This document shows, piece after piece, positions 1-64,000 of a DNA stretch of 64,000 nt; the first letter of the stretch is position 1; each line of letters opens with the position of its first letter. A program made the position numbers and the translations under genes. Location of the stretch: positions 1 through 64,000 of the forward strand of contig JAFTZM010000026.1 in the NCBI GenBank assembly GCA_017464525.1. The letters run 5' to 3'. Source of the DNA: Clostridia bacterium (GTDB lineage Bacteria > Bacillota > Clostridia > Oscillospirales > QAKW01). The notes below the pieces were generated by a model. That model was not told the origin of the DNA, made no database searches, and worked only from the letters and a program-made list of their open reading frames with translations.

Positions 1-141
1 TGATGAATTAAAGAAATATATTTATTACTACAACAACGAAAGAATTTCCTTAAAACTAAAAGGAATGAGTCCAGTACAATACCGAACTCATTCTCTAACA
101 ATTTAATATTTAATTTTGTCTAAACTTTGGGGTTCACTTCA
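1..141 (+). mobile_element. Right end of an IS3-family insertion sequence
   Basis: The window opens inside an IS element. It contains the transposase C-terminus (stop at 104-106) and about 35 bases of terminal sequence ending near TTCACTTCA at 133-141, which fits the ...CA end usual for IS3-family inverted repeats. The left end lies outside the window, so the exact boundary and target duplication cannot be checked. The next gene (160-999, minus strand) starts just past the element, so the IS sits at the 3' side of that operon. Confidence 0.75.
2..106 (+). CDS. IS3-family transposase, C-terminal fragment (cut by window edge)
   Basis: The last 34 codons of an rve-type integrase/transposase are visible. 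The translated end contains YIYYYNNERISLKLKGMSP followed by VQYR, the signature tail of IS3/IS150 OrfB proteins (Y-N-x-x-R-x-x-x-x-L-x-G-x-x-P-x-x-Y). The catalytic DDE residues lie upstream of the window. No frameshift or stop is seen in the visible part. Base composition is clearly AT-richer than the neighbouring chromosomal genes, as expected for a mobile element. Confidence 0.85.
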   Translation, partial: DELKKYIYYYNNERISLKLKGMSPVQYRTHSLTI

Positions 142-159
142 TTTTCGTGAAGCTCCTTT

Positions 160-999
160 TTATGATACTTTTTCAATGTAGAGGCCGTAGATGGCATCCC
201 CTTCGTAGTCCTTCCGATTGTTCCAATAGGCGTGAAGGGTATAGACCGTCTTTCCCTCCTCCAGGGTCAGGATCTCACCGCTCAGGTTGCCGGGGGTCAC
301 CTCCACCCGGTCGGGGGCAACTGCAAAATGCAGGTTCACAGCAGAGGCGTCTGTTTTCAGGGGCTCCGTGTCCTTCAGCAGCTCCTCCGGGCCGGAGCTG
401 TCGGCGCAGACGGATTGCATCTGATTTTCGCCGATGCGGTAATTCCACCCGTAGGTGCTTTGCACCGCTTCGATGCTTTTGCCGCCGCTCTCGGCGATCA
501 GGGCAGGGGGTGCATCCAGTACCGCATCCTCTCCGGTGGAGGTGATGTAAAGAATGTACTCCGCGCTGCCTTCATAGCCTGATCTGTCCCAGGAGGCGTG
601 GATCCGGTAAATGTATCCGCCGTACCGTAGGGGCAGCTGGTTGCCGTTGAGGGCCACCAAGCTGCTGGCCGTTTCGGTGTTGCCCCAATGCACATCGCTC
701 CAACATTCTGCGCTGAGCTGATCGGGCCGGATGTTAAAGCTTAAGGCGGCGGTGGTTCCGGCTGTTTCCAGATGGGGTACCGTATCCTTCCCGTCCAGGG
801 GATGGATGCCGTCGGCGATCACCCCGGTGGTTCCGCCCCAGAGATCGGAGCGGTAATCCCAATAATAGGAGCCGGTGCCGGTGGTGTGGCTCCCCTCTGC
901 CAGAGTAACGCTGAGGGCGGGGGGATGATCCGGAATGCCCGGCAGGGCGCAGGAGGTCAGGGTCAGTAAAAGGACCAGAACCGGCAGTAATTTCTTCAT
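160..999 (-). CDS. Lipoprotein of unknown function with two similar beta-rich halves
   Basis: The product is a 279-residue exported lipoprotein. The N-terminus has KK, a hydrophobic core and a lipobox LTSC, so Cys17 should be lipidated after signal peptidase II cleavage. I do not recognise the family. Two internal segments resemble each other: LSFNIRPDQLSAE...YIYRIHASW...YEGSAEYILYI and LHFAVAPDRVEVT...TVYTLHAYW...YEGDAIYGLYI, suggesting a duplicated domain outside the membrane. The start has a strong ribosome site (AAGGAGGGAT). It is the last gene of a minus-strand operon, four bases behind its neighbour. Confidence 0.7.
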   Translation of the reverse strand: MKKLLPVLVLLLTLTSCALPGIPDHPPALSVTLAEGSHTTGTGSYYWDYRSDLWGGTTGVIADGIHPLDGKDTVPHLETAGTTAALSFNIRPDQLSAECWSDVHWGNTETASSLVALNGNQLPLRYGGYIYRIHASWDRSGYEGSAEYILYITSTGEDAVLDAPPALIAESGGKSIEAVQSTYGWNYRIGENQMQSVCADSSGPEELLKDTEPLKTDASAVNLHFAVAPDRVEVTPGNLSGEILTLEEGKTVYTLHAYWNNRKDYEGDAIYGLYIEKVS

Positions 1000-1003
1000 A
1001 CCC

Positions 1004-1807
1004 TTATCCCTCCTTCTTTTTCCGGTAGCAGACGGCCAGCAGTACGATGGCTGCTGTTATTGCCGCTGCCACCAGCGCCACCGCCACCACCGGCATGGGG
1101 TTAAAGACCACCGCCGGCGGCTCCTCTGCCGGGACGATGACGGGACTTTCTTCCCGCTGGGACGGGGTTTCCGCCTCGATCAGTGCCAGATTTGGGTCTC
1201 CCCCGAAGGGCTGGATAATGCTACAGGGATCGTCGATGCAGACCCATTTATCCCGCAGCCCTCGGTAATAGCGGATGAAGGCCCAGAGCCGGCCTTCGCT
1301 GTCCGTAAAGCTTTCCTGAAAGCCGTAGTCGGGGTCTTCTTCTTTAAAGGTGTATTCGTAGGGGTCGGGCGCGCCGGGATATTCGTAGACATAAAAGCCT
1401 TCCTCCCCCTCCGGCAGGGTCAGAGTACCGCTGTAGCTGCCGAAACGGTGGCTGTATTCTTCCTCAAAGGAGATGCCGTCGTAGATCAGGTAAAGCTCGC
1501 TCATGGGCACCCAGCCGGGGGTGTCCAGCTCCGTTCCGTTCAGGAAGGTCACCATCCCCCAATCCTCATAGGTGCAAAAGACCTCCACCTTTTCTCCGTT
1601 GGTGATGTAGCGGGTCTTCAGCCCGTCGGGAGCCTTTTGCAGGGTGATGTAGCCCTCCTGGCCATTGGTGTAGTAAAGACGCTCCACATTGGTGCATAGC
1701 GCCCGGTTCTTTTCGTAAAAATCGGTGATAGGGGGCTCATAGGCCACATCCGCATAGGCGGGCACCGCCAGAAGCAGGCAAAGAACAAGAATAAACAGCT
1801 TTTTCAT
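1004..1807 (-). CDS. Exported, membrane-anchored protein of unknown function (SH3-like segment)
   Basis: The product has 267 residues. An N-terminal signal peptide ending near AYA is followed by an extracellular region and a C-terminal hydrophobic stretch (about VVAVALVAAAITAAIVLLAVC) with a KKKEG tail, which would anchor it facing outward. The central part (KVEVFCTYEDWGMV, GWVPMSELYLIYDG) resembles bacterial SH3-like repeats, which often bind cell-wall peptides; this is an inference. A Pro/Glu-rich linker precedes the anchor. The start at 1807 was chosen over a longer frame because AGGAGG lies six bases upstream and the ATG overlaps the previous stop (ATGA). Confidence 0.7.
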   Translation of the reverse strand: MKKLFILVLCLLLAVPAYADVAYEPPITDFYEKNRALCTNVERLYYTNGQEGYITLQKAPDGLKTRYITNGEKVEVFCTYEDWGMVTFLNGTELDTPGWVPMSELYLIYDGISFEEEYSHRFGSYSGTLTLPEGEEGFYVYEYPGAPDPYEYTFKEEDPDYGFQESFTDSEGRLWAFIRYYRGLRDKWVCIDDPCSIIQPFGGDPNLALIEAETPSQREESPVIVPAEEPPAVVFNPMPVVAVALVAAAITAAIVLLAVCYRKKKEG

Positions 1808-2112
1808 AAAATACCTCCTAAAATGATTCCGAACATACAGGAAATTCCATTGCAAAGCAGAGAAAAACGAAAGGGTTTATGAAGCCCCAGTAGCCGGTAA
1901 CAGCCTCCCTCTATGGCGAATGCCGCCAGCTCCGAAAGGATAAAAAGGATGGGGTTCTGCCCCAGCATCATCCAGAGCAACACCAGCGGCGGATTGGTCA
2001 GCAGATTTGCAGCCAGCACCGGAAGTAGCGGCCGCCGGCCGATCTCCGTAAGGATCCCTTCAATAAAGAGGGTCAGGGCCAGCGAGAGCCCCAGTGTCAG
2101 GTAAATATTCAT
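1804..2112 (-). CDS. Small integral membrane protein, function unknown
   Basis: The product has 102 residues with about three to four hydrophobic segments (LTLGLSLALTLFIEGIL, LLPVLAANLLTNPPLVLLWMML, ILFILSELAAFAIEGGC, ISCMFGIILGGIL). A longer open frame extends upstream, but that part is the shadow of the MFS gene. The start at 2112 forms an ATGA overlap with the MFS stop, and its own stop overlaps the next start in the same way, so three genes are translationally coupled. The N-P-P motif after the second helix is notable. No family was recognised with certainty. Confidence 0.7.
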   Translation of the reverse strand: MNIYLTLGLSLALTLFIEGILTEIGRRPLLPVLAANLLTNPPLVLLWMMLGQNPILFILSELAAFAIEGGCYRLLGLHKPFRFSLLCNGISCMFGIILGGIL

Positions 2113-3083
2113 AGGGCGCACTTCCTTCCCAAAACCAATAATAGTAGGCTTAAAAGGATGCCGCCTGCCAGAAATGTGCCGTTTCCCGGAGTAGGCAGCC
2201 CTAAAATGGCCGGTAAAAAGCCCAAAAACAGAGCAAAGGTCAGCAAACCGAAGGAAAAGCCCTTGGCGCCGGGGCAGCATCGGGCGGCGGCCCAAAGGGT
2301 CACCGGCATGGTCATCTGGAAAAAGAATAAGCCCAAAAGCGCCGGAACCATCTGCTGAAGAAAGAGCAGGCAGACCGCCGCCGGGAGCAGCGAGCAAAGG
2401 GCGGTAGGCAGATAGCCCAGCCGATCCAGCAAAAAGCCGCCGGCTATCTTGCCTGCCACGGTAACAGCGGCGATGAGCAGACCGGTGAAAAAACCATCGT
2501 TCCAGGAAAATCTCATGCAAAAGCCTAAGTAAGACCGCAGCACCACCACCCCCGCCAGCGCCCACAGCCCCGGCATCAGCTTTGGCAGCAGGGGCGGGGC
2601 ATTGCCGGTGATCCTGCGCCCCAAGCAGAAGAGCAGGATGGAGGCAACTGCCAGCATCAGGGGTGCCGGCCAGAGAAGAAGGGCGGATTTTCCCCAGCGG
2701 GTGCCCAAAAAGAGCCCCAGCGCCCCCGGCGCCACAAACAATCCCAGCCGGAAGGCTTTATGTACACTTTGATTCAGTACCTCAATGCCGCCGCCCACAT
2801 GGAATAATCCGTTTCCGCAGCCGGCCAGGATCACGCTGAGCGGCATCTGTTCTGTGCATAAAAAGGCTGCTGCCACCAGCAGCATTCCTGTTGCTGCCAG
2901 CCGGTGGTTGCGGTTCAGTTTATCTGCCAGAATGCCGAAGGGCAGCTGCAGCGCAAAGGCGCAGAAATTATAAAGCAGCAGGGCGAGCATCCATTGGGGA
3001 TGGCCCGGAAAGTGCCGGAACAGCACTAAAGCACAGCATAGATCCACCCCGAAATGGGCAATGGCATAGCCGGTCGTTTTCAT
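2109..3083 (-). CDS. MFS-like membrane transporter
   Basis: The product has 324 residues, almost entirely hydrophobic, with roughly ten membrane segments. The loop after helix 2 reads GILADKLNRNHR, the conserved MFS cytoplasmic G-x-x-x-D-[RK] motif, and a related motif (GGFLLDRLGY) recurs in the second half, consistent with an MFS fold. It is shorter than the usual 380-420 residues, so the outer helices may be missing or atypical. The substrate cannot be told. The start at 3083 follows AAAGGAGG; longer in-frame starts lack a ribosome site. It heads a four-gene operon whose other members are exported or membrane proteins of unknown role. Confidence 0.75.
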   Translation of the reverse strand: MKTTGYAIAHFGVDLCCALVLFRHFPGHPQWMLALLLYNFCAFALQLPFGILADKLNRNHRLAATGMLLVAAAFLCTEQMPLSVILAGCGNGLFHVGGGIEVLNQSVHKAFRLGLFVAPGALGLFLGTRWGKSALLLWPAPLMLAVASILLFCLGRRITGNAPPLLPKLMPGLWALAGVVVLRSYLGFCMRFSWNDGFFTGLLIAAVTVAGKIAGGFLLDRLGYLPTALCSLLPAAVCLLFLQQMVPALLGLFFFQMTMPVTLWAAARCCPGAKGFSFGLLTFALFLGFLPAILGLPTPGNGTFLAGGILLSLLLLVLGRKCAL

Positions 3084-3140
3084 GGATATCCGCCTCCTTT
3101 GTATAGAAAACGATTGGGAATGGAAAAATGTTGCAAAAAT

Positions 3141-3177
3141 AAAAAATTTCGGTTGCAAAAACAACCGAAAATTTTTT
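3141..3177 (-). terminator. Rho-independent terminator after the DUF378 gene
   Basis: Read on the minus strand, this is a GC stem TTTCGGTTG / CAACCGAAA with a short loop, followed by TTTTTTATTTTTG. It sits directly after the stop of the DUF378 gene (3177) and before the MFS operon, so the two are separate transcription units. Confidence 0.8.
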
Positions 3178-3374
3178 TAGTCTCTATGATCCAGCGGCTT
3201 GAATAGCAGGTTGATCAGCCAGATGCCTGCCAACGCCACGATCACAAAAATGATCCGGCTGATAATGGCATCCGTGCCGCCGAAGATCCAGCCTACCAGA
3301 TCGAATTTAAACAGCCCCACCAGCCCCCAGTTCAGGCAGCCGATAATAGCAAGGACCAATGCGATTTTATTCAT
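3177..3374 (-). CDS. DUF378 family small membrane protein
   Basis: The product has 65 residues and two membrane helices. The first contains IGCLNWGLVGLF, the conserved L-N-W-G-L-V-G signature of DUF378 (YuzA-like proteins), and the second (IIFVIVALAGIWLINLLF) matches the family end. Length is typical. The function of the family is unknown. The gene is monocistronic, bounded by its own terminator and a divergent region before the 3515 gene. Confidence 0.88.
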   Translation of the reverse strand: MNKIALVLAIIGCLNWGLVGLFKFDLVGWIFGGTDAIISRIIFVIVALAGIWLINLLFKPLDHRD

Positions 3375-3514
3375 TTGCTCATCTCCTTTATTGTCGATGT
3401 GGATAGTTTTTCCGCCATCCGCCGGAATTATTCCGATTTTTTAAAAAAGCACTATATTTTTTCATTTTTTTATGCTATCATATAAGATGAGATTTTTCAA
3501 AGGAGTTTCCACGG

Positions 3515-5011
3515 TTGAAATTGATCGGACGTCTGAAAAATTTAATACGCCGGGGCCGTTTCAAAAAAGCGGTCTCCGTGAATTTCCGCTGGGCGCTGCG
3601 GCGAGTGCGCCGCTTTTTCCAGCGGGATCAGTTCAAGCGGGGGGTCAAGGGCCCTTATGCCCGGCGGCTTTATACCATGCTGGGTCTTTTGGCGGTTGTG
3701 GGTGCCCTGGCGATAGCCTCTGGCAAGCTCAGTGATTCCTGGCTGGCGGATGAGGCGGTGCTGGTCCGCCGGCTCTCGGATCCCGATTACGACCGCAGCA
3801 ATCCCATTCTGGCGGCGCTGAATTGCTTTGGCTCCACCAACCGGATCCAGGTTACCGTCCAGACCGATTCCCGGGATAACCTTCACCCCCAAAGGGTGGA
3901 TCTGGATCAGGGGAATATCAACCTGGTCATGACGCTGAAAAACGGGAATAGAATGGAATATACCCTGCAAAACCGCAATATTGATAATTTTGAAAGCGGC
4001 AGCACCGATCAGTTCACCCTGATCCTGCCGGATAGTATTTCGGTTTTTGATATTACCGATTATAAATTGGTGCTGATGCCTGATGCCAAGGGAGAATACG
4101 GCAGCTGGCACTGCCGCTGGGCCCAGATTTCCTTCCTGCTGGGGGGCGAACGTACCCTGCTGGCAGAGGATAGCTGGCAGGAGACCTTTGTTTTTTCGGA
4201 GAGTCAGCTCAGCGCAGAACTGCAGCCGGTGGCGGCAGAAAATGCCTATTTTGCGCAGGTCACCGAGCTGTTCCCTTATGTGCTGGAGGTATGTGAAAAC
4301 GAGCATGAAACGGTCCATACCAAGGAGATCAAGTATGAGGCACTGAAGGCCCTCGGCCTGGCCGAAGGAGATGTGCTTTACCTGGATGTGGAAACGGTGG
4401 GGCTGGAAAACCAGAACACCATCGTGCGGGACCAGATGGGCGGCATAGAACTTTCGGAATATGATTTGATGGACTATGACGGTACCATGACCCTCAGGGT
4501 ACGTTTTTATTCCGATGCGGCCGGCGCATATTATAAGGATTACGATCTGGATACGCCGGGGAAGGATGATTTTGAGCTAGGCAATACCTCCACCTTTGCC
4601 CTGACTATGCCGGAAGGAATGAGCGCCTTTGATATCCTTTCCATGGAGCTGCTGGTCAACGATCCCGATGATATCTGGGCACCCAGGATGATCCGTGCCT
4701 ATCTGCGCACCGATTACGGCACCGCTCTGGAGCTGGCCCGGGTAACGGATGTTACGCTGGCTGCCCAGCGCAAGACCTCGGTGTTTTACCGGGGGCTGAT
4801 CCAGACCGATATCAGCCCGCTGGTGCTGGATCTCACCGCTTCCTATCAGCTGCCGCTGGCCCTGAAGGAGCAGATCGAGCAGAAGTTTTATACCGAGATC
4901 ACCGGCGTGACCTACAGTATGTATTTCAATGAATTCAATTTTTACGAGCGGCAAAAGCTGTTCTACAGCCAGGTGATGGCGCTGTATGGAGGTGCCGATG
5001 AAGAAACATAA
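3515..5011 (+). CDS. Membrane-anchored extracellular protein with two PLAT-like beta repeats
   Basis: The product has 498 residues. The first about 50 are very rich in Arg and Lys (cytoplasmic), then one helix (LYTMLGLLAVVGALAIASG), then a large extracytoplasmic region. Two segments are clearly related: NFESGSTDQFTLILPDSIS then VFDITDYKLVL, and DFELGNTSTFALTMPEGMS then AFDILSMELLV. Spacing and hydrophobic pattern resemble PLAT/LH2 beta-sandwiches, which bind lipid or protein; the fold call is inference. The start is TTG at 3515 with AAAGGAG about ten bases upstream; no ATG fits better. The stop overlaps the next gene, so it is the first gene of a unit with a lipoprotein and mntP. Confidence 0.7.
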   Translation: MKLIGRLKNLIRRGRFKKAVSVNFRWALRRVRRFFQRDQFKRGVKGPYARRLYTMLGLLAVVGALAIASGKLSDSWLADEAVLVRRLSDPDYDRSNPILAALNCFGSTNRIQVTVQTDSRDNLHPQRVDLDQGNINLVMTLKNGNRMEYTLQNRNIDNFESGSTDQFTLILPDSISVFDITDYKLVLMPDAKGEYGSWHCRWAQISFLLGGERTLLAEDSWQETFVFSESQLSAELQPVAAENAYFAQVTELFPYVLEVCENEHETVHTKEIKYEALKALGLAEGDVLYLDVETVGLENQNTIVRDQMGGIELSEYDLMDYDGTMTLRVRFYSDAAGAYYKDYDLDTPGKDDFELGNTSTFALTMPEGMSAFDILSMELLVNDPDDIWAPRMIRAYLRTDYGTALELARVTDVTLAAQRKTSVFYRGLIQTDISPLVLDLTASYQLPLALKEQIEQKFYTEITGVTYSMYFNEFNFYERQKLFYSQVMALYGGADEET

Positions 5012-5738
5012 TCTTTTGGCCCTGCTTCTGGCGTTGCTCCTGCTCCTTTGCGGCTGCAGCGGTCAAACAGAAAGCAGCGGCACCAAGAAATTAGAGGATC
5101 TTTTTGAAAAGACCGCCGCCTCGCTGGCGGAAGGCCATCTCTTTTTCACCGGCAAGGTCACCTCTGCCCTGGCAGAGGCCAAGGATATCAGCTTTTATGA
5201 GGCGGAATCGGAAAAAAATACCTTTTATAAGGTAGAGGTCACCGATGATCCCTTCGGCTGCCTGCCGGAGCGTACCCTCACGGTCTGTGTGCTGGGAAAT
5301 ACCGAAAACTTTATCGACCGCACCCCCCTGCAAAAGGGCAAGGAATATTTATTTGATACGACCCTCTGGGTGCAGGGGGAGGAAGCGGTGCTGCTGCTGC
5401 CTACCTTCTATCTGGTGCTGCCGGAGCGGCAGGGAGATGCGCTGTACTATACCGATCAGCAGACCACCGCCGCCGTGGATGGCAGCTATCAGGATTATCT
5501 GGATCAGCTTCGGGCCTTAGCCGAAGAAAACGGCTATTCTGCCGCAGGGGTGCTGGCCGCCGCCAAGACCCGGCTGGAAAGCGCTGTGGAGCGGGATTCC
5601 GCCTATTTTGAGGCGCTGGAATTTGAAACGGTGGACAGCGGCGCGTTGAATACCACCATCCGCACCGCCAAAACGCTGCTGGCTAAGGCCAATGCGGCGC
5701 AACCTACTTGGGAAGGGATCGAGGAGTTACTGAAATGA
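4998..5738 (+). CDS. Lipoprotein of unknown function
   Basis: The product has 246 residues. The N-terminus MKKHNLLALLLALLLLLCGCSG carries a signal peptide with lipobox LCGC, so Cys19 would be the lipidated residue. The rest is soluble, with an alpha-helical C-terminal part (DYLDQLRALAEENGYSAAGV onward) and no cysteine clusters or known catalytic motif. The start at 4998 is preferred over the ATG at 4986 because GGAGGTG lies correctly between them. It overlaps the end of the 3515 gene and its stop overlaps the mntP start, implying co-expression. Confidence 0.7.
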   Translation: MKKHNLLALLLALLLLLCGCSGQTESSGTKKLEDLFEKTAASLAEGHLFFTGKVTSALAEAKDISFYEAESEKNTFYKVEVTDDPFGCLPERTLTVCVLGNTENFIDRTPLQKGKEYLFDTTLWVQGEEAVLLLPTFYLVLPERQGDALYYTDQQTTAAVDGSYQDYLDQLRALAEENGYSAAGVLAAAKTRLESAVERDSAYFEALEFETVDSGALNTTIRTAKTLLAKANAAQPTWEGIEELLK

Positions 5739-6307
5739 TCATTTTAACTGCAATTCTCACCGGGATCGGTCTTTCGATGGATGCCTTTGCGGTGTCTGTT
5801 ACCAACGGAATGTGCACCGGAAAGCTGAAATTCCGCCACGCTCTGGCCGATGGTCTGACTTTTGGCTTCTTTCAGGCGCTGATGCCGCTGATCGGCCTTT
5901 TTGTGGGGCTGCACTTTATGCAGCTCATTGAGACCGCCGACCATTGGATCGCCTTTGCGTTGCTGGCCTTTATCGGCGGGAATATGATCCGGGGCGCCCT
6001 GAAAAAGGATGAGATCGAGGAATGTGCTGTCAATCCCTATACGGTGAAGAACCTGCTGCTGCAGGGTATCGCCACCAGCATTGATGCGCTGGCGGTGGGC
6101 GTGGGCCTTTCTGCCACCATGACCGGCTACGGGGAAGCGCTGGTCACTGTCGTTATTATCGGCATTTCTACCTTTATTATCAGCACCGCCGGTGTTTATA
6201 TCGGCCGCCTCTTCGGCGGGATGCTGAAGGAAAAGGCCGAGATCCTCGGCGGGATCATCCTCATCGGGATCGGCCTGAAGATCTTGATCGAACACTTATT
6301 TTTCTAA
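5735..6307 (+). CDS. mntP: Manganese efflux pump MntP
   Basis: The product has 190 residues with six predicted helices, the usual MntP length. Hallmarks are G-L-S-M-D-A-F-A-V-S in helix 1 and the matching second-half motif G-I-A-T-S-I-D-A-L-A-V-G; the paired Asp residues are the metal-exporting site of the family. It removes excess Mn2+ from the cytoplasm. In many bacteria mntP is controlled by a yybP-ykoY manganese riboswitch, but here the start overlaps the preceding lipoprotein gene (ATGA), leaving no room for one next to the gene; expression must come from the upstream promoter before 3515. Confidence 0.95.
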   Translation: MIILTAILTGIGLSMDAFAVSVTNGMCTGKLKFRHALADGLTFGFFQALMPLIGLFVGLHFMQLIETADHWIAFALLAFIGGNMIRGALKKDEIEECAVNPYTVKNLLLQGIATSIDALAVGVGLSATMTGYGEALVTVVIIGISTFIISTAGVYIGRLFGGMLKEKAEILGGIILIGIGLKILIEHLFF

Positions 6308-6310
6308 AAA

Positions 6311-6346
6311 GAGGCCCCCAACAGAAAGCTTTCTGTTGGGGGTCAG
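6311..6346 (+). terminator. Perfect palindromic terminator stem after mntP
   Basis: The 28 bases at 6315-6342 are perfectly self-complementary (arms CCCCCAACAGAAAG / CTTTCTGTTGGGGG), four bases after the mntP stop. There is no T-run behind it here, because the sequence after GGGGG differs from the second copy at 6639-6666 (see the insertion entry). Confidence 0.7.
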
Positions 6347-6638
6347 CGTGTCAAAGTATATCTTTGACACGCTGGGAGATTCTCAAAAAAGAGCGCAGAT
6401 TTCGCCGATCACGCCCGAAGTCGTATGTGATACTACGAGAGGCGGGAGCGGCGGAAAGCAGAAAAATGATTAAATCTCGCTTCGGCGAGATTTTCTTTAT
6501 TCCGGGAATGGCAGGAGCAACGTGGTGAGCGAAGCGAGGAAGTCCTCTTAGGGGCCCTGCCCTACAAACCATGACTAAGATGGTGCTATAATTATTTTTC
6601 CTTTTTCTGCGGTCGGTGCCTTTTTTTATAGTCTAAGG
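6343..6638. repeat. About 296-bp inserted segment between two copies of one palindrome
   Basis: No gene is seen. The 28-base palindrome at 6315-6342 recurs identically at 6639-6666, where it is extended by AGGC/GCCT arms to 34 bases (6636-6669). Between them lie a 12-bp inverted repeat (AGCGTGTCAAAG at 6345-6356 with CTTTGACACGCT at 6362-6373) and a hairpin AAATCTCGC-TTCG-GCGAGATTT (6472-6493) with a stable UUCG loop followed by T-rich sequence. The arrangement looks like DNA inserted into, and duplicating, the mntP terminator. The motif GAAAGCAGAAAAAT also occurs at about 54475. Confidence 0.5.
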
Positions 6639-6694
6639 CCCCCAACAGAAAGCTTTCTGTTGGGGGCCTCTATAGGTGGAAAAACCGTTTTTAT

Positions 6695-7465
6695 TTAGTT
6701 TGCATTCTTTCTTTCCCGGATCAGATTTCTCATGCCGGTGAATTCCTTTTCGATCACAGAGTGCTCCAGATCGGTGGAAAGGGTAGCGGTATAGTGACAG
6801 CCGCTGGCAAATACCTTTACGCTTTCAAAGAGAACTCTTTCGAATTTTTTCTTCTTATAATTGAAGACCTTCTCTCTATCCTGCATAAAGGAGATGGCAT
6901 TGATATCGGAATAGAAATATTCATGAGTACCCTCGGAATATACCAGGCCGGTGGTCAGATCTACATTGGAATAGTAGATATAGAGTTGCTTTTCTCCAAA
7001 CATAAATACGGTTACGCTGGCCAGAGAGCATCTGAACTTATTATCGGAACCGATCCGTACCATATAGATAGGATCATCACTCTTTTTGATCATGGAGCGG
7101 CGGAAGAGGCGGCCGATCCGCCCGGATACAACCAGCGCCTGGCCGGTGGGAGTCTCGGGCTCAAAGCCGCGGCCGGAAACGATGACCGGATCCACATCCT
7201 GGATCTGCGCATCCAGCAGATTTAACTTTTTCAGGGCTCTTTCTCTGGCCATTTGCACTTCATATTCCATGGCCCGATCCACTTCGGATTCCCCGGCATG
7301 ATCGGCGCCGAACTTATTGACCAGATACCAGACGATACCGCCGATCAGCAGAAAGATGCCGATCACCATCGCAAGGGTCACCAGGCCCAGAATAATCAGG
7401 ATGGCAGGTCCCAGCTGGCTTTTGCCAACAAAATAGCTTTTAATTTTTTTACGGTTTAGATCCAT
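6695..7465 (-). CDS. Membrane protein of unknown function beside a TIR protein
   Basis: The product has 256 residues. A short basic N-terminus is followed by one or two membrane helices (LGPAILIILGLVTLAMVIGIFLL and GIVWYLV), an acidic/charged helical segment (residues about 55-85) and a soluble cytoplasmic beta-rich domain to the end. The C-terminal region (MFGEKQLYIYYSNVDLTTG, EYFYSDINAISF) looks like a PH-like or YokE-type bacterial membrane-associated domain; this is tentative. The gene lies 44 bases downstream of the TIR-domain gene on the same strand, so the two may be co-transcribed. The product could tether or report on the membrane for it. Confidence 0.65.
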   Translation of the reverse strand: MDLNRKKIKSYFVGKSQLGPAILIILGLVTLAMVIGIFLLIGGIVWYLVNKFGADHAGESEVDRAMEYEVQMARERALKKLNLLDAQIQDVDPVIVSGRGFEPETPTGQALVVSGRIGRLFRRSMIKKSDDPIYMVRIGSDNKFRCSLASVTVFMFGEKQLYIYYSNVDLTTGLVYSEGTHEYFYSDINAISFMQDREKVFNYKKKKFERVLFESVKVFASGCHYTATLSTDLEHSVIEKEFTGMRNLIRERKNAN

Positions 7466-7509
7466 TGTTTATTCTCCTGTTTTAATGCAATTTTCCCACC
7501 TATTTTGAA

Positions 7510-8361
7510 TCAAAAGCAAGCTGGCTTTTGTTGATTCAACAATTCAAAAAGCATCCGGATCTCCTCTTCGGTGATCTCCAGATGGTGCGCCACCGCCAGA
7601 GCCTGCTCATATTCCGGCGTGGTTCTGAGCATCTTATTGCGGTAAAAATCATACTTTACATAGGCCAGCAGGTAATGAGCGATGGCCTGATTGCCGATGG
7701 CGATGGCTGCCTGCAGGTATTCCTCGATTTGCCTGATCACCGATTTATTCACTAAAAAGGGCCGCTTTCCGCCAAGCAGCGCAACTGCTGCATAAAAATA
7801 CAGCTCCGGATTGGAAATATCCGTCTGCAACGCCTTTTGAAAGGCGGCCTGCGCCTGATCGTACAGCTTATAGTTCAAAAATCGCACTCCGGCCGCAAAA
7901 TCCGCATTGGTATCCTTTGGGCGCTCATCGGCCGAAAGACGCTTGCTGACCAGCAGTTTTTCGATCTTCCCGATCATTGCATCAAAATACTCTGTGGAAG
8001 CGGAGACGCCTTCAAAATAGCGAAGGGCATCGATATCTGCCGGAAGGCTCTCCGGGAAAGCAAAATTCCGCATCATCACCGGAATGATATTCTTTTTACT
8101 CTGAATGGCGTGGGCAATCTCCAGCCGCACCCAGTCGTTTTCCTCCAGGCAGCGGTCCAGCCCGTTTGGAGGCAGGATCACCAGCACATCCTCGCATTGA
8201 TCGATGGCCGAAAAGATCTGTTCATTAAACGCGCCGGAGCGCATGGACTCAATATCATAAAAAACATGATAGCCCAGCCCCTTCAGTTTATCGGATACCC
8301 GGCCGGTAAGATCCTCGCCGCCTTCCCGGCGGTAACTGATAAAAATCTGATAATCTTCCAT
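7510..8361 (-). CDS. TIR-domain protein with C-terminal helical repeats
   Basis: The product has 283 residues. Residues about 4-137 form a TIR_2-type domain: YQIFISYRREGG (beta A and box 1), YHVFYDIESM (the BB-loop region of bacterial TIRs), DVLVILPPNGL and NDWVRLEI. In enzymatic TIRs the Glu of the W-x-x-x-E motif is catalytic for NAD+ cleavage; here W77 and E81 match. Residues about 150-283 contain alternating helices with TPR-like spacing (FLNYKLYDQAQAAFQKAL). No effector nuclease, STING or Thoeris ThsA is adjacent. Many such Firmicutes proteins are uncharacterised, so the role (defence, signalling, or NADase) is open. Confidence 0.85.
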   Translation of the reverse strand: MEDYQIFISYRREGGEDLTGRVSDKLKGLGYHVFYDIESMRSGAFNEQIFSAIDQCEDVLVILPPNGLDRCLEENDWVRLEIAHAIQSKKNIIPVMMRNFAFPESLPADIDALRYFEGVSASTEYFDAMIGKIEKLLVSKRLSADERPKDTNADFAAGVRFLNYKLYDQAQAAFQKALQTDISNPELYFYAAVALLGGKRPFLVNKSVIRQIEEYLQAAIAIGNQAIAHYLLAYVKYDFYRNKMLRTTPEYEQALAVAHHLEITEEEIRMLFELLNQQKPACF

Positions 8362-8429
8362 ATGATTCCTCCTTCCATAAGTATATCAAAGTACGTTGCA
8401 CGATTCAACTCTTTTTTATCTTTTTCGTC

Positions 8430-8467
8430 AAAAAAGTCCCAACAGATAATTCTGTTGGGACTTTTCT
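8430..8467 (-). terminator. Rho-independent terminator after the 8466-9131 gene
   Basis: Read on the minus strand: AAAAGTCCCAACAGA, short loop, TCTGTTGGGACTTTTTT. The stem overlaps the stop codon of the upstream membrane protein gene and separates it from the TIR gene. The stem core CCCAACAGA is the same as in the mntP palindromes. Confidence 0.85.
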
Positions 8468-9131
8468 ATTTTGTTTCCACCCGTGCCCATCGGCAATAGG
8501 GCTCCTCTAGGGCGCCTTCATAATACCAGAAGACCAGGGTATCCCCCTCCTCGGCAAGCCGATACGCCTCGGACGATACAGAAAAGCTCAGGGTCTCTCC
8601 CTGCCATTCCACCTCCAGCAGATACCGGGAAATTTTCCTGCGCCCGTGATGATGATCCTTATCCAGGATCTCCTCTGCATAGACCTGCGGCTCCGACGGA
8701 TCAAAAAGATAGTTGATGTGCTGCAGCAGCACCCAGCTTACCAGAAAGGTACAGACTGCCGTGACCAGAGCCAGTGTAGCTGCCGATTTCCAGCCGTACC
8801 TCTTTTTCCAAAGCGCCGGCAGCAGAAAGACCCCTGCCGCCAGGCCCGCAAAGGCGAGGGAGCTTTTCCAGAATACCAGGCCGCTCTGCAGAAAAGTATA
8901 ATCCAGGCTTTGCTGCAAACAGACCGTAAAAACCACGACCCCGCCGCCGAGACAGATCGGCGCAGCCTTATTCAGGCGTTGAGATTTCAGAAGGATCAGC
9001 CCTGCTCCGATCAGTAACAGCTCCAGCAAACAGACCAGCGCTAAGCCGACTTTATAGCATGCTGCATAATCGCAGATGAGATAAACCGGAATTGCCAGCA
9101 AAAAATACAGATGCTTCGAGCCTTTCATCAT
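8466..9131 (-). CDS. Membrane protein of unknown function
   Basis: The product has 221 residues with about five membrane helices in the first 130 residues (LYFLLAIPVYLICDYAA, LVCLLELLLIGAGLIL, LGGGVVVFTVCL, SLAFAGLAAGVFLLPAL, AATLALVTAVCTFLVSWVLL) and a soluble beta-rich tail with a HHHGRRKISRYLLEVEW segment. The tail (tandem beta strands ending CRWARVE) recalls DUF3592-type extracytoplasmic domains, but I cannot assign it. It overlaps by four bases with the LtaS-like gene upstream, so it is probably co-translated and may modify or assist that enzyme. Confidence 0.65.
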   Translation of the reverse strand: MMKGSKHLYFLLAIPVYLICDYAACYKVGLALVCLLELLLIGAGLILLKSQRLNKAAPICLGGGVVVFTVCLQQSLDYTFLQSGLVFWKSSLAFAGLAAGVFLLPALWKKRYGWKSAATLALVTAVCTFLVSWVLLQHINYLFDPSEPQVYAEEILDKDHHHGRRKISRYLLEVEWQGETLSFSVSSEAYRLAEEGDTLVFWYYEGALEEPYCRWARVETK

Positions 9132-10993
9132 GGCAGCTTACCTCCGGAATCCTGTGCCAGATAAAACTGGGTGATTTTCATTTGGGCCAAAAGCTCCTTC
9201 TGCTCCTCGGAAAGGCCGCTATAGGGCACCAGGCCTTCATCCACCAGATACCGATCATTGGTGGTAACCACCGGCAGCGCCGCCATGACCTGATCACTCA
9301 GCTTCAGGTAGGAGGGGCCCTCCCAGCCGCATTGCTCAAACAGTACATTCATCAGATAGCAGGGGCTGATAGTGGGGCCGTTGCCGGAAAGCTCCTTCCC
9401 CAGCACTTCCTTGGCCGCATCGTTGGCCCAGATCAGATATTCGGTGTTATAATGATTATAAAAACTTTCATCGTCGTTGGAAAATACGTCGATCCCCAAG
9501 GCTTTATAGGTGCTGCTGGATTCCCCCAGCCAGGGCTTATGATCCCCGAAAAGAACCAGCACCACCGGCTCCTCAGACGCCCGGAAGGATTCCACCATCT
9601 CCCACATCCGCAGGCCGGTATCGGAGATGCCATCCAGATAGTTATTCACAATATAATAATCCTCATCAGCCAGATCGCCCTGAGGAACATAGACGGTTTC
9701 GCCGTTCAGGGCTGTGGAACTGTAGGGGCCGTGGTTCTGGTAGGTTACATTAAAGGAGAAGACCTTCTCGCCCGCCTCCATCTTTTCCAGAGCCAGGCGG
9801 GTGATCTCCGGCATCAGGAGTTTGTCCCGGGTGACGCCGGTTTCCGCCAATTCATTGAAATAATTATCGATAAACCGATAATTTTCAATTCCCAAATTCG
9901 CATTTATATTCTGCCGGTTATAAAACGCTTTATAGCCTGCATGGTTTCCTTCCACTGCATACCCCTGCTCCGCAAAATAGCGGGCATAGCTCCAGCTGGC
10001 CCGGCGGAAGCTGGTCAGATTGGAAAATCCGGTGAGAACACACCGCTCTGTATTGATGGTACCGCCGGCAAAGATATTGGTCACCAGCTCTCCGCAGTAG
10101 CTTTCCTCCTGCAATTTATGATAATATTCATAGGGATCGGCACCGGTGATCAAGTCTGTATAATCCGAGAGATCTACATAAGCCTCCAGCATCACCGAGA
10201 TGACACTCACCTGCTTGTCCGCGGGAATGGGATCATTCTCCCGGGCAGTCAACAGCTCCTCTGCCTTTTTTTCGCTGTAGCCCTCAGGGGACTGCGGAAA
10301 GGCGTTCTGAATACTGTAAATAAACGGATAAATGCCGCCCCGGGAAATATAGTTGTTATTCTGGAACATGGGATTCAGCAGGTTCCAGACCTTTAAGGAA
10401 TTATAGACATCCGAAGAGGTATAAGGGCCGGTATATAAAAATACGCAAGCAGCGACCACCGCCGCCGGCATCACGATCCGGAAGCTGAAATGAGGCATCT
10501 TTCCCCGGAAAAAGAGGAAGAACACCACCGTACCCAACACCACCAGACCCAAGGCCACCAGCATCTGCCAGGTGACCGTCACATAGGATTCCGACATCTG
10601 CAAGGCTTCCTGAAAGATGGTAAGATCCTCGGCAAAGATGGGGTCATCCCGGGCCATCAGCTTCCAATATTCCGCAAAGGAATAGGCAAGGCAGACCGCC
10701 CCGCCGCTGAGAAAGCCGATCCATGCCCGGTTGGTGGCAAACCAAAGGAGCAGGCTGATCAGCAGGTAGGGCAGGGTGTTCAGCACCAATAGGGTGGGAT
10801 TTTGCAAATAATAGCGAAACAGTGATAGCTTATAGGAGCCGGTAGCAAAATAAAGCCCCAGCAATCCCAAGCAGGCTCCCGCCAGGATCAGCGCCGCAAG
10901 GGTCACAACAGTCAGCATCCACTGGTATTTCTTGGATTTTTCCCGGGGATCAAATTTTGAAAAAAAGGCTGTTTGATGAATCTTTTTAAGCAA
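9128..10993 (-). CDS. LtaS-like sulfatase-fold phosphoglycerol transferase
   Basis: The enzyme has five N-terminal membrane helices and an extracellular sulfatase-fold domain. Family members transfer glycerol-phosphate from phosphatidylglycerol to lipoteichoic acid or related cell-surface glycans. The nucleophile region is GGTINTE (Thr at about residue 312-319 depending on the start), matching the G-G-T-x-x-x-E motif, and the metal site LFGDHKPW lies about 170 residues later. The longest frame begins at a TTG (11014) with no ribosome site; TTG at 10993 has AGAGGAG nine bases upstream and is preferred (621 residues). It starts the operon with the 8466 gene. The exact polymer is unknown. Confidence 0.9.
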   Translation of the reverse strand: MLKKIHQTAFFSKFDPREKSKKYQWMLTVVTLAALILAGACLGLLGLYFATGSYKLSLFRYYLQNPTLLVLNTLPYLLISLLLWFATNRAWIGFLSGGAVCLAYSFAEYWKLMARDDPIFAEDLTIFQEALQMSESYVTVTWQMLVALGLVVLGTVVFFLFFRGKMPHFSFRIVMPAAVVAACVFLYTGPYTSSDVYNSLKVWNLLNPMFQNNNYISRGGIYPFIYSIQNAFPQSPEGYSEKKAEELLTARENDPIPADKQVSVISVMLEAYVDLSDYTDLITGADPYEYYHKLQEESYCGELVTNIFAGGTINTERCVLTGFSNLTSFRRASWSYARYFAEQGYAVEGNHAGYKAFYNRQNINANLGIENYRFIDNYFNELAETGVTRDKLLMPEITRLALEKMEAGEKVFSFNVTYQNHGPYSSTALNGETVYVPQGDLADEDYYIVNNYLDGISDTGLRMWEMVESFRASEEPVVLVLFGDHKPWLGESSSTYKALGIDVFSNDDESFYNHYNTEYLIWANDAAKEVLGKELSGNGPTISPCYLMNVLFEQCGWEGPSYLKLSDQVMAALPVVTTNDRYLVDEGLVPYSGLSEEQKELLAQMKITQFYLAQDSGGKLP

Positions 10994-11051
10994 GGGCTTG
11001 CACTCCTCTAACAAGTTTTTCTTTTTATTATATACCCCAGATGTGAAAAAA

Positions 11052-11561
11052 TCAACAACTGCTTTTCTTATACCGAATTATTGCAATAACCGAGGAGGTG
11101 ATGCCGGCCAGCTGGGCGAACACCGCTGTGGATCCCAGGATCAGGTGGTAGACCGTCCAGACCGACATATTTCCCATCAAAAACAATCGCACATACTGCT
11201 CCTTTTTCTGGAAGACCGAAAGCATATACAGCATCGCCGCCAGGATGGAAAGCAGATCCATAGGCTTTTCATAACCCATGATGCCAAGGGACAGATAAAG
11301 AGCCAGGAAAATGATCTTTTCCGCCAGGGTGACCTTGGTGCCCCGATGATCATGCCACAGCGAGACTCCGATCTGCACACAGGCCAGGCAGTTGACCAGT
11401 ACTGCCGAGTTGATCTGATCCAGCAGCAGGATATTCGCCGCCGCCAGTAGGTTGACTGCTACCGAAACCAGTAGCATCTGCCATTTTTTCTTCATCTGGA
11501 GGGAGATCACCACCCCCGCCGTTACTAAAATGCCAAGGATCTGGCCGATATAATAAGTCAT
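11052..11561 (-). CDS. YgjV-family inner-membrane protein
   Basis: The product has 169 residues and five to six membrane helices. The pattern (IGQILGILVTAGVVISLQMKK, NLLAAANILLLDQINSAV, C-terminal AQLAGITSSVIAIIRYKK) fits the YgjV/Imp-YgjV family, with the typical Q and K residues after the first helix. Function of the family is unknown. The start has GGAGAG upstream. It stands alone, followed by the LtaS-like gene on the same strand after 38 bases. Confidence 0.8.
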   Translation of the reverse strand: MTYYIGQILGILVTAGVVISLQMKKKWQMLLVSVAVNLLAAANILLLDQINSAVLVNCLACVQIGVSLWHDHRGTKVTLAEKIIFLALYLSLGIMGYEKPMDLLSILAAMLYMLSVFQKKEQYVRLFLMGNMSVWTVYHLILGSTAVFAQLAGITSSVIAIIRYKKSSC

Positions 11562-11899
11562 TTTTACTCTCCTGCCTTTAAAATCAGCTTTATTATATAG
11601 GAGGAAAGCGGAAAAAGCAATAGAAATATGGTTGGATTTGAACGAACCGGGGGTTCTCCTTGCTTAAAAGGCAGCAGATGATCCAAGCCTTGATCAGCAA
11701 GCTCGGCAAGGGGAGCAAAAAAATAACACCACCCAATTGGGTGGTATAAAGCTTTCGCATTCGTTCCTGCTATTCTAAAGCAGGCCGACACATGGACTGC
11801 CCCCACAAGGGAGGCACACCCTCTGCCAACCAAGAATTCTTCGCCCGCAGGGCTCGATATTCTTGGAGCAGGAGGGCGTCGAACGTGGCACGAGCAATG
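11562..11899. other. Non-coding tract with tRNA-derived debris
   Basis: No gene is visible in about 340 bases. Near 11631-11660 the minus-strand sequence GGTTCGTTCAAATCCAACC looks like a tRNA T-arm. At 11709-11743 there is a partial copy of the stem ACCACCCAATTGGGTGGT found again at 11923-11940. The tract seems to be decayed copies of the tRNA-Asn end and its terminator. Confidence 0.4.
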
Positions 11900-11962
11900 G
11901 AACAGGGGGAGCAAAAAATAACACCACCCAATTGGGTGGTGTTATTTTTTGGCTCCCCCTGT
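11900..11962 (-). terminator. Terminator of the tRNA-Glu/tRNA-Asn unit inside a long palindrome
   Basis: Bases 11913-11950 are a perfect 38-base palindrome (half AAAAAATAACACCACCCAA), which on the minus strand directly follows tRNA-Asn and ends in TTTTTT, so it works as an intrinsic terminator. The palindrome is extended by an inverted copy of the tRNA 3' end: AACAGGGGGAGC at 11901-11912 mirrors GGCTCCCCCTGTT at 11951-11963. Confidence 0.8.
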
Positions 11963-12025
11963 TGGACTCGAACCAACGACCCTGCGGTTAACAGCCGCAT
12001 GCTCTACCAACTGAGCTAAGGAGGA
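11950..12025 (-). tRNA. tRNA-Asn (anticodon GTT)
   Basis: Read on the minus strand, the 76 bases begin TCCTCCTTAGCTCAGTTGG and end AGGGGGAGCCA. The acceptor stem pairs TCCTCCT with AGGGGGA (one T-G pair), the D-arm has AGCTCAGTTGGTAGAGC, the anticodon loop contains GTT, the T-arm is TTGGTTCGAGTCCAA, and CCA is encoded. It is followed by the palindromic terminator and preceded by tRNA-Glu six bases upstream, so both are one transcript. Confidence 0.95.
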
Positions 12026-12031
12026 ATATCT

Positions 12032-12106
12032 TGGTGACCCCTGGGAGAATCGAACTCCCGATTTCAGCGTGAGAGGCTGACGTCTTAGCCGCTTGACCAA
12101 GGGGCC
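12032..12106 (-). tRNA. tRNA-Glu (anticodon CTC)
   Basis: Read on the minus strand, 75 bases begin GGCCCCTTGGTCAAGCGG and end AGGGGTCACCA. The anticodon stem TCAGC/GCTGA closes the loop CTCTCAC, giving anticodon CTC for the GAG codon. CCA is encoded. It is the first gene of the tRNA-Glu/tRNA-Asn pair. Confidence 0.95.
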
Positions 12107-12194
12107 TTCTTGAATGCTTGATTATTATACTCTCTTCTGGCCAAAATGTCAATATCTTTATTGAAAAAATTTTAAAAAAATTTTGTCTTTTTTA

Positions 12195-12259
12195 TTCGAC
12201 TTTATTCGACAATTTTGGTGATTGTTTATGTTGCCTTTTCGGCAAATTTCTGCTATACT
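12195..12259 (+). promoter_or_regulatory. Tandem 0A-box-like sites and sigma-A promoter of the Spo0A-like gene
   Basis: TTCGACT (12195-12201) and TTCGACA (12205-12211) lie ten bases apart. The second is the exact reverse complement of the Spo0A 0A box TGTCGAA; the first differs at one base. They sit 20-36 bases upstream of a good promoter: TTGCCT at 12231-12236, 17-base spacer, TATACT at 12254-12259. The position suggests control by Spo0A or autoregulation. Confidence 0.65.
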
Positions 12260-12291
12260 GAGCCCAGCAAACAAAAGAGAGGAAGATATTT

Positions 12292-13038
12292 TTGCATTTT
12301 AATGTTTTGATCGCACTTTCCGATTCCCGGGAGGTGCAGCTGACCGCCGAACGTCTGGAGGCTTATGGCTGTACCATTGCCGGAAGAACCGATAATGGTA
12401 AGCAGATCATTGAGCTGGTGCACAAGCTGCATCCCAATGTGGTGATCATGGAGCCCATCATGCCCGCCATGAACTGCGATGAGATTGCCGCCATTCTGGA
12501 AGATGTTGTTGCTTATCCGCTGGTCAAGATCGTATTTTCATCCTTTCGCAGTAACGAACTTGCCGGCCGGTTTTATTCCAGCGGCGGCGATGCCTTTCTG
12601 CTGGCACCCATCGACATTCATACCACCATACGGCGGATGGAGGACTACATGACCGTGCGGATGCGGCAAAGTAATCAGGGAGAGGTCACCGCCCGGGTCA
12701 GGAATCTGGCACGGCAGGCGCTGGTCCAGCTGAATACCCCGATGAATCTGAACGGCTTTTACTATTTGATGGATGCCATCTCTTTATCTGTTCAGGAGCC
12801 GGAGCTGCTGAAAAACATTATCACCCAGCTTTACCCCAGAATAGCCCGGCTGCATCAGCAATCCATTACCAATATTGAGCGATGTATGCGTACGGCGGTA
12901 GAGCAGACCTTCGAACAGGGTGATATCAAGATCCTTTACCCGCTCTTTTCCTCCACCATCCGTCCCAAGACCGGCAAACCTACCAACGGCTCCTTCATTT
13001 CCGTCCTGACCCATCGGGTGATGGATCAGCTCTACTGA
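12292..13038 (+). CDS. Spo0A-like response regulator with a degenerate receiver
   Basis: The product has 248 residues. Residues about 3-115 form a CheY-like receiver and residues about 145-248 a Spo0A C-terminal DNA-binding domain (NGFYYLMDAISL, ELLKNIITQLYPRIA, NIERCMRTAVEQTFEQGD, GKPTNGSFISVLTHRVMDQL; compare Spo0A ITKVLYPDIA, RVERAIRHAIEVAW, KPTNSEFIAMVADKL). The receiver is unusual: the phospho-acceptor Asp is Glu54 (VVIMEPIMP for VLVLDIIMP), the acidic pair near residue 10 is Ser-Asp, and the conserved Lys before Pro is Ala105 (LLAPID). It may be locked in an active-like state or respond to something other than phosphate. The start is TTG with AGAGGAAG upstream. Whether the genome also has a standard spo0A is unknown. 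Confidence 0.85.
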   Translation: MHFNVLIALSDSREVQLTAERLEAYGCTIAGRTDNGKQIIELVHKLHPNVVIMEPIMPAMNCDEIAAILEDVVAYPLVKIVFSSFRSNELAGRFYSSGGDAFLLAPIDIHTTIRRMEDYMTVRMRQSNQGEVTARVRNLARQALVQLNTPMNLNGFYYLMDAISLSVQEPELLKNIITQLYPRIARLHQQSITNIERCMRTAVEQTFEQGDIKILYPLFSSTIRPKTGKPTNGSFISVLTHRVMDQLY

Positions 13039-13044
13039 TCCGGT

Positions 13045-13650
13045 TCAGCAAAGCTTCAAAAAGCTTTCCAGCACGGGTAATCCGTTCTCCATCCGCTCCG
13101 GGTGGAACTGCACCCCCAGCACCGGCAGCCGTTCGTGGGCCACCGCTTCCACCACTCCGTCCGGAGCCACGCCGATGACCTTTAGCCCGCGCCCCACCTT
13201 GCCGATTCCCTGGTGGTGGCGGCTGTTTACTGTCACTCTTTTTCCGTAAAGCTTTCGCAGCAGCCCGTCGGTCCGGATCTCATGAAAAAGATCCTTCCCC
13301 GGTGCCAGATGCTCGTTGGCGGTGGGAAGGTGCTGCACCAGGCTTCCTCCAAAGGCCACATTGAGGATCTGATTTCCCCGGCAGATGCCTAAGATGGGTT
13401 TTCCTGCCTTTAAAAATAAATGAATACAGGACAGCTCCAGCTGATCCCGCTCCCGGGAGATGCCGAAGCTGCCCTCATTTTTTTCCCCAAAAAGGGCCGG
13501 ATCGGGATCGCCCCCGCCGCAAAGCAGCAGGCCATCAAAGCCGGCAGCATCGGGCTCCACGGCCACCGCGCCCTCTGCGCCCAGCCGCTGCAATGCCTTC
13601 ATGTAGTTGACCGGCATGCCCTCGCCGGCTGTCAGTAAGATCTTTTTCAT
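13045..13650 (-). CDS. Gamma-glutamyl-gamma-aminobutyrate hydrolase-type peptidase C26
   Basis: The product has 201 residues with the class-I glutamine amidotransferase fold. The nucleophile elbow is GICRGNQ and the His-Glu pair is QFHPERME, completing a Cys-His-Glu triad as in PuuD-type hydrolases, which cut gamma-glutamyl bonds. Other family features are LLLCGGGDPDP near residue 45 and NSRHHQGI near 145. It is somewhat shorter than PuuD (about 250). The gene is convergent with the Spo0A-like gene and monocistronic, so the substrate (gamma-glutamyl-GABA or another gamma-glutamyl compound) cannot be set from context. The start has AAGGAGGACTTCC upstream. Confidence 0.85.
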   Translation of the reverse strand: MKKILLTAGEGMPVNYMKALQRLGAEGAVAVEPDAAGFDGLLLCGGGDPDPALFGEKNEGSFGISRERDQLELSCIHLFLKAGKPILGICRGNQILNVAFGGSLVQHLPTANEHLAPGKDLFHEIRTDGLLRKLYGKRVTVNSRHHQGIGKVGRGLKVIGVAPDGVVEAVAHERLPVLGVQFHPERMENGLPVLESFLKLC

Positions 13651-13700
13651 GGAAGTCCTCCTTTTTTTAACATCCTATGAAAAAATGTTTCGAAAAATGC

Positions 13701-13731
13701 TTGACATTTTATACTGTGCGTTGTATAGTAT
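13701..13731 (+). promoter_or_regulatory. PadR gene promoter with candidate autoregulatory operator
   Basis: TTGACA at 13701-13706, a 17-base spacer and TATAGT at 13724-13729 form a near-consensus promoter. A dyad ATACT (13711-13715) / AGTAT (13727-13731) spans the spacer and -10, where PadR repressors commonly bind their own promoters. Confidence 0.65.
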
Positions 13732-13751
13732 TGCGTGAAGGGAGGCATATC

Positions 13752-14075
13752 ATGGATATTCAATTAAAACGTGGCCTGCTGGACATCTGCGTGCTGGCAG
13801 CCATCAAAAACCAGGACTCCTACGGTTATCAGATCATCAAGGACATCAAACCCTATGTCACCATATCGGAATCCACCCTCTATCCCATTTTGCGGCGGCT
13901 GGAGGGCGCCGGATCCCTGACCGTGCGTGGGGCGGAGCACAACGGCCGCCTGCGAAAATACTATAGCATTACCCCTGCCGGTCTGAAACGGCTGGATGCC
14001 TTTGCCGAGGAATGGCAGGAGATCATGGCTATCTATCAATTTATAGCCAAAGCAATGAAACTTGAATCAGCCTGA
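13752..14075 (+). CDS. PadR-family transcriptional regulator
   Basis: The product has 107 residues and is a short PadR winged-helix repressor. Features: MDIQLKRGLLDICVLAAI, DSYGYQIIKDI, SESTLYPILRRLEGAGSLT (recognition helix and wing) and RKYYSITPAGLKRL. It is expected to repress its own operon, which continues with HAAS (DUF1700) and DUF4097 genes, a common envelope-stress cassette in Firmicutes. The start at 13752 follows GGGAGG; a longer frame upstream lacks one. The last nine or so codons (after YQFI) lie inside the left inverted repeat of a MITE-like insertion, so the natural C-terminus may have been replaced. Confidence 0.92.
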   Translation: MDIQLKRGLLDICVLAAIKNQDSYGYQIIKDIKPYVTISESTLYPILRRLEGAGSLTVRGAEHNGRLRKYYSITPAGLKRLDAFAEEWQEIMAIYQFIAKAMKLESA

Positions 14076-14368
14076 AAGGGCGGTTTTTCGATGCTTTTCG
14101 GCTCATTGTCGCCAATAGGCATCAGCCTTATTCGCTCCGCTTCTCCAAAAATCATTCAAAAAACTGCACTTTTCAGGCCGCAGAATTTTGGAACAACGGA
14201 TTTTTCGGTGGCGCGACACAAAACGGAGCAAATCCTGGCGGATTTGCGAGTATTTTTAAGTGACACCCCAAATCTTCGATTTGGTTGGTGGAACTTATGC
14301 AGAGAAAACAAAGCCTCAGCGGAAAATACGTGTTCCAAAATCCGGTTCAAGTATCAATGCTTTGGCTA
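14044..14368. repeat. MITE-like element, about 325 bp, ending in the PadR coding end
   Basis: A 25-base inverted repeat with three mismatches bounds this segment: TAGCCAAAGCAATGAAACTT... at 14044-14068 and its complement at 14344-14368. Both ends carry TA outermost, as for TA-targeting IS630/Tc1-type elements. There is no coding capacity. The interior shares blocks with the 29838-29994 element (TTTCGGTG, TGGCG, GCGAGTATTTT). It separates padR from the HAAS gene. Confidence 0.6.
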
Positions 14369-14387
14369 GTAAGGGAGAACACGACCG

Positions 14388-14990
14388 ATGAATAAACAGC
14401 AATTTTTAACGGAGCTGGCCCGGCGGCTGCAGCAGCTGCCTCCGGCAGATATTGCCCGCTCCCTGGATTATTACGCCGAAATGATCGACGATCGCATAGA
14501 GGACGGTCTTTCGGAGGAGGAAGCGGTGGGTGCCTTGGGCCCCATCGAGGAGATCGCCGGGCAGATCCTGATGGATGCCCCGCTGACTACTCTGGTCAAA
14601 ACAAAAACGACCCCCGCCAGGCGGCTGCAGGGCTGGGAGATCGCTCTGCTGGCCTTGGGATTTCCGGTGTGGTTTCCCTTGCTGCTGGCGGCGGCCGTGA
14701 TGTTTTTTTCAATTTATGTGGTACTTTGGGCAGTCGTAATTTCGCTGTATGCCGCGGATCTGGGGATCGCTACCTCCGCGATCGGGTGCATTGCGGCGGG
14801 GGTGATCACAGCCCTCACTGGCAATCCGGCCGCCGGGCTGGTACTGTGGGGCGCCGGGCTCATCTGCATCGGATTGTCCATGTTATTTTTCTATCTGGCG
14901 GCGCTGGCCGCTAAGGGTGCGGTGTACTGCGGGAAAGCAGTTCTTCGCAGCGTTAAACGGATCCTGATCGGAAAGGGGGACTCCAAATGA
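14388..14990 (+). CDS. DUF1700 / HAAS-domain membrane protein
   Basis: The product has 200 residues. The N-terminal about 75 residues are a HAAS domain: FLTELARRLQQLP, SLDYYAEMIDDRIEDGLSEE, EAVGALGPIEEIAGQIL. Three to four membrane helices follow. HAAS proteins usually sit between a PadR repressor and a DUF4097 protein, exactly as here, and may link the regulator to the membrane. The start at 14388 has GGGAGAAC upstream. The stop overlaps the next start by four bases. The 312-base gap from padR is due to the inserted repeat. Confidence 0.92.
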   Translation: MNKQQFLTELARRLQQLPPADIARSLDYYAEMIDDRIEDGLSEEEAVGALGPIEEIAGQILMDAPLTTLVKTKTTPARRLQGWEIALLALGFPVWFPLLLAAAVMFFSIYVVLWAVVISLYAADLGIATSAIGCIAAGVITALTGNPAAGLVLWGAGLICIGLSMLFFYLAALAAKGAVYCGKAVLRSVKRILIGKGDSK

Positions 14991-15943
14991 AAAAAATACC
15001 CGTTTTTATTGCCATCGGCTGTATCGTTGCCGGGCTTTTGGCGGCGGCTGTAGGGCTGATGCTCGTTGATTTTGACTTTCTCAAGCTCAGCCCCCTCCGA
15101 TATGACACTAAAACCTATCCGTTGGAGGAACCCTTCCACAGTATCGATATTTTGACCGCAGAGCACGATATCATCCTCCTACCCACCGAGGGAGAATGTA
15201 AACTGGTATGCACAGAGAGCAAGCAGATCTTCCACGCGGTGGAGGTGGAAAACGGGACCCTCACCGTCCGCCGGGTCGATAACAGCCGATGGTACGAGCA
15301 TTTCGGCCTTTTTTGGCACGAGGAGCTTTCGGTGACCCTATATATGCCCGCCGGGGAGTATGAAGCATTGGTCTTAAAGAGCGTCAGCGGAGATGTGGAG
15401 GTGCCGGATCAGTTCATCTTTGCCGATATCGATCTTTCCTCCACCAGCGGCAACCTGTTTCTGGGCTCCGCATCCAAGGGAAGCCTGAAGCTTACTACCG
15501 TAAGCGGTAATATCGAAGGGGTGAATACCGTCGCCGCAACGCTGAGCGCCAATTCTACCAGCGGTTGCATCAGCCTTTCCTCGCTGACAGCGGAAACGCT
15601 GGATCTGCACAGTGTCAGCGGCGAGCTCCGGCTCTCCCGGCTCACCGCTGGCAGCATCACCGCCAAAACCACCAGCGGGGATGTATTCTTGCGGGATCTG
15701 CAGGCAGAGAGTGCTGCCCAGCTGACCACCGTAAGCGGCAATATTCAGTTGGAGGATGCCGATGCCGGCAGCTTTGAGACAAAAACCATCAGCGGTGATA
15801 TTGAAGGCAGCATCCGCAGCCCCAAAAACTTCATCACCGATACCACCAGCGGCGATTTTCATCTGCCCGCCTCCGACCCCGCCGCCGGCAGCTTTTCCAT
15901 CAAGACCACCAGCGGTGACGCAACCATTACCCTCCATCAATAA
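14987..15943 (+). CDS. DUF4097 beta-helix repeat protein, membrane anchored
   Basis: The product has 318 residues. One N-terminal helix (VFIAIGCIVAGLLAAAVGLML) anchors an extracytoplasmic parallel beta-helix built from about eight to nine repeats of roughly 20 residues with the motif T-T-S-G-D or T-V-S-G-N-I (for example LKSVSGDVEVP, LTTVSGNIEGV, KTTSGDVFLRDL). This is typical of DUF4097 (adhesin-like) proteins. It is translationally coupled to the HAAS gene. Its 3' end overlaps by seven bases the end of the convergent gene at 15937. Confidence 0.92.
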   Translation: MKKIPVFIAIGCIVAGLLAAAVGLMLVDFDFLKLSPLRYDTKTYPLEEPFHSIDILTAEHDIILLPTEGECKLVCTESKQIFHAVEVENGTLTVRRVDNSRWYEHFGLFWHEELSVTLYMPAGEYEALVLKSVSGDVEVPDQFIFADIDLSSTSGNLFLGSASKGSLKLTTVSGNIEGVNTVAATLSANSTSGCISLSSLTAETLDLHSVSGELRLSRLTAGSITAKTTSGDVFLRDLQAESAAQLTTVSGNIQLEDADAGSFETKTISGDIEGSIRSPKNFITDTTSGDFHLPASDPAAGSFSIKTTSGDATITLHQ

Positions 15944-17052
15944 AGGGCTGCTTCTACGTAAAGGCCCCGGTGGTCGGAGATCCAGCCGCCGTCGATATTT
16001 TCGTTGAGAACACTGTATTTCAGCGGCAGCACATGGGCTTCGGAGCACATGACATAATCCTTGATCCAGTTATCCTTATGTTTATCCTCCCGGTCGTTAT
16101 AGCCGTTATTGGTGTAGGCGGAATTAAAGCCCAGCGCATCGTTCACATCCACGAAGGCGGAGGTCAGGGTAATATAGCCCACACTATGGGGCGGCAGATT
16201 GAAATCCCCAGTGAGAAAGACTGCATGATCATCAAATCCGCCCATGGCGGCAGCCCGTTTTGTGATCAGGTTGGCGCTGTTGGTGGAGGCGGTATTCGTG
16301 CCGGTCAGGTGGGTATTCATAAAGATAAAGATCTCGCCGGTGGCCTTGACCTTAAATTTGATCCAGGTACAGCCCCGGTAATGATCGGAGCCCCAGCCCT
16401 TGGAGGCCACCTCCGGGGTGTCGGAAAGCCAGAAATAGCCGTCGTCCAGCACCTCAAATTTATTCTTGTTCCAAAGGATGGGCTGGGCCTCTTTGCTATC
16501 CTCTGCACGGTATTGATACTTCATGGAGTAGGTGCTGCCCACCAGATTCTGGCTCAGATAATCAATCCACTTGGGGGAAGCCTCCTGCAGACCCATCAGA
16601 TCCGGCTGGTATTTTTCCACCAGCTTTTTAAAGCGGGGCGCGCGGTCGGCGATCATTTTTCCCTCCCCGTCATCGGCACAGCGGATGTTATAGTCCAGGA
16701 TCTTCAAAAAATTTTCCTCTTTGTAAGTGATCTCGGCCGAATCATCCTCCGCAGGAGTCTCTTCCGGCTTCTCGGACGACTCCGGCTCTTGGGAGTCAGC
16801 AGGCTGCTCCTGCTCCGGTTCAGCAGGCTCCGGATCGTCGGTCACTGTATTTTCGGGAGCCTCGGCCACCACCTCCGAAGCTTCTACCTTTTCCGGCAGA
16901 TCGCCGGATGCCTCGGGTGCCGCGGCTCCTTCGATATAATCATCTACCTCCGCCGATTCCTCCTGCTCCGGTGTTTTACAGCCGGAAAAGATCAGCGTAA
17001 CGGTTAAAATCACAAGCATCAGGATGGCGATCTTTCGTTTTTGATAAAGCAT
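15937..17052 (-). CDS. Endonuclease/exonuclease/phosphatase-family lipoprotein
   Basis: The product has 371 residues. Signal peptide with lipobox IFSGC (Cys25), then about 90 residues of Glu/Pro/Ser-rich linker, then an EEP-fold domain from residue about 108. Catalytic signatures are ILDYNIRC (Asn), LMGLQEAS (Glu), LTGDFNLPP (Asp-x-Asn) and SDHRG (Asp-His). The enzyme is therefore expected to cleave a phosphodiester or phosphomonoester outside the membrane; the substrate may be nucleic acid, inositol phosphate or lipid headgroup. It is single and convergent with the DUF4097 operon. Confidence 0.88.
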   Translation of the reverse strand: MLYQKRKIAILMLVILTVTLIFSGCKTPEQEESAEVDDYIEGAAAPEASGDLPEKVEASEVVAEAPENTVTDDPEPAEPEQEQPADSQEPESSEKPEETPAEDDSAEITYKEENFLKILDYNIRCADDGEGKMIADRAPRFKKLVEKYQPDLMGLQEASPKWIDYLSQNLVGSTYSMKYQYRAEDSKEAQPILWNKNKFEVLDDGYFWLSDTPEVASKGWGSDHYRGCTWIKFKVKATGEIFIFMNTHLTGTNTASTNSANLITKRAAAMGGFDDHAVFLTGDFNLPPHSVGYITLTSAFVDVNDALGFNSAYTNNGYNDREDKHKDNWIKDYVMCSEAHVLPLKYSVLNENIDGGWISDHRGLYVEAALY

Positions 17053-17106
17053 ATGAAACTCCTTTTTGAATCAGGCGGCGCAGAAGATCCTCTGCGCTCC
17101 GCTTTG

Positions 17107-17814
17107 TTATTCCAATAATTCAAGAAAACATTCGAAGATATGATCTGCCATCTGCTCTGCAGCCAAGGGAGTGGGGTGGCAGCCGTCGCCGGGCACCAGC
17201 CAATCGCCCTGACCGCCGTTTTCTGCTGCGGGGTCATAATGCGCCATCCAGAAGGCATGAAGGTCAAAGCAGGGCAGTCCCTCCTCTTCGGCCAGCCGGG
17301 CGGTGGCTTTCACATATTCCTCAATGGATTGGGTATTGTAGGTAGAGGTCATCAGGATGATCCGGGTTTGAGGATTTCTTTGGCGAATCTCTCCAATCAA
17401 TTGCCGGTACTGCTCCAGAAAGACTGCAGGCGGCGCATATTTTTCGGTCCCTGCGGCGGCATCGTTGATGCCGTACATCACCACCGTATAATCCGGCTCC
17501 CGTCCATTGGCCATCACGCCGGTCAGCTGATCGATCCGCGCCAGCGCCCGTGCCACCGTCTCGCCGCCCACGCCGTTGCGAATGATATGGATCTTTCCTT
17601 CCCCTAAGCCGGCGGAAACCAGTATGGGGCCGTCATATTCCTCCACCCGGCGCACACCGCTGGGGCGGTTACCGTCGTAGCGGTAAACGGCGGCCTCCGG
17701 AAATTCCTCTGCCATTCGCCGGGCAAATTTGGCGGTGAAGGTCTCCTCCGGTCGGCAATGATTGAGGCCGTGGGTGATACTGTCGCCGCAGAAATTGATC
17801 GTCAGTTCCATCAT
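17107..17814 (-). CDS. SGNH/GDSL-family hydrolase
   Basis: The product has 235 residues without a signal peptide. Block I is INFCGDSITHG (Ser nucleophile), block III is VMYGINDAAAG and block V is DGCHPTPLAA (Asp-x-x-His), completing the SGNH catalytic set. Such enzymes remove acyl or acetyl groups from sugars or lipids. The gene starts three bases after the stop of the AEC transporter gene, so the two are co-transcribed; the carrier may handle the released acid. The ribosome site (GGGGG, about 13 bases off) is weak and the start could be the first or second of two adjacent ATGs. Confidence 0.88.
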   Translation of the reverse strand: MMELTINFCGDSITHGLNHCRPEETFTAKFARRMAEEFPEAAVYRYDGNRPSGVRRVEEYDGPILVSAGLGEGKIHIIRNGVGGETVARALARIDQLTGVMANGREPDYTVVMYGINDAAAGTEKYAPPAVFLEQYRQLIGEIRQRNPQTRIILMTSTYNTQSIEEYVKATARLAEEEGLPCFDLHAFWMAHYDPAAENGGQGDWLVPGDGCHPTPLAAEQMADHIFECFLELLE

Positions 17815-17817
17815 TTT

Positions 17818-18801
17818 TTAAAATACCCCCGCAAGTTTTAATAAATAGGAAGCAATAAAGACAGAAATCGCAGAAAAAAGGGTCGTCCAAACCACCAGCT
17901 GACCCGCCAGCGTAACGTCCGCATCCATTTCCTGAGCCATGGGTACGCTGGAAATGGCCACCGGCGTAGCAAAAACAGCGATAAAGGAGGCAAAATGCGC
18001 TCCGCCAAACTGATCCCGTAAGAAAAGGTAGGCGATGCCGATCCCCGCCAGCGGCACCAGCAGGGTGCGCAGGAGGGTGCCGCAGAGGATCTCCCGCCGC
18101 AGCTCCTTCACTGCTGAAAATTCAAATTGCGCTCCCAGCACCAGCAAGGCCAGCGGCGTGGCCAATTTGGCCAGATCCTCCATCACCGTATAGACCGGCT
18201 TGATGTCGGTCAGCCGGAAGCCGATGCCGAAGCGCTCAAATACCGCCCGGAGCCCCAAGGCCACCAACCCTAAAAAGATGCTGCGGATCAGCGGGTTGTG
18301 ATAGATTCCCAGCAGGATCTTTTTCACGCTGGGCCGCTCCCCCTTGCGGAAGATGGAAAGGCTGATGACCGCCAGCACATTAAAGAGAGGCACCACCGCC
18401 GCCGAAAGCAGGCTTGCCACCAAAGCCCCCTCCTCTCCGAAAAGAGATTGGGCCAGGGGGATGCCGATCAGGGCATAATTGGAGCGAAAAGCCCCCTGTA
18501 GCAGGGCGCCCCGGCGCTCCTTTTTCCGGGCCACGAGCATGGAATAGGGAATGGCCAGGGCAAAGATGATCAGCACCACCGCCAGCACATAGCCGATATA
18601 CCCAAGCTCCATCTCCGCCAGATTTTCGGTCTTATAAACATTTAAAAAGAGCATCACCGGCAGAAAGATATGGAACACCAGCCGGTTGGCCGCCTTGCCG
18701 AAGGGGCCGTCCATATAGCCTGCTTTTTTTAAAAAATAGCCCACCACCATCATCAGCATGATAGGCGCCACCGCATTTACGGCAAAAAGAAACGAATCCA
18801 T
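17818..18801 (-). CDS. AEC-family (auxin efflux carrier-like) transporter
   Basis: The product has 327 residues and ten membrane helices in two five-helix halves. Typical AEC features are VAPIMLMMVVGYFLKKAG at the start, a central charged loop (RKGERPSVKKILLGIYHNP) and a second half with PVAISSVPMAQE. Bacterial members move malate, other organic acids or related metabolites. Substrate is not indicated except by the coupled SGNH hydrolase. The start has TGAGGTGATC upstream. It is divergent from the glycosidase-like gene at 18946. Confidence 0.9.
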   Translation of the reverse strand: MDSFLFAVNAVAPIMLMMVVGYFLKKAGYMDGPFGKAANRLVFHIFLPVMLFLNVYKTENLAEMELGYIGYVLAVVLIIFALAIPYSMLVARKKERRGALLQGAFRSNYALIGIPLAQSLFGEEGALVASLLSAAVVPLFNVLAVISLSIFRKGERPSVKKILLGIYHNPLIRSIFLGLVALGLRAVFERFGIGFRLTDIKPVYTVMEDLAKLATPLALLVLGAQFEFSAVKELRREILCGTLLRTLLVPLAGIGIAYLFLRDQFGGAHFASFIAVFATPVAISSVPMAQEMDADVTLAGQLVVWTTLFSAISVFIASYLLKLAGVF

Positions 18802-18945
18802 AAGATCACCTCACTGCCACTCATTTTACCACGGTAGGGCGCTTTTTGCAACATGGTAAAAAATTGGCACACTTTTTTGATTTATTGCGTAGAAAAACAC
18901 GCTTTTTTCTGGTATTCTTTTGATGAAAGGAGCGTGATGCAATAG

Positions 18946-19905
18946 ATGTGGGCCTATCTGATCCACCTGAGCCGTCATTTATGGGACGATGAGACCAGCC
19001 TGCCCCGGGGGCTTTATCTGCCGCCGGACTACACCGAAAACAACAACACCGATCTGAAGACCTGGGACGAGGTGGTGCAGAACTTGCCGAAATACGGCAT
19101 CAATACCCTGGTCATCGATATCGGAGATGCCCTGCAGTATGAATCCCATCCGGAGATCTCTGCGCCGGATGCCTGGAGCAAGGAATTCTTCAAAAAGAAG
19201 CTGGCGGAGATCCGGGCGCTGGGAATGGAGCCCATCCCTAAACTGAATTTTTCTGCCGCCCATGATATCTGGCTGAAGGAATACAGCCGGATGATCTCTA
19301 CTCCCACTTACTATCAGGTCTGCGCTGATCTTATTCGGGAGGTCTGCGAGGTATTTGGCCATCCCCGCCTCTTGCATCTTGGAATGGACGAGGAGAGCGA
19401 CCTTTACCAGCGGTACTATGATATTTCCATCGTTCGCCACGAAAAGCTTTGGTGGCATGATCTGCAATTTCTTTTCGAGGAGTGTGAAAAGAACGGCACC
19501 CGCCCGTGGCTGTGGAGTTCTTTTTCGCTGAACACCTATCCCGAAAGGTTTTCCGAGCAGATGCCCAAAAGCGTACTTCAGACGCTGGGCACCAACGGAA
19601 AGTATTACAGCCTGAACGCCGTAACCCCCGCCGAAAAGCGGCAAAGCACCGAAAAGCTTCTGGCCAACATCGATCGGCTGAATCGGGAGGGCTACGACCT
19701 GACCATGCTTTGCTCTAACTGGGGCTATTACCGCAACATCATTCAGACTGCCGCCCTGGCCAAGGATCGGCTGGATCCTGCCCATTTCAAGGGCTTTATT
19801 GTAGCACCTTGGCTGCCCACACGCAAGACCGAGCGGTTGGCGTTGCTCTCTGCCGCCGAAAAGCTGTGGTACGCCCGGCAGGACTACTTCCCCGAACCCT
19901 TATAA
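18946..19905 (+). CDS. Glycoside-hydrolase-like TIM-barrel protein
   Basis: The product has 319 residues. Strand-helix alternation and the motif RLLHLGMDEESDL (acidic pair at a barrel strand end) recall GH20-like and related uncharacterised barrel proteins; LVIDIGDALQYESHPE and RPWLWSSFS fit a sugar-binding cleft. No signal peptide is seen, so it acts inside the cell. The best ribosome site (AAAGGAG at 18926-18932) is placed for ATG at 18937, which reads ATG CAA TAG and then meets ATG at 18946 in the same frame: either re-initiation or an amber mutation at codon 3. It is monocistronic and ends in a bidirectional terminator. Confidence 0.7.
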   Translation: MWAYLIHLSRHLWDDETSLPRGLYLPPDYTENNNTDLKTWDEVVQNLPKYGINTLVIDIGDALQYESHPEISAPDAWSKEFFKKKLAEIRALGMEPIPKLNFSAAHDIWLKEYSRMISTPTYYQVCADLIREVCEVFGHPRLLHLGMDEESDLYQRYYDISIVRHEKLWWHDLQFLFEECEKNGTRPWLWSSFSLNTYPERFSEQMPKSVLQTLGTNGKYYSLNAVTPAEKRQSTEKLLANIDRLNREGYDLTMLCSNWGYYRNIIQTAALAKDRLDPAHFKGFIVAPWLPTRKTERLALLSAAEKLWYARQDYFPEPL

Positions 19906-19943
19906 GCAAATAAAAAAGCGCCCGCAGGCGCTTTTTTATTTGC
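19906..19943. terminator. Bidirectional terminator
   Basis: A perfect 17-bp stem (GCAAATAAAAAAGCGCC with its complement) around the loop CGCA, giving T-runs in both directions. It serves the convergent genes ending at 19905 and 19936 and includes the stop codon of the latter. Confidence 0.92.
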
Positions 19944-21129
19944 AGTCTACCGCGTCGGCGTAGAACTGATCCATTTCCTTTTTGGTAGAGAAGGCGGCCA
20001 CATACATCTGGTTGCCCATGGCACCGGCCAAGGCATCGGGGATGCGCTCCACCATCTTCATCTTTTCGCCGTATTTGGCCATCAGGGCATCATGATCCAG
20101 TACGAAGTTTTTACCGTCCCGGCGGCCGGCAAAGGCGCAGAAGAAGTGCTCGCCCACCGGCAGCTGGGTCTCGCCGAAGGCGATCATATCTGCCCAGATC
20201 TTATAGACATTGGTGGAATTGGCGAAGTTGATCATATCGGGGGTAAAGCCGCCGCAGGGGCGCATATTGACCTCCAGAGCCACCACGTCCCCCTTCTTGC
20301 CGAGGCCTTCCTGATCCTGCGTGAGGCGGAAGAATTCAAAATGTACAAACCGGCTTTTCACACCGAAGCTCTTAACGGTGGCACGCCCCGCCTTGCGGGT
20401 ATCGGCAGGCAGGTTTTTCACGATATAATAGCAGCTATTATCCTGATTATTCACGATATCCATGATGGAATCGGGGGTTACATTTCCCGTTTCAAAGATG
20501 GGCTTGCCGTTGCCGTCGATGATGGCATCATAGGAATTGACCTCGGCGTGGACAAACTCCTCCATGATATAGGGAACCTCCTTGGGATAGCTCTCAAAGA
20601 AAGCCACCAGCTCCTCATCGTTGGTCAGCTTGTAGGTTGCGGCGGCGCCCACCCCGTTATCCGGCTTTACCACCACTGGGTAGCCCACCTTTTTGATAAA
20701 GCTGCGGCAGCCGGCCAGGGTCTCCACCATATAGTAACGGGCCACGGGGATCCCGGCCTTGATGTAGTATTCCTTCATTTTGGATTTATGCTTGATCCGC
20801 TCCATATCCGCCACTTGGAAGCCGCTCTGGATGTTGAAATCGGTGCGGAGGCGGGCATCCTGCTCCAGCCAGTACTCATTGTTGGACTCCAGCCAGTCGA
20901 TCTTGCCGTATTTGAAGGCAAAGAAGGCAACCGCACGGTAGACTTCATCGTAATTCTCCATGCTGCCCACCTTATAATACTCGTTGAGGCTGTCCTTCAG
21001 CTCCGGCTTCAGATCCTCATAGGGCTGATCGCCGATGCCCAGCACGTTCATGCCGTTGTTTTTCAGTTCCCTGCAGAACTGCCAGTAATTGGTGGGAAAA
21101 TTCGGGGACATAAAGATAAAATTTTTCAT
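19936..21129 (-). CDS. ATP-grasp ligase of unknown substrate
   Basis: The product has 397 residues. The middle third is an ATP-grasp domain: YPVVVKPDNGVGAAATYKL (P-loop-like glycine loop with the ATP-binding Lys), VPYIMEEFVHAEVNSYDAI (hinge and E-E-F), and VALEVNMRPCGGFTPDMIN (Mg2+-binding E-x-N-x-R-x-G-G). The family forms amide or thioester bonds via acyl-phosphates. It is third in an operon after two alpha/beta-hydrolases. Start choice: ATG at 21138 overlaps the previous stop (ATGA) but sits one base from AAGGAG; ATG at 21129 is better spaced (ten bases). The product chemistry is unknown; possible roles are peptide-like ligation or carboxylate activation. Confidence 0.82.
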   Translation of the reverse strand: MKNFIFMSPNFPTNYWQFCRELKNNGMNVLGIGDQPYEDLKPELKDSLNEYYKVGSMENYDEVYRAVAFFAFKYGKIDWLESNNEYWLEQDARLRTDFNIQSGFQVADMERIKHKSKMKEYYIKAGIPVARYYMVETLAGCRSFIKKVGYPVVVKPDNGVGAAATYKLTNDEELVAFFESYPKEVPYIMEEFVHAEVNSYDAIIDGNGKPIFETGNVTPDSIMDIVNNQDNSCYYIVKNLPADTRKAGRATVKSFGVKSRFVHFEFFRLTQDQEGLGKKGDVVALEVNMRPCGGFTPDMINFANSTNVYKIWADMIAFGETQLPVGEHFFCAFAGRRDGKNFVLDHDALMAKYGEKMKMVERIPDALAGAMGNQMYVAAFSTKKEMDQFYADAVDCK

Positions 21130-21134
21130 ATTTC

Positions 21135-21872
21135 TCATACTCCTTCTAAAAGTTTCGGTACAAAGTAGGTCACTTGCTTGTGCCACCAGGGCCAGTCGTG
21201 GTTTACATCGGTGCCCCACACATCCACCCAGATGCCGATGCCCTTTTGGTCGAAGATCTCCTTTAAGCGGAAGGTGGTATCGGGGATCTCCCAATCGCCG
21301 GTGCCCACGCAGATGATGCCCCGGTTGCGGTTATATTTCTCCACATAGGGGTGGTCAAAGGCCATATTTTCCATATAGTGAACGGGGGAATTCTGATAGA
21401 CCACCTCGTCCATATAATCGCCGAAGCCGTATTCTGCCGTATAGATGCCGCTCAGCGCCAGCATTCCGGTGATCTGATCGGGGAACCGCAGGAAGAGGTT
21501 CACCACATGGGTGGCGCCCAAGCTGCAGCCGAAGGCGGTAACGCCCTTTCTGCCGCTGCGGTATTCGATCATCGGTACCGCCTCCTCCACAATATAGCGC
21601 ATCCACGCCTCGTGGCGGCGGATCCGGTCGAAGGCAGGGATCTCGGTATTCGACCAGGTCTCCCCATCGATGGTATCGATGGCCAGCACCATCACCTCGC
21701 CGTTTTCGATCCAGGGGGCCCAAGTATCGGTCATATGAAAGTTTTCAAAATCAAAAAACCGGCCGTCCTGGCAGGGCACAAACAGCACCGGCATTCCGCT
21801 GTGTCCATAGATCTTACATTCCATCTCCCGCCCCAGATGGCGGGAATAGGTTTTGATGTATTCTGTTTTCAT
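21135..21872 (-). CDS. Alpha/beta-hydrolase (putative esterase)
   Basis: The product has 245 residues with the esterase-D-like fold. The nucleophile elbow is TAFGCSLGATHV (G-x-S-x-G with Ser in GCSLG); likely acid and base are the Asp in GTGDWEIPD and His in DVNHDWPWW. No signal peptide is present. It lies between another esterase-like gene and the ATP-grasp gene on the same strand, and its stop overlaps an ATG of the latter. Trp/His-rich C-terminus DWPWWHKQV is characteristic of this subgroup. It may hydrolyse an ester or transfer the acyl group that the ligase uses. Confidence 0.82.
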   Translation of the reverse strand: MKTEYIKTYSRHLGREMECKIYGHSGMPVLFVPCQDGRFFDFENFHMTDTWAPWIENGEVMVLAIDTIDGETWSNTEIPAFDRIRRHEAWMRYIVEEAVPMIEYRSGRKGVTAFGCSLGATHVVNLFLRFPDQITGMLALSGIYTAEYGFGDYMDEVVYQNSPVHYMENMAFDHPYVEKYNRNRGIICVGTGDWEIPDTTFRLKEIFDQKGIGIWVDVWGTDVNHDWPWWHKQVTYFVPKLLEGV

Positions 21873-21893
21873 AGTTCTCTCCTAATAACTCTT

Positions 21894-22634
21894 CTAATAA
21901 AGTAGTGTATTCATAAAAAAGGGGATCTGCTTTTCCCAGCTGGCCTCGCAATGGTTGCCCTCCGGGACGATCCGGCAATCTAGCCAGACGCCCTTTTCCA
22001 GCAAGGCAGAAGCCACCTTGCGGAACCGCACCCCCATATTTTGATGGTGCTTCATCTCCCGGGAGCCGTAGTCCATGTATACAACGGTGCCGGGATGCAG
22101 CCGGGCATTTTTGATCAGCTCATCGAGCTGACCTGCCGCAAACCACACCGAGGGGGAAAGGCAGGCGGCCTTGGAAAAGGTATCGTTATACTGCAGCACC
22201 GCATAAAGGCTCATCAGCCCGCCCATGGAACTGCCGGCGATCCAGGTGTTTTCCCGCCCTCGTAGGGTGGGAAACCTCTGATCGATCATGGGCTTGAAGG
22301 TCTTGACTAGCCACTCCATGGTCTGCTCGCCCTTGCCCTCGATATGCCCCAGCTTGGCATTGGTAAAGGTGAAGGGGGAATATTCCGAAAGGCGTTCGTT
22401 GCCCTGATGGTTACATTCCACCGCCGCCACGATGAGGGGGATCTGATTTTGCTCCAAGTATTCCTTCATGCCCCAGCTTTTTCCATAGGTGGCATCCTCA
22501 TCGAAAAAGACATTATGCCCATCAAACATATACAGTACCGGATATCGCCCCGGTTGATCGGGGCAATAAACATAGGCATACCGCTGGGCTTTTCCGGTCA
22601 GCGGCGGGACCGTAATTTTCCATTTTTTGATCAT
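21894..22634 (-). CDS. Enterochelin-esterase-like alpha/beta-hydrolase
   Basis: The product has 246 residues. The nucleophile elbow is WIAGSSMGGLMSL (G-x-S-x-G); family landmarks are YPVLYMFDGHNVFFDE near residue 35 and PEGNHCEASWE at the end, giving the catalytic His. It belongs to the esterase D/enterochelin esterase superfamily (PF00756). A longer frame begins upstream, but ATG at 22634 has AAAGGAAC upstream. It is first in the three-gene operon. Two distinct hydrolases next to an ATP-grasp ligase is unusual (see findings). Confidence 0.85.
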   Translation of the reverse strand: MIKKWKITVPPLTGKAQRYAYVYCPDQPGRYPVLYMFDGHNVFFDEDATYGKSWGMKEYLEQNQIPLIVAAVECNHQGNERLSEYSPFTFTNAKLGHIEGKGEQTMEWLVKTFKPMIDQRFPTLRGRENTWIAGSSMGGLMSLYAVLQYNDTFSKAACLSPSVWFAAGQLDELIKNARLHPGTVVYMDYGSREMKHHQNMGVRFRKVASALLEKGVWLDCRIVPEGNHCEASWEKQIPFFMNTLLY

Positions 22635-22748
22635 GCAATGGGTTCCTTTAAGTTGATTATAATTTATTGTATCACAAAAAATACGATCATGCAAGATGAT
22701 ATAGATCTTATAAAAGAAGGATTTCTATAAAAAAGTTTAAATTAGGGC

Positions 22749-22777
22749 TTGATTTTCTATAAAAGCCGTGCTATAAT
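22749..22777 (+). promoter_or_regulatory. Promoter of tRNA-Arg
   Basis: TTGATT at 22749-22754, a 17-base spacer and TATAAT at 22772-22777, 25 bases before the mature tRNA 5' end. Confidence 0.8.
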
Positions 22778-22801
22778 ATATCACGCTTTGAATAAAGCTA
22801 T

Positions 22802-22878
<77 letters not shown>

Positions 22879-22879
22879 T

Positions 22880-22914
22880 AAAAAAACATCCCTCATTCGA
22901 GGGATGTTTTTTTA
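22880..22914 (+). terminator. Terminator of tRNA-Arg
   Basis: AAAACATCCCTC-ATTC-GAGGGATGTTTTTTT right after the CCA end; a 10-bp stem with a long T-run, working in both directions. Confidence 0.93.
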
Positions 22915-23172
22915 TGCCACACTGATCGAAGATTTGAACCTTTCTGCCTGCGGCAAAAGGTTTGTTGAGGCAGCCGCAAATCCGCGATAGGATTTGCGGA
23001 CTGCCGTGTCTCGTTGCTCGACAGTTTCGGTGGGAACCGCCCGGAGCGGTCGGCGAAGACCGAGCGCAACGAGTATCTTCTGTGCCACTCGGCTAAAAGA
23101 ATTTCTGCATACTTTAACAAAAGTCCTGTTTCGCCGCGCTCTGCGCGGCTGAGACTGCCAAAATCAGTTCAG
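22915..23172. other. Non-coding spacer between tRNA-Arg and the glucuronate operon
   Basis: About 260 bases with no convincing gene. It holds short inverted repeats, including GCAAATCC-GCGATA-GGATTTGC (about 22976-22997) and GCGCTCTGCGC (23136-23146), which could be transcript-end structures for the minus-strand operon ending at 23173. No T-rich classical terminator is obvious. Confidence 0.4.
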
Positions 23173-24195
23173 TTACCGCTGCACTCTGCCGGAGCCGTCG
23201 CCGCCGGCCAGCTTTTCCACCTCGGAAACAGAAACACGGTTGTAATCGCCCTCTACAGAGTGCTTGAGGGCAGAGGCTGCTACCGCAAACTCAATGGTCT
23301 CTTGGGTGGATTTACCGCTCAGGATGGAGTAGATCAGGCCGCCGCCGAAGGAATCACCGCCGCCCACACGGTCCACGATGTGCAGATGATAGTTCTTGGA
23401 GAAGCAGTAGTTTTCGCCGTCGTAGAGCATTCCGGCCCAATCATTGTCGCTGGCAGAGATGGAGGAGCGCAGGGTGATGGCCACCTTCTCAAAGCCAAAC
23501 TTATCGGCCAGCTGCTTGGCAACAGACTTATAGCCCTCATGGTTCAGCTTGCCGCCGTAGATATCGGTGCCCTCGGCCTCGATGCCGAAAACATCCTTGG
23601 CATCCTCTTCGTTGGAGATGCAGACATCCACGTATGCGCAAAGCTTGGTCATGGCCTCCCGGGCCTCCTCGCGGGTCCAGAGCTTGCCCCGGTAGTTCAG
23701 GTCGCAGGAGATCTTCACGCCCTTGGCTTTAGCGGCCTTGCAGGCTTCTAAGCAGATCTCCACTACATTGGGACCCAGAGCCGGGGTGATGCCGGTGAAG
23801 TGGAACCAATCGGCCCCTTCAAAGATGGCATCCCAGTCGAAATCGGAGGGAACCGCCTCGCTGATGGCGGAATGAGCCCGGTCATAGATGCAGACAGATC
23901 CCCGCTGGGAAGCGCCCTTTTCCAAAAAGTAGATGCCTACCCGGTCGCCGCCCCGGACGATCTTGGAGGTGTCTACCCCAAAATAGCGCAGGGAGTTGAC
24001 GGCAGACTGCCCGATGGCGTGCTTAGGCAGCTTGGTAACATAAACGCTGTCCATGCCGAAGTTGGCTAGGGAAACGGCAACATTGGCTTCGCCGCCGCCG
24101 AAGGTGGCCTGCATCTGGTCGTTCTGGAAGAAACGGTAATAGCCGTTGGGAGCCAGGCGAAGCATGATCTCGCCGAAAGTTACGATTCTTTTCAT
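23173..24195 (-). CDS. kdgK: 2-keto-3-deoxygluconate kinase (PfkB family)
   Basis: The kinase phosphorylates KDG to KDPG with ATP, the fourth step from glucuronate. It has 340 residues and is a ribokinase-fold enzyme: TFGGGEANVAVSLANFG (sugar-binding PfkB signature 1), KISCDLNYRGKLW, and DRVGGGDSFGGGLIYSIL (signature 2 with the catalytic Asp in G-G-D). It is the last gene of the uxaC-uxuA-uxuB-aldolase-kinase operon, one base after the aldolase stop. Context makes KDG the likely substrate over other PfkB substrates. The C-terminal GGDGSGRVQR tail is short and probably unstructured. Confidence 0.92.
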   Translation of the reverse strand: MKRIVTFGEIMLRLAPNGYYRFFQNDQMQATFGGGEANVAVSLANFGMDSVYVTKLPKHAIGQSAVNSLRYFGVDTSKIVRGGDRVGIYFLEKGASQRGSVCIYDRAHSAISEAVPSDFDWDAIFEGADWFHFTGITPALGPNVVEICLEACKAAKAKGVKISCDLNYRGKLWTREEAREAMTKLCAYVDVCISNEEDAKDVFGIEAEGTDIYGGKLNHEGYKSVAKQLADKFGFEKVAITLRSSISASDNDWAGMLYDGENYCFSKNYHLHIVDRVGGGDSFGGGLIYSILSGKSTQETIEFAVAASALKHSVEGDYNRVSVSEVEKLAGGDGSGRVQR

Positions 24196-24196
24196 C

Positions 24197-24751
24197 TTAT
24201 TTTTCCTCCATTTTCTCTAAAGCCTCTTTTACAAAGAAGCTGCCGCCGATGGCAGCGATCTTATCGAAGGCCAGAAATTCATCGATATTGCTGCGGTCTA
24301 CCCCGCCGGTGGGGATAAATTTCACTTGGGGGAAGGGAGCGGAAAGGGCCTTCAGCGCCTTCAGGCCGCCGTATACATTGGCAGGGAAGAACTTAACGGT
24401 AGTAATGCCCAGCTCCAGCGCCTGCATGATCTCGGTGGGGGTCACACAGCCGGGGTAGTAGGGGATGTTCCGCTCATTGCAGATCTTTGCAACGGACACG
24501 GACAGGCCGGGGGATACGATAAAGGTGGCGCCTGCTTCCAGCGCAGCCTCGCATTGCTCGGCGTTGATGACGGTGCCGGCACCGATGCTCATATCGGGGT
24601 AATTTTTGGCTGCATAGGCGATGGCCTCGGCAGCGCAGGCGGTGCGGAAGGTGATCTCCGCACAGTTGATGCCGCTGTTCTTAAGGGCGGTCAAAATTTT
24701 ATCGGTTTCACTTAATTCTTTGATAACAACTACAGGGATAAATTTTTCCAT
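24197..24751 (-). CDS. KDPG aldolase (class I)
   Basis: The aldolase splits KDPG into pyruvate and glyceraldehyde-3-phosphate, ending the glucuronate branch. The product has 184 residues, shorter than the usual 200-215. Active-site features: CAEITFRT (catalytic Glu), IGAGTVINAEQCE, and TTVKFFPANVYGG with the Schiff-base Lys; IPTGGVDRSNIDEF binds phosphate. The N-terminus starts at IPVVVIKE, which lacks the extra first helix of E. coli Eda. Bounded by 11 and 1 bases from its neighbours, it is in the middle of the operon. A KHG/KDPG bifunctional activity is possible. Confidence 0.93.
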   Translation of the reverse strand: MEKFIPVVVIKELSETDKILTALKNSGINCAEITFRTACAAEAIAYAAKNYPDMSIGAGTVINAEQCEAALEAGATFIVSPGLSVSVAKICNERNIPYYPGCVTPTEIMQALELGITTVKFFPANVYGGLKALKALSAPFPQVKFIPTGGVDRSNIDEFLAFDKIAAIGGSFFVKEALEKMEEK

Positions 24752-24762
24752 AGAAATTCTCC

Positions 24763-26346
24763 TTAATACACATATTTTTTCAGGGTGGCGCGAACTGCTC
24801 CGGGGGCCGCCATCAGCTCACGGAAGTAGCCGATCACCTTGTCTGCCAGGCCACATTCGTAAAGATCTACGCCGAAGATAGAGGCGTCAGAAAGGATGGG
24901 CTTGAGTTGTTCTTCGTCGATGGCACCGCCCAAGGTCATGCCGCTCAACTTGCTCTGCATGGCAGGGAGCAGGGGGTCAGGGCTGAGCTCAAAGGGCTTG
25001 CCTTCGTCGTCCACGCCGATCAGATACCGCAGCCAGCCCGCTTGAACCAGCGGGATCAGCACCAGCTTGGAGGGATCCTTTCCGGCGGCCATGGCGGCCT
25101 TGATGGTCTCGCCGTAGCGGATAGAAAGCTTTTGGGAGGTATCGGTAGCGATGCGCTGGGGGGTGTCCGGCATAAAGGGGTTGGGCAGGCGGGCGGTCAG
25201 CACCTCTTTAAGGAATTGCTCGGGCTCGATCACGCCGGGGTCCACAACAAAGGGCATCCCTTCCTCGCGGCTCATCTTTTCGATAAAGGCCGCCAGCTCG
25301 GCGTCCTTTGTTTCGGCAGCGATGGTAGTGTGACCTAAAATACAGCCGTAGATGGCAAGGCAGGTGTGCAGGGGATTGAGGCAGGTGCAGACCTTCATCT
25401 TCTCCACCTTGTTAACGGTTTCACGGTCGGTGATGATCACGCCCACCTTCTCCAACGGCGGTCTGCCGTTGGGGAATCGGTCCTCAATGACCAGATATTG
25501 AGGCTTCTCCGCATTAACAAAGGGTGCGGTGTAGGTGTTCTTGGCGGTGATGATGGGTGCGATCTCCTCCAGCCCGTCTTCGGTGAGCTGCTGCTCCACC
25601 GCCGGATGGGGGCGGGGGGTGATCTTATCGATCATGCTCCAAGGGCAGGCAATGTCGTTTTTCAGGTAATCGTAATCTTCGGCGGTGATGGTGCCGTTTT
25701 TCAGCCAGCTCTCGGCAATCTCCAGAATGGCAAGCTGCAGCTTTTCGCCATTATGGGAGCAGTTGTCCATGGAGACCAGCGCCAAAGGCGCTCCGCAGGC
25801 GGCTTTCCGCTGCAGGCACAGAGCAGCTAACTGACCCATAAAGCTTTTGGCTGCGGCGGGACCGTTTTTCATATCTGCCTCCACGATGGGGAAGAGGGCG
25901 CGGTCGGCATTGCGCAGGCTGTAGCCCTTTTCGGTGATGGTAAAGGAAACCATCTGCAGGGTGGGGTTTTCGAAGATCTCGGTCACCCGATCAAGGTCCT
26001 CTGCCATGGTCAGTGCCTCGGGCATGGAGGCGATGATCTCTTTTTCCAGATTGCCGTCGGCATTCAGGGTAACGCCGATGGTTAGATTATCGTAGGGCTT
26101 GAAGCATTTGGAGATAACCTCCTCGTCGTAGCCTTCCACGCAGACGATACCGGTGTCCATTTCGCCCTGCTCGAGCAGGTGCTGGCAGAGGGCGGCGGGG
26201 AAGATGCGGAAGATATTGCCGGGCCCGAAATGCAACCAGCGGGGGGATTTCTTGGTGTTGGCGGCGATGGCGGCGGGGTCGTAAGCCGGCAGGCGGTAAC
26301 CGCTCCACGCCTCTTTATTCTGAATGGAGCTTAAAGATAATTTCAT
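24763..26346 (-). CDS. uxuB: Fructuronate reductase (mannitol dehydrogenase family)
   Basis: The enzyme reduces D-fructuronate to D-mannonate with NADH. It has 527 residues with an N-terminal Rossmann domain (WLHFGPGNIFRIFPAAL, the G-x-G-x-x-x-R loop) and a C-terminal domain with the conserved polyol-dehydrogenase lysine region KMKVCTCLNPLHTCLAIYGC (K-x-x-x-L-N-x-x-H). Length is slightly above the 480-490 of E. coli UxuB. It sits four bases after uxuA. The neighbours make fructuronate reductase more likely than mannitol or tagaturonate activity. Confidence 0.93.
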   Translation of the reverse strand: MKLSLSSIQNKEAWSGYRLPAYDPAAIAANTKKSPRWLHFGPGNIFRIFPAALCQHLLEQGEMDTGIVCVEGYDEEVISKCFKPYDNLTIGVTLNADGNLEKEIIASMPEALTMAEDLDRVTEIFENPTLQMVSFTITEKGYSLRNADRALFPIVEADMKNGPAAAKSFMGQLAALCLQRKAACGAPLALVSMDNCSHNGEKLQLAILEIAESWLKNGTITAEDYDYLKNDIACPWSMIDKITPRPHPAVEQQLTEDGLEEIAPIITAKNTYTAPFVNAEKPQYLVIEDRFPNGRPPLEKVGVIITDRETVNKVEKMKVCTCLNPLHTCLAIYGCILGHTTIAAETKDAELAAFIEKMSREEGMPFVVDPGVIEPEQFLKEVLTARLPNPFMPDTPQRIATDTSQKLSIRYGETIKAAMAAGKDPSKLVLIPLVQAGWLRYLIGVDDEGKPFELSPDPLLPAMQSKLSGMTLGGAIDEEQLKPILSDASIFGVDLYECGLADKVIGYFRELMAAPGAVRATLKKYVY

Positions 26347-26350
26347 GGCG

Positions 26351-27436
26351 TTAAACCTCCCCGTTTAAGCGGTCCAGCATATCCCAGCAGCCCAGCATAT
26401 ACATAATGCCTAGCGCCCGGTCGTAAAGCCCGTAGCCGGGGCGGACGGTACCGGGCCCTTCGCCCCAGAGATGGCGGCCGTGGTCGGGGCGGATGTAGCC
26501 CTTGAAGCCGCAGTCGTGGTAGGCCCGCATGATCTCTAAGATGCCGGTGTCGCCGTCGCAATCCCGGTGGCTGGCTTCAGAAAAGTCACCGTTCTCAAAG
26601 TGCTTTACATTGCGGATGTGGGCAAAGGCGATGCGGTCGCAATGCTTGCGGATGATCTCCGCCACATTATTCGCCGGGTTGGCATTCAGTGAGCCGGAGC
26701 AGAGGGTGAGGCAGTTGTATTCATCGTCTACCATTTTCAGGAATCGGTCAATGCTGGGCTCATCGATGAGCAGCCGGGGCAGGCCGAAGATATCCCAGGG
26801 GGGATCATCCATGTGGATGGCCATTTTGATATCACACTCCCGGCAGGTGGGCATGATGGCCTCCAGGAAGTATTTCAGGTTGGCCCAGAGCTTTTCGTGG
26901 TCCACATCGGCATACGCCTTGAAAAGCTCATCCAGCTTGGCCATTCGCTCCGGCTCCCAGCCGGGGAAGGTCATGTTGTACTTCTCGGTGAAATCCAGAA
27001 TGTACTGGGCCATGGCGTTGTAGTCGGTCTGGATCATGTCCTTCTGGTAGAAGAGGGCGGTGGAGCCGTCTCCCACCGGACGGAAGAGGTCGCTGCGGGT
27101 CCAGTCGAAGATGGGCATGAAATTGTAGCAGATGACCTTTACGCCGAATTTGGAAAGGTTGCGGATGGTCTGCTTGTAGTTTTCGATGTACCCATCCCGG
27201 GTGGGGAGACCGATCTTGATATCGTCGTGCACATTGACCGATTCCACCACGTCCATGTTGAAGCCATAGGGCTCCAGCTGCTTCTGTACCTTGGCGATCT
27301 CCTCAATTTCCCATACCTCGCCGGGCATTTTATCGTGCAATGCCCAGACTAAGCCGGAAATACCGGGGATCTGTTTGATGTCTGCGGGGGTGATTTTGTC
27401 GTTGCCTTCGCCGTACCAGCGAAATGTCATTTGCAT
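26351..27436 (-). CDS. uxuA: Mannonate dehydratase
   Basis: The enzyme dehydrates D-mannonate to 2-keto-3-deoxygluconate using Mn2+/Fe2+. It has 361 residues, typical length. Family signatures: MQMTFRWYGEGND start, IPGISGLVWALHD, VVESVNVHDDIKIG, MAIHMDDPPWDIFGLPR, CSGSLNANPANN and IRPDHGRHLWGE, containing the His/Cys/Asp metal ligands of UxuA. The ribosome site is AAGGAGGTTTTGCT. Twelve bases separate it from uxaC. Confidence 0.96.
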   Translation of the reverse strand: MQMTFRWYGEGNDKITPADIKQIPGISGLVWALHDKMPGEVWEIEEIAKVQKQLEPYGFNMDVVESVNVHDDIKIGLPTRDGYIENYKQTIRNLSKFGVKVICYNFMPIFDWTRSDLFRPVGDGSTALFYQKDMIQTDYNAMAQYILDFTEKYNMTFPGWEPERMAKLDELFKAYADVDHEKLWANLKYFLEAIMPTCRECDIKMAIHMDDPPWDIFGLPRLLIDEPSIDRFLKMVDDEYNCLTLCSGSLNANPANNVAEIIRKHCDRIAFAHIRNVKHFENGDFSEASHRDCDGDTGILEIMRAYHDCGFKGYIRPDHGRHLWGEGPGTVRPGYGLYDRALGIMYMLGCWDMLDRLNGEV

Positions 27437-27448
27437 AGCAAAACCTCC

Positions 27449-28849
27449 TTAAAGCCCAAAGTAACGCTGGGCGTTATAGTAACAGATATCCTTCACAAGG
27501 GTAGCCAGTGTGCCTGCATCGTTGGGGTATTCCCCGTTTTCCACCCAATTACCGATCAGCTCGCAAAGGATGCGGCGGAAGTATTCGTGGCGGGCATAGC
27601 TCAGGAAGCTGCGGGAGTCGGTGAGCATTCCCACAAAATTACCCAGCAGGCTTAGGTTGGCAAGGGAGACCATCTGGTCGATCATACCTTGCTTATTGTC
27701 GTTGAACCACCATGCGCTGCCGTGCTGTAGCTTGCCGGCAACCTCGGTACCCTGGAAGGCCCCTAAAAGGGTGTCCAGGAAGGCATTGTCGCCCCCGTCC
27801 AGGCTGTAGAGCACTGTGCGGGGCAGCTGGTCGGTACTGTTCAGTACATCCAGGAATTGAGCCAGCTTTTCACAGTCATTGTTGGGCCCGATGATATCAA
27901 AGCCTGTATCGGGGCCCAGCTTGGCAAACATCCGGCTGTTGGGGTTCCGAAGGCAATTATAGTGCAGCTGCATCACCCAGCCCAGCTCATGATAACTCTT
28001 GGCACAATGGAGCAGCAGGGCGGTCTTGAAGCCCTCTGCCTCGGCGGCGGGGATGATCTCCCCCCGGAGGGCCCGTTGCATTACTGCGTTCAGCTCCTCT
28101 TCGGTGTCGATGCGGCAGATGGTACGGTCCAGGCCGTGGTCGCTGGCCTTGCAGCCGTTGGCGTGGAAGTAGTGCATTCGGTCGGTGAGCGCAGCCTTTA
28201 ATTTTTCAATGGAGTCGATCTCCATCCCGGTCACCTCGGAAAGCTTCTCAATGTAATCCTTCCAGCCGGCCTTATCAATGTTTAGCGCCTTATCGGGGCG
28301 GAAGGAGGGGGCCACCACCGTGTCAAAGGTAGGATCGGCGGCGATCTTCTGATGCCACTCCAGGGAATCGATGGGATCATCGGTGGTGCCGATGAATTTT
28401 ACATTGCTCTGCCGGATCAGGCCCCGGACGGTCATCCCCTCCTCCTGCAGCTTGGCGTTGCAAAGCTGCCATACCTCCTCGGCGGTCTCACCGTTGAGGA
28501 TGCCGGTGTAGCCGAAGTAGTTTTTCAGCTCCAGGTGGCACCAATGATACATGGGGTTGCCGATGGCACGGGGCAGGGCCTCGGCGAATTTCTGGAACTT
28601 TTCCCGGGCGGGAGCGTCGCCGGTGATGTATCGCTCGTCCACGCCGTTGGAGCGCATGATCCGCCATTTGTAGTGATCCCCGCCCAGCCATACCTCGGTG
28701 ATGTTGGCAAACCGCTTGTCCTCATAGATCTCCCGGGGGCTCACATGGCAATGGTAATCGATGATGGGACAGCCTGCCGCATAAAGATGGTAAAGCTTGC
28801 GGGCTGTTTCGGTGGATAAAAGAAAGTCTTTGTCCATAAAGGGTTTCAT
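27449..28849 (-). CDS. uxaC: Glucuronate isomerase (uronate isomerase)
   Basis: The enzyme isomerises D-glucuronate to D-fructuronate (and usually galacturonate to tagaturonate). It has 466 residues, typical. The amidohydrolase-superfamily motif IIDYHCHVSPREIYED provides the His-x-His; other landmarks are WLGGDHYKWRIMRSNGV, MYHWCHLELKNYFGYTG and TLLGAFQGTEVAGKLQHGSA. It is the first gene of the operon with ribosome site GGAGAAAACTCT. The divergent AraC gene at 28969 is the obvious regulator. The absence of uxaA/uxaB nearby points to glucuronate rather than galacturonate use. Confidence 0.96.
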   Translation of the reverse strand: MKPFMDKDFLLSTETARKLYHLYAAGCPIIDYHCHVSPREIYEDKRFANITEVWLGGDHYKWRIMRSNGVDERYITGDAPAREKFQKFAEALPRAIGNPMYHWCHLELKNYFGYTGILNGETAEEVWQLCNAKLQEEGMTVRGLIRQSNVKFIGTTDDPIDSLEWHQKIAADPTFDTVVAPSFRPDKALNIDKAGWKDYIEKLSEVTGMEIDSIEKLKAALTDRMHYFHANGCKASDHGLDRTICRIDTEEELNAVMQRALRGEIIPAAEAEGFKTALLLHCAKSYHELGWVMQLHYNCLRNPNSRMFAKLGPDTGFDIIGPNNDCEKLAQFLDVLNSTDQLPRTVLYSLDGGDNAFLDTLLGAFQGTEVAGKLQHGSAWWFNDNKQGMIDQMVSLANLSLLGNFVGMLTDSRSFLSYARHEYFRRILCELIGNWVENGEYPNDAGTLATLVKDICYYNAQRYFGL

Positions 28850-28881
28850 AGAGTTTTCTCCTTCCTTATTTTATAAATTTA

Positions 28882-28951
28882 GTATAACACGAAATTTTTA
28901 CAATGAATATTGTGTTAATTGTTTGACATATTGCAATTCTTGCGGTAATAT
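28882..28951. promoter_or_regulatory. Divergent promoter region of uxaC operon and araC-type gene
   Basis: Plus strand: TTGACA at 28923-28928, 17-base spacer, TAATAT at 28946-28951, serving the AraC gene. Minus strand: TATACT (complement of 28881-28886) is a good -10 for uxaC with a poor -35, typical of an activator-dependent promoter. A dyad ACAAT-GAAT-ATTGT (about 28900-28913) within outer arms AACAC / GTGTT lies just upstream of that -35 and is a candidate AraC-type operator. Confidence 0.6.
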
Positions 28952-28968
28952 AGGGGAGAGGTGATAAA

Positions 28969-29808
28969 ATGAGAGAGCGTGTGCAGCGGTTTGAAGTCCG
29001 CCAGGTTATGAAACGGCAGAATTTCGAGGTATTTCACTATAATCAGATGACCCCGGCAGAGGTCACGGTGCATCACCATGATTTTTATGAGGTGTTCTTT
29101 TTCCTGGGGGGGAATGTTTCCTACCGGGCCGAGGGGCAGATCTATCACCTGAAGCCGGGGGATGTGCTGCTGATCAATCCCATGGTGCTGCACCAGCCCA
29201 TCATCGCCTCCGACAGCCCCGATTATGAACGGATCATTTTATGGATCGATAAGGATTATCTTTCCCGTTTCGGGGAAGGGGCCATCTCCCGGTGCTTCGG
29301 GGAGGAGCGGGTGCGGCTGCTCCACCTTTCTTCTTCGGTGCAGCGGGCGGAGCTTACCGAATTGTTGGGTAAGCTGGTGCGGGAGTGCTACGGCGGAGAG
29401 TATGGCTCCGGGCTTTATGCAGAGGGGCTGTTTCTGCAGATCATGGCAGAGCTCAACCGGCTGGCGCTGAAAGCCCGCCCCGCCGAGCGGGAGGCCTCTA
29501 CCCTGGTAACAGAGCTTCTGACCTATATCAATGAGCACTATAGCGAAAGCCTCTCTCTGGAGGGGTTAGCCAAACGGTTTTTTATCAGTAAATACCACCT
29601 TTCCCATGAATTCAGCCGGGCGGTGGGAACCGGGGTGTACCGCTATATCATGCTTCGCCGGCTTACCGCCGCCAAGCAGCTGCTGAGCGATGGCGCCGCC
29701 CCCGGCGAGGTCTATAGCCAATGCGGTTTTCAGGATTATACCAGCTTTTTCCGTGCCTTCAAGGCAGAGTACGGGGTCAGCCCCCGGTCTTTTGCGGAAG
29801 GGCATTGA
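28969..29808 (+). CDS. AraC-family regulator, probably of glucuronate use
   Basis: The product has 279 residues. An N-terminal cupin-like domain (VTVHHHDFYEVFFFLGG, YHLKPGDVLLINP) probably senses a sugar acid, and two C-terminal helix-turn-helix motifs (LSLEGLAKRFFISKYHLSHEF and YSQCGFQDYTSFFRAFKAE) bind DNA. It is divergent from the uxaC operon with shared promoter DNA, so it is the likely activator of that operon with a uronate or KDG as ligand; this is inference from layout. The ribosome site GAGAGGTG precedes ATG. Confidence 0.92.
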   Translation: MRERVQRFEVRQVMKRQNFEVFHYNQMTPAEVTVHHHDFYEVFFFLGGNVSYRAEGQIYHLKPGDVLLINPMVLHQPIIASDSPDYERIILWIDKDYLSRFGEGAISRCFGEERVRLLHLSSSVQRAELTELLGKLVRECYGGEYGSGLYAEGLFLQIMAELNRLALKARPAEREASTLVTELLTYINEHYSESLSLEGLAKRFFISKYHLSHEFSRAVGTGVYRYIMLRRLTAAKQLLSDGAAPGEVYSQCGFQDYTSFFRAFKAEYGVSPRSFAEGH

Positions 29809-29837
29809 ATTTTAAAAAATTGATGATATAATTTCCA

Positions 29838-29994
29838 TAGGGTAGAGCGAGATATCCGAACCCGCCTCAAAGCGGCATATTTCGGTGCCTTTCACTCGCT
29901 TTATCCTTGCAAGGCTGGCGTATTGGCGAGTATTTTAACAAAGAATGAGCGAAAATCCACCTTTTTCGAGGTTCGGATACCTCGCTCTACCCTA
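29838..29994. repeat. MITE-like element with 25-bp terminal inverted repeats
   Basis: A 157-bp non-coding segment bounded by 25-base inverted repeats matching at 24 positions: left TAGGGTAGAGCGAGATATCC... (29838-29862), right its complement (29970-29994). Both ends have TA outermost, as with TA-targeting IS630/Tc1-mariner-derived MITEs. It lies between the AraC gene and the ribosome site of the threonine aldolase gene. Interior blocks resemble those of the 14044-14368 element. Confidence 0.75.
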
Positions 29995-30010
29995 GAAAGG
30001 AAGTGTTTTC

Positions 30011-31021
30011 GTGGGATCAAAGGATTTTAACGGTGAGGTATGGACGAACACCCATCCTAAGGTGCTGGAGGCCATCGCCTCCATTAATGAGGAATTGGTA
30101 GACGGTAAGGTGGGGAACGATCGCTTCACCCAAAACGCCTATCGGCTGCTGCAGGAGCAGTTTGAAGGGAAGATCTACGCTATGATGACCTTCAACGGCA
30201 CTGCCGCCAATATTCTGGCGCTGAAATCTATGCTGCACAGCTGGTCGGCGGTGATCTGCGCCGGGTGCACCCATCTCAACGTGTACGAGTGCGGGGCGCT
30301 GGAATATATGCTGGGTAATAAGGTTCTCACTGCCGAAAGCCGGGATGGCAAGCTTACTCCTGCCCTGGTAGAGGAGCTGCTGGAGCGTACCAAGAATTAT
30401 AAATATAACCCGGAGGTTCTGGTCATCACCCAGCCCACCGAGCTGGGGGTGCTCTATACCTGTGAAGAGTTAAAGACCCTCTGCGATTACGCCCATGGCA
30501 AGGGGATGTATGTCTATCTGGACGGTGCCCGCCTGGCCCATGCGGTGGCGGCGCTGAATACCGATCTTCATACCATGATCGAAGCCACCGGCATCGATGC
30601 CTTTTCCTTCGGCGGCACCAAGGCCGGCGCTATGTTCGGCGAGATCGTGGTCTTTCTGCGGGAGGAATTCGGGAAAAACCTGGCCTATTCCCAGAAGCAA
30701 TCGCTGCAGCATATGGATAAATCCAAGTTTCTGGGGGTTCAGATGGAGTGCCTTCTGAAGGAGGATCTCTGGCTGAAGACCGCCGGCCATGCCAATGCCA
30801 TGGCAAAACTGCTGGCAGAAAACCTGGCCGAAAAGGGCATCGCCCCCTATTTCCCTGTGGATACCAATATGGTCTTCTGCACCCTCACGCCGGAGCAGTT
30901 TGCAAAAGTAACTTCTGTCTATGACCTGCACTATTGGGAGGAGTCCGAAGGGCTTGTCCGCTTTGCCGCCACCCATGAGACCACCCCCGAGAAGATTGAA
31001 ACGCTGATTTCGCTGTTTTAA
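30011..31021 (+). CDS. Low-specificity threonine aldolase-type PLP enzyme
   Basis: The enzyme is a fold-type I PLP lyase that splits threonine or related beta-hydroxy amino acids into glycine and an aldehyde. It has 336 residues. Motifs: MTFNGTAANILALKSM (cofactor phosphate cup), TQPTELGVLY, VYLDGARLAHAVAAL (Asp171 pairs with the pyridine N) and FSFGGTKAGAMFGE (Schiff-base Lys204). The start is GTG with GAAAGGAAG upstream. It precedes a nitrilase-GDPD fusion by ten bases and a beta-helix gene, a combination that does not fit plain glycine metabolism; related PLP lyases acting on other hydroxy amino acids are possible. Confidence 0.9.
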   Translation: MGSKDFNGEVWTNTHPKVLEAIASINEELVDGKVGNDRFTQNAYRLLQEQFEGKIYAMMTFNGTAANILALKSMLHSWSAVICAGCTHLNVYECGALEYMLGNKVLTAESRDGKLTPALVEELLERTKNYKYNPEVLVITQPTELGVLYTCEELKTLCDYAHGKGMYVYLDGARLAHAVAALNTDLHTMIEATGIDAFSFGGTKAGAMFGEIVVFLREEFGKNLAYSQKQSLQHMDKSKFLGVQMECLLKEDLWLKTAGHANAMAKLLAENLAEKGIAPYFPVDTNMVFCTLTPEQFAKVTSVYDLHYWEESEGLVRFAATHETTPEKIETLISLF

Positions 31022-31031
31022 GGAGAACAAA

Positions 31032-32657
31032 ATGAAAGTTTGTGTATTTCAACCGGCCTATTCTACCGATTATGCCCAGAGCGAGGAAAAATTTCTTTGG
31101 GAAATGGCGCAATTGGATGGGTGCGATCCTTCTATGGATCTCATCGTGCTGCCGGAGGCATCGGATGTCCCCTGCCTGGCCCATACCAACGAGGAATTTC
31201 TGGAGAGCCACGCCAGATATACCAAACCCCTTCTGGAAAAGGCAACGGAGACCGCCAAGCGCTGCGGAGCGGTGCTTTTTATCAGCGGGTATTTTGATAG
31301 TGAAACAGGCATCCGAAACACCACCTTTGCCTTCGACAGTAAGGGCAATCCCGCCGGTCATTATTATAAGCAGCACCTCACCCCCGGCGAGGTGACCAAG
31401 CGCCGGCTGGATAGCCGCTATACCTATGAATACGATGAACCTACCGTGCTGGAGATCGAGGGCCTGCGCTACGGCTTTCTGACCTGCTACGACTTTTATT
31501 TTTATGAAAACTATGCCCATATGGCCCGGAAAAACCTGGATATCATCATCGGCTGCTCTCATCAGCGGAGCGATACCCATTTGGCGCTGGAGATCATGAG
31601 CCGTTTTCTGGCCTATAATACCAACGCCTATGTGGTGCGTTCCTCGGTGAGTATGGATGAGAATTCCACCATAGGCGGCTGTAGCCTGGTGGCCGCCCCC
31701 AACGGCGAACTGCTGCTGAATATGAAGAGCCGGGTGGGAGTGGAAACGGTGGAGATCGATCCTCGCGCCAAGTATTATAAGCCTGCCGGCTTCGGCGGGG
31801 AGCTGGCGGCCCACTATGAGTATATCGAGCGGGGGCGCCGCCCTTGGAAGTACCGCCCTGCTGGCAGCGCTATCTGTCTGCCCGATTACCAGATGCCCTA
31901 TCCCCGAGTCTGCGCCCACCGTGGCTTTAATTCGGTTGCCCCCGAAAACAGTATGCCCGCCTTCGGTGCTGCTGTTGCCATGGGTGCCGAGGAGATGGAA
32001 TTCGACCTCTGGTGGACCAAGGACGGCGAGGTGGTCTCCATCCATGATAGCACCCTGGATCGGGTCTCCGACGGTACCGGCAAGGTCTACGACCACACCT
32101 ATGAGGAACTGCTGCAGTACGATTTCGGCAGCAAGACCGGCGAAAAATACAAGGGTCTTAAGATCCTGAAATTCGAGGAGATCCTTCAAAAATTCTCTTG
32201 CCATGTGATCATGAATATCCACCTGAAATCCATGGATAACGTGACCCCCCTGCCGGAGGAGCATCTGAAAAAGATCATCGCCCTCATCGATAAGTACGAT
32301 TGCCGCAAATATGTCTATTTCATGAGCGGAAACGACACCGTGCAGGCCCAGCTGCGGGAGCTGGCTCCCGATATCTGCCGCTGCATGGGGGCCGGAGACC
32401 GTAAGATGGAAATTGTGGATCGGGCCATCGCTCTGGGTTGTAAAAAGGTGCAGCTGTTCACCAAGTATTATGATCAGGAAATGATCGATAAAGCCCACGC
32501 CCACGGCATCATCTGCAACTATTTCTACTGCGATACCCAGGAGGATGCCCGAAAAATGCTGGAAATGGGCATTGATTGCATCCTGACCAACGATTACAAC
32601 CTGATCTCTCAGGTGGTGGAGCGTCCCGATTGGGATGAATGGAGGTTCGATTCATGA
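31032..32657 (+). CDS. Nitrilase-superfamily / glycerophosphodiester phosphodiesterase fusion
   Basis: The product has 541 residues and two complete catalytic domains. Residues 1-about 285: carbon-nitrogen hydrolase with Glu42 (VLPEAS), Lys113 (YYKQHLTPGE) and Cys152 (LTCYDF), the Glu-Lys-Cys triad. Residues about 290-541: GDPD TIM barrel with CAHRGFNSVAPENS (His297, Arg298, Glu306), MEFDLWWTKDG (Glu323, Asp325) and VSIHDSTLDRVSDGTG (His338). No signal peptide, so the action is cytoplasmic. It could hydrolyse an amide and a glycerophosphodiester of one substrate such as an N-acyl or glycerophospho-sugar/amine. The stop overlaps the next start (ATGA). I know of no described enzyme with this architecture. 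Confidence 0.9.
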   Translation: MKVCVFQPAYSTDYAQSEEKFLWEMAQLDGCDPSMDLIVLPEASDVPCLAHTNEEFLESHARYTKPLLEKATETAKRCGAVLFISGYFDSETGIRNTTFAFDSKGNPAGHYYKQHLTPGEVTKRRLDSRYTYEYDEPTVLEIEGLRYGFLTCYDFYFYENYAHMARKNLDIIIGCSHQRSDTHLALEIMSRFLAYNTNAYVVRSSVSMDENSTIGGCSLVAAPNGELLLNMKSRVGVETVEIDPRAKYYKPAGFGGELAAHYEYIERGRRPWKYRPAGSAICLPDYQMPYPRVCAHRGFNSVAPENSMPAFGAAVAMGAEEMEFDLWWTKDGEVVSIHDSTLDRVSDGTGKVYDHTYEELLQYDFGSKTGEKYKGLKILKFEEILQKFSCHVIMNIHLKSMDNVTPLPEEHLKKIIALIDKYDCRKYVYFMSGNDTVQAQLRELAPDICRCMGAGDRKMEIVDRAIALGCKKVQLFTKYYDQEMIDKAHAHGIICNYFYCDTQEDARKMLEMGIDCILTNDYNLISQVVERPDWDEWRFDS

Positions 32658-33838
32658 AATATACTCTCTATGGCGATGGGATCCACGATGATACCCTGGC
32701 TATTCAGGAGCTGATCGATAGCGGGGTCTGCGAGGTGTGCCTCCCCGCTCCGGAAAAATTCTATCTCATCTCAGCCCCGCTGGTGCTGCCTTCTAACTTC
32801 CGGCTGGTATTGCCCCGGTTTGCGGAGGTGCGGCTGGCGGAGGGCGCCTCCTGCCTGATGGTGCAGAATAAACTGGTGCCTTCTCCCGGTCGGAGGCTTT
32901 CGGAGGATGTTTATGAGCACGCCGTCCTTGAGCACCTTTGGAGCTATGTCGACGATTATTCCCCCGATGCCCCCTGCCAAAATATCGAACTGCGGGGCGG
33001 CATCTGGAACTATAACAATCAGCAGCAGCTCCCCAACCCCGAGCGCAAAAGCCCCGAAAGCCTTGCTAAGCGGGATTTTTACGGTTGCGCCATGCTCTTC
33101 TATAATGTCAAAAACCTCAAGATCTGCGAGCTGACCGTCAAGGATCCCTGCCAGTACGGCGTTACGCTGGATACCGTCTCCTATTTTACGGTGGAGGATA
33201 TCACCTTTGATTATAATCTGGGGAATCCCATCCCCCTCAATATGGACGGCATCCATCTGGACGGTAACTGCCATTACGGTACCCTCCAAAACCTCAAGGG
33301 CACCTGCTATGATGACCTGGTGGCCCTCAACGCCCACGAAGGGTCCCGAGGGGATATCACCGATATCGAGATCCGGGGTCTCTTTGCCGATTATTGCCAT
33401 AGCGCTGTCCGGCTGCTGGCGGCAGGGGAACGGGTGGAACGGATCCATATCACCGATATTTTCGGCAATTTTTATCAGTATTGCGTGGGAATTACCAAGT
33501 ATTATGCAGGAGAAAATGGCTTTTTTGATGCCATTACCGTTGAAAACGTTTACGCCGCCAAGGCTATGCCGGCGGTGAAGGGAGAATTTTCCCATCCCCG
33601 TAGCGCCGAAGTTGCGCTGCCCTTTCTCTGGGTGCAAAAGGGAACAGAAGTCCAAACTCTGACTCTGCGGGAGATCCACCGCCGGGAAAAATGTAACCCT
33701 AAGCCCACTGTTGTGGTGGACGAGGACGCCCTGGTGGAGCGGCTGGTGCTGGAAAATATCACCAGCCATAACGCCCCGTTGCTGGAAAATAACGGAACGG
33801 TTGAAAACCTTTATACCGAGAATTTGAGTGAAAAGTAA
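32654..33838 (+). CDS. Right-handed beta-helix protein (pectate-lyase/GH28-like)
   Basis: The product has 394 residues without a signal peptide. The start YTLYGDGIHDDTLAIQELID is the pectate-lyase superfamily/GH28 entry motif, and coil repeats with G-x-H-x-D (NMDGIHLDGNCHYGTL) follow: DGIH-x-D resembles the acidic pair of polygalacturonase-type enzymes. Later repeats (ADYCHSAVRLLAAGER, YQYCVGITKYY) complete the helix. It probably acts on a uronic-acid-rich or other glycoside intracellularly. It is coupled to the nitrilase-GDPD fusion (ATGA) with GGAGG inside that gene, so both are made together. The operon ends in a strong terminator. Confidence 0.82.
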   Translation: MKYTLYGDGIHDDTLAIQELIDSGVCEVCLPAPEKFYLISAPLVLPSNFRLVLPRFAEVRLAEGASCLMVQNKLVPSPGRRLSEDVYEHAVLEHLWSYVDDYSPDAPCQNIELRGGIWNYNNQQQLPNPERKSPESLAKRDFYGCAMLFYNVKNLKICELTVKDPCQYGVTLDTVSYFTVEDITFDYNLGNPIPLNMDGIHLDGNCHYGTLQNLKGTCYDDLVALNAHEGSRGDITDIEIRGLFADYCHSAVRLLAAGERVERIHITDIFGNFYQYCVGITKYYAGENGFFDAITVENVYAAKAMPAVKGEFSHPRSAEVALPFLWVQKGTEVQTLTLREIHRREKCNPKPTVVVDEDALVERLVLENITSHNAPLLENNGTVENLYTENLSEK

Positions 33839-33873
33839 AAGGAGCCGAAGGGGCACCCCTCGGCTCCTTTTAC
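33837..33873. terminator. Bidirectional terminator
   Basis: AAAAGGAGCCGA, a loop with AGGGGCACCCC pairing, and TCGGCTCCTTTT. It serves the convergent genes ending at 33838 (plus) and 33870 (minus). Confidence 0.9.
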
Positions 33874-34700
33874 TTTTTGAATCCCTCCCCCAATACCTCC
33901 CGGGCGTCGGTTACCACGATAAAGGCGGCAGGATCGGTGGCCTTGATCAGCTCGATGAGCCGGGGCAGTTGCTTGGGGCTTACCACGCAAAGGAGGGTCT
34001 TACCCTCTGCTTTGGTGTACTGCCCGGTGCTGTGAAGGGCAGTAACGCCCCGCCCTAATTCGTCCAGAATGGCAGAAGAGATAGTTTCGTAGTTTTTGGA
34101 AAAGATCTGCACCGCCTTGGCGGTGTTACCGAGGGTGAGGATGCCGTCGGTGATTCGGGCGGCGATGACCATGGAAAGCAGGGAATAGCAGGCCACCGTC
34201 ACGCTTCGGAACACCAGCGCCGCCAGCAGAATAATGGCGCAATCGATGAAAAGGATCAGATTGGCCATGGAGATGTGGGGCATGAACCGGTGTAGGATCA
34301 GGGCGGCCATATCGCTGCCCCCGGTGGAGGCTCCCTGCCGCACCACCAGCCCGATGCCGGCCCCCATCAGCACCCCGCCCAGCAGAGTGGCAGCCAGCAG
34401 ATCCCCGGTGTAGATCGGCAGATAGGAGGTCAGCTGCAGAAAGGCAGAAAGCAGCAGAATTCCCGCCGCGCTTCGGAGCAGCGTCCCCTTCCCCAAAAAA
34501 CGGAAGGCCAGCAGAAAGAGCAGGATGTTCAGCCCGATGGTGGTGGCGGAAAGGGGAATCTTAAAAAAGTACAGCAGCACCGTGCCAATGGAGCTGATCC
34601 CCCCGGAGGATATTTTCTGAGGCACCAGAAATTGGTTTAGGGAAATGGCCAATAGCAGGGTTCCGATGGCGATGAGGCAGTAGGATGAAAATTTTTTCAT
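33870..34700 (-). CDS. YitT-family membrane protein (DUF161/DUF2179)
   Basis: The product has 276 residues. Five membrane helices (CLIAIGTLLLAISLNQFLVP, PLSATTIGLNILLFLLAF, DLLAATLLGGVLMGAGIGLVV, ANLILFIDCAIILLAALVF) are followed by a soluble DUF2179 domain of about 80 residues (GVTALHSTGQYTKAEGKTLL, IIKATDPAAFIVVTDAREVLGEGFKK). The GASTGGSD loop is a family hallmark. Role unknown, though members are common in Firmicutes and may sense or transport ions or amino acids. Single gene with AGGAGAGTTTT ribosome site. Confidence 0.95.
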   Translation of the reverse strand: MKKFSSYCLIAIGTLLLAISLNQFLVPQKISSGGISSIGTVLLYFFKIPLSATTIGLNILLFLLAFRFLGKGTLLRSAAGILLLSAFLQLTSYLPIYTGDLLAATLLGGVLMGAGIGLVVRQGASTGGSDMAALILHRFMPHISMANLILFIDCAIILLAALVFRSVTVACYSLLSMVIAARITDGILTLGNTAKAVQIFSKNYETISSAILDELGRGVTALHSTGQYTKAEGKTLLCVVSPKQLPRLIELIKATDPAAFIVVTDAREVLGEGFKK

Positions 34701-34780
34701 AAAACTCTCCTAAAAAAGTCGTGCAAAATGGCGAAAAGTCATATATAATAAAATTATAAAACCGAAAGGAGCTTTTACAT

Positions 34781-36034
34781 ATGGGATTAATTAAAGCAGG
34801 AATCGGTGCCTTGGGCGGCACTTTGGCCGATCAGTGGAAGGAATTTTTCTATTGCGAGGCCATCGATAAAGATATTTTGGCGGTCAAGGGCCAAAAGCAG
34901 ATCAACGGCCGCTCCTCCAATACCAAGGGGAACGATAATATCATCTCTAATGGCTCCGGCATCGCCGTGGCCGATGGGCAATGTATGATGATCGTGGAGC
35001 AGGGCAAGATCGTGGAAGTCTGCGCCGAGCCCGGCGAATATACCTACGATAAGTCCACCGAGCCCAGCATTTTTACCGGCTCTTTGGGCAAAAGCATCCT
35101 GGAGACCTTCAAGACCGTCGGCAAGCGCTTTGCGCTGGGCGGCGATACCGGCAAGGATCAGCGGGTGTACTATTTCAATACCAAGGAGCTGATCGATAAT
35201 AAATTCGGTACTCCCAACCCCATCCCTTTCCGGGTGGTGGATCCCAAGATCGGGCTGGATATCGATGTTTCGGTGCGGTGCTCCGGCGTTTATTCTTATA
35301 AGATTGCCGATCCGCTGCTGTTTTATACCAATGTTTGCGGAAATTTTGAGGATGAATACCCCCGCTCTGAGCTGGAGGGCCAGCTGAAGACCGAGTTTAT
35401 CAGCGCATTGCAGCCCGCCTTCGGCAAGCTTTCCGAGATGGGCCTGCGCCCGAATCAGATCGTCAATCATAATACTGAAATGGAGCAGGCGCTCAATGAA
35501 GCGCTTTCCCGGAAATGGGGCGAGCTGCGGGGCCTTCGGGTGGTTTCGGTGGCGGTGGGTTCTCTCACCCTGCCGGAAGAGGATGCAGAGCTGATCAAGA
35601 ATGCCCAGCACGCCGCCATCCTGCGGGATCCCTCTATGGCCGCTGCCACCCTGGTGGGAGCGCAGGCCGAGGCCATGAAGACCGCCGCCGGTAACGATGC
35701 CGGCGCCATGACCGGCTTTATGGGGATGGGGATGGCCAATGCCGCCGGCGGTGTCAATGCCCAGAACCTTTATGCCATGGGAGAGCAGCAGAAGCCTGCC
35801 GACGGCTGGAAATGCGGTTGCGGCACTGTCAACTCCGGCAATTTCTGTACCAACTGCGGTACTCCCAAGCCCACCGGTGGCTGGAAGTGCAGCTGCGGCA
35901 AGGTGAACACCGGCAACTTCTGCCCCGAGTGCGGCGCCAAAAAGCCAGCCGCCCGCTGTGAGAAGTGCGGCTGGGAGCCGGAGGATCCGGCCAACCCGCC
36001 TAAATTCTGCCCCAATTGCGGAGATCGTTTTTAA
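34781..36034 (+). CDS. SPFH-domain protein with C-terminal zinc ribbons (YdjI-like)
   Basis: The product has 417 residues. Residues 1-about 310 form an SPFH/virion-core-like domain (FFYCEAIDKDILAVKG, GSGIAVADGQCMMIVEQGKI, PIPFRVVDPKIGLDIDVSVR) as in B. subtilis YdjI. The C-terminus holds three zinc ribbons with paired Cys: WKCGCG...FCTNCG, WKCSCG...FCPECG and CEKCG...FCPNCG. The next genes encode zinc-ribbon and TPM-domain proteins, the same trio as B. subtilis ydjI, ydjG and ydjH. There YdjI helps bring PspA/YdjF to the membrane; no pspA lies here. The ribosome site is AAAGGAGC; the stop overlaps the next start. Confidence 0.9.
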   Translation: MGLIKAGIGALGGTLADQWKEFFYCEAIDKDILAVKGQKQINGRSSNTKGNDNIISNGSGIAVADGQCMMIVEQGKIVEVCAEPGEYTYDKSTEPSIFTGSLGKSILETFKTVGKRFALGGDTGKDQRVYYFNTKELIDNKFGTPNPIPFRVVDPKIGLDIDVSVRCSGVYSYKIADPLLFYTNVCGNFEDEYPRSELEGQLKTEFISALQPAFGKLSEMGLRPNQIVNHNTEMEQALNEALSRKWGELRGLRVVSVAVGSLTLPEEDAELIKNAQHAAILRDPSMAAATLVGAQAEAMKTAAGNDAGAMTGFMGMGMANAAGGVNAQNLYAMGEQQKPADGWKCGCGTVNSGNFCTNCGTPKPTGGWKCSCGKVNTGNFCPECGAKKPAARCEKCGWEPEDPANPPKFCPNCGDRF

Positions 36035-37113
36035 TGGCTACCTTATTAGAATATAAATGCCCCTGCTGTGGAGGTGCTATCAGCTTTGAAAGCAGCCTTC
36101 AAAAACTGAAATGCCCCTATTGCGATACCGAATTTGAGCCGGAGGCGCTGCGGGCCCACGATGAGGTGCTGAATACACAGCAGCCCGATGAAATGGCCTG
36201 GACCACCACCGCCGCCTCCTGGGAGGAAGGGGAGGAAGAGCAGCTTTGCAGCTATGTCTGCAACTCCTGCGGCGGCGAGATCATTGCCGAGGAGACCACC
36301 GCCGCCACTTCCTGCCCCTATTGCGGCAATCCGGTGGTGATGACTGGCCGCCTTTCCGGCGCCCTCCGCCCGGATTATGTCATTCCCTTTAAGTTGGATA
36401 AGGAGGCCGCCAAGGAGGGGCTGCGCAAGCACCTGAAGGGCAAGCGGCTGCTGCCGAAGGTCTTTAAGGATGAAAACCATATCGATGAGATCAAGGGTCT
36501 CTATGTCCCTTTCTGGCTGTTCGAGGCAGATGCACGGGCGGATATCCATTATCGGGCCACCAAGGTGCGGATGTGGAGCGATTCCAACTTCAATTATACC
36601 AAAACCAGCCATTTTTCTGTCCACCGTGCCGGGGAGATCGGCTTTGAGCGGGTGCCGGTGGATGGCTCCCGAAAGATGGATGATGCCCTGATGGAGTCGC
36701 TGGAGCCCTATGACCACCGGGAGGCGGTGGATTTTCAGACCGCCTATCTGGCCGGCTATCTGGCCGATAAGTATGATGTGGATGCCGAAAAGAGCGAGGA
36801 ACGGGCCAATCAGCGCATCAAATGCAGCACCGAGGAGGCCTTTGCCGCCACCGTTCACGGCTATTCCTCTGTGGTGCCCGAAAAAAGTGCGGTGCAGCTG
36901 CAGAACGGCCGGGCGAAATACGCCCTTTACCCGGTGTGGCTGCTGAATACCACCTGGAAGGATCGGCAGTATACCTTTGCCATGAACGGCCAGACCGGAA
37001 AGTTTGTGGGGGATCTGCCCCTGAATTGGAAGGCCTGGTGGGGCTGGTTCTTAGGGATCACCGCCGGGGTGAGCGCCCTGGCCTTTATAGCCATCCGGCT
37101 GTTTTTGATGTGA
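36034..37113 (+). CDS. Zinc-ribbon membrane protein (YdjG-like)
   Basis: The product has 359 residues. Two N-terminal zinc ribbons: KCPCCGGAI...KCPYCDTEF and VCNSCGGEI...SCPYCGNP. A middle soluble domain (YVIPFKLDKEAAKEGLRKHL, KGLYVPFWLFEADARADIHY) is followed by one membrane helix at the end (WFLGITAGVSALAFIAIRLFL). This architecture equals YdjG. The start at 36034 shares one base with the previous stop (TAATG); the longer frame upstream has no ribosome site. Confidence 0.85.
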   Translation: MATLLEYKCPCCGGAISFESSLQKLKCPYCDTEFEPEALRAHDEVLNTQQPDEMAWTTTAASWEEGEEEQLCSYVCNSCGGEIIAEETTAATSCPYCGNPVVMTGRLSGALRPDYVIPFKLDKEAAKEGLRKHLKGKRLLPKVFKDENHIDEIKGLYVPFWLFEADARADIHYRATKVRMWSDSNFNYTKTSHFSVHRAGEIGFERVPVDGSRKMDDALMESLEPYDHREAVDFQTAYLAGYLADKYDVDAEKSEERANQRIKCSTEEAFAATVHGYSSVVPEKSAVQLQNGRAKYALYPVWLLNTTWKDRQYTFAMNGQTGKFVGDLPLNWKAWWGWFLGITAGVSALAFIAIRLFLM

Positions 37114-37123
37114 GGAGGCGGCC

Positions 37124-37849
37124 ATGAAAAGAGTAGTTTGTTTTTTGACCGTCCTTTTGCTGAGCCTTGCCCTGATTCCTGCCGCAGGCGCCCTGACCGA
37201 TCAGGCGGGGCTGCTGAGCGAAGGGGAACAGCAGGCGCTGAATACCGCCCTTTCCGCCATCAGCCGGGAGCATGGCATGGAGGTGGCTGTGGTCACAGTA
37301 AAGACCACCGGCGGGCGGGATGTCTGGTACTATGCCAATGATTATTACGATGAGCATATCGGCGGCAACGGTGTGTTACTGCTGATCTCTGAATATGAGC
37401 GGGAATGGGCGCTGGTCGCTGTAGGCACCGGGTATCGGGCGGTCAACGATGACGCCCAGTTCTATATCGAAGAGAGCATCCTGCCCCTGCTGAAGCAGGA
37501 TCGGTTTTACGATGCCTTTGCCCTTTATGGGGAGCTTTGCGCAGAGATGATCGCCCGCTATGAGGCCGGCGACCCCTATGAAACGCCCTTCCCCTTGGGG
37601 CTGGCAATTCTGATATCGCTGGGGATCGGCCTGGTGACGGGGCTGATCACCGTCACCGTGATGAAGGGAAAACTGAAGACCGTCCGTCGCCAGCCCGGCG
37701 CTGAGGCCTATACCAAAGCCGGCAGTATGAAGCTGACAGTGCAGCAGGATCAGTTTCTCTATTCCAATGTGTCCCGTACCCCCCGCCCCAAGAGCAATAG
37801 CTCCGGCGGAGGCGGCGGCTCCCGCGGCGGAAGATCCGGTAGCTTTTAA
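37124..37849 (+). CDS. TPM-domain protein (YdjH/YgcG-like)
   Basis: The product has 241 residues. An N-terminal signal peptide (VVCFLTVLLLSLALIPAAGA) precedes a TPM domain: LTDQAGLLSEGEQQALNTAL, EVAVVTVKTTGGRDVWYYAND, VLLLISEYEREWALVAVGTG. One membrane helix (LGLAILISLGIGLVTGLITVTVM) follows, then a cytoplasmic Gly/Ser/Arg-rich tail SSGGGGGSRGGRSGSF. Such proteins associate with membrane-stress or phosphatase systems. It is the third gene of the SPFH/zinc-ribbon/TPM operon. Its last about 233 bases are duplicated at 38605-38837. Confidence 0.88.
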   Translation: MKRVVCFLTVLLLSLALIPAAGALTDQAGLLSEGEQQALNTALSAISREHGMEVAVVTVKTTGGRDVWYYANDYYDEHIGGNGVLLLISEYEREWALVAVGTGYRAVNDDAQFYIEESILPLLKQDRFYDAFALYGELCAEMIARYEAGDPYETPFPLGLAILISLGIGLVTGLITVTVMKGKLKTVRRQPGAEAYTKAGSMKLTVQQDQFLYSNVSRTPRPKSNSSGGGGGSRGGRSGSF

Positions 37850-37881
37850 AATTGCACGATCAATAAAATGGAGGTTAAACC

Positions 37882-38484
37882 ATGATTAAGAATATTCTTT
37901 TCGATTGTTCTGATACGCTACTCCGCTTTCATGCCAAGGAGGATCTTGCTACGCAGCTTCAGAACGCCGAACGGGCAGAACGCATCCACAACGCCTATTT
38001 TCAAAACGAGGCTTGGAATGGCTACGACAACGGCGAGCTGACCGTCGAAGAGCTGAAGGCCGTCGCCCTGTCGCTCCTTGATGAAGCAGACCGCCCCATC
38101 GCCAACCGTTATCTCGATACCTTCACCGACCACTATACACCCATTGAGGGGATGGCAGAGCTTTTGCAAGAGCTGAAGAAAAAAGGCTATCCGCTCTATC
38201 TGGTCTCTGATTTTCCGCCATGCTTTCAAACGCTTTGGGAGCGGTACGACTTTTTCAAGCTGTTCGACGGTCGCGCTGTTTCCTACGAAGCGAAGGGCTC
38301 TAAAAAGAATCTGCGGCTTTTCAAATATTTGCTGGAAACCCATAAATTGGATCCTGCCGAATGTCTTTTTATCGATGATCTGGACTATCTCGTTGCCAAT
38401 GCGGAAGCCTGCGGCATCAACGGCCACCGCTTCGTCGGCGCAGCAGAGCTCCGCTTCTACTTAAAAGAACAATCGATCTTATAA
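37882..38484 (+). CDS. HAD-superfamily phosphatase
   Basis: The product has 200 residues. Motif I is FDCSDTLLRF (D-x-S-D-T), motif II YLVSDFPP (Ser), motif III KKNLRLFKYLL with the Lys in KGSKKN, and motif IV LFIDDLDYL (D-D). A helical cap sits between motifs I and II. Substrate unknown. The ribosome site is GGAGG, eight bases from ATG. Its placement between the full TPM gene and a duplicated copy of that gene's 3' end suggests later arrival. Confidence 0.88.
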   Translation: MIKNILFDCSDTLLRFHAKEDLATQLQNAERAERIHNAYFQNEAWNGYDNGELTVEELKAVALSLLDEADRPIANRYLDTFTDHYTPIEGMAELLQELKKKGYPLYLVSDFPPCFQTLWERYDFFKLFDGRAVSYEAKGSKKNLRLFKYLLETHKLDPAECLFIDDLDYLVANAEACGINGHRFVGAAELRFYLKEQSIL

Positions 38485-38493
38485 CATCGAAGG

Positions 38494-38574
38494 TAAAAAT
38501 TCAAAAAAGAGACGGTTGCGAAAGCGGCCGTCTCTTGGTATAATAAAGGTATTCTTTTTTTCGGAGGCATTCAT
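38494..38574 (+). repeat. Copy of the acyl-CoA synthetase leader (promoter, hairpin, ribosome site)
   Basis: These 81 bases match 42687-42766 with one indel and one substitution: a hairpin AAGAGACGG/CCGTCTCTT, a TATAATAAAGG -10 region, a T-run, and CGGAGGCATTCAT. Here the reading start is cut off by a repeat copy (38575), so it drives nothing obvious. Confidence 0.85.
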
Positions 38575-38599
38575 CAATCACAGGACCGTCCCCTGATTG
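38575..38599 (-). repeat. Interspersed short repeat, copy 1
   Basis: Reads CAATCAGGGGACGGTCCTGT then GATTG on the minus strand. It belongs to the family seen at 39103-39174, 41078-41102 and 42528-42629, and sits exactly between the copied leader and the copied TPM tail. Confidence 0.85.
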
Positions 38600-38604
38600 A
38601 TTAT

Positions 38605-38837
38605 CGCTGGGGATCGGTCTGGTGACGGGGCTGATCACCGTCACCGTGATGAAGGGAAAGCTGAAAACGGTCCGCTGCCGGCCCGGCGCCGAGGCCTATA
38701 CCAGGGCCGGCAGTATGAAGCTGACAGTACAGCAGGATCAGTTCCTCTATTCCAATGTGTCCCGTACTCCCCGCCCCAAGAGCAATAGCTCCGGCGGAGG
38801 CGGCGGCTCCCGGGGCGGAAGATCCGGCAGCTTTTAA
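38605..38837 (+). pseudogene. Duplicated 3' end of the TPM-domain gene
   Basis: About 233 bases repeat 37617-37849 with a few substitutions (for example CGC to TGC codons in the KTVRCRPG region). It encodes the membrane-helix end and the Ser/Gly/Arg tail but lacks signal peptide and TPM domain. There is no ribosome site. It is followed by the terminator that probably belonged to the ancestral TPM operon. Confidence 0.88.
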
Positions 38838-38855
38838 AATGAATATCAATTAAGC

Positions 38856-38898
38856 AGGCCACAGGAAAGAGCTTATTCTTTCCTGCGGCCTTTTGTTT
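38856..38898 (+). terminator. Rho-independent terminator
   Basis: AGGCCACAGGAAAGA, loop GCTTAT, TCTTTCCTGCGGCCTTTTGTTT. It follows the copied TPM gene end. Confidence 0.9.
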
Positions 38899-38971
38899 CG
38901 TTATTTTTTACAATAGAAATGATGAAATGTTGTGATAATATACAAAAAATATAAACTTTGTGTTGGATATC

Positions 38972-39000
38972 TTTACAACTTTTCCATATTTTGATATACT
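38972..39000 (+). promoter_or_regulatory. Promoter of the severed Rhs gene
   Basis: TTTACA at 38972-38977, 17-base spacer, TATACT at 38995-39000; the severed open frame begins 55 bases downstream with AAAGGATG as ribosome site. Confidence 0.65.
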
Positions 39001-39054
39001 AAAAATGCGAGATTAATTCCATTGATTTCGACAAAAATGAAAGGATGAAAGACT

Positions 39055-39144
39055 ATGAGAAACAATCCCTGGATCCGCTGGATCGCAACCATTTTAAGCC
39101 TCTCAATCAGGGGACGCTCAATCAGGGGACGGTTCTGTGATTGA
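39055..39144 (+). pseudogene. 5' remnant of an Rhs-type precursor (signal peptide only)
   Basis: ATG at 39055 starts MRNNPWIRWIATILSLS, a basic then hydrophobic stretch like an export signal, with promoter and ribosome site intact. After codon 16 the frame runs into copies of the short repeat and stops at 39142-39144. Rhs core sequence resumes at about 39174. The middle of the gene (most of the Rhs repeats) is missing. Confidence 0.65.
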
Positions 39145-39174
39145 CTATCAATCAGGGGACGGAGGTGTGATTGA
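39103..39174 (+). repeat. Interspersed short repeat, copies 2-4
   Basis: A partial copy (39103-39117), a full copy (39118-39144, TCAATCAGGGGACGGTTCTG then TGATTGA) and a variant (39148-39174, with GGAGGTG replacing GGTTCTG). The variant creates a Shine-Dalgarno for the following open frame. Confidence 0.85.
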
Positions 39175-40541
39175 TGCAGGGTAATATTGCAAGCAGAGAC
39201 CGTGAGGGTCAGCCGGTATGGTATTTCCATTATGACAATAATTGGAAAGATCAGCTAAGCATGATTACAGATTCCGAAAACAATGTTGTGAAAGAGTTTA
39301 CTTATGATAATGCAGGAAATATGCTGACCGATGGAACAAATTCTTATACCTGGAATGGAAATCGGCTGGTTTCATCCACAACGGACGATGAGTATGGATA
39401 CGTCACTTCGTATACATATAATTCTTCCGGATTACGTACATCCAAAACCGTGACGGATTGGACATATGAATATTTCTATAACGGAGATCAGCTTGCGGCG
39501 CAAAAAATCACATACTATGGCACCTATGTGGTTTATATGAACTATGTATACGGTGAAAGCGGCTTGGAATGGATCCTATATAAAAGGGTTTTAGCCAACG
39601 GAACAGTTGATTGTGAAAAGCTGTTTGCAGTAGGTCATAATCCTCAGGGAATGATCGATATGCTGCATGAGTTTAATTATACCTCCAACTACGGTTTCCA
39701 GCGCACCTATTTCATCACCTATACGGCGTTTGGGGAATTGTGGGATATAGAGATCCGAAATGAGGTCGGGAATGCAGATGCCAGCGATGGCACTGTAATT
39801 AACGATCTTCTTACGGTAAGATATAAGGATTATCTCTACGATAGCGAAACGGGCTTGTACTATCTTCAGCAGCGGTATTATGATCCCACCATCTGCCGCT
39901 TTATCAGCCCCGATACCCTCATCGCCGAAGGGCAAGGCACCAGCAACTATAACTTGTATGCCTATTGCGGGAATAACCCAATCATGTATGCAGATCCGAC
40001 AGGGGAAATGGCATCAATTACAATGGCATTTTGTATGTTTGTTGCATGGGTTTCTGTTACTGATGCCGTTAAATCAATGCTTCTTTTTACTTCGTCGGTT
40101 GTAGATTTAACAGAAGAACTATCAAGGCCATCATCTGGTCATGGGTATTATATGAATCTATTTGGAAATGAAGTGGCTTTAGGAGATAGGTTTGGGCGAG
40201 TTGTTTATTTTGCTGCAGACTGTATAGGAGAAGAAATGATTGCAGGAACGATTGCCTTTTTGGAATTAATGGATTTTTGTAACGAATTTCATGTAGATGT
40301 AGACCAGAAGACGGCAATAGGAATATTTTACTTTCTTGTACAACAAGCAGAAGTCGATGCTCCAATTTCGAAAAAGCTCAAATTGGTATTTGGTGCAGAT
40401 GCTATATTTTCCTATGCAAGTTCATGGCTTGAGGTAATTAGGCGTGATTATATTGATAATGTCGATGCTGAATATATGACCGAAAGCCATATGGCACGTG
40501 AAATGTTCGGAATGATACGCTTAGGCAATTATGGAGGATAA
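39174..40541 (+). CDS. Rhs-repeat C-terminal cassette with polymorphic tail (cassette 1)
   Basis: The product has 455 residues. Residues 1-about 210 are Rhs/YD repeats (KEFTYDNAGNMLTDGTN, YTWNGNRLVSSTTDD). The conserved Rhs core follows: YLYDSETGLYYLQQRYYDP then TICRFISPDTLIAEGQGTSN and YNLYAYCGNNPIMYADPTGE. After this border the tail of about 180 residues is AT-richer and unrelated to cassette 2, as in polymorphic toxins; no toxin family was recognised. No export signal remains. Start ATG at 39174 has GGAGGTG from the repeat seven bases upstream. A candidate immunity gene follows two bases after the stop. Confidence 0.85.
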   Translation: MQGNIASRDREGQPVWYFHYDNNWKDQLSMITDSENNVVKEFTYDNAGNMLTDGTNSYTWNGNRLVSSTTDDEYGYVTSYTYNSSGLRTSKTVTDWTYEYFYNGDQLAAQKITYYGTYVVYMNYVYGESGLEWILYKRVLANGTVDCEKLFAVGHNPQGMIDMLHEFNYTSNYGFQRTYFITYTAFGELWDIEIRNEVGNADASDGTVINDLLTVRYKDYLYDSETGLYYLQQRYYDPTICRFISPDTLIAEGQGTSNYNLYAYCGNNPIMYADPTGEMASITMAFCMFVAWVSVTDAVKSMLLFTSSVVDLTEELSRPSSGHGYYMNLFGNEVALGDRFGRVVYFAADCIGEEMIAGTIAFLELMDFCNEFHVDVDQKTAIGIFYFLVQQAEVDAPISKKLKLVFGADAIFSYASSWLEVIRRDYIDNVDAEYMTESHMAREMFGMIRLGNYGG

Positions 40542-40543
40542 AT

Positions 40544-41035
40544 ATGAGAAGACAGCTTATTTCGTTTGGTCCCATTATTAGAGTACAGACCTGGTGGCGG
40601 CAAGACCCCTTTTCTTATAGTGTAAAAGAGTTGGATGATACGATTGTTGTGCGGCATTCTACGCTGAGTCTATGTATTCATCTAATTCCAAAACTTTTAT
40701 GGATCGGGGTATGGTTTTGGATCTGGTATTATGTCCCGGCGCTTTGGTGGGCGGTTTTGTGCGTTGTCGCTATGACCGGATATCGAATTTTTGCCCTTGT
40801 GCGCTACCGCTTGGTGATCGATAAGAAAAAATACGTGATCTATAAGCGGATGTACTTAAAAACAAGATATTCCATGGCGGGTGCTTTTCGGATGGAAAAG
40901 GTAGCGGATGGAATTTATGACGCTTGCTATGATGGAGATTGGATTTTATCTGTCAGTGAATGGAGCAAGAGAGATAAAATCCTCTTGGAATACTTCCGGT
41001 CTGCCGATGTGGAATTTATAGATCGATCGTTATAA
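40544..41035 (+). CDS. Small membrane protein, candidate immunity partner of cassette 1
   Basis: The product has 163 residues with two close membrane helices (LCIHLIPKLLWIGVWFWIWYY and LWWAVLCVVAMTGYRIF) and a PH-like soluble tail. It begins two bases after the Rhs tail stop, with GGAGG before the ATG inside the previous gene end. Immunity proteins of Rhs toxins are often placed this way, and membrane immunity proteins protect from membrane-acting toxins. The role is inference; no family recognised. Confidence 0.6.
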   Translation: MRRQLISFGPIIRVQTWWRQDPFSYSVKELDDTIVVRHSTLSLCIHLIPKLLWIGVWFWIWYYVPALWWAVLCVVAMTGYRIFALVRYRLVIDKKKYVIYKRMYLKTRYSMAGAFRMEKVADGIYDACYDGDWILSVSEWSKRDKILLEYFRSADVEFIDRSL

Positions 41036-41046
41036 CGGTCTCTCAA

Positions 41047-41102
41047 GATCAAAGTTAAAAATTCAAAAAGAGACGGTCAATCACAGAACCGTCCCCTGAT
41101 TG
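41047..41102 (-). repeat. Leader fragment joined to short repeat, copy 5
   Basis: Bases 41047-41077 are identical to 42678-42708 (the start of the synthetase leader up to the left hairpin arm), and then CAATCACAGAACCGTCCCCT then GATTG (41078-41102) takes over. Rhs coding resumes directly after. Confidence 0.85.
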
Positions 41103-41104
41103 TT

Positions 41105-42268
41105 TCATCGGGGCTCAGAACTTCAAAAATGGTAGGAAATGTTCGATATGAATACTATTACAGTAATGGTAAACTGCGAACGCAAAAAATATTCTATCTC
41201 AGCACCGGAACAACAACCTATTTGAACTATAGCTATGATGAAGTGGGTCTTGCCTGGATCAAGGTGTATAAAGATACCGGATATGGGGATATGACGAAAA
41301 GAATCTATCAGATCCAACACAATCCACAGGGTGTTATTGAATCTGTTCATGAATATCGGTACGGGAACGATGATACTCTTGCAAATGGAAATCCGATCAG
41401 TCATCAGCGAACCTATCATTTGCAATATTCTGCATTTGGTGAATTGCTCGGATATGAGATCGTAAATAATAGAGTTACCGGAGATAGCTCACAGGTCTAT
41501 GTTGAAATTCTTATTGATGAGGTGCTGACGGTTCGTTATAAGGATTATCTTTACGATAGCGAAACAGGCTTGTACTATCTCCAGCAGCGGTATTATGATC
41601 CCACCATCTGCCGCTTTATCAGCCCCGATACCCTCATCGCCGAAGGGCAAGGCACCAGTAGCTATAATTTGTATGCCTATTGCGGGAATAACCCGATTAT
41701 GTATGCGGATTACAATGGAATGCTTTGCTTTGATTCTGGTGTTCAGGGTCAAATCTTTTCTCATGGGGAACCGGTATATGGCTCGATGTATTATGATGAA
41801 TATTATACTGATGAGGAAAAAAAGGTTATAGAAGTATTACTTGGAATTGATACTTCATATACGGCTTTTGCTTTTTTGAAGTATGATATGTTACATTATG
41901 CTAGAAATTACTTCAACAATTTGCCAGATCTAAATACAATACTGAATGATTGGATAAAACAGGACGCAAGTGCAAATATGTATCATCTAAATACAAATGG
42001 GTCACAAGGATTTGATGCTTTGTATAATATAAAGTATTTATCCCCAGATGGTCATAGAGAGGCGGTTATATGTTTTATACCTGGACAGACACCGTATATT
42101 GTTACAGACCCAGCAAATATGGGGACATATAATTTTGGAACAAGTACTTTTGAACATGCTTTGTTTGATGTGTTGCCATATTGTTTGTACGGAAATAGTC
42201 CTCAAGATACCACTTTGAATCGAGTGTATCCCATTAAAAGGGGGTTGAACTATGTTCCGGCTCTTTAA
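41105..42268 (+). pseudogene. Rhs C-terminal cassette 2, 5'-truncated
   Basis: Open from 41105, where SSGLRTSK matches the same position of cassette 1; the first ATG is at 41129 but without a ribosome site, so it is probably silent or awaits recombination. It holds YD repeats, the Rhs core (41543-41710, nearly identical base by base to 39828-39995) and then a different tail of about 185 residues (FDSGVQGQIFSHGEPVYGS, EHALFDVLPYCLYG). The tail shares nothing evident with that of cassette 1. A candidate immunity gene overlaps its end. Confidence 0.8.
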
Positions 42269-42527
42269 GAACTGCGAAGTTTTTTTAGCTCTATTGGTAG
42301 TTCTAACGCCCGTGTGGCTACTTCTTTTATTGATAGTTTTTCCGGCTTATCTTTGGGACGGTGCGGCAATTGCACTTTTTGGGATGGACCTGCTTTTTGT
42401 GGTTTTTTCTATAGTAAAAGGATTCAAAACCCGCAAAAAAATATCCGAAATATCAATGGCTGTGTCAAGTATTAGCTTTGTTATATGGTGGCTGTTGGTT
42501 TACTTTTTTACGTCCGTTCATGTATAG
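42252..42527 (+). CDS. Small membrane protein, candidate immunity partner of cassette 2
   Basis: The product has 91 residues with about three helices (ALLVVLTPVWLLLLLIVFPAY, AAIALFGMDLLFVVFSIVKGF, AVSSISFVIWWLLVYFF). It overlaps the cassette-2 stop by 17 bases and has AAAAGGGGGTTG upstream. Location and size suggest immunity, but no homology is seen. It is followed by short-repeat copies. Confidence 0.55.
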   Translation: MFRLFKNCEVFLALLVVLTPVWLLLLLIVFPAYLWDGAAIALFGMDLLFVVFSIVKGFKTRKKISEISMAVSSISFVIWWLLVYFFTSVHV

Positions 42528-42629
42528 TCAATCAGATCAATCAGGGGAGTCAATCAGGTGACGGTTCTGTGATTGATGCAGCGAATCAGGTGACGGTTCT
42601 GGCAATCAGGGGACGGTTCTGTGATTGAC
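42528..42629 (+). repeat. Interspersed short repeat, array of four full or partial copies
   Basis: Copies with core AATCAGG[G/T]GACGGTTCTG TGATTGA at 42550-42576 and 42603-42629, partial ones at 42528-42549 and 42583-42600. Another fragment (CCAATCAGGAGCC) lies near 42658. This is the densest cluster and marks the right edge of the island. Confidence 0.85.
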
Positions 42630-42686
42630 AAGCGAGGATAAGTATACTATCGATTGCCAATCAGGAGCCTGCCCGACGATCAAAGT

Positions 42687-42766
42687 TAAAAATTCAAAAA
42701 GAGACGGTTGCGAAAGCGGCCGTCTCTTGATATAATAAAGGTATTCTTTTTTTCGGAGGCATTCAT
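42687..42766 (+). promoter_or_regulatory. Leader and promoter of the acyl-CoA synthetase gene
   Basis: Contains a hairpin AAGAGACGG (42699-42707) / CCGTCTCTT (42720-42728) and an extended -10 TGATATAAT (TATAAT at 42731-42736); CGGAGG is the ribosome site. The same leader is copied at 38494-38574 and in part at 41047-41077. Confidence 0.7.
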
Positions 42767-44453
42767 GAAACGACCCTGGCTTGAGCATTACGGCACCGTG
42801 CCCCATCATTTGACCTATCCGCAGGGCTCTATGAGCGATGCGGTATTTTCGGCTGCAGAAAAGACCCCGGAGCAGCAGGCGCTGGCCTTTATGGGGCAAA
42901 GCGTTTCCTATCGGCAGCTGGCCGAAGAGATCCACAGGACTGCCAGGTCCTTTTGGGCCCTTGGCATCCGGAAGGGGGATCGGGTCACGCTGTGTATGCC
43001 CAATGTTCCTCAAACGGTCTATTGCCTTTACGCTCTCAATGAATTGGGAGCAGTGGTCAGTCTGATCCATCCTCTTTCGGCGGAAAAGGAGATTGTTTTT
43101 TACCTTTCGGAGGTGGAGAGCACCACTCTCGTCACCCTCCATCAATTCTATGATAAGCTGATACAGGTGCAAAAGGAATATCCCTTGAAGCACCTGATCA
43201 TCACCGATATCGACGATGCCTTGGGCGGCATCAAAAAATGGGGCTACCGGCTGGCCGTTAAGTCCAAATTCCCGAAACTGCAGTCCGCCGAAAATCTGAC
43301 CCTCTGGAAACAATTCCTCGCCGATGGCACCCCGTACCAAAAGGCGCCCGCCACCGCAGACGACGGTGCGGTGATCCTCTTTTCCGGCGGCACCACCGGC
43401 ACCAGCAAGGGCGTCCTGCTCTCCAACGGTAATTTTAACGCCCTGGCCCTCCAGACCGCCGCCATGGCCGCCCGCCCCATCGCCGGCCAGCGGATCTTGG
43501 CCGCCATGCCCATGTTTCACGGCTTTGGGCTGGGGGTCTGCGTCCATACAGCTCTGGTCAACTCCGCCGGCTCCATTCTGGTGCCCCGCTTTAATGTGAA
43601 GGAATATGCCAACTTAATTAAAAAGGAACGGCCCAATTATATCGCCGGGGTTCCCACTCTTTATGAAGCCCTCACCCGTACCGATTATCTGGATCATGCA
43701 GATCTTTCCTGCCTGCTGGGGGTGTTCTCCGGGGGGGACAGCCTTTCGGTGGAGCTCAAGCGGAAAATGGATCAATTTCTTGCCGATCGGGGAGCCTTGG
43801 TGCGGATCCGGGAGGGCTACGGTACCACCGAATGTGTGACCGCCAGCTGCCTCACCCCTGATCAGGAGGAACGGGAGGGGAGCATCGGCCTGCCCTATCC
43901 CGATATGGACTATATGATCTGTAGGGTGGGCACCACTGAAGAGGTTCCCTATGGAGAAGAGGGGGAGATCTGCCTCAAGGGCCCCACCGTGATGCTGGAA
44001 TATCTGGGTCACCCGGAGGAGACCGCCGATGCCCTGCAGATCCATCCCGATGGAGAGCGCTGGCTTCATACCGGCGATCTGGGGGTGATGGATGCGGATG
44101 GCTTCATCTACTTCCGCCAGCGGCTGAAGCGGATCATTGTGACCAGCGGGTATAATGTTTACCCCTCCCAGATCGAAAATGTGCTGGACGGCCATCCTAA
44201 GGTGCAGCTCAGTTGTGTCATCGGCGTGCCCGACCCCTATCGGATGCATCGGGTGAAGGCTTATATCGTCCCGAAAAAGGGCGTGGAGCCTACCGACGCA
44301 CTGCGGGAAGAAATTCTGGCTTATTGCAGCACCTATATTGCCAAATATGCCTGCCCCCGGGAGCTGGAATTCCGGGAGGATCTACCCAAGACCCTGGTGG
44401 GTAAGGTGGCCTATAAAAAATTAGAAGAAGAAAATTCCTGCGAAAAAGTCTGA
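42765..44453 (+). CDS. AMP-dependent acyl-CoA synthetase/ligase
   Basis: The product has 562 residues. Adenylate-forming motifs: ILFSGGTTGTSKGVLLSNGN (P-loop), REGYGTTECVT (motif for AMP binding), LHTGDLGVMDADGFIYF (Asp), RLKRIIVTSGYNVYPSQIE (hinge) and the C-terminal KTLVGKVAYKKL with catalytic Lys. It activates a fatty or other carboxylic acid to its CoA ester. The N-terminus begins MKRPWLEHYGTVPHHL, typical of long-chain acyl-CoA synthetases. A longer frame upstream reads into the leader, so ATG at 42765 (CGGAGGC upstream) is used. It may be co-transcribed with the tubulin-like gene 34 bases downstream. Confidence 0.93.
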   Translation: MKRPWLEHYGTVPHHLTYPQGSMSDAVFSAAEKTPEQQALAFMGQSVSYRQLAEEIHRTARSFWALGIRKGDRVTLCMPNVPQTVYCLYALNELGAVVSLIHPLSAEKEIVFYLSEVESTTLVTLHQFYDKLIQVQKEYPLKHLIITDIDDALGGIKKWGYRLAVKSKFPKLQSAENLTLWKQFLADGTPYQKAPATADDGAVILFSGGTTGTSKGVLLSNGNFNALALQTAAMAARPIAGQRILAAMPMFHGFGLGVCVHTALVNSAGSILVPRFNVKEYANLIKKERPNYIAGVPTLYEALTRTDYLDHADLSCLLGVFSGGDSLSVELKRKMDQFLADRGALVRIREGYGTTECVTASCLTPDQEEREGSIGLPYPDMDYMICRVGTTEEVPYGEEGEICLKGPTVMLEYLGHPEETADALQIHPDGERWLHTGDLGVMDADGFIYFRQRLKRIIVTSGYNVYPSQIENVLDGHPKVQLSCVIGVPDPYRMHRVKAYIVPKKGVEPTDALREEILAYCSTYIAKYACPRELEFREDLPKTLVGKVAYKKLEEENSCEKV

Positions 44454-44487
44454 TGTTCCTTCGTTTTAAAAGGTAGGAGGAATGAAT

Positions 44488-45123
44488 ATGAGCACTTTAT
44501 TGATCGGCCTCGGCGGGATCGGTTCCGCTCTGGCAGACCGGGTGGCGGCGCAGACCGGCCTTCCGGCATTTGCAATCGACATTGAATCGGCGGCGCAGTA
44601 TTCCCACGCCCGGCAGCTCTGCCTTTTTACCGGCCAGAGCCTGCGGGATATGCTGGAGCTGACCCCCGAGATGAAGGCCTGGCTGCCCCCGGCAGAGCTG
44701 ATGCGCAGTGAAGCCATGGGCGGAACCTGCCAATCCCGGCAGATGGGAAGGGCCTTTTACCGCCATGCTATGGTTCAGGGGCTGCTGCAGCCCTTGATCG
44801 AAGCGGCGGAGGATCCTAACCTCCAAAGGGCGGTGATCATCACCACCCTGGTGGGCGGCACCGGTTCCGGGCTGTTTATGCACCTGGCCTCCCTGCTGCG
44901 GGAAAAGGCGCCGGGGCTGGAGCTTATCGGCGAATTTCTGATGCCCCCTAATTTCAGTTTTTTGGATTCCACCGCCCAGCAGGCGCATCTGGAGGCCAAT
45001 GCCGAGGCCGCCTGCCGAGAGCTTTCCGCAGCGCCCCTTTTCGATGCCCGTTATTTTTACGATAAGCGCCTGGAAAAGCCGGATTTTTCCTATGTGGAAC
45101 GGGGAATTCTTTCCCATTTTTAA
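44488..45123 (+). CDS. Short tubulin/FtsZ-superfamily-like protein
   Basis: The product has 211 residues. It starts STLLIGLGGIGSALADRV (Rossmann-like Gly loop, residues 6-13), then GTCQSRQMGRAF (residues 79-90) and AVIITTLVGGTGSGLFMHLA with GGTGSG at residues 123-128, matching the tubulin/FtsZ signature loop G-G-T-G-[ST]-G. It resembles the N-terminal half of tubulin-like domain proteins (PF13809: A-G-G-T-G-S-G-x-F-x-D-L-A), but those are usually several hundred residues or more. There is no second (C-terminal) activation domain. Start 44488 is seven bases from AGGAGG; ATG at 44482 is one base away and rejected. Role unknown. Confidence 0.7.
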   Translation: MSTLLIGLGGIGSALADRVAAQTGLPAFAIDIESAAQYSHARQLCLFTGQSLRDMLELTPEMKAWLPPAELMRSEAMGGTCQSRQMGRAFYRHAMVQGLLQPLIEAAEDPNLQRAVIITTLVGGTGSGLFMHLASLLREKAPGLELIGEFLMPPNFSFLDSTAQQAHLEANAEAACRELSAAPLFDARYFYDKRLEKPDFSYVERGILSHF

Positions 45124-45129
45124 AGAGAT

Positions 45130-45162
45130 AAAAGACAGGTCAATCCTGTCTTTTATTTTTTA
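45130..45162 (+). terminator. Rho-independent terminator
   Basis: AAAGACAGG-TCAAT-CCTGTCTTTTATTTTTT after the tubulin-like gene, isolating it from the his operon. Confidence 0.92.
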
Positions 45163-45173
45163 TAAAAAAAGCC

Positions 45174-45202
45174 TTGACTTTAGCGTGATAGAGTGATAAA
45201 AT
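45174..45202 (+). promoter_or_regulatory. his operon promoter with candidate HisR operator
   Basis: TTGACT at 45174-45179, 17-base spacer, TAAAAT at 45197-45202. Two GTGATA boxes (45185-45190 and 45193-45198), two bases apart, overlap the spacer and -10 and are a good candidate site for the YerC/HisR-type repressor encoded next. No histidine T-box is seen in this short leader. Confidence 0.65.
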
Positions 45203-45234
45203 ATGAACCATCTGTTAGAAAAGGAGAACGCCGC

Positions 45235-45534
45235 ATGAGCAAGATCCGCAATCAGGAGATCGACCGTTTGTTTGAAGCCATTCTCTCATTGGAGAATATC
45301 GAGGAATGCTATAATTTTTTTGAAGACGCCTGCACCATCAAGGAGATCAACGAGATCGCCCAGCGGTTCCAGGTGGCCTGCCAGCTGGATGCAGGCAGAA
45401 ACTATCAGGAGGTCAATAAAGAGACGGGCGCTTCCACCGCCACCATCTGCCGGGTGAATAAATGCCTTAACTACGGCAACGAGGGGTACCGCACCGTCAT
45501 CGACCGGTTGAAGAAGGAAGGAAAGCTTACATGA
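45235..45534 (+). CDS. hisR: TrpR-family regulator, YerC/HisR type
   Basis: The product has 99 residues. The TrpR/YerC fold is seen in RNQEIDRLFEAILSLENIEE then CYNFFEDACTIKEINEIAQR, and the helix-turn-helix EVNKETGASTATICRVNKCL. In Firmicutes this family is predicted from comparative genomics to repress histidine genes; here it is the first gene of the his operon, four bases overlapping hisZ. The start at 45235 has AAAGGAGAACG upstream; a longer frame is not supported. Confidence 0.9.
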   Translation: MSKIRNQEIDRLFEAILSLENIEECYNFFEDACTIKEINEIAQRFQVACQLDAGRNYQEVNKETGASTATICRVNKCLNYGNEGYRTVIDRLKKEGKLT

Positions 45535-46613
45535 ACGAGAATATCATCCGCAGCGATGAACGGGCCATCTTTGCCCTGCGCAGCCTGTACCGGCAGTTCG
45601 GCTACGCCCGCTATAAGATGAGCCGGTTTGAGGAATACGATCTGTATGTCCGGAATAAGGATTTTCTGGTCAGCGATGAGGTCATCACCTTCACCGATCA
45701 TACCGGTCGGCTGCTGGCCCTGAAGCCGGACGTGACCCTCTCCATCATTAAAAACACCGTGGATCAGCCCGGTGCCGTGCAGAAGGTCTATTATAACGAA
45801 AACGTCTATCGGGTGGCAAAGGGTACCCACTCTTTTAAAGAGATCATGCAGGCGGGGCTGGAATGTATCGGTGATCTGGGCGGTTATGAGATCGCCGAGG
45901 TGGTGCGGTTGGCCGCCAAAAGCCTGGCGCTGATCGGCGGGGACTATGTGCTGGATCTTTCCCATATGGGGCTGGTCTCTGCTATGCTGCAGAACCTTTC
46001 CGATGAGGATCGGGCGCTGGCTCTGGGCTATATCCATCAGAAGAGCCCCCATGAGCTGGCCGGCCTTGATCTCTCCGCCGAGGAACTGGCCAAGCTGACT
46101 GCTTTGATCAATTGCTGCGGCGCCCCCGGAGAGGCTCTGGCGAAGCTGCAGCCCTATCTCACCGGAGAGGCAGAGAAAAAGGCCTTCGCTGAATTCCAAA
46201 GCCTCTGCGCTATCCTGGAAAAGGATGTCCATGTACGGGTGGATTTCTCGGTGGGCAACGATCTGAAATATTATAGCGGTGTGGTCTTTAAGGGTTATCT
46301 CGAAGGGATCCCCGCCAGCGTTCTTTCCGGCGGCCAGTATGATAAGCTGCTGCAGAAGCTGGGCCGTAAGAGCGGTGCCATCGGCTTTGCTGTTTACCTG
46401 GATCTGCTGGAGCAGCGGGAGGAAGCGGAGTATGATGTGGATACGGTACTGCTCCATGATGCGGATGCAGATCCCGCCGCCTTGGTGGAAGCCGCCGAAC
46501 GCCTTTCCGCAGAGGGAACGCTGCTGGTGGCAAAGGTGCTGCCCCCGCAGGCCCATCCCCGCCGTTTGCTGAAATTTACCGAAAGGGGGATCGAACCCGT
46601 TGAAAATGGTTAA
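45531..46613 (+). CDS. hisZ: ATP phosphoribosyltransferase regulatory subunit HisZ
   Basis: HisZ is a catalytically inert class-II histidyl-tRNA synthetase paralogue that activates the short HisG. The product has 360 residues. Family segments: ALKPDVTLSIIKNTVD (motif 2-like), KVYYNENVYRVAKGTHSFKE then IMQAGLECIGD, FSVGNDLKYYSGVVFKGYLE and SVLSGGQYDKLLQKLG. The pairing with a 208-residue HisG lacking a C-terminal domain is consistent: short HisG needs HisZ. Overlaps both neighbours. Confidence 0.95.
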   Translation: MNENIIRSDERAIFALRSLYRQFGYARYKMSRFEEYDLYVRNKDFLVSDEVITFTDHTGRLLALKPDVTLSIIKNTVDQPGAVQKVYYNENVYRVAKGTHSFKEIMQAGLECIGDLGGYEIAEVVRLAAKSLALIGGDYVLDLSHMGLVSAMLQNLSDEDRALALGYIHQKSPHELAGLDLSAEELAKLTALINCCGAPGEALAKLQPYLTGEAEKKAFAEFQSLCAILEKDVHVRVDFSVGNDLKYYSGVVFKGYLEGIPASVLSGGQYDKLLQKLGRKSGAIGFAVYLDLLEQREEAEYDVDTVLLHDADADPAALVEAAERLSAEGTLLVAKVLPPQAHPRRLLKFTERGIEPVENG

Positions 46614-47226
46614 TGTTGCGCTGCCTAAGGGGCGGCTGGGTGAAAAGGTTTATAAATTGTTCCGGGAGGCGGGCTTTGAATGCCCCTCCATTGAGGAAAA
46701 TAACCGTAAGCTGATCTTTGAGAACCCGGAAAAAGGGGTGCGCTACTTCTGGGTCAAGCCATCGGATGTGGCTATCTATGTGGAACGGGGTGCCGCCGAT
46801 ATCGGTGTGGCTGGCAAGGATATCCTGCTGGAATACCGCCCCGATGTCTATGAATTGCTGGATCTGAATATGGGCAAATGCCGGATGGCGGTGGCCGCCA
46901 AAAAAGGCTTCCGGGATCCTATCGGCTCCACCCTGCGGGTGGCAACCAAATTTCCCAATATCGCCAGTACCTATTATAATGAAAAATGCCGGGATATCGA
47001 TATCATCAAATTAAACGGCTCCATCGAGATCGCCCCCATTTTAGGGCTCTCCGATGTGATCGTGGATATTGTAGAGACCGGCACCACCCTGAAGGAAAAC
47101 GATCTGGTGCCCTATGAGACCATCGTGCCCATCAGCGCCCGGCTCATCGCCAATAAGGCAGGCTATAAGTTTAAGAATGAAGAAATCTGTGCCATCGTGC
47201 AAGGACTTGAGGAACAAATAAAATGA
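46600..47226 (+). CDS. hisG: ATP phosphoribosyltransferase, short form
   Basis: The catalytic subunit couples ATP and PRPP to start histidine synthesis. It has 208 residues, the short form, with VNVALPKGRLGEKVYKLF, VERGAADIGVAGKDILLEYR and the PRPP-loop DVIVDIVETGTTLKENDL. The start is TTG (46600) with AAAGGGGGA about ten bases upstream; ATG two codons later is further from it. It overlaps hisZ by 14 bases and hisD by four. Confidence 0.96.
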   Translation: MKMVNVALPKGRLGEKVYKLFREAGFECPSIEENNRKLIFENPEKGVRYFWVKPSDVAIYVERGAADIGVAGKDILLEYRPDVYELLDLNMGKCRMAVAAKKGFRDPIGSTLRVATKFPNIASTYYNEKCRDIDIIKLNGSIEIAPILGLSDVIVDIVETGTTLKENDLVPYETIVPISARLIANKAGYKFKNEEICAIVQGLEEQIK

Positions 47227-48503
47227 TCAGAATTATGAATTACGGCCAGCTTCCCTATAGCGAGATCTTCGCCCGGGAGGAGCAAAAGACCAATGTTGCC
47301 GATATCGTGATGGATATCATCTATACCGTCCGCAAGGAAGGAGATGCGGCCCTCCTTGCCTATAATAAGAAATTCGACGGCTGCGACCTCACTTCTCTGG
47401 AGGTCACCGAGGCCGAGATCGAAGAAGCCTTTGCTGCGGTGGAGCCCCGCTTTCTGGAGATCCTTCGTAATGCGGAAAAGAATATCCGGGCCTTCCACGA
47501 AAAGCAGGTGAGGACCAGCTTTATTATCAATGAGACCGCCGGCGTGGTCACCGGCCAGAAGATCACCCCCATCGAGAAGGTGGGCCTCTATGTGCCCGGC
47601 GGCACCGCCGCCTATCCCTCCACCGTGCTGATGGATAGTGTCCCCGCCAAGATTGCCGGCTGCAGCGAGATCGTCATGGTCACCCCGCCGGGGAAGGATG
47701 GCAAGGTCAATCCTGTGATCCTGGCTGCCGCTAAGATCGCCGGCGTTCAGCGGATCTTTAAGGTGGGCGGCGCTCAGGCCGTGGCAGCTTTGGCCTATGG
47801 GACCGAAAGTATCCCCAAGGTGGATAAGATCGTGGGCCCTGGCAATGCCTTTGTGGCCGAGGCGAAAAAGCAGGTGTTCGGCCAGGTCTCCATCGATATG
47901 ATCGCCGGCCCCAGTGAGATTTTAGTGGTGGCCGATGGAAAAAGCAACCCCGCCCATGTGGCGGCAGACCTGCTCTCTCAGGCAGAGCACGATAAGCTGG
48001 CAAGCGCTGTGCTGGTCACCGATAGCCAGCAGCTGGCCGAAGCGGTGCAGGCCGAGCTGGAGAGGCAGATCCCTCTCCTTTCCCGGGCAGAGATCGCCAG
48101 AACCTCCATCGATAATAACGGTAAGATCATCGTAGCCGAGGATCTCCGGGTGGTCATCGATATCGCCAACGAGATCGCGCCCGAGCACCTGGAGCTGATG
48201 GTAGATAACCCCTTCGATTATCTGGACGGCATCAAGCACGCCGGCTCCATCTTTATGGGCCGTAACTGCCCCGAGGCGCTGGGCGATTACTACGCCGGCC
48301 CCAACCACACCCTGCCCACCAGCGGTACTGCCCGTTTCAGCAGCCCCCTCTCGGTGGACGATTTTGTGAAAAAGAGCCAGTATACCTATTACACCAAGGA
48401 AGCCTTGGAGCGGGTGGGCCGGGATGTTGCCTTCTTTGCGGAAAAAGAAGGCCTGCAGGCCCACGCCAAGAGCGTAACCGTGAGATTGGATGAGGAAAAA
48501 TGA
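47223..48503 (+). CDS. hisD: Histidinol dehydrogenase
   Basis: Zn2+-dependent, NAD+-linked oxidation of histidinol to histidine, the last two steps. 426 residues, typical. Signatures: VGLYVPGGTAAYPSTVLMD, VGGAQAVAALAYGT, IDMIAGPSEILVVADG, DLLSQAEHDKLASAVLVT (zinc ligands Gln/His) and NHTLPTSGTARFSSPLSVDD. ATGA overlap with hisG and with hisC. Confidence 0.97.
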   Translation: MIRIMNYGQLPYSEIFAREEQKTNVADIVMDIIYTVRKEGDAALLAYNKKFDGCDLTSLEVTEAEIEEAFAAVEPRFLEILRNAEKNIRAFHEKQVRTSFIINETAGVVTGQKITPIEKVGLYVPGGTAAYPSTVLMDSVPAKIAGCSEIVMVTPPGKDGKVNPVILAAAKIAGVQRIFKVGGAQAVAALAYGTESIPKVDKIVGPGNAFVAEAKKQVFGQVSIDMIAGPSEILVVADGKSNPAHVAADLLSQAEHDKLASAVLVTDSQQLAEAVQAELERQIPLLSRAEIARTSIDNNGKIIVAEDLRVVIDIANEIAPEHLELMVDNPFDYLDGIKHAGSIFMGRNCPEALGDYYAGPNHTLPTSGTARFSSPLSVDDFVKKSQYTYYTKEALERVGRDVAFFAEKEGLQAHAKSVTVRLDEEK

Positions 48504-49561
48504 GCCGTTTCTTAAAAGAGCAATACCAAAAATTAGAGGCCTATACCCCCGGCGAGCAGCCCCGGGATATGGCCTATATCAAGCTGAATACCAATGAATC
48601 CCCCTTTCCGCCGGCACCCTCTGTGGTGGCGGCCATGACCGCCCGGCAGGTGGAAGATCTGCGGCTGTATTCCGATCCCACCGCCAAGGGCCTCCGGGAA
48701 AAATTAGCGGGGCTTTATCAGGTTGCCCCGGAGAATATTTTTCTTTCCAACGGCTCCGATGATATCCTGAATTTTGCCTTCATGGCATGGGGGCAGAAGG
48801 GGGCCCTTTTTCCGGATATCACCTATGGGTTTTATCCGGTTTTTGCAGAGCTGCATGGGGTGGAATATCTGGAACTCCCCTTAAAATCCGATTTCTCTAT
48901 TAACAAAGAGGATTATTTATATAGAAATAAACTCATTGTAATCACCAATCCCAACGCCCCCACGGGAATGTCCATGGATCTCTCTGCCATCGAGGAGATC
49001 ATCCGTACCAACCCGGAAAGCCCGGTGGTCATCGATGAGGCTTATGTGGATTTCGGCGGCATCAGCTGTTACCCTCTCATCGAAAAATATGAAAACCTAC
49101 TGGTGGTGCGCACCTTCTCCAAATCCCGTTGCCTGGCCGGCGGCCGGCTGGGCTACGCCATCGGCGCTAAAGAACTGATTGCCGATCTGGAGAAGATCAA
49201 ATATTCCACCAATCCCTATAACATCAACCGCCTGACCATGCTGCTGGGGGAAGCCACCGTGGATGCGGAGGATTATTACCAGGAAAAATGCCGGGAGATC
49301 ATCCGGGTGCGGCAGCAGACTGCTGCGCGTCTGCGGGAACTGGGCTTTACCGTGCTGCCCTCCGATGCCAATTTTATCTTCGCAAAAAGCGGCCGAATTT
49401 GCGGCGAAAAGCTTTATTTTGAACTGAAAAAACGGGGAATTTTAGTGCGTCATTTTACCAAAGAGCGCATCCGGGAATTCAACCGTATTACCATCGGCAC
49501 CGAGGCGCAGATGGAAAAATTCTGCAATACTGTCGCCGAGATTTTGGAGGAACAAGCATGA
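48500..49561 (+). CDS. hisC: Histidinol-phosphate aminotransferase
   Basis: PLP enzyme converting imidazole-acetol phosphate to histidinol phosphate. 353 residues. Motifs: YIKLNTNESPFPP, FLSNGSDDILNFAF, ITNPNAPTGMSMDL, VVIDEAYVDFGG (Asp and Tyr for PLP) and VRTFSKSRCLAGGRLGYAIG, with the Schiff-base Lys in FSKSRCLAG. C-terminal VRHFTKERIREFNRITIGT closes the site. Overlaps both neighbours by four bases. Confidence 0.96.
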   Translation: MSRFLKEQYQKLEAYTPGEQPRDMAYIKLNTNESPFPPAPSVVAAMTARQVEDLRLYSDPTAKGLREKLAGLYQVAPENIFLSNGSDDILNFAFMAWGQKGALFPDITYGFYPVFAELHGVEYLELPLKSDFSINKEDYLYRNKLIVITNPNAPTGMSMDLSAIEEIIRTNPESPVVIDEAYVDFGGISCYPLIEKYENLLVVRTFSKSRCLAGGRLGYAIGAKELIADLEKIKYSTNPYNINRLTMLLGEATVDAEDYYQEKCREIIRVRQQTAARLRELGFTVLPSDANFIFAKSGRICGEKLYFELKKRGILVRHFTKERIREFNRITIGTEAQMEKFCNTVAEILEEQA

Positions 49562-50139
49562 GAACAGCAGAAATCAAGCGAAAAACAGCGGAAACTGATA
49601 TTCAGTTGTCCCTGAATTTAGATGGCAGCGGAAGGAGCACCGTCCGGACGGGCTGCGGCTTTCTGGATCATATGCTCACTCTTTTTGCCGCCCACGGAAA
49701 ATTTGATCTCACCGTCACCTGCAAGGGAGATGTGGAGGTGGACGATCACCACACGGTGGAGGATATCGGTATCTGCCTTGGCAAAGCCTTTGAGGAGGCG
49801 CTGGGGGAGAAGCGGGGCATCACCCGCTACGGTAGCTTTTTGCTCCCCATGGATGAAGCCCTCATCCAGACCGCTGTGGATCTTTCCGGCAGAACCTATC
49901 TGGGCTATGGGCTGGAGCTTCCCACCCAGAAGATCGGTAGCTTCGATACGGAGCTGGTGGAGGAATTCTGGCTTGCCTTTACCCGCCAATGCCCCATGAG
50001 CCTCCATATCCGCCAGCTGGCGGGCAAAAATTCCCACCATATTGCAGAGGGGTGCTTTAAATCCGTTGCTCGCTCCCTGAAAGAAGCGGTCTCTCTGGAC
50101 GGCACTGATGCCGTTCCTTCTACCAAAGGAGTGTTATAA
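49558..50139 (+). CDS. hisB: Imidazoleglycerol-phosphate dehydratase
   Basis: The enzyme dehydrates imidazoleglycerol phosphate using two metal ions. 193 residues, single-domain form (no phosphatase part, which is supplied by the PHP enzyme at the operon end). Metal motifs: CGFLDHMLTLFAAHGKFDL, VEVDDHHTVEDIGICLGKA and the C-terminal GKNSHHIAEGCFKSVA (His-His-x-x-Glu). It shares one base with the hisH start. Confidence 0.97.
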   Translation: MRTAEIKRKTAETDIQLSLNLDGSGRSTVRTGCGFLDHMLTLFAAHGKFDLTVTCKGDVEVDDHHTVEDIGICLGKAFEEALGEKRGITRYGSFLLPMDEALIQTAVDLSGRTYLGYGLELPTQKIGSFDTELVEEFWLAFTRQCPMSLHIRQLAGKNSHHIAEGCFKSVARSLKEAVSLDGTDAVPSTKGVL

Positions 50140-50750
50140 TGATCGGAATCATCGATTACGGCGTGGGAAATCTGTTCTCCCTGAAATCTTCTTTCCAAGC
50201 CATCGGGGCGGAGGTCTTTGTCTCCGGCGACCCCCAAGAGCTGGAAAAGGCCGACCGGCTGATCCTGCCGGGGGTAGGGGCCTTTGGCGATGCAGCCACC
50301 AAGCTGCGGGAGACCGGCTTGGATACATTTGTAAAAAAGCAAGCCGCAGCCGGCAAGCCCTTGATGGGCATCTGCCTTGGGATGCAGCTGCTTTTTGAGC
50401 GGGGCTTTGAGTACGGCGAGCATGAGGGGCTGGGGCTGTTAAAAGGGAAGGTCGTTCCCATGGAGGGGGTCCTTCCCAAAGAATTGAAGATCCCCCATAT
50501 CGGCTGGAATGCCCTGCAGCTTCAGCAGCCGGATTGCCCCATCTTTCAGTACATCAAGCCGGGCGATCATGTTTATTTCGTCCACTCCTTTTACGCCTCC
50601 GGCTGCGGGGAGTCCCTGGCTGCCACCGCCGAATACGGGGCGGTGCTTACCGCTGCGGTGGCCAAGGGTAACATTTTCGGCTGTCAGTTCCATCCGGAAA
50701 AAAGCGGCAGCGTGGGGCTGAATATTTTGAAGGGATTTTGCGAAGTATGA
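50139..50750 (+). CDS. hisH: Imidazole glycerol-phosphate synthase, glutaminase subunit
   Basis: Class-I glutamine amidotransferase supplying ammonia to HisF. 203 residues. Triad: Cys in MGICLGMQLLFE, His and Glu in CQFHPEKSGS. YFVHSFYASG is the family loop. ATGA overlap with hisA. Confidence 0.97.
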   Translation: MIGIIDYGVGNLFSLKSSFQAIGAEVFVSGDPQELEKADRLILPGVGAFGDAATKLRETGLDTFVKKQAAAGKPLMGICLGMQLLFERGFEYGEHEGLGLLKGKVVPMEGVLPKELKIPHIGWNALQLQQPDCPIFQYIKPGDHVYFVHSFYASGCGESLAATAEYGAVLTAAVAKGNIFGCQFHPEKSGSVGLNILKGFCEV

Positions 50751-51460
50751 ACATCTTTCCTGCCATCGATTTAGTGGGCGGCAAGGCGGTGCGCCTTTTT
50801 AAAGGCGATTACGCCCAAATGACCGTCTACAATGAGAACCCCCTGGAGGTGGCCAAAGCCTTCGAGGCCGCCGGGGCAAGCTATATCCATCTGGTGGATC
50901 TGGAGGGCGCTAAAAGCGGCGTGCCCGCCAATCTTTCCACCATTGAAAAAATCGTGAAAAATACCGACCTCTTTGTGGAGGTGGGCGGCGGCATCCGCAA
51001 TATGGAGATCGCTGAGAGCTACCTTTCCATCGGGGTGGATCGGGTGATCTTGGGCACCGCCGCCGTTACGGATGAGGCTTTTTTAAAGGAAGCTCTGGCC
51101 ATATACGGCCAAAGGATCGCTGTTGGTGTGGATCTGAAGGATGGTTTTGTTGCCATCAAGGGCTGGACAGAAAAATCCGGCCAGACCGCCCATGATTTCT
51201 TTGCAAAAATGGAGGCGTTGGGCGTTTCCACCGTCATCTGCACCGATATCTCCCGGGACGGTGCCATGCAAGGCACCAACCGGGGGCTTTATAAGGAATT
51301 AAGCGCCAAATACCGCATCGATCTTATCGCCAGCGGCGGGGTCTCTTCCATGGAAGATATCAAAGCCCTCCGCATCATGGATCTTTACGGGGCCATCATC
51401 GGCAAGGCCTATTATATCGGTGCCATTGACCTGAAGGAAGCGATCGAGGTGGCAAAATGA
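50747..51460 (+). CDS. hisA: Phosphoribosylformimino-AICAR-phosphate isomerase
   Basis: Amadori isomerase, a TIM barrel made of two half-barrels. 237 residues. Catalytic Asp8 in FPAIDLVGGKAVR and the second Asp in AVGVDLKDGFVAI then KGWTEKSG; phosphate loops DLFVEVGGGIRNMEI and DLIASGGVSSMEDI. The start at 50747 overlaps the hisH stop (ATGA); a start three codons earlier has no support. Confidence 0.96.
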   Translation: MNIFPAIDLVGGKAVRLFKGDYAQMTVYNENPLEVAKAFEAAGASYIHLVDLEGAKSGVPANLSTIEKIVKNTDLFVEVGGGIRNMEIAESYLSIGVDRVILGTAAVTDEAFLKEALAIYGQRIAVGVDLKDGFVAIKGWTEKSGQTAHDFFAKMEALGVSTVICTDISRDGAMQGTNRGLYKELSAKYRIDLIASGGVSSMEDIKALRIMDLYGAIIGKAYYIGAIDLKEAIEVAK

Positions 51461-52215
51461 TCACAAAACGGATCATCCCCTGCCTGGATGTAAAAAACGG
51501 CAGAGTGGTGAAGGGCGTGAATTTTCAGGGCCTTTCCGATGTTTCTTCCCCGGTGGAGCTGGGGAAATACTATAGCGACTGCGGCGCCGATGAGCTGGTG
51601 TTCTATGATATCACCGCCTCCGCCGAGGGGCGCACCATCTTTACCGATATTTTAAAAGAGGTGGCCTCCACCATCTTTATCCCCCTCACCGTGGGGGGCG
51701 GTATCAATACCCTGGAGGATTTTGACCGGGTACTGAAATGCGGGGCGGATAAGGTCAGTGTCAATTCCGGCGCTATCCGCAACCCCGATCTTATCCCCGC
51801 CGCCGCTAAAAAATACGGCGATCAATGCGTGGTCATCTCCGCGGATGTGAAGCGGGTGGATGGGGTCTACCGGGTCTTTGCCAAGGGCGGCCGGGAAAAT
51901 ACCGGCATGGAGGCCATCAGCTGGATCAAACGCTGCGTGGAAAACGGCGCCGGCGAGGTGGTGCTCAATTCCATCGATACCGATGGCGTAAAGGGCGGCT
52001 TTGATCTTGAAATGTTAGAGGCGGTCAGCAATGCGGTGAACGTTCCCGTCATCGCCAGCGGCGGTGCGGGCTGTGCCGAGGATTTTGTCACCCTCTTCAA
52101 GACCCTCCCCAAGGTAGATGCGGGGCTTGCCGCCTCCATCTTCCATTTCGGGGAAGTGAAAATTGCCGATCTTAAGCAGCTGCTGAGAGAAAACGATATC
52201 AACGTGAGGTTATAA
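51457..52215 (+). CDS. hisF: Imidazole glycerol-phosphate synthase, cyclase subunit
   Basis: Forms imidazoleglycerol phosphate and AICAR from PRFAR with ammonia from HisH. 252 residues. Catalytic Asp in [17 protein letters not shown] and Asp in [12 protein letters not shown]; phosphate loops [16 protein letters not shown] and [14 protein letters not shown]. Paralogous to HisA next door. Confidence 0.97.
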
Positions 52216-52216
52216 T

Positions 52217-52858
52217 ATGAACATTTCTGATTTAAAATTTGATGCAAACGGCCTGATCCCCGCCATTGTGGTGGATGCCGAGACCGATAAAGTGCTTACC
52301 CTCGCCTATATGAACGAGAAAAGCCTGAAAATTTCTCTGGAGAAGGGTCTCACCTGCTTCTGGAGCCGCTCCCGCCAAGAGCTCTGGCTTAAAGGGGAGA
52401 CCAGCGGCAATTATCAGCATATCCAGTCCATTACCGCCGATTGCGATAACGATGCCTTGGTGGTGAAGGTGAAAAAGGATGGCCCCGCCTGCCATACCGG
52501 CACCGATTCCTGCTTCACCCATGAGCTTTATAATAACGGAGAAGAGCCCTTCTCCATGGAGGGCCTCTATGCTCTGCTGCAGGGCAGAAAGGAAACGCTG
52601 CCCGAGGGCTCCTATACCACCTATCTTTTCCAGAAGGGTCTGGATAAGATTCTCAAAAAGGTGGGAGAGGAATCCACCGAGGTCATCATCGCCGGTAAGG
52701 CAGAGGATAAAAAAGAGACGATCTATGAGATTGCCGATCTGGCCTATCATGTTATGGTGCTGATGGTGGAAATGGGCATCTCGGTGGAGGATATCCGCAA
52801 GGAGCTGGCTGGCCGCCATGTCATCGACCATAAGGTCAAGCAGGAGAAGATGGTATGA
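52217..52858 (+). CDS. hisI: Bifunctional phosphoribosyl-AMP cyclohydrolase / phosphoribosyl-ATP pyrophosphatase
   Basis: The fused HisIE performs steps two and three. 213 residues. HisI part (1-about 110): [52 protein letters not shown] and [12 protein letters not shown] with zinc/magnesium ligands. HisE part (about 115-213): [20 protein letters not shown] then [20 protein letters not shown] and [14 protein letters not shown]. The start is one base after hisF. Confidence 0.96.
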
Positions 52859-53670
52859 TCCGGGGGGATTTCCATGTCCATACTCGCTATAGCGATGCCA
52901 TCGATACCCCCGAGGAGATGATCCGGAAGGCCATCTCTCTGGGCTTTTCCACCTTGGGGCTCACCGACCATGCTTATCTGGATTACGAGAATGACTGGGG
53001 CATGACCCGGGCGGGTGCTGATGCCTATTTCGAAGAAATTCAAGCCCTCAAGGAAAAATATCGGGATCAGATCGAGATCCTCTGCGGCATCGAGCAGGAT
53101 TACTATTCCCCCGACCCCACCGACCGCTATGATTATGTCATCGGCTCGGTGCACAGTATGGAAAAGGATGGCCGCATCTGGGAGGTGGACCACAGCCTGG
53201 AGGGCTATAAGGTCACTGTTGAGCAGGGCTTTGGCGGCGACCCTTACGCCATGATCGAGGCGTACTATGAAAATCTGGCCAAGGTGGCGGAGAAGATCCC
53301 CACCCTTACCATCATCGGACATATCGACTTGGTGACCAAGTATCAGGAGGTCTACCCTATCTTTGATGAGGATCACCCCCGCTACCTTGCCGCCGCCGAA
53401 AAGGCGGTGCGTAAATTGGCAGAAAGCGGCGCCCTTTTTGAAGTCAATTGCGGCGCCATGAGCCGGGGCTACCGCACTACACCTTACCCCAACCCCCGCT
53501 GGCTGAAGCTGATTCGGGAGCTGGGCGGCGAGGTCATTATTACCGGCGATTGCCACGATATGAAGTTTTTGAGCGCCGGCTTTGAGCAGGCGCTGGAGCT
53601 GGTCCGCTCCTGCGGCTTCACCCGTATTGCCACCCTCACCGGCAAGGGAAGGGAGTATATCGAATTATGA
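52855..53670 (+). CDS. hisK: Histidinol-phosphatase, PHP type
   Basis: Hydrolyses histidinol phosphate to histidinol, completing the set in place of a HisN/HisB-N phosphatase. 271 residues. PHP metal motifs: [55 protein letters not shown] and [10 protein letters not shown]-terminal [11 protein letters not shown] matches HisK/HisJ. ATGA overlaps at both ends. Confidence 0.95.
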
Positions 53671-54392
53671 AGGTTCTGAGCATCGGCAACAGCTTTTCTC
53701 AGGATGCCCACCGCTGGCTGAAGGATATTTGTGTAAACGGCGGGGTGGATGCAGATTTTTATAATCTTTATATCGGCGGCTGCTCGCTGGAGCGCCATTG
53801 GGCAGAATTCTGCTCCGGCGAGGAAAGCTACGACTACGAGATCAATGCGGAAAAGACCCGCAAGATCAGCCTGAAGGAAGCCCTTTCTGCCGAAAAATGG
53901 GATATTGTAACGCTCCAGCAGGCCAGCTATGCCAGCGGCCGACCGGAGACCTATCAGCCCTACCTGAAGGATCTGGTGGCAGAGGTAAAAAAGGTCTGCC
54001 CCGGGGCTAAGCTGTATATGCACCAAACATGGGCATACGATGCCGCCTTTCAGGGCAAAACCTTTGAGCCCTATCATTTCGATCAGCAGGAGATGTTTGC
54101 CCGCCTCGCCGCTGCCTATCAAAAGGCTGCCGAAGAACTCGGTGTGCCGCTGATTTCCGTTGGCGCAGCGATCCAGAAGTTGCGGAGCATCCCGCCCTTC
54201 GATACCGTCAGCCTTAATCGGGACGGTTTTCATCTTTCCCACCTGTACGGCCGCTATCTCGCCGGGCTGGTGTGGTATCAGACCCTTTTCGGCGGCGATC
54301 CCGCCCAAATCACCTTCATCCCCGAATACGACGGCGAAATAGCAGACCCTGCCCTGCTGAAAACTATTCAAAAAAACATCAAAGCAGAGTGA
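53667..54392 (+). CDS. DUF4886 (SGNH-like) protein at the end of the his operon
   Basis: The product has 241 residues, no signal peptide. [20 protein letters not shown] carries the G-N-S-F-S block of DUF4886 (block-I-like Ser nucleophile), IVTLQQASYASGRP and DGFHLSHLYGRYL (Asp-x-x-His-like block) complete an SGNH-type hydrolase. Known members are probably esterases on carbohydrate or other substrates. It overlaps hisK by four bases, so it is translated with the pathway, though no histidine step requires it. Function here unknown. Confidence 0.88.
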   Translation: MKVLSIGNSFSQDAHRWLKDICVNGGVDADFYNLYIGGCSLERHWAEFCSGEESYDYEINAEKTRKISLKEALSAEKWDIVTLQQASYASGRPETYQPYLKDLVAEVKKVCPGAKLYMHQTWAYDAAFQGKTFEPYHFDQQEMFARLAAAYQKAAEELGVPLISVGAAIQKLRSIPPFDTVSLNRDGFHLSHLYGRYLAGLVWYQTLFGGDPAQITFIPEYDGEIADPALLKTIQKNIKAE

Positions 54393-54490
54393 ATGATCAC
54401 TCCGCTTAAATAGTCGAAAAATCTATTTTTTATTTCGACGCCCTGACCAGACTGCGGAAAATGAGCGCAGCGAAAAGCAGAAAAATTCAA

Positions 54491-54661
54491 TTAAATTAAC
54501 ATAGGGAAAGAGCAACACTCTTTCCCTATATCGTTTTTTAAAAATTGGCTACTACTTTTATACAGTTGCCGGCTCTCGCTCCGGAGGGCTGCGGCGTTTA
54601 AATCTTCATCTTCTGCCAGCGGAGCGACCAGCGCTGGCATGATCTCGGTAAATTTCATCAT
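54491..54661 (-). pseudogene. Truncated DHDPS/N-acetylneuraminate lyase-family start
   Basis: After the sialidase-like gene, an ATGA overlap begins an open frame MKFTEIMPALVAPLAEDED then LNAAALRSESRQLY. This is the N-terminal stretch of the DapA/NanA family (compare M-x-x-x-x-I-x-P-A-L-V-T-P-x-x-x-D-G-x-x-N). After about 30 residues the homology ends and the frame runs into the terminator. A downstream deletion has probably removed the rest. Confidence 0.65.
54501..54540 (+). terminator. his operon terminator
   Basis: ATAGGGAAAGAG-CAACA-CTCTTTCCCTAT then ATCGTTTTTT, 109 bases after the last his-operon gene. The segment 54393-54500 holds no gene; it includes GCGAAAAGCAGAAAAAT, similar to a motif in the 6343-6638 insert. 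Confidence 0.9.
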
Positions 54662-55734
54662 TGCTCCAGCCGCCATTTTTGCTGCAGGATCACTGCAGGC
54701 CCCTCCTCGGGATGGGCATAGAAAACTGTAAGCAGGCTGCCATCCTTCAGAATCACCGTGGCGGGGTATCCCAAATCTGAACTGACGTTGTTTTCGTAAA
54801 GGGAAAGATTGGTCTCCCAGTGCTGGCCGCCGTCGGTGCTGACCATCACCCGGATGCCGTAGGGCAGGTGGTCCCGGTGACCGTAGGTACAGATCAGGGT
54901 ACCGTCCATTAATTGCAAAAGATGGGGCGGTGCGCCATCCAGCGGTTCCAGTACAGGGACGGGGGTTGTCCAGGTGAAGCCGCCGTCCGTGGAGCGGGAT
55001 TGGTAGATGGTAAAGAGACCCTTGGAGCCGCCCTTGCCTTTGTTCTGCACCCGAATCTGGCAGAGCAGGGAGCCGTCCTTCAGTTGGATGGCGTGGGGCT
55101 CGCAGGAAAGAAAATCCTCGATGTTTTCGATGGCACCGCGGAAGGTAAATTCCCCGTTTTCGGGATCGAGGGCATAAGCCACCACCCGATCGAGAGTCCG
55201 TTCAAATACCCGCCCCACCCAAAGGATGGTGCCGTCGGCCAGTTCAACGGGGCCGTGGGGAGAGGTGACCGGCGCACGGTAAAGGGGACCGAAGGTCACG
55301 CCGCAATCGTGACTGATGCGGAAGGTTACCCCTAATACCGCATCCTGCTCCTCCTTGGTAACGGTGTCCAGATAGGCGGCGCGGTAGGCCGCTTCCTCGG
55401 GATGACGATCCAGATAGGTGCGCTGAAAATCGGTGGAATTATTAAAGGAGGTAAAGATCAATCCGCTCTCGCCAAAGGGGCAAAGGCCCACATCCCGATC
55501 GTCCAAAACCGTATCGATGATGGGGGCGGGGGCGGTATAGGTCTCGCCTTCATTTTCGCTGAAGGACAAAACTGATTTTCCAAAGGGACAAACATGGCTC
55601 AGCCGATAGCCCGAGGCACCCACTGCGATCCGACCGTTTTGCAGCCGTTCCGCTGAAGGCCACGCAAAATAATTGTGCTTGCTTAAGGGGTTGCTCATAA
55701 TTACGGTAGGCTCTCCGATTTTTTTGATTTTCAT
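54658..55734 (-). CDS. Sialidase-like (BNR-repeat) exo-enzyme
   Basis: The product has 358 residues, no signal peptide. Asp-box-like repeats S-x-D-x-G-x-x-W occur as SRSTDGGFTWTTPV and VSTDGGQHWETNL, with ISHDCGVTFGP and SFSENEGETYTAP as weaker ones, giving the six-blade beta-propeller of sialidases and related enzymes. The start is ATG at 55734 with AAAGGAGAATTCGCT. It precedes a truncated lyase-like start, which fits sialic-acid use, but other propeller hydrolases share the repeats. In-operon order with a MATE exporter upstream (18 bases) is possible. Confidence 0.8.
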   Translation of the reverse strand: MKIKKIGEPTVIMSNPLSKHNYFAWPSAERLQNGRIAVGASGYRLSHVCPFGKSVLSFSENEGETYTAPAPIIDTVLDDRDVGLCPFGESGLIFTSFNNSTDFQRTYLDRHPEEAAYRAAYLDTVTKEEQDAVLGVTFRISHDCGVTFGPLYRAPVTSPHGPVELADGTILWVGRVFERTLDRVVAYALDPENGEFTFRGAIENIEDFLSCEPHAIQLKDGSLLCQIRVQNKGKGGSKGLFTIYQSRSTDGGFTWTTPVPVLEPLDGAPPHLLQLMDGTLICTYGHRDHLPYGIRVMVSTDGGQHWETNLSLYENNVSSDLGYPATVILKDGSLLTVFYAHPEEGPAVILQQKWRLEQ

Positions 55735-55752
55735 AGCGAATTCTCCTTTATT

Positions 55753-57135
55753 TTATAATTGTTCTTTTGAGTATATCGTTTCTTTTTTAAATTGTTTTTT
55801 GCGAAAATGCAGCACGCTGAAGAAGATGCCTGAAATGGCCAGGAAGGTCACTGCCCAGGAGATGGGGTAGGAAACAAAGAGCCATTCCAGGGAATGATGC
55901 TTGGCAAAGAGGGTAAAGAGCCATAGTATGCGGAGGCCACAGACCCCCAGCACCGTTACGATCATCGGCGAAAGGGAGATGCCCATTCCCCGCACCGCGC
56001 CGGTGGCCACCTCCAAGATGCCGCAGAGGAAATAGGGCAGGCAGATGCATATCAGCCGTACTGTGCCTGTGTGGAGCGCCTCTGCGGAATCGGCCCCGTA
56101 GAGGCAGAGCAGGGGCTTTGCAAAAAGGCAGACCAGCCCGCCCAGCACAAAGCCGATGATGGTGGTCATCAGCAGGCAGACCCAATAGAGCTTACCGATC
56201 CGTTTATAGTTGTGGGCACCGGTATTCTGACCCGCAAAGTTCATCACCGTTTGGTTGAAGGAGTTCATCACAATATAGAGATACCCCTCCAGATTGGCGG
56301 CGGCGGTGGAACCCGCCAGCGCGACGGAGCCGAAGCTGTTGATAGAGGATTGGATCAGCACATTGGAAATGGCAAACAGCGAGCTTTGGATCCCTGCGGG
56401 TACGCCGATGGCTATCATCCTGAAGAGGGGCTTACGGTGGATGCTCATTTCGCGGAGCTTGAGCTTACAGGCGTCCTCCCGCTTCATCAGCGCCCTGAGG
56501 ATCAGGATCGCCGACACCGCCTGAGAGATGACGGTGGCCAGCGCCACGCCTGCCACATCCATATGGAAAAGAGTGACAAAGATCACATTCAGCACCACGT
56601 TGACCACTCCCGCGAGTGTCAGGTAGAGCATGGGACGCATGGTATCCCCCGCTGCCCGCAAGATGGCGGCACCGAAATTCAGCAAAAGAGTAAAGACCAT
56701 TCCGCTGAAATAAATACGCATATAAAGGGTGGCAAGCTTCAGGTTTTCCTCCGGCGTGTCCATCCACTCCAAAAACTTGCCGCAAAAGGTCACCCCGATC
56801 ACTGTCACGATGACGCCGCAAATGATAGCCACGGGAATGGCGGTGTGTACTGTTTGATGCACCCGTTGCTTATTGCGGGAGCCCAAGGCTTGTGCCACCT
56901 CCACGCCGGCACCCACCGAAAGTCCCATAAACAGGTTAATGATCAGCGAATTCAGCGCACCGGTGGCCCCCACCGAGCCCACCGAGGTCTCGCCGCAGAA
57001 CCAGCCCACCACTATCAGATCGGCGGTGTTAAAAAGCAACTGAAGGGCACCTGTTGCAATAATGGGCAGGGTATACCGAAAAATGGGCAGCAGCAGGGGG
57101 CCGCTTGTCATTTCCTTGGTTCCGATTTTAGCCAT
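55753..57135 (-). CDS. MATE-family efflux transporter
   Basis: The product has 460 residues and 12 helices. Start MAKIGTKEMTSGPLLLPIF is the usual MATE opening (G-x-x-x-x-x-L), then TADLIVVGWFCGETSVGSVG then ATGALNSLIINLFMGLSVG. Second-half repeat RMIAIGVPAGIQSSLFAISN. It exports cations or drugs by Na+/H+ antiport; substrate not indicated. The start at 57135 has GGAGGAAAAA upstream; longer frames are the degenerate copy of the sialidase 5' end. Confidence 0.93.
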   Translation of the reverse strand: MAKIGTKEMTSGPLLLPIFRYTLPIIATGALQLLFNTADLIVVGWFCGETSVGSVGATGALNSLIINLFMGLSVGAGVEVAQALGSRNKQRVHQTVHTAIPVAIICGVIVTVIGVTFCGKFLEWMDTPEENLKLATLYMRIYFSGMVFTLLLNFGAAILRAAGDTMRPMLYLTLAGVVNVVLNVIFVTLFHMDVAGVALATVISQAVSAILILRALMKREDACKLKLREMSIHRKPLFRMIAIGVPAGIQSSLFAISNVLIQSSINSFGSVALAGSTAAANLEGYLYIVMNSFNQTVMNFAGQNTGAHNYKRIGKLYWVCLLMTTIIGFVLGGLVCLFAKPLLCLYGADSAEALHTGTVRLICICLPYFLCGILEVATGAVRGMGISLSPMIVTVLGVCGLRILWLFTLFAKHHSLEWLFVSYPISWAVTFLAISGIFFSVLHFRKKQFKKETIYSKEQL

Positions 57136-57171
57136 GTTTTTCCTCCTGCAGAATGTAAAAACGTCGAAAAC

Positions 57172-57240
57172 AATTTCCAAAATGGACATTAGGTTCACCG
57201 ATTTTTTGAATTTTACAGCGGATTCTCCTTTACTTTTTGA
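57172..57240 (-). repeat. Decayed copy of the sialidase-gene 5' end
   Basis: Read on the minus strand, TAAAGGAGAATCCGCTGTAA then AATTCAAAAAATCGGTGA matches the ribosome site and first codons of the sialidase gene (TAAAGGAGAATTCGCTATGA then AAATCAAAAAAATCGGAGA, about 55752-55715). The ATG is lost. It lies directly upstream of the MATE gene. Confidence 0.6.
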
Positions 57241-57335
57241 AATGCTTCGACTATAATTTATACTACCACGGGAAGAGAACTAATTCAATAAATGGGCAGG
57301 ACATTCTTAAAAAAAGATGTCCGATAAGGAAATGT

Positions 57336-58064
57336 ATGGAATATCGGGAGATCCTTGTTGAGTCGGGAAACGAAAAACTGCATATTTTTATGCAGGTGGG
57401 CTTATCTGCGCGGCAGAATACTATCTCGCCCCTTCATAAGCATTTTTACAGTGAGGTGCAGGCGGTGGTAGAGGGGGAAGCCTCCTTTTTGGTGGAGGAT
57501 CAGCTGCTTTCTCTGGGGCAGGATGAGATGATCCTGATCCCTGCGGAGACCTACCATAAGCGGCATTCCCTTTCAAAAAATGCGCGGCTGATCTCCTTTC
57601 AAGTAAGAAAATCGGCGGAGGATTGCGGCGTGTTCCCCCTGTTCAAGGGGCTGGCGGCGGAGCTTCTGCGGGAGTCCCGAGCCCTGGAGGAAAGCGGAAA
57701 AAGCAATCGGCTGCCCGCTCTGCTTTCGCTGGTTTGTGCACCCCTGACCGAGGGGGAGGATCCCACTATACCCATTTGCGATCGCGCCTACCTGATTGCA
57801 GAGTTTTTTGCTAACCGTTATAATTTGGATATTACGCTGGGGGATCTGGCGGCTTCGCTTTCCCTTTCGGAAAAGCAAACCGAGCGGCTGCTGCGGCACC
57901 ATACCGGCAACACCTTTCGGGGCGAGCTGACCCGCTACCGTATGGAGGCAGCCCGCCGCCTGATGCAGAACGAAGAACTGACCCTTACCGAGATCGCCGA
58001 AAAAGTAGGATATCATTCCTACAGCGGTTTTTGGAAAGCGTTTAATAAAGAAAAGAACCGCTGA
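57336..58064 (+). CDS. AraC-family regulator
   Basis: The product has 242 residues. An N-terminal cupin (SPLHKHFYSEVQAVVEGEAS, LGQDEMILIPAETYHKR) and a C-terminal helix-turn-helix pair (ITLGDLAASLSLSEKQTERLL, LTEIAEKVGYHSYSGFWKAF). It is divergent from the MATE/sialidase genes, so it may control them. Start 57336 follows AAGGAAATGT; the longer frame lacks a site. Confidence 0.9.
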   Translation: MEYREILVESGNEKLHIFMQVGLSARQNTISPLHKHFYSEVQAVVEGEASFLVEDQLLSLGQDEMILIPAETYHKRHSLSKNARLISFQVRKSAEDCGVFPLFKGLAAELLRESRALEESGKSNRLPALLSLVCAPLTEGEDPTIPICDRAYLIAEFFANRYNLDITLGDLAASLSLSEKQTERLLRHHTGNTFRGELTRYRMEAARRLMQNEELTLTEIAEKVGYHSYSGFWKAFNKEKNR

Positions 58065-58092
58065 CGGGCACCCGTCAGCGGCTCTTTTCTTT
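58050..58092. terminator. Bidirectional terminator
   Basis: AAGAAAAGA-CCGCTGACGGG with complement and TCTTTTCTTT. It is shared by the convergent genes ending at 58064 (plus) and 58091 (minus). Confidence 0.9.
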
Positions 58093-58960
58093 ATTCCATT
58101 ATTTTGCTGAAATACCGGCTGGTATCGGCCATGAATTTCAGGGCGGTGGGGTAGAGCTCCACCGGCATATGGCGGAAGAATGCATCCGCCTCCAGCGTAT
58201 AAGGCCCGCTGTAGCCCACCTCTTTGAGGGCGCGGAAGATGTCTTCCATCGGCATTCTGCCGCAACCCGCGAGGGTGTGGGAATCGTCGTGGTAGTTGTT
58301 ATCGTGGATGTGGAGTGCCTGAATGCGGCTGCCCATGGCCTTGATCATTGCCACGGGGTCCTCGCCCACTAGTACCGTATGCCCCAGATCCAGGCAGGCG
58401 CAGAAATGGTCGCCGCCCCCGGCATTGAGGGTATCCACATAGCGGTTGAATTCGGCGGCACGAGAGCAGGTATCGTGGTCGATGACCTTACGGTCCCGAT
58501 TGGTCTTCCACATATTTTCCAAGCAGATCTTAATGCCGTACTCCTCGCAGAGGGGCAAGAAACGCTTGTAAAAAGCCATATTAGTTTCGAAAAGCTCTTC
58601 CTCATGCCCGAAATAGGGGGTATGATGAATGGGGTGGATCACCATCAGCTTAACGCCTGCCAAAGCGGCAATCTCAACACTTCTGTAGATGACGGGGAAG
58701 ATCTCTGTTTCAAAATCCCGGTGGGTAAAATCAAAGCTGAAGGGGGCGTGGGATTGAATAAAGGGCACCCCAATGCTGCGGGCATATTCGCCCAGCTTTT
58801 TGGCTTCCTCTTTATAATTTTCCCCCATCCAGCGGGATCTCTGTTCCATATCGAAAAGGGAAAGATCAGCGCCGTCGAAACCTGCTGCCTTGATCATATC
58901 CAAGGCGGTTTCTTCGGAATAATGCTTGATAAGTACCTCTGTGGTTTCAACGATCTTCAT
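58091..58960 (-). CDS. Sugar phosphate isomerase/epimerase-like TIM barrel
   Basis: The product has 289 residues of the xylose-isomerase-like family (AP endonuclease 2-like). Metal-ligand motifs: KICLENMWK (Glu), ACLDLGHTVLVGEDP (Asp and His), IQALHIHDNNYHDDSHTLAG (His/Asp) and YTLEADAFF (Glu). It may isomerise or epimerise a keto sugar or act on myo-inositol-type substrates. Start 58960 has GGAGAACTGAA upstream; the longer frame is rejected. One base separates it from manA on the same strand. Confidence 0.9.
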   Translation of the reverse strand: MKIVETTEVLIKHYSEETALDMIKAAGFDGADLSLFDMEQRSRWMGENYKEEAKKLGEYARSIGVPFIQSHAPFSFDFTHRDFETEIFPVIYRSVEIAALAGVKLMVIHPIHHTPYFGHEEELFETNMAFYKRFLPLCEEYGIKICLENMWKTNRDRKVIDHDTCSRAAEFNRYVDTLNAGGGDHFCACLDLGHTVLVGEDPVAMIKAMGSRIQALHIHDNNYHDDSHTLAGCGRMPMEDIFRALKEVGYSGPYTLEADAFFRHMPVELYPTALKFMADTSRYFSKIME

Positions 58961-58961
58961 T

Positions 58962-59861
58962 TCAGTTCTCCTTAACGGTGAGCACCTTAAGCGCTCCGGA
59001 AACGGTGTAAGCCCCCATTCCGGCGGGCAGATAGCAGCATTCGCCGGCCTTGAGGGGGTATTCCTCGCCGCCTGTGGCAATAATGCCGTTGCCTTCGGTG
59101 ACCATCAGCACTTCAAAATCCGTCACATTGCCGCTGAAGCCGCCCTGCTTTTCCTCTACCTTGAAGTAGCAGCAGTTTACAATGCCCTCTTTCCCCGCCT
59201 CAAACTGCAGGGCTTCCACCTGCTCGGGGGTGAATTCCTTGGCGGCGGCCATGGATTTTTCGATGTGCAAGGGGCGCTTCTTTCCGTCGGCTCCCACCCG
59301 GTCATAGTCGTATACCCGGTAGGTGAGGTCGCTGTTTTGCTGGATCTCGGCCACCAGGATCCCGGCGCCGATGCCGTGGATCATGCCGGCAGGGATGAAA
59401 TAGGTTTCGCCCGCCTTGACCGGCTGATGATGCAAAACAGAATCCACATCCCCGGCAGCCACCGCTGCCTTGAAATCGGCGGCGTTCTTGCCGGGCTTGA
59501 GGCCGTAGATCAGCTCTGCCCCCTCCTCGGCCTCCATGATATACCACATTTCGGTCTTGCCCTGATCGCCGTCCAGAGCTGCCAGGGCATCGTCGGGATG
59601 CACCTGCACAGAGAGCTTATCGGCGGCATCGATAAATTTGATCAGCAGGGGGAAGGGCGCATCGGTCTCTAAGTATTCCCGCAGGGTCATGCCGGCATAT
59701 TCGCCGTTGCGGATGGTGCATTGATCCTCCGGACGTACCGAGAGCACCCATAGCTCGCTGAATTTTTCGTAGGGGCAATGGGGATCATAGCGGAATAGCT
59801 TCTTGCCGCCCCAAAGAGCGGTTTTTGAAATGGCAGACAGTAATAACGGATACTTATTCAT
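58962..59861 (-). CDS. manA: Mannose-6-phosphate isomerase, type I
   Basis: Interconverts mannose-6-P and fructose-6-P using Zn2+. 299 residues, as short Firmicutes ManA. Motifs: KTALWGGKKLF, SELWVLSVRPEDQCTI, DKLSVQVHPDDA (zinc ligands), KTEMWYIMEAEEGAELIYGL and TYFIPAGMIHGIGAGILVAE then IQQNSDLTYRVYDYDR (active site). It overlaps the cohesin gene end by eight bases and precedes the epimerase-like gene. Links mannose into glycolysis. Confidence 0.96.
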   Translation of the reverse strand: MNKYPLLLSAISKTALWGGKKLFRYDPHCPYEKFSELWVLSVRPEDQCTIRNGEYAGMTLREYLETDAPFPLLIKFIDAADKLSVQVHPDDALAALDGDQGKTEMWYIMEAEEGAELIYGLKPGKNAADFKAAVAAGDVDSVLHHQPVKAGETYFIPAGMIHGIGAGILVAEIQQNSDLTYRVYDYDRVGADGKKRPLHIEKSMAAAKEFTPEQVEALQFEAGKEGIVNCCYFKVEEKQGGFSGNVTDFEVLMVTEGNGIIATGGEEYPLKAGECCYLPAGMGAYTVSGALKVLTVKEN

Positions 59862-60852
59862 GGTGTTCTCCCCTCTTTTTCTTAGCGATAAACCAAACGA
59901 GCAGTGCGATCAAAGCGGCGGAGAGCAGTACTCCTGCCACGCCCAGCACCACCGGCCATTCGATCCTGCCGGGTGCGCCCGGCTCCTCGGCAGTGGGGGA
60001 CTTCAATTCCTGCTCAATGACCGTAATAGAGCCTTCCTCATCCTTTTCCACGGTGATGGAGCCGGCATCCTTGCCCTCCTCTGTTTTCAGGGGGATCTTG
60101 GTGGGAACATTGGTCTGAAGATCCTCGGGGAATTCCGGTACATAGGTAGTGGTGGTACCGTCCTCCTCCACGTGGATGATCTCTTCGTTCTTTTCATCCA
60201 CCGCCCAGCTGCCGGTGGGCTTTTTGGACTCCTCCTCGGTGGGGGTATCCTCTGCCGGCGCATCGGTAACAGGATCGTCGGTAGGTTCTCCGGTGCTGTC
60301 GTCGGGCGTTTCGGTGGGGGTCTCGCCGGGAGTTTCATCCGGCGTTTCATTCGGTGTTTCATCGGGGGCGGTGCCGTCATCACCCACATAAATGCGGGCC
60401 TCCTCGATGGCCGGGGTCATCCGGGTAAGATCGGCACCGAAGAATTCCTCATGCACGATCTTCAGCAGGGCGCCTTCGGTGCCCTCTGTTTCGCTGATGA
60501 TCTTAAAGGTAACGGTGAAAAGCTCCATATCCCCTTCGATGACCTTTTTGGCGTCGGCAGAAAGGGCGTTGACCGCCTTCTGGCCGTCGTAGGTGGCGTT
60601 GACATTAATGATAAAGAGGCCGGCGGTGTCCACATTCTTGCCTTCCACCACTTCCAGAGCGGCGGTGTCGTAGGTAAAGATCACCCGGTAGGAGGCACAG
60701 ACCGGTGCATTCTGCACCGAGGCGGTCACCGTAACGGTATCCCCCACATTTCCGTAGGCGCTTTCCATTCGGAAGGTCAGATCCTCCCCTTCGGCAAATA
60801 CTGCAGGGGTGAGCAGCACAAGTGCCAGCAACAAACATAAAATACGCTTCAT
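59854..60852 (-). CDS. Surface-anchored protein with a cohesin-like domain
   Basis: The product has 332 residues. Signal peptide (LCLLLALVLLTPAVFA), then a single cohesin-like beta-sandwich at about residues 26-155 (GNVGDTVTVTASVQNAP, SYRVIFTYDTAALEVVEG, VTFKIISET), then a Pro/Thr/Glu-rich linker with repeated DETPxETPDETPGE units, a second small segment (SWAVDEKNEEIIHVEEDG) and a C-terminal helix with KKKRG tail. Cohesins bind dockerins to assemble enzymes on the surface. No dockerin is visible in this window. The fold call is from sequence pattern only. Confidence 0.75.
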   Translation of the reverse strand: MKRILCLLLALVLLTPAVFAEGEDLTFRMESAYGNVGDTVTVTASVQNAPVCASYRVIFTYDTAALEVVEGKNVDTAGLFIINVNATYDGQKAVNALSADAKKVIEGDMELFTVTFKIISETEGTEGALLKIVHEEFFGADLTRMTPAIEEARIYVGDDGTAPDETPNETPDETPGETPTETPDDSTGEPTDDPVTDAPAEDTPTEEESKKPTGSWAVDEKNEEIIHVEEDGTTTTYVPEFPEDLQTNVPTKIPLKTEEGKDAGSITVEKDEEGSITVIEQELKSPTAEEPGAPGRIEWPVVLGVAGVLLSAALIALLVWFIAKKKRGEHHE

Positions 60853-60855
60853 GAT

Positions 60856-61671
60856 TTATTTTCCTTTCGTATTATATAACTTTTTGAATTCCCGGGGGGT
60901 CATCCCCATCTGCTTTTTGAAAAGCTGGTTGAAGAATTTCGCATCGGAGTACCCCACCAGACCGCTGATCTCGGCGATCTTTTTGGAGGTATTGGCCAGC
61001 AGCCGGCAACTTTCCCGGATCCGCACGCTTTGCAGGTAGGCCTGAAAGGTCATGCCGGTCTCCTCCTTGAACCGCTTGCTCACATAGGCTAAGCTATAGC
61101 AGCACTTTCTGGCCAGTTCTGCCAGCGAGAGCTTTTCCATAAAGTTCTTTTCCACCTGATCGGTGATGTATTGCACCAGCTCACTTTCCTCCGGCTCCCC
61201 GGCGGGGCGGTGGAGGCGGCGCATGGTATGGATCAGGATCTCGATCAGCTGGCAGCGCATCATCTCCTGGTGCCCTACCGGCTTTTCATTGGATTCCTTG
61301 GAGAGGCGGTTGAAAAGCCGGCCGATGTGGCCGTCGTGATCGTGAAAGATCATGCCGGTGGGCTGCTCGCTTAAGTTGCGGTAGTTGAATTTGATCAGGT
61401 AATTATCTGCCAGATCCTGAAACCGGCGGCAGTCCGAGAGGGTCTCATCGATGAGCCGGGGCAGAAAGAGGCAGTTGATCACCACAAAGGGGGTCTGCCC
61501 GATCTGATCGTATTTATGCTTCACCCCGTAGTCCACGATGAAGTAATCCCCTTGCCCGATCACCGAGGTACGGTCTCCGATCACATGGGTCGCCCGCCCC
61601 TGCACCACATAGCTCAGCTCCAGAAAATCATGGTCATGATAGGCAACATTAGGGGTCGCCGCAGTGGTCAT
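60856..61671 (-). CDS. AraC-family regulator
   Basis: The product has about 271 residues from ATG 61671. Cupin part: AYHDHDFLELSYVVQGRATH, IGQGDYFIVDYG. DNA-binding part: LSLAELARKCCYSLAYVSKR then FKEETGMTF and AEISGLVGYSDAKFFNQLFK then KQMGMTPREFKKLY. It is divergent from the GH106-like gene, so it likely controls that. The reading frame stays open upstream to 61731 with family-like residues (EFAIETKHFSKLKDEKIL) but no ATG, GTG or TTG in frame, while GGGGGTG lies before it (see findings). Confidence 0.88.
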   Translation of the reverse strand: MTTAATPNVAYHDHDFLELSYVVQGRATHVIGDRTSVIGQGDYFIVDYGVKHKYDQIGQTPFVVINCLFLPRLIDETLSDCRRFQDLADNYLIKFNYRNLSEQPTGMIFHDHDGHIGRLFNRLSKESNEKPVGHQEMMRCQLIEILIHTMRRLHRPAGEPEESELVQYITDQVEKNFMEKLSLAELARKCCYSLAYVSKRFKEETGMTFQAYLQSVRIRESCRLLANTSKKIAEISGLVGYSDAKFFNQLFKKQMGMTPREFKKLYNTKGK

Positions 61672-61759
61672 CAGGATCTTTTCATCCTTGAGCTTGGAAA
61701 AGTGCTTGGTCTCGATAGCAAATTCACCCCCTATTTTTTGAAAAATGACGGTTGTTTTT

Positions 61760-61789
61760 ATTATACCATTAGGTTTATAATGATGTCAA
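61760..61789 (-). promoter_or_regulatory. Promoter of the AraC-family gene
   Basis: On the minus strand: TTGACA (61789-61784), 18-base spacer, TATAAT (61765-61760). The divergent GH gene may use TATAAT at 61776-61781 with a weak -35. Confidence 0.75.
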
Positions 61790-61808
61790 CAGAAAGGGGA
61801 GAATTTCC

Positions 61809-64000
61809 ATGTTATACAAGCAGAATAAAGGAAAAGAGCTGGATATGGCGCTTTTTCAGAAACCCACCTCCGAATACCGGGGCACGCCCTTCTGGGCATG
61901 GAACTGCAAACTGGATCCGGATCAGATCCGGCGGCAGGTGGATTACTTTAAAGAAATGGGCTTTGGTGGCTTTCATATGCATTGCCGGGTAGGCCTTGCT
62001 ACCCCCTATTTGAGCGAGGAGTTCATGGATTGCATCAAGGCCTGTGTGACCAAGGCCAAGGATGAGCAGATGCTGGCTTGGCTCTATGATGAGGATCGCT
62101 GGGCCAGCGGCGCTGCCGGCGGATTTGTGACCAAGGAGAAAAAGTTTCGCCTGAAGAACCTGAAAATGAGCACCACCCGCCCTGCGGAGTTTCTGGATAA
62201 AACTACCGCCTTTGATATGGGCAAGCCCTACTTCCTGGCGGCCTATGATATTCAGAAGAACGAAGAGGGCGTTATCACCGCCTACCGCCGTGTGGGCATC
62301 GATGAGGAGGCTGTGGGGACCAAGTGGTATGCTTCTGTGCACACCGCTGCCGATAACCCTTGGTTTAATAATCAGGCCTACCCCGACACGATGGATGAGG
62401 AGACCATGCAGCGGTTTATCGAGGTGACCTATCAGGCTTATCACGAAGCGGTGGGCGAAGATTTTGATGGGGTCGTTCCCGCCATCTTCACCGATGAGCC
62501 CAACTTTCTCTGCCGTGAAAAGAACGTGGTAGATAAAGCCGCCTCCGACGACGAGATCAGCTGCTCCTGGAGTCGCTTCTTTGAAGAAAAATATTCCGAA
62601 CGCTACGGCGAGGATATCCTTGATCGGGTCCCCGAGATCTTTTGGCTTACCGCCGATGGAAGGGATACCGAGATCAAATACCGCTTCTATGATTTCTGCG
62701 CGGAGCGGTTTGCTATTTGCTTTGCGGATCAGTGCGGCAAGTGGTGCGAGGAGCACGGCCTGGCCCTGACCGGCCACATTCTGCGGGAGGAAAGCCTGGA
62801 GAAGCAGGTGCCCGCCACCGGCGATAATATGCGCCAGTACCGCTCCTTCACCATCCCCGGTATCGATATGCTCTGCGATAACGTGGAGCTGACCACCGCC
62901 AAGCAATGCCAATCGGTGGTCCACCAGATGGGCAAGGAGGCTATGCTCTCCGAGCTTTATGGCGTGACCAACTGGGACTTCGATTTCCGCGGTCATAAAT
63001 TCCAGGGTGATTGGCAGGCGGCCTTGGGTGTCACCGTCCGGGTGCCCCATCTTTCCTGGATGAGCATGGCCGGCGAGGCCAAGCGGGATTACCCTGCCTC
63101 TATTTTCTATCAATCTGCCTGGTATAAGGAATATCCCTACTTAGAGGATCATTTTTCACGGCTGAATACTGTTCTCACCCGGGGTACCCCCGAGGTGCGG
63201 GTGGGCCTTATTCATCCGGTGGAAAGCTATTGGATCCTCTATGGCCCCAACGACCAGACCGGCGAAGCCCGCCGGGTGCTGGATGAAAACTTCAAGACGG
63301 TCACCAAATGGCTGTTGGAGGGGCATCAGGATTTCAACTATGTCAATGAGTCCCTGCTGGCTGAACTGCAGGATGCTGCCAAGCCCCACTGCGTAGGGCA
63401 GATGGAATATGATGCCATTGTGGTGCCCGATTGCCGCACCCTCCGTACCACCACCCTGAACTACTTAGATCAATTTATGGAAAAGGGCGGTAAGGTGATC
63501 TTTATGAGCGGCTGCCCTGCCTATGTGGATGGGGTAAAGAGCGATGCCGCCAAGGCGGTTTATGAAAAGGCGACCTGCATCTCCTTTAATAAGACCGATG
63601 TGATCGAGGCGCTGGAATGTTGCCGCCGGGTAGATATCCGCAAGACCAACGGCCTTCCCGCCGAGCGTTATCTCTATCAGATGCGGAAGGACGGCGCCGA
63701 TCAATGGCTCTTTGTGGCCCCCTTCCAGCGCCCGGATCGGGCCTCCACTACGGCGCAGCGGGAGGATACCGGTGCTGTACGCGGCGAAAAGATCGAGATC
63801 ACCGTGGCCGGCACCTGGCAGCCAAATCTCTATGATACCCTCACCGGGAAGGTGCTGCCCATCAGCTTCCGCCATGTGGGCAATAAAACGGTGATCCTCC
63901 ATGAGATGTTTGTTTCCGATAGCTTGCTTATCAAGCTTTCTGCTCCCCATTATCATGAATTTATTCAGGAGAAGGCGGAACGGTTCGTTGTGGCTCGCCG
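61809..64000 (+). CDS. Large glycosyl hydrolase, GH106-like (cut by window end)
   Basis: At least 730 residues; the end lies beyond the window. No signal peptide. EYRGTPFWAWNCKLDPDQIR then RQVDYFKEMGFGGFHMHCRV is the characteristic start of GH106-like (alpha-L-rhamnosidase-related) proteins, followed by AWLYDEDRWASGAAGGFVT, VPAIFTDEPNFLC (acidic pair) and TGHILREESLEKQV. It would remove terminal sugars such as rhamnose from plant or bacterial glycans. GGGGAGAATTTCC precedes ATG at 61809. Family-level substrate is uncertain. Confidence 0.82.
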   Translation, partial: MLYKQNKGKELDMALFQKPTSEYRGTPFWAWNCKLDPDQIRRQVDYFKEMGFGGFHMHCRVGLATPYLSEEFMDCIKACVTKAKDEQMLAWLYDEDRWASGAAGGFVTKEKKFRLKNLKMSTTRPAEFLDKTTAFDMGKPYFLAAYDIQKNEEGVITAYRRVGIDEEAVGTKWYASVHTAADNPWFNNQAYPDTMDEETMQRFIEVTYQAYHEAVGEDFDGVVPAIFTDEPNFLCREKNVVDKAASDDEISCSWSRFFEEKYSERYGEDILDRVPEIFWLTADGRDTEIKYRFYDFCAERFAICFADQCGKWCEEHGLALTGHILREESLEKQVPATGDNMRQYRSFTIPGIDMLCDNVELTTAKQCQSVVHQMGKEAMLSELYGVTNWDFDFRGHKFQGDWQAALGVTVRVPHLSWMSMAGEAKRDYPASIFYQSAWYKEYPYLEDHFSRLNTVLTRGTPEVRVGLIHPVESYWILYGPNDQTGEARRVLDENFKTVTKWLLEGHQDFNYVNESLLAELQDAAKPHCVGQMEYDAIVVPDCRTLRTTTLNYLDQFMEKGGKVIFMSGCPAYVDGVKSDAAKAVYEKATCISFNKTDVIEALECCRRVDIRKTNGLPAERYLYQMRKDGADQWLFVAPFQRPDRASTTAQREDTGAVRGEKIEITVAGTWQPNLYDTLTGKVLPISFRHVGNKTVILHEMFVSDSLLIKLSAPHYHEFIQEKAERFVVAR

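Follow-up and report, generated by a model that had tools for sequence, protein, structure and literature searches.

A short gene of a gut-type bacterium, located in the 64,000 nt stretch of DNA analysed here (the window), encodes what is, according to the predicted structure, the nucleotide-binding half of an FtsZl1-type tubulin-like protein. The FtsZl1 family (PF13809) was defined as FtsZ-like 1 by Makarova and Koonin in 2010 (PMC2875224), and the short protein is a compact variant of this known family, with one known occurrence: nearly all other members found have ∼850-1330 aa, as compared with 211 aa in the short protein. This refines the original prediction of a minimal tubulin/FtsZ-like protein. 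Taken jointly, the identity of the domain, the integrity of its gene and nucleotide binding are likely. The whole explanation, namely that this intact-looking gene encodes a solitary, compact nucleotide-binding domain of the FtsZl1 branch, which would regulate a long FtsZl1 protein, has about even chances of being correct.

The predicted ORF of ∼211 residues is present and has a good ribosome-binding site (Table 1), the spacing of which makes the start at 44488 better than that at 44482. Residue numbers in the alignments start at 44482 and are shifted by +2 relative to 44488. Counted from 44488, the motifs IGLGGIGS (6-13), QSRQMGRAF (82-90) and GGTGSG (123-128) are all confirmed, the last at the residues that had been given and directly after the hydrophobic segment AVIITTLV, as also noticed at that time. 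Codon use is host-like, with a GC3 of 0.71 against 0.59-0.74 in the other genes measured. The gene is located in the middle of a 103 kb contig, in a genome that is 98.7% complete, and no continuation of a long homologue was found downstream, in any frame or on any contig of this genome. Together with the terminator hairpin at the stop codon, this makes the stop look real.

Table 1. Coordinates of the short FtsZl1 gene, its motifs and its neighbours in the window
Feature	Position	Strand	Evidence or remark
Long-chain acyl-CoA synthetase, likely start 42765	42708..44453	+	34 bp upstream of short gene; relatives in 11/11 other family genomes
Ribosome-binding site AGGAGG, 7 nt 5′ of ATG 44488	44475..44480	+	Sequence
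Alternative start of short gene	44482	+	Would give 213 aa
Short FtsZl1/Tubulin_2 gene, 211 aa	44488..45123	+	ORF, RBS spacing, PF13809 58.6 bits, AF2 model
T1 loop GLGGIG, phosphate-binding; 4 invariant glycines retained	44506..44523	+	Alignments, conservation count
GGTCQSRQMGRAF, equivalent of family motif EGAGQVRAISRLA before/at helix H3	44719..44757	+	Alignments, conservation count
T4 loop GGTGSG, tubulin signature; 6/6 residues retained	44854..44871	+	Alignments, conservation count
Strand S6 PLFDARYFYD, final core strand; PYDFCFLFD in long relatives	45034..45063	+	Alignment; AF2 strand 189-193
C-terminal tail, 19 residues; at place where H7 starts in long relatives	45064..45120	+	AF2 models
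Strong intrinsic terminator, overlaps stop codon and continues 3′	45118..45167	+	-21.3 kcal/mol, z -7.24; inverted repeat I1
Promoter-like site of yerC	45174-45202		
yerC/TrpR-family gene, first of his genes (yerC-hisZ), right border of variable slot	45235..45534	+	

Running the PF13809 (Tubulin_2) HMM of Pfam, as had been suggested, gives 58.6 bits for a cut-off of 27 (E 8e-16), the best stretch covering profile positions 81-234 of 356, and the score against PF00091 (24.6 bits) is under the Pfam cut-off of 33. The family profile matches solved FtsZ chains weakly (E ∼1e-3), and hhalign aligns the family with the genome's own FtsZ at the T1/S2 region only. PHROGs, PADLOC and NCBIfam gave no family for the short protein. 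Its AlphaFold2 (AF2) model (pLDDT 83.8, pTM 0.82) relies on an input alignment of 64 homologues that are all FtsZl1 relatives and is therefore not independent of the family assignment. The strands of this model are at residues 5-10, 29-33, 44-47, 116-122, 147-153 and 189-193 (S1-S6), and confidence is low in the tail (residues 199-213). Among the 50 Foldseek matches listed against the PDB, all are FtsZ, TubZ or CetZ, with a best E of 1.4e-7. Collectively, the AF2 model and Foldseek indicate a tubulin-type nucleotide-binding domain and exclude the unrelated Rossmann fold against which structure prediction had been proposed as a check. The tubulin-fold, PF13809-type domain of the original prediction is thus supported by Pfam, AF2, Foldseek and the homologue surveys.

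In AF2 models and alignments, the short protein has the six core strands S1-S6 and the loops T1 and T4 and ends right after S6, without H7, a T7 loop or a C-terminal domain. In the model of residues 1-435 of L092, a long relative (pLDDT 80.7), the six strands recur, with the sixth at 248-252, and are followed by an H7-like helix (265-281) and then a helical region. In FtsZl1 proteins, H5 is the last element alignable with FtsZ, and T6-H7 are not identifiable (PMC2875224); the short protein thus corresponds almost exactly to the FtsZ-alignable core plus S6. It belongs to the same sequence family as the long FtsZl1 members and shares with them loops T1 and T4, a GxxQxR motif ahead of H3, the T5/H5 region P...ANAxAxxREL and strand S6. 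It differs from them by shorter loops and by the absence of the H7-like helix, the helical region and the long C-terminal part, which belongs to the usual FtsZl1 architecture, outside the Pfam definition. With FtsZ, TubZ and CetZ (PF00091), it shares the fold of the nucleotide-binding domain, with a TM-score of ∼0.5-0.6 over the query. In contrast to the short protein, these have H7, the T7 loop, a second domain and a C-terminal tail. Compared with them, it is also altered in T2 and at a position that may match the T6 asparagine.

The sequence is strongly diverged. Identity with the closest relatives is ∼30%, and in the tree the branch of the short protein is very long, with 5.6 changes per column for a median end branch of 0.1. 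Its neighbours there are Clostridia FtsZl1 proteins that form a small clade, and not the long FtsZl1 protein encoded in the same genome, a placement that long branches render unsure. None of the ten T1 and T4 residues shared by all 64 long homologues has changed, and of the 35 columns that are conserved to at least 95% in the long proteins and filled in the short one, 26 are retained. In GGTCQSRQMGRAF, as compared with the family motif EGAGQVRAISRLA, G81, Q84, R86 and R90 are retained, and A82, S89 and L91 are altered. Near-invariant residues that are lost include DTD in T2 and the AQN asparagine after S6, so that nucleotide binding or use may be altered. The core is also compacted, since the T1-to-S6 span has 176 residues versus 232-253 in the 64 long homologues. 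Shortening concerns the segments T1-T2 (24 residues versus at least 31), H3 arginine to T4 (39 versus at least 46) and H5-S6 (12 versus at least 33), and T4-T5 is one residue under the minimum of the long homologues.

These features bear on the possibility, named in the original prediction as the case against it, that the gene is a non-functional, strain-specific remnant of a full-length FtsZl1 gene truncated at its 3′ end. Such a remnant would agree with the fast evolution of the protein, with the presence of the gene in one genome only and with the fact that almost every other member found to contain the core is long. However, when L092 was drifted in simulations to 33% identity without selection, the frame stayed open in one of 400 runs and the ten residues were never all kept; old neutral decay is very unlikely given the open frame and the intact T1 and T4 of the short gene. 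Judged from the sequence, a decaying remnant is unlikely, because at ∼30% identity all ten residues are still there and several loops fall short of those in every one of the 64 homologues. Loop length also speaks against the idea that an ordinary long gene was truncated only lately, which does not account for the short gene: such a truncation should retain loops of the long type, yet several are below the minimum of these homologues. Moreover, neither a downstream nor a detached C-terminal remnant was found on any contig of the genome, the terminator overlaps the stop codon, and the end of the gene is a domain border. Compaction and divergence thus argue against simple truncation, although a long protein outside the sample, compact and fast-evolving beforehand, might have been truncated recently. 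As a whole, the remnant explanation is improbable. That a long gene only looks short here through an assembly error or frameshift is much more improbable still. Frameshift-broken long homologues do occur in draft genomes, as at locus L121, but here homology does not continue in any frame or contig, only ∼50 bp separate the stop from the end of the terminator, and the gene is mid-contig in a nearly complete genome.

That known members are far longer, as originally claimed, was found for nearly all others (850-1330 aa; almost all relatives are five to six times longer). PF13809 matches occur in 33 of the 394 genomes of the order sample (∼8%), where frames with the whole core have 556-1331 aa, the short gene being the sole exception; the remaining smaller frames cover the first 50 profile positions only, meet a contig end, or are of FtsZ-like length and under the cut-off. 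Searches of the order and class samples with the short protein as query returned long frames only (556-1331 aa), and the phylum sample contributed further long proteins as well as weak, partial matches; the frames of the latter, at 446-556 aa, all exceed the short gene in length. Scanning genome_contigs (84,980 species) with a profile as guide brought up 172 relatives, and the best 80 of them were retained. Where length was measured among these 80, it is mostly ∼900-1300 aa, and shorter frames are due to contig ends or a frameshift; the length measurement does not comprise 14 more distant loci, which did not fit the measuring motif. No second complete short FtsZl1 member was found in the order, class and phylum samples or among the best 80 of the 172 genome_contigs relatives, and a single-sequence search of genome_contigs and viral_contigs found no orthologue of the short protein. 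The short form is seen in one genome only.

Two types of candidates were rejected. The 328-aa frame of a Lachnospiraceae contig (L121, 4467-7900) is part of a long FtsZl1 gene split by an assembly frameshift, and in ORFs of 427-454 aa the PF13809 match is confined to the first 50 positions of the profile. Phage and plasmid records gave distant matches only, three of the four plasmid matches being annotated as tubulin-like; one phage record, an unverified faecal scaffold, contains an ordinary long FtsZl1 frame, and the profile scan of viral_contigs gave one long protein. A Turicibacter MAG contig (WRGF01000212.1; L135 and L141) carries two FtsZl1 genes ∼12 kb apart, and the 434-aa frame of L141 is perhaps frameshifted or truncated.

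The genome with the short gene also encodes, on a different contig (C27), a long FtsZl1 protein of 1229 aa (L052, G000:C27:58000-77900), as well as a canonical FtsZ on C29. The row of genes on C27 encodes a 740-aa vWA-motif protein, the FtsZl1 protein, and proteins of 716 and 1442 aa. In the 740-aa protein, the vWA-type DxSxS motif was recognized by eye as DNSGSM, and there is no Pfam match; the 1442-aa protein matches BSP peptidases weakly. FtsZl1 genes are often, but not always, in an operon with genes for a vWA-domain protein, a GTPase or membrane proteins, in contrast to the short gene. Within the family, the other 11 genomes, several of which are incomplete, gave no PF13809 match. Since PF13809 is present in ∼8% of the genomes of the order, the chance of a single co-occurrence is ∼1 in 12, and the presence of both genes in one genome is suggestive at best of a functional link.

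The immediate neighbourhood is that of a variable slot (44453-45174), bordered by the acyl-CoA synthetase and yerC genes. In two genomes of the genus (G001, L057/L036; G002, L054) a terminator-like hairpin comes after the synthetase gene and yerC is the next gene, so that the slot is empty, and in a third (G004, L055) it is filled by genes for an ECF-transporter component and a DUF1893 protein. The short gene is absent from all 11 other genomes of the family, and no convincing flanking repeats were found around it as a sign of insertion. No terminator is recognizable in the 34-bp gap after the synthetase gene, and both genes are probably co-transcribed. The original prediction had stressed a stand-alone version next to an acyl-CoA synthetase. 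Its standing alone is borne out, but a functional link with the synthetase is not required, because the slot varies within the genus; the neighbourhood therefore says little on function.

Neighbouring subunits of FtsZ-type filaments meet nucleotide face to T7 face, and the T7 loop of one completes the active site of the other (PMC8456036). The short protein would bind a guanine nucleotide via T1 and T4 and, because the T7 catalytic face is missing, would neither hydrolyse it nor polymerise alone. With only the nucleotide-bearing face present, it might bind the long FtsZl1 protein of contig C27 from one side only, and thereby cap one end of its putative assembly or tune this assembly. A functional analogy exists with MciZ, an unrelated 40-aa inhibitor from Bacillus subtilis that caps FtsZ protofilaments (PMC8456036), in that a small protein would limit a tubulin-family polymer at one end. 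It is plausible that a filament protein was pared down to a regulator or switch. The capping or regulatory role for the long FtsZl1 protein, preferred here among the functions proposed, is tentative, and the same caution applies to the view of a natural half-tubulin, i.e. a selected domain freed from the polymer-forming half and acting as a nucleotide-gated cap or switch for long FtsZl1.

Equally likely as capping, and thus no less tentative, is the main rival, a nucleotide-binding switch or enzyme that acts by itself in a new role, which could for instance concern the synthetase or the membrane, and has no remaining tie to an FtsZl1 polymer. The very long branch and the altered conserved residues outside T1 and T4 suggest such a changed function, the short protein and the long FtsZl1 from the same genome are not sisters in the tree, and its gene is located 34 bp behind that of the synthetase with no recognizable terminator between them. 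However, relatives of the synthetase exist in all genomes of the family and the short gene in none of the other 11; the slot being elsewhere empty or occupied by other genes, the operon partnership may be accidental. Furthermore, the sole family genome with the short gene is also one with a long FtsZl1.

Although FtsZl1 proteins occur widely, the literature retrieved offers predictions only, filament formation is still conjectural, and our search found no direct papers on split FtsZ halves or on FtsZl1 experiments. A natural protein ending just past the alignable core would show which part of these proteins folds and binds nucleotide alone, and would provide a small target for structural and binding studies, the large FtsZl1 members being likely hard to handle. 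If capping by the short protein were true, a regulator of the tubulin superfamily would be built from half of a tubulin-superfamily protein.

Upstream of the short gene, the window also contains two Rhs-like C-terminal cassettes (39171-40541 and 41129-42268, + strand) with a near-identical core (VRYKDYLYDSETGLYYLQQRYYDPTICRFISPDTLIAEGQGTS) and different tips. Each is followed by a small ORF (40544-41035 and 42252-42527) that could be an immunity gene. The GC3 of these Rhs genes (0.35-0.39) is low for the genome, which suggests that they are foreign Rhs tips that were displaced.
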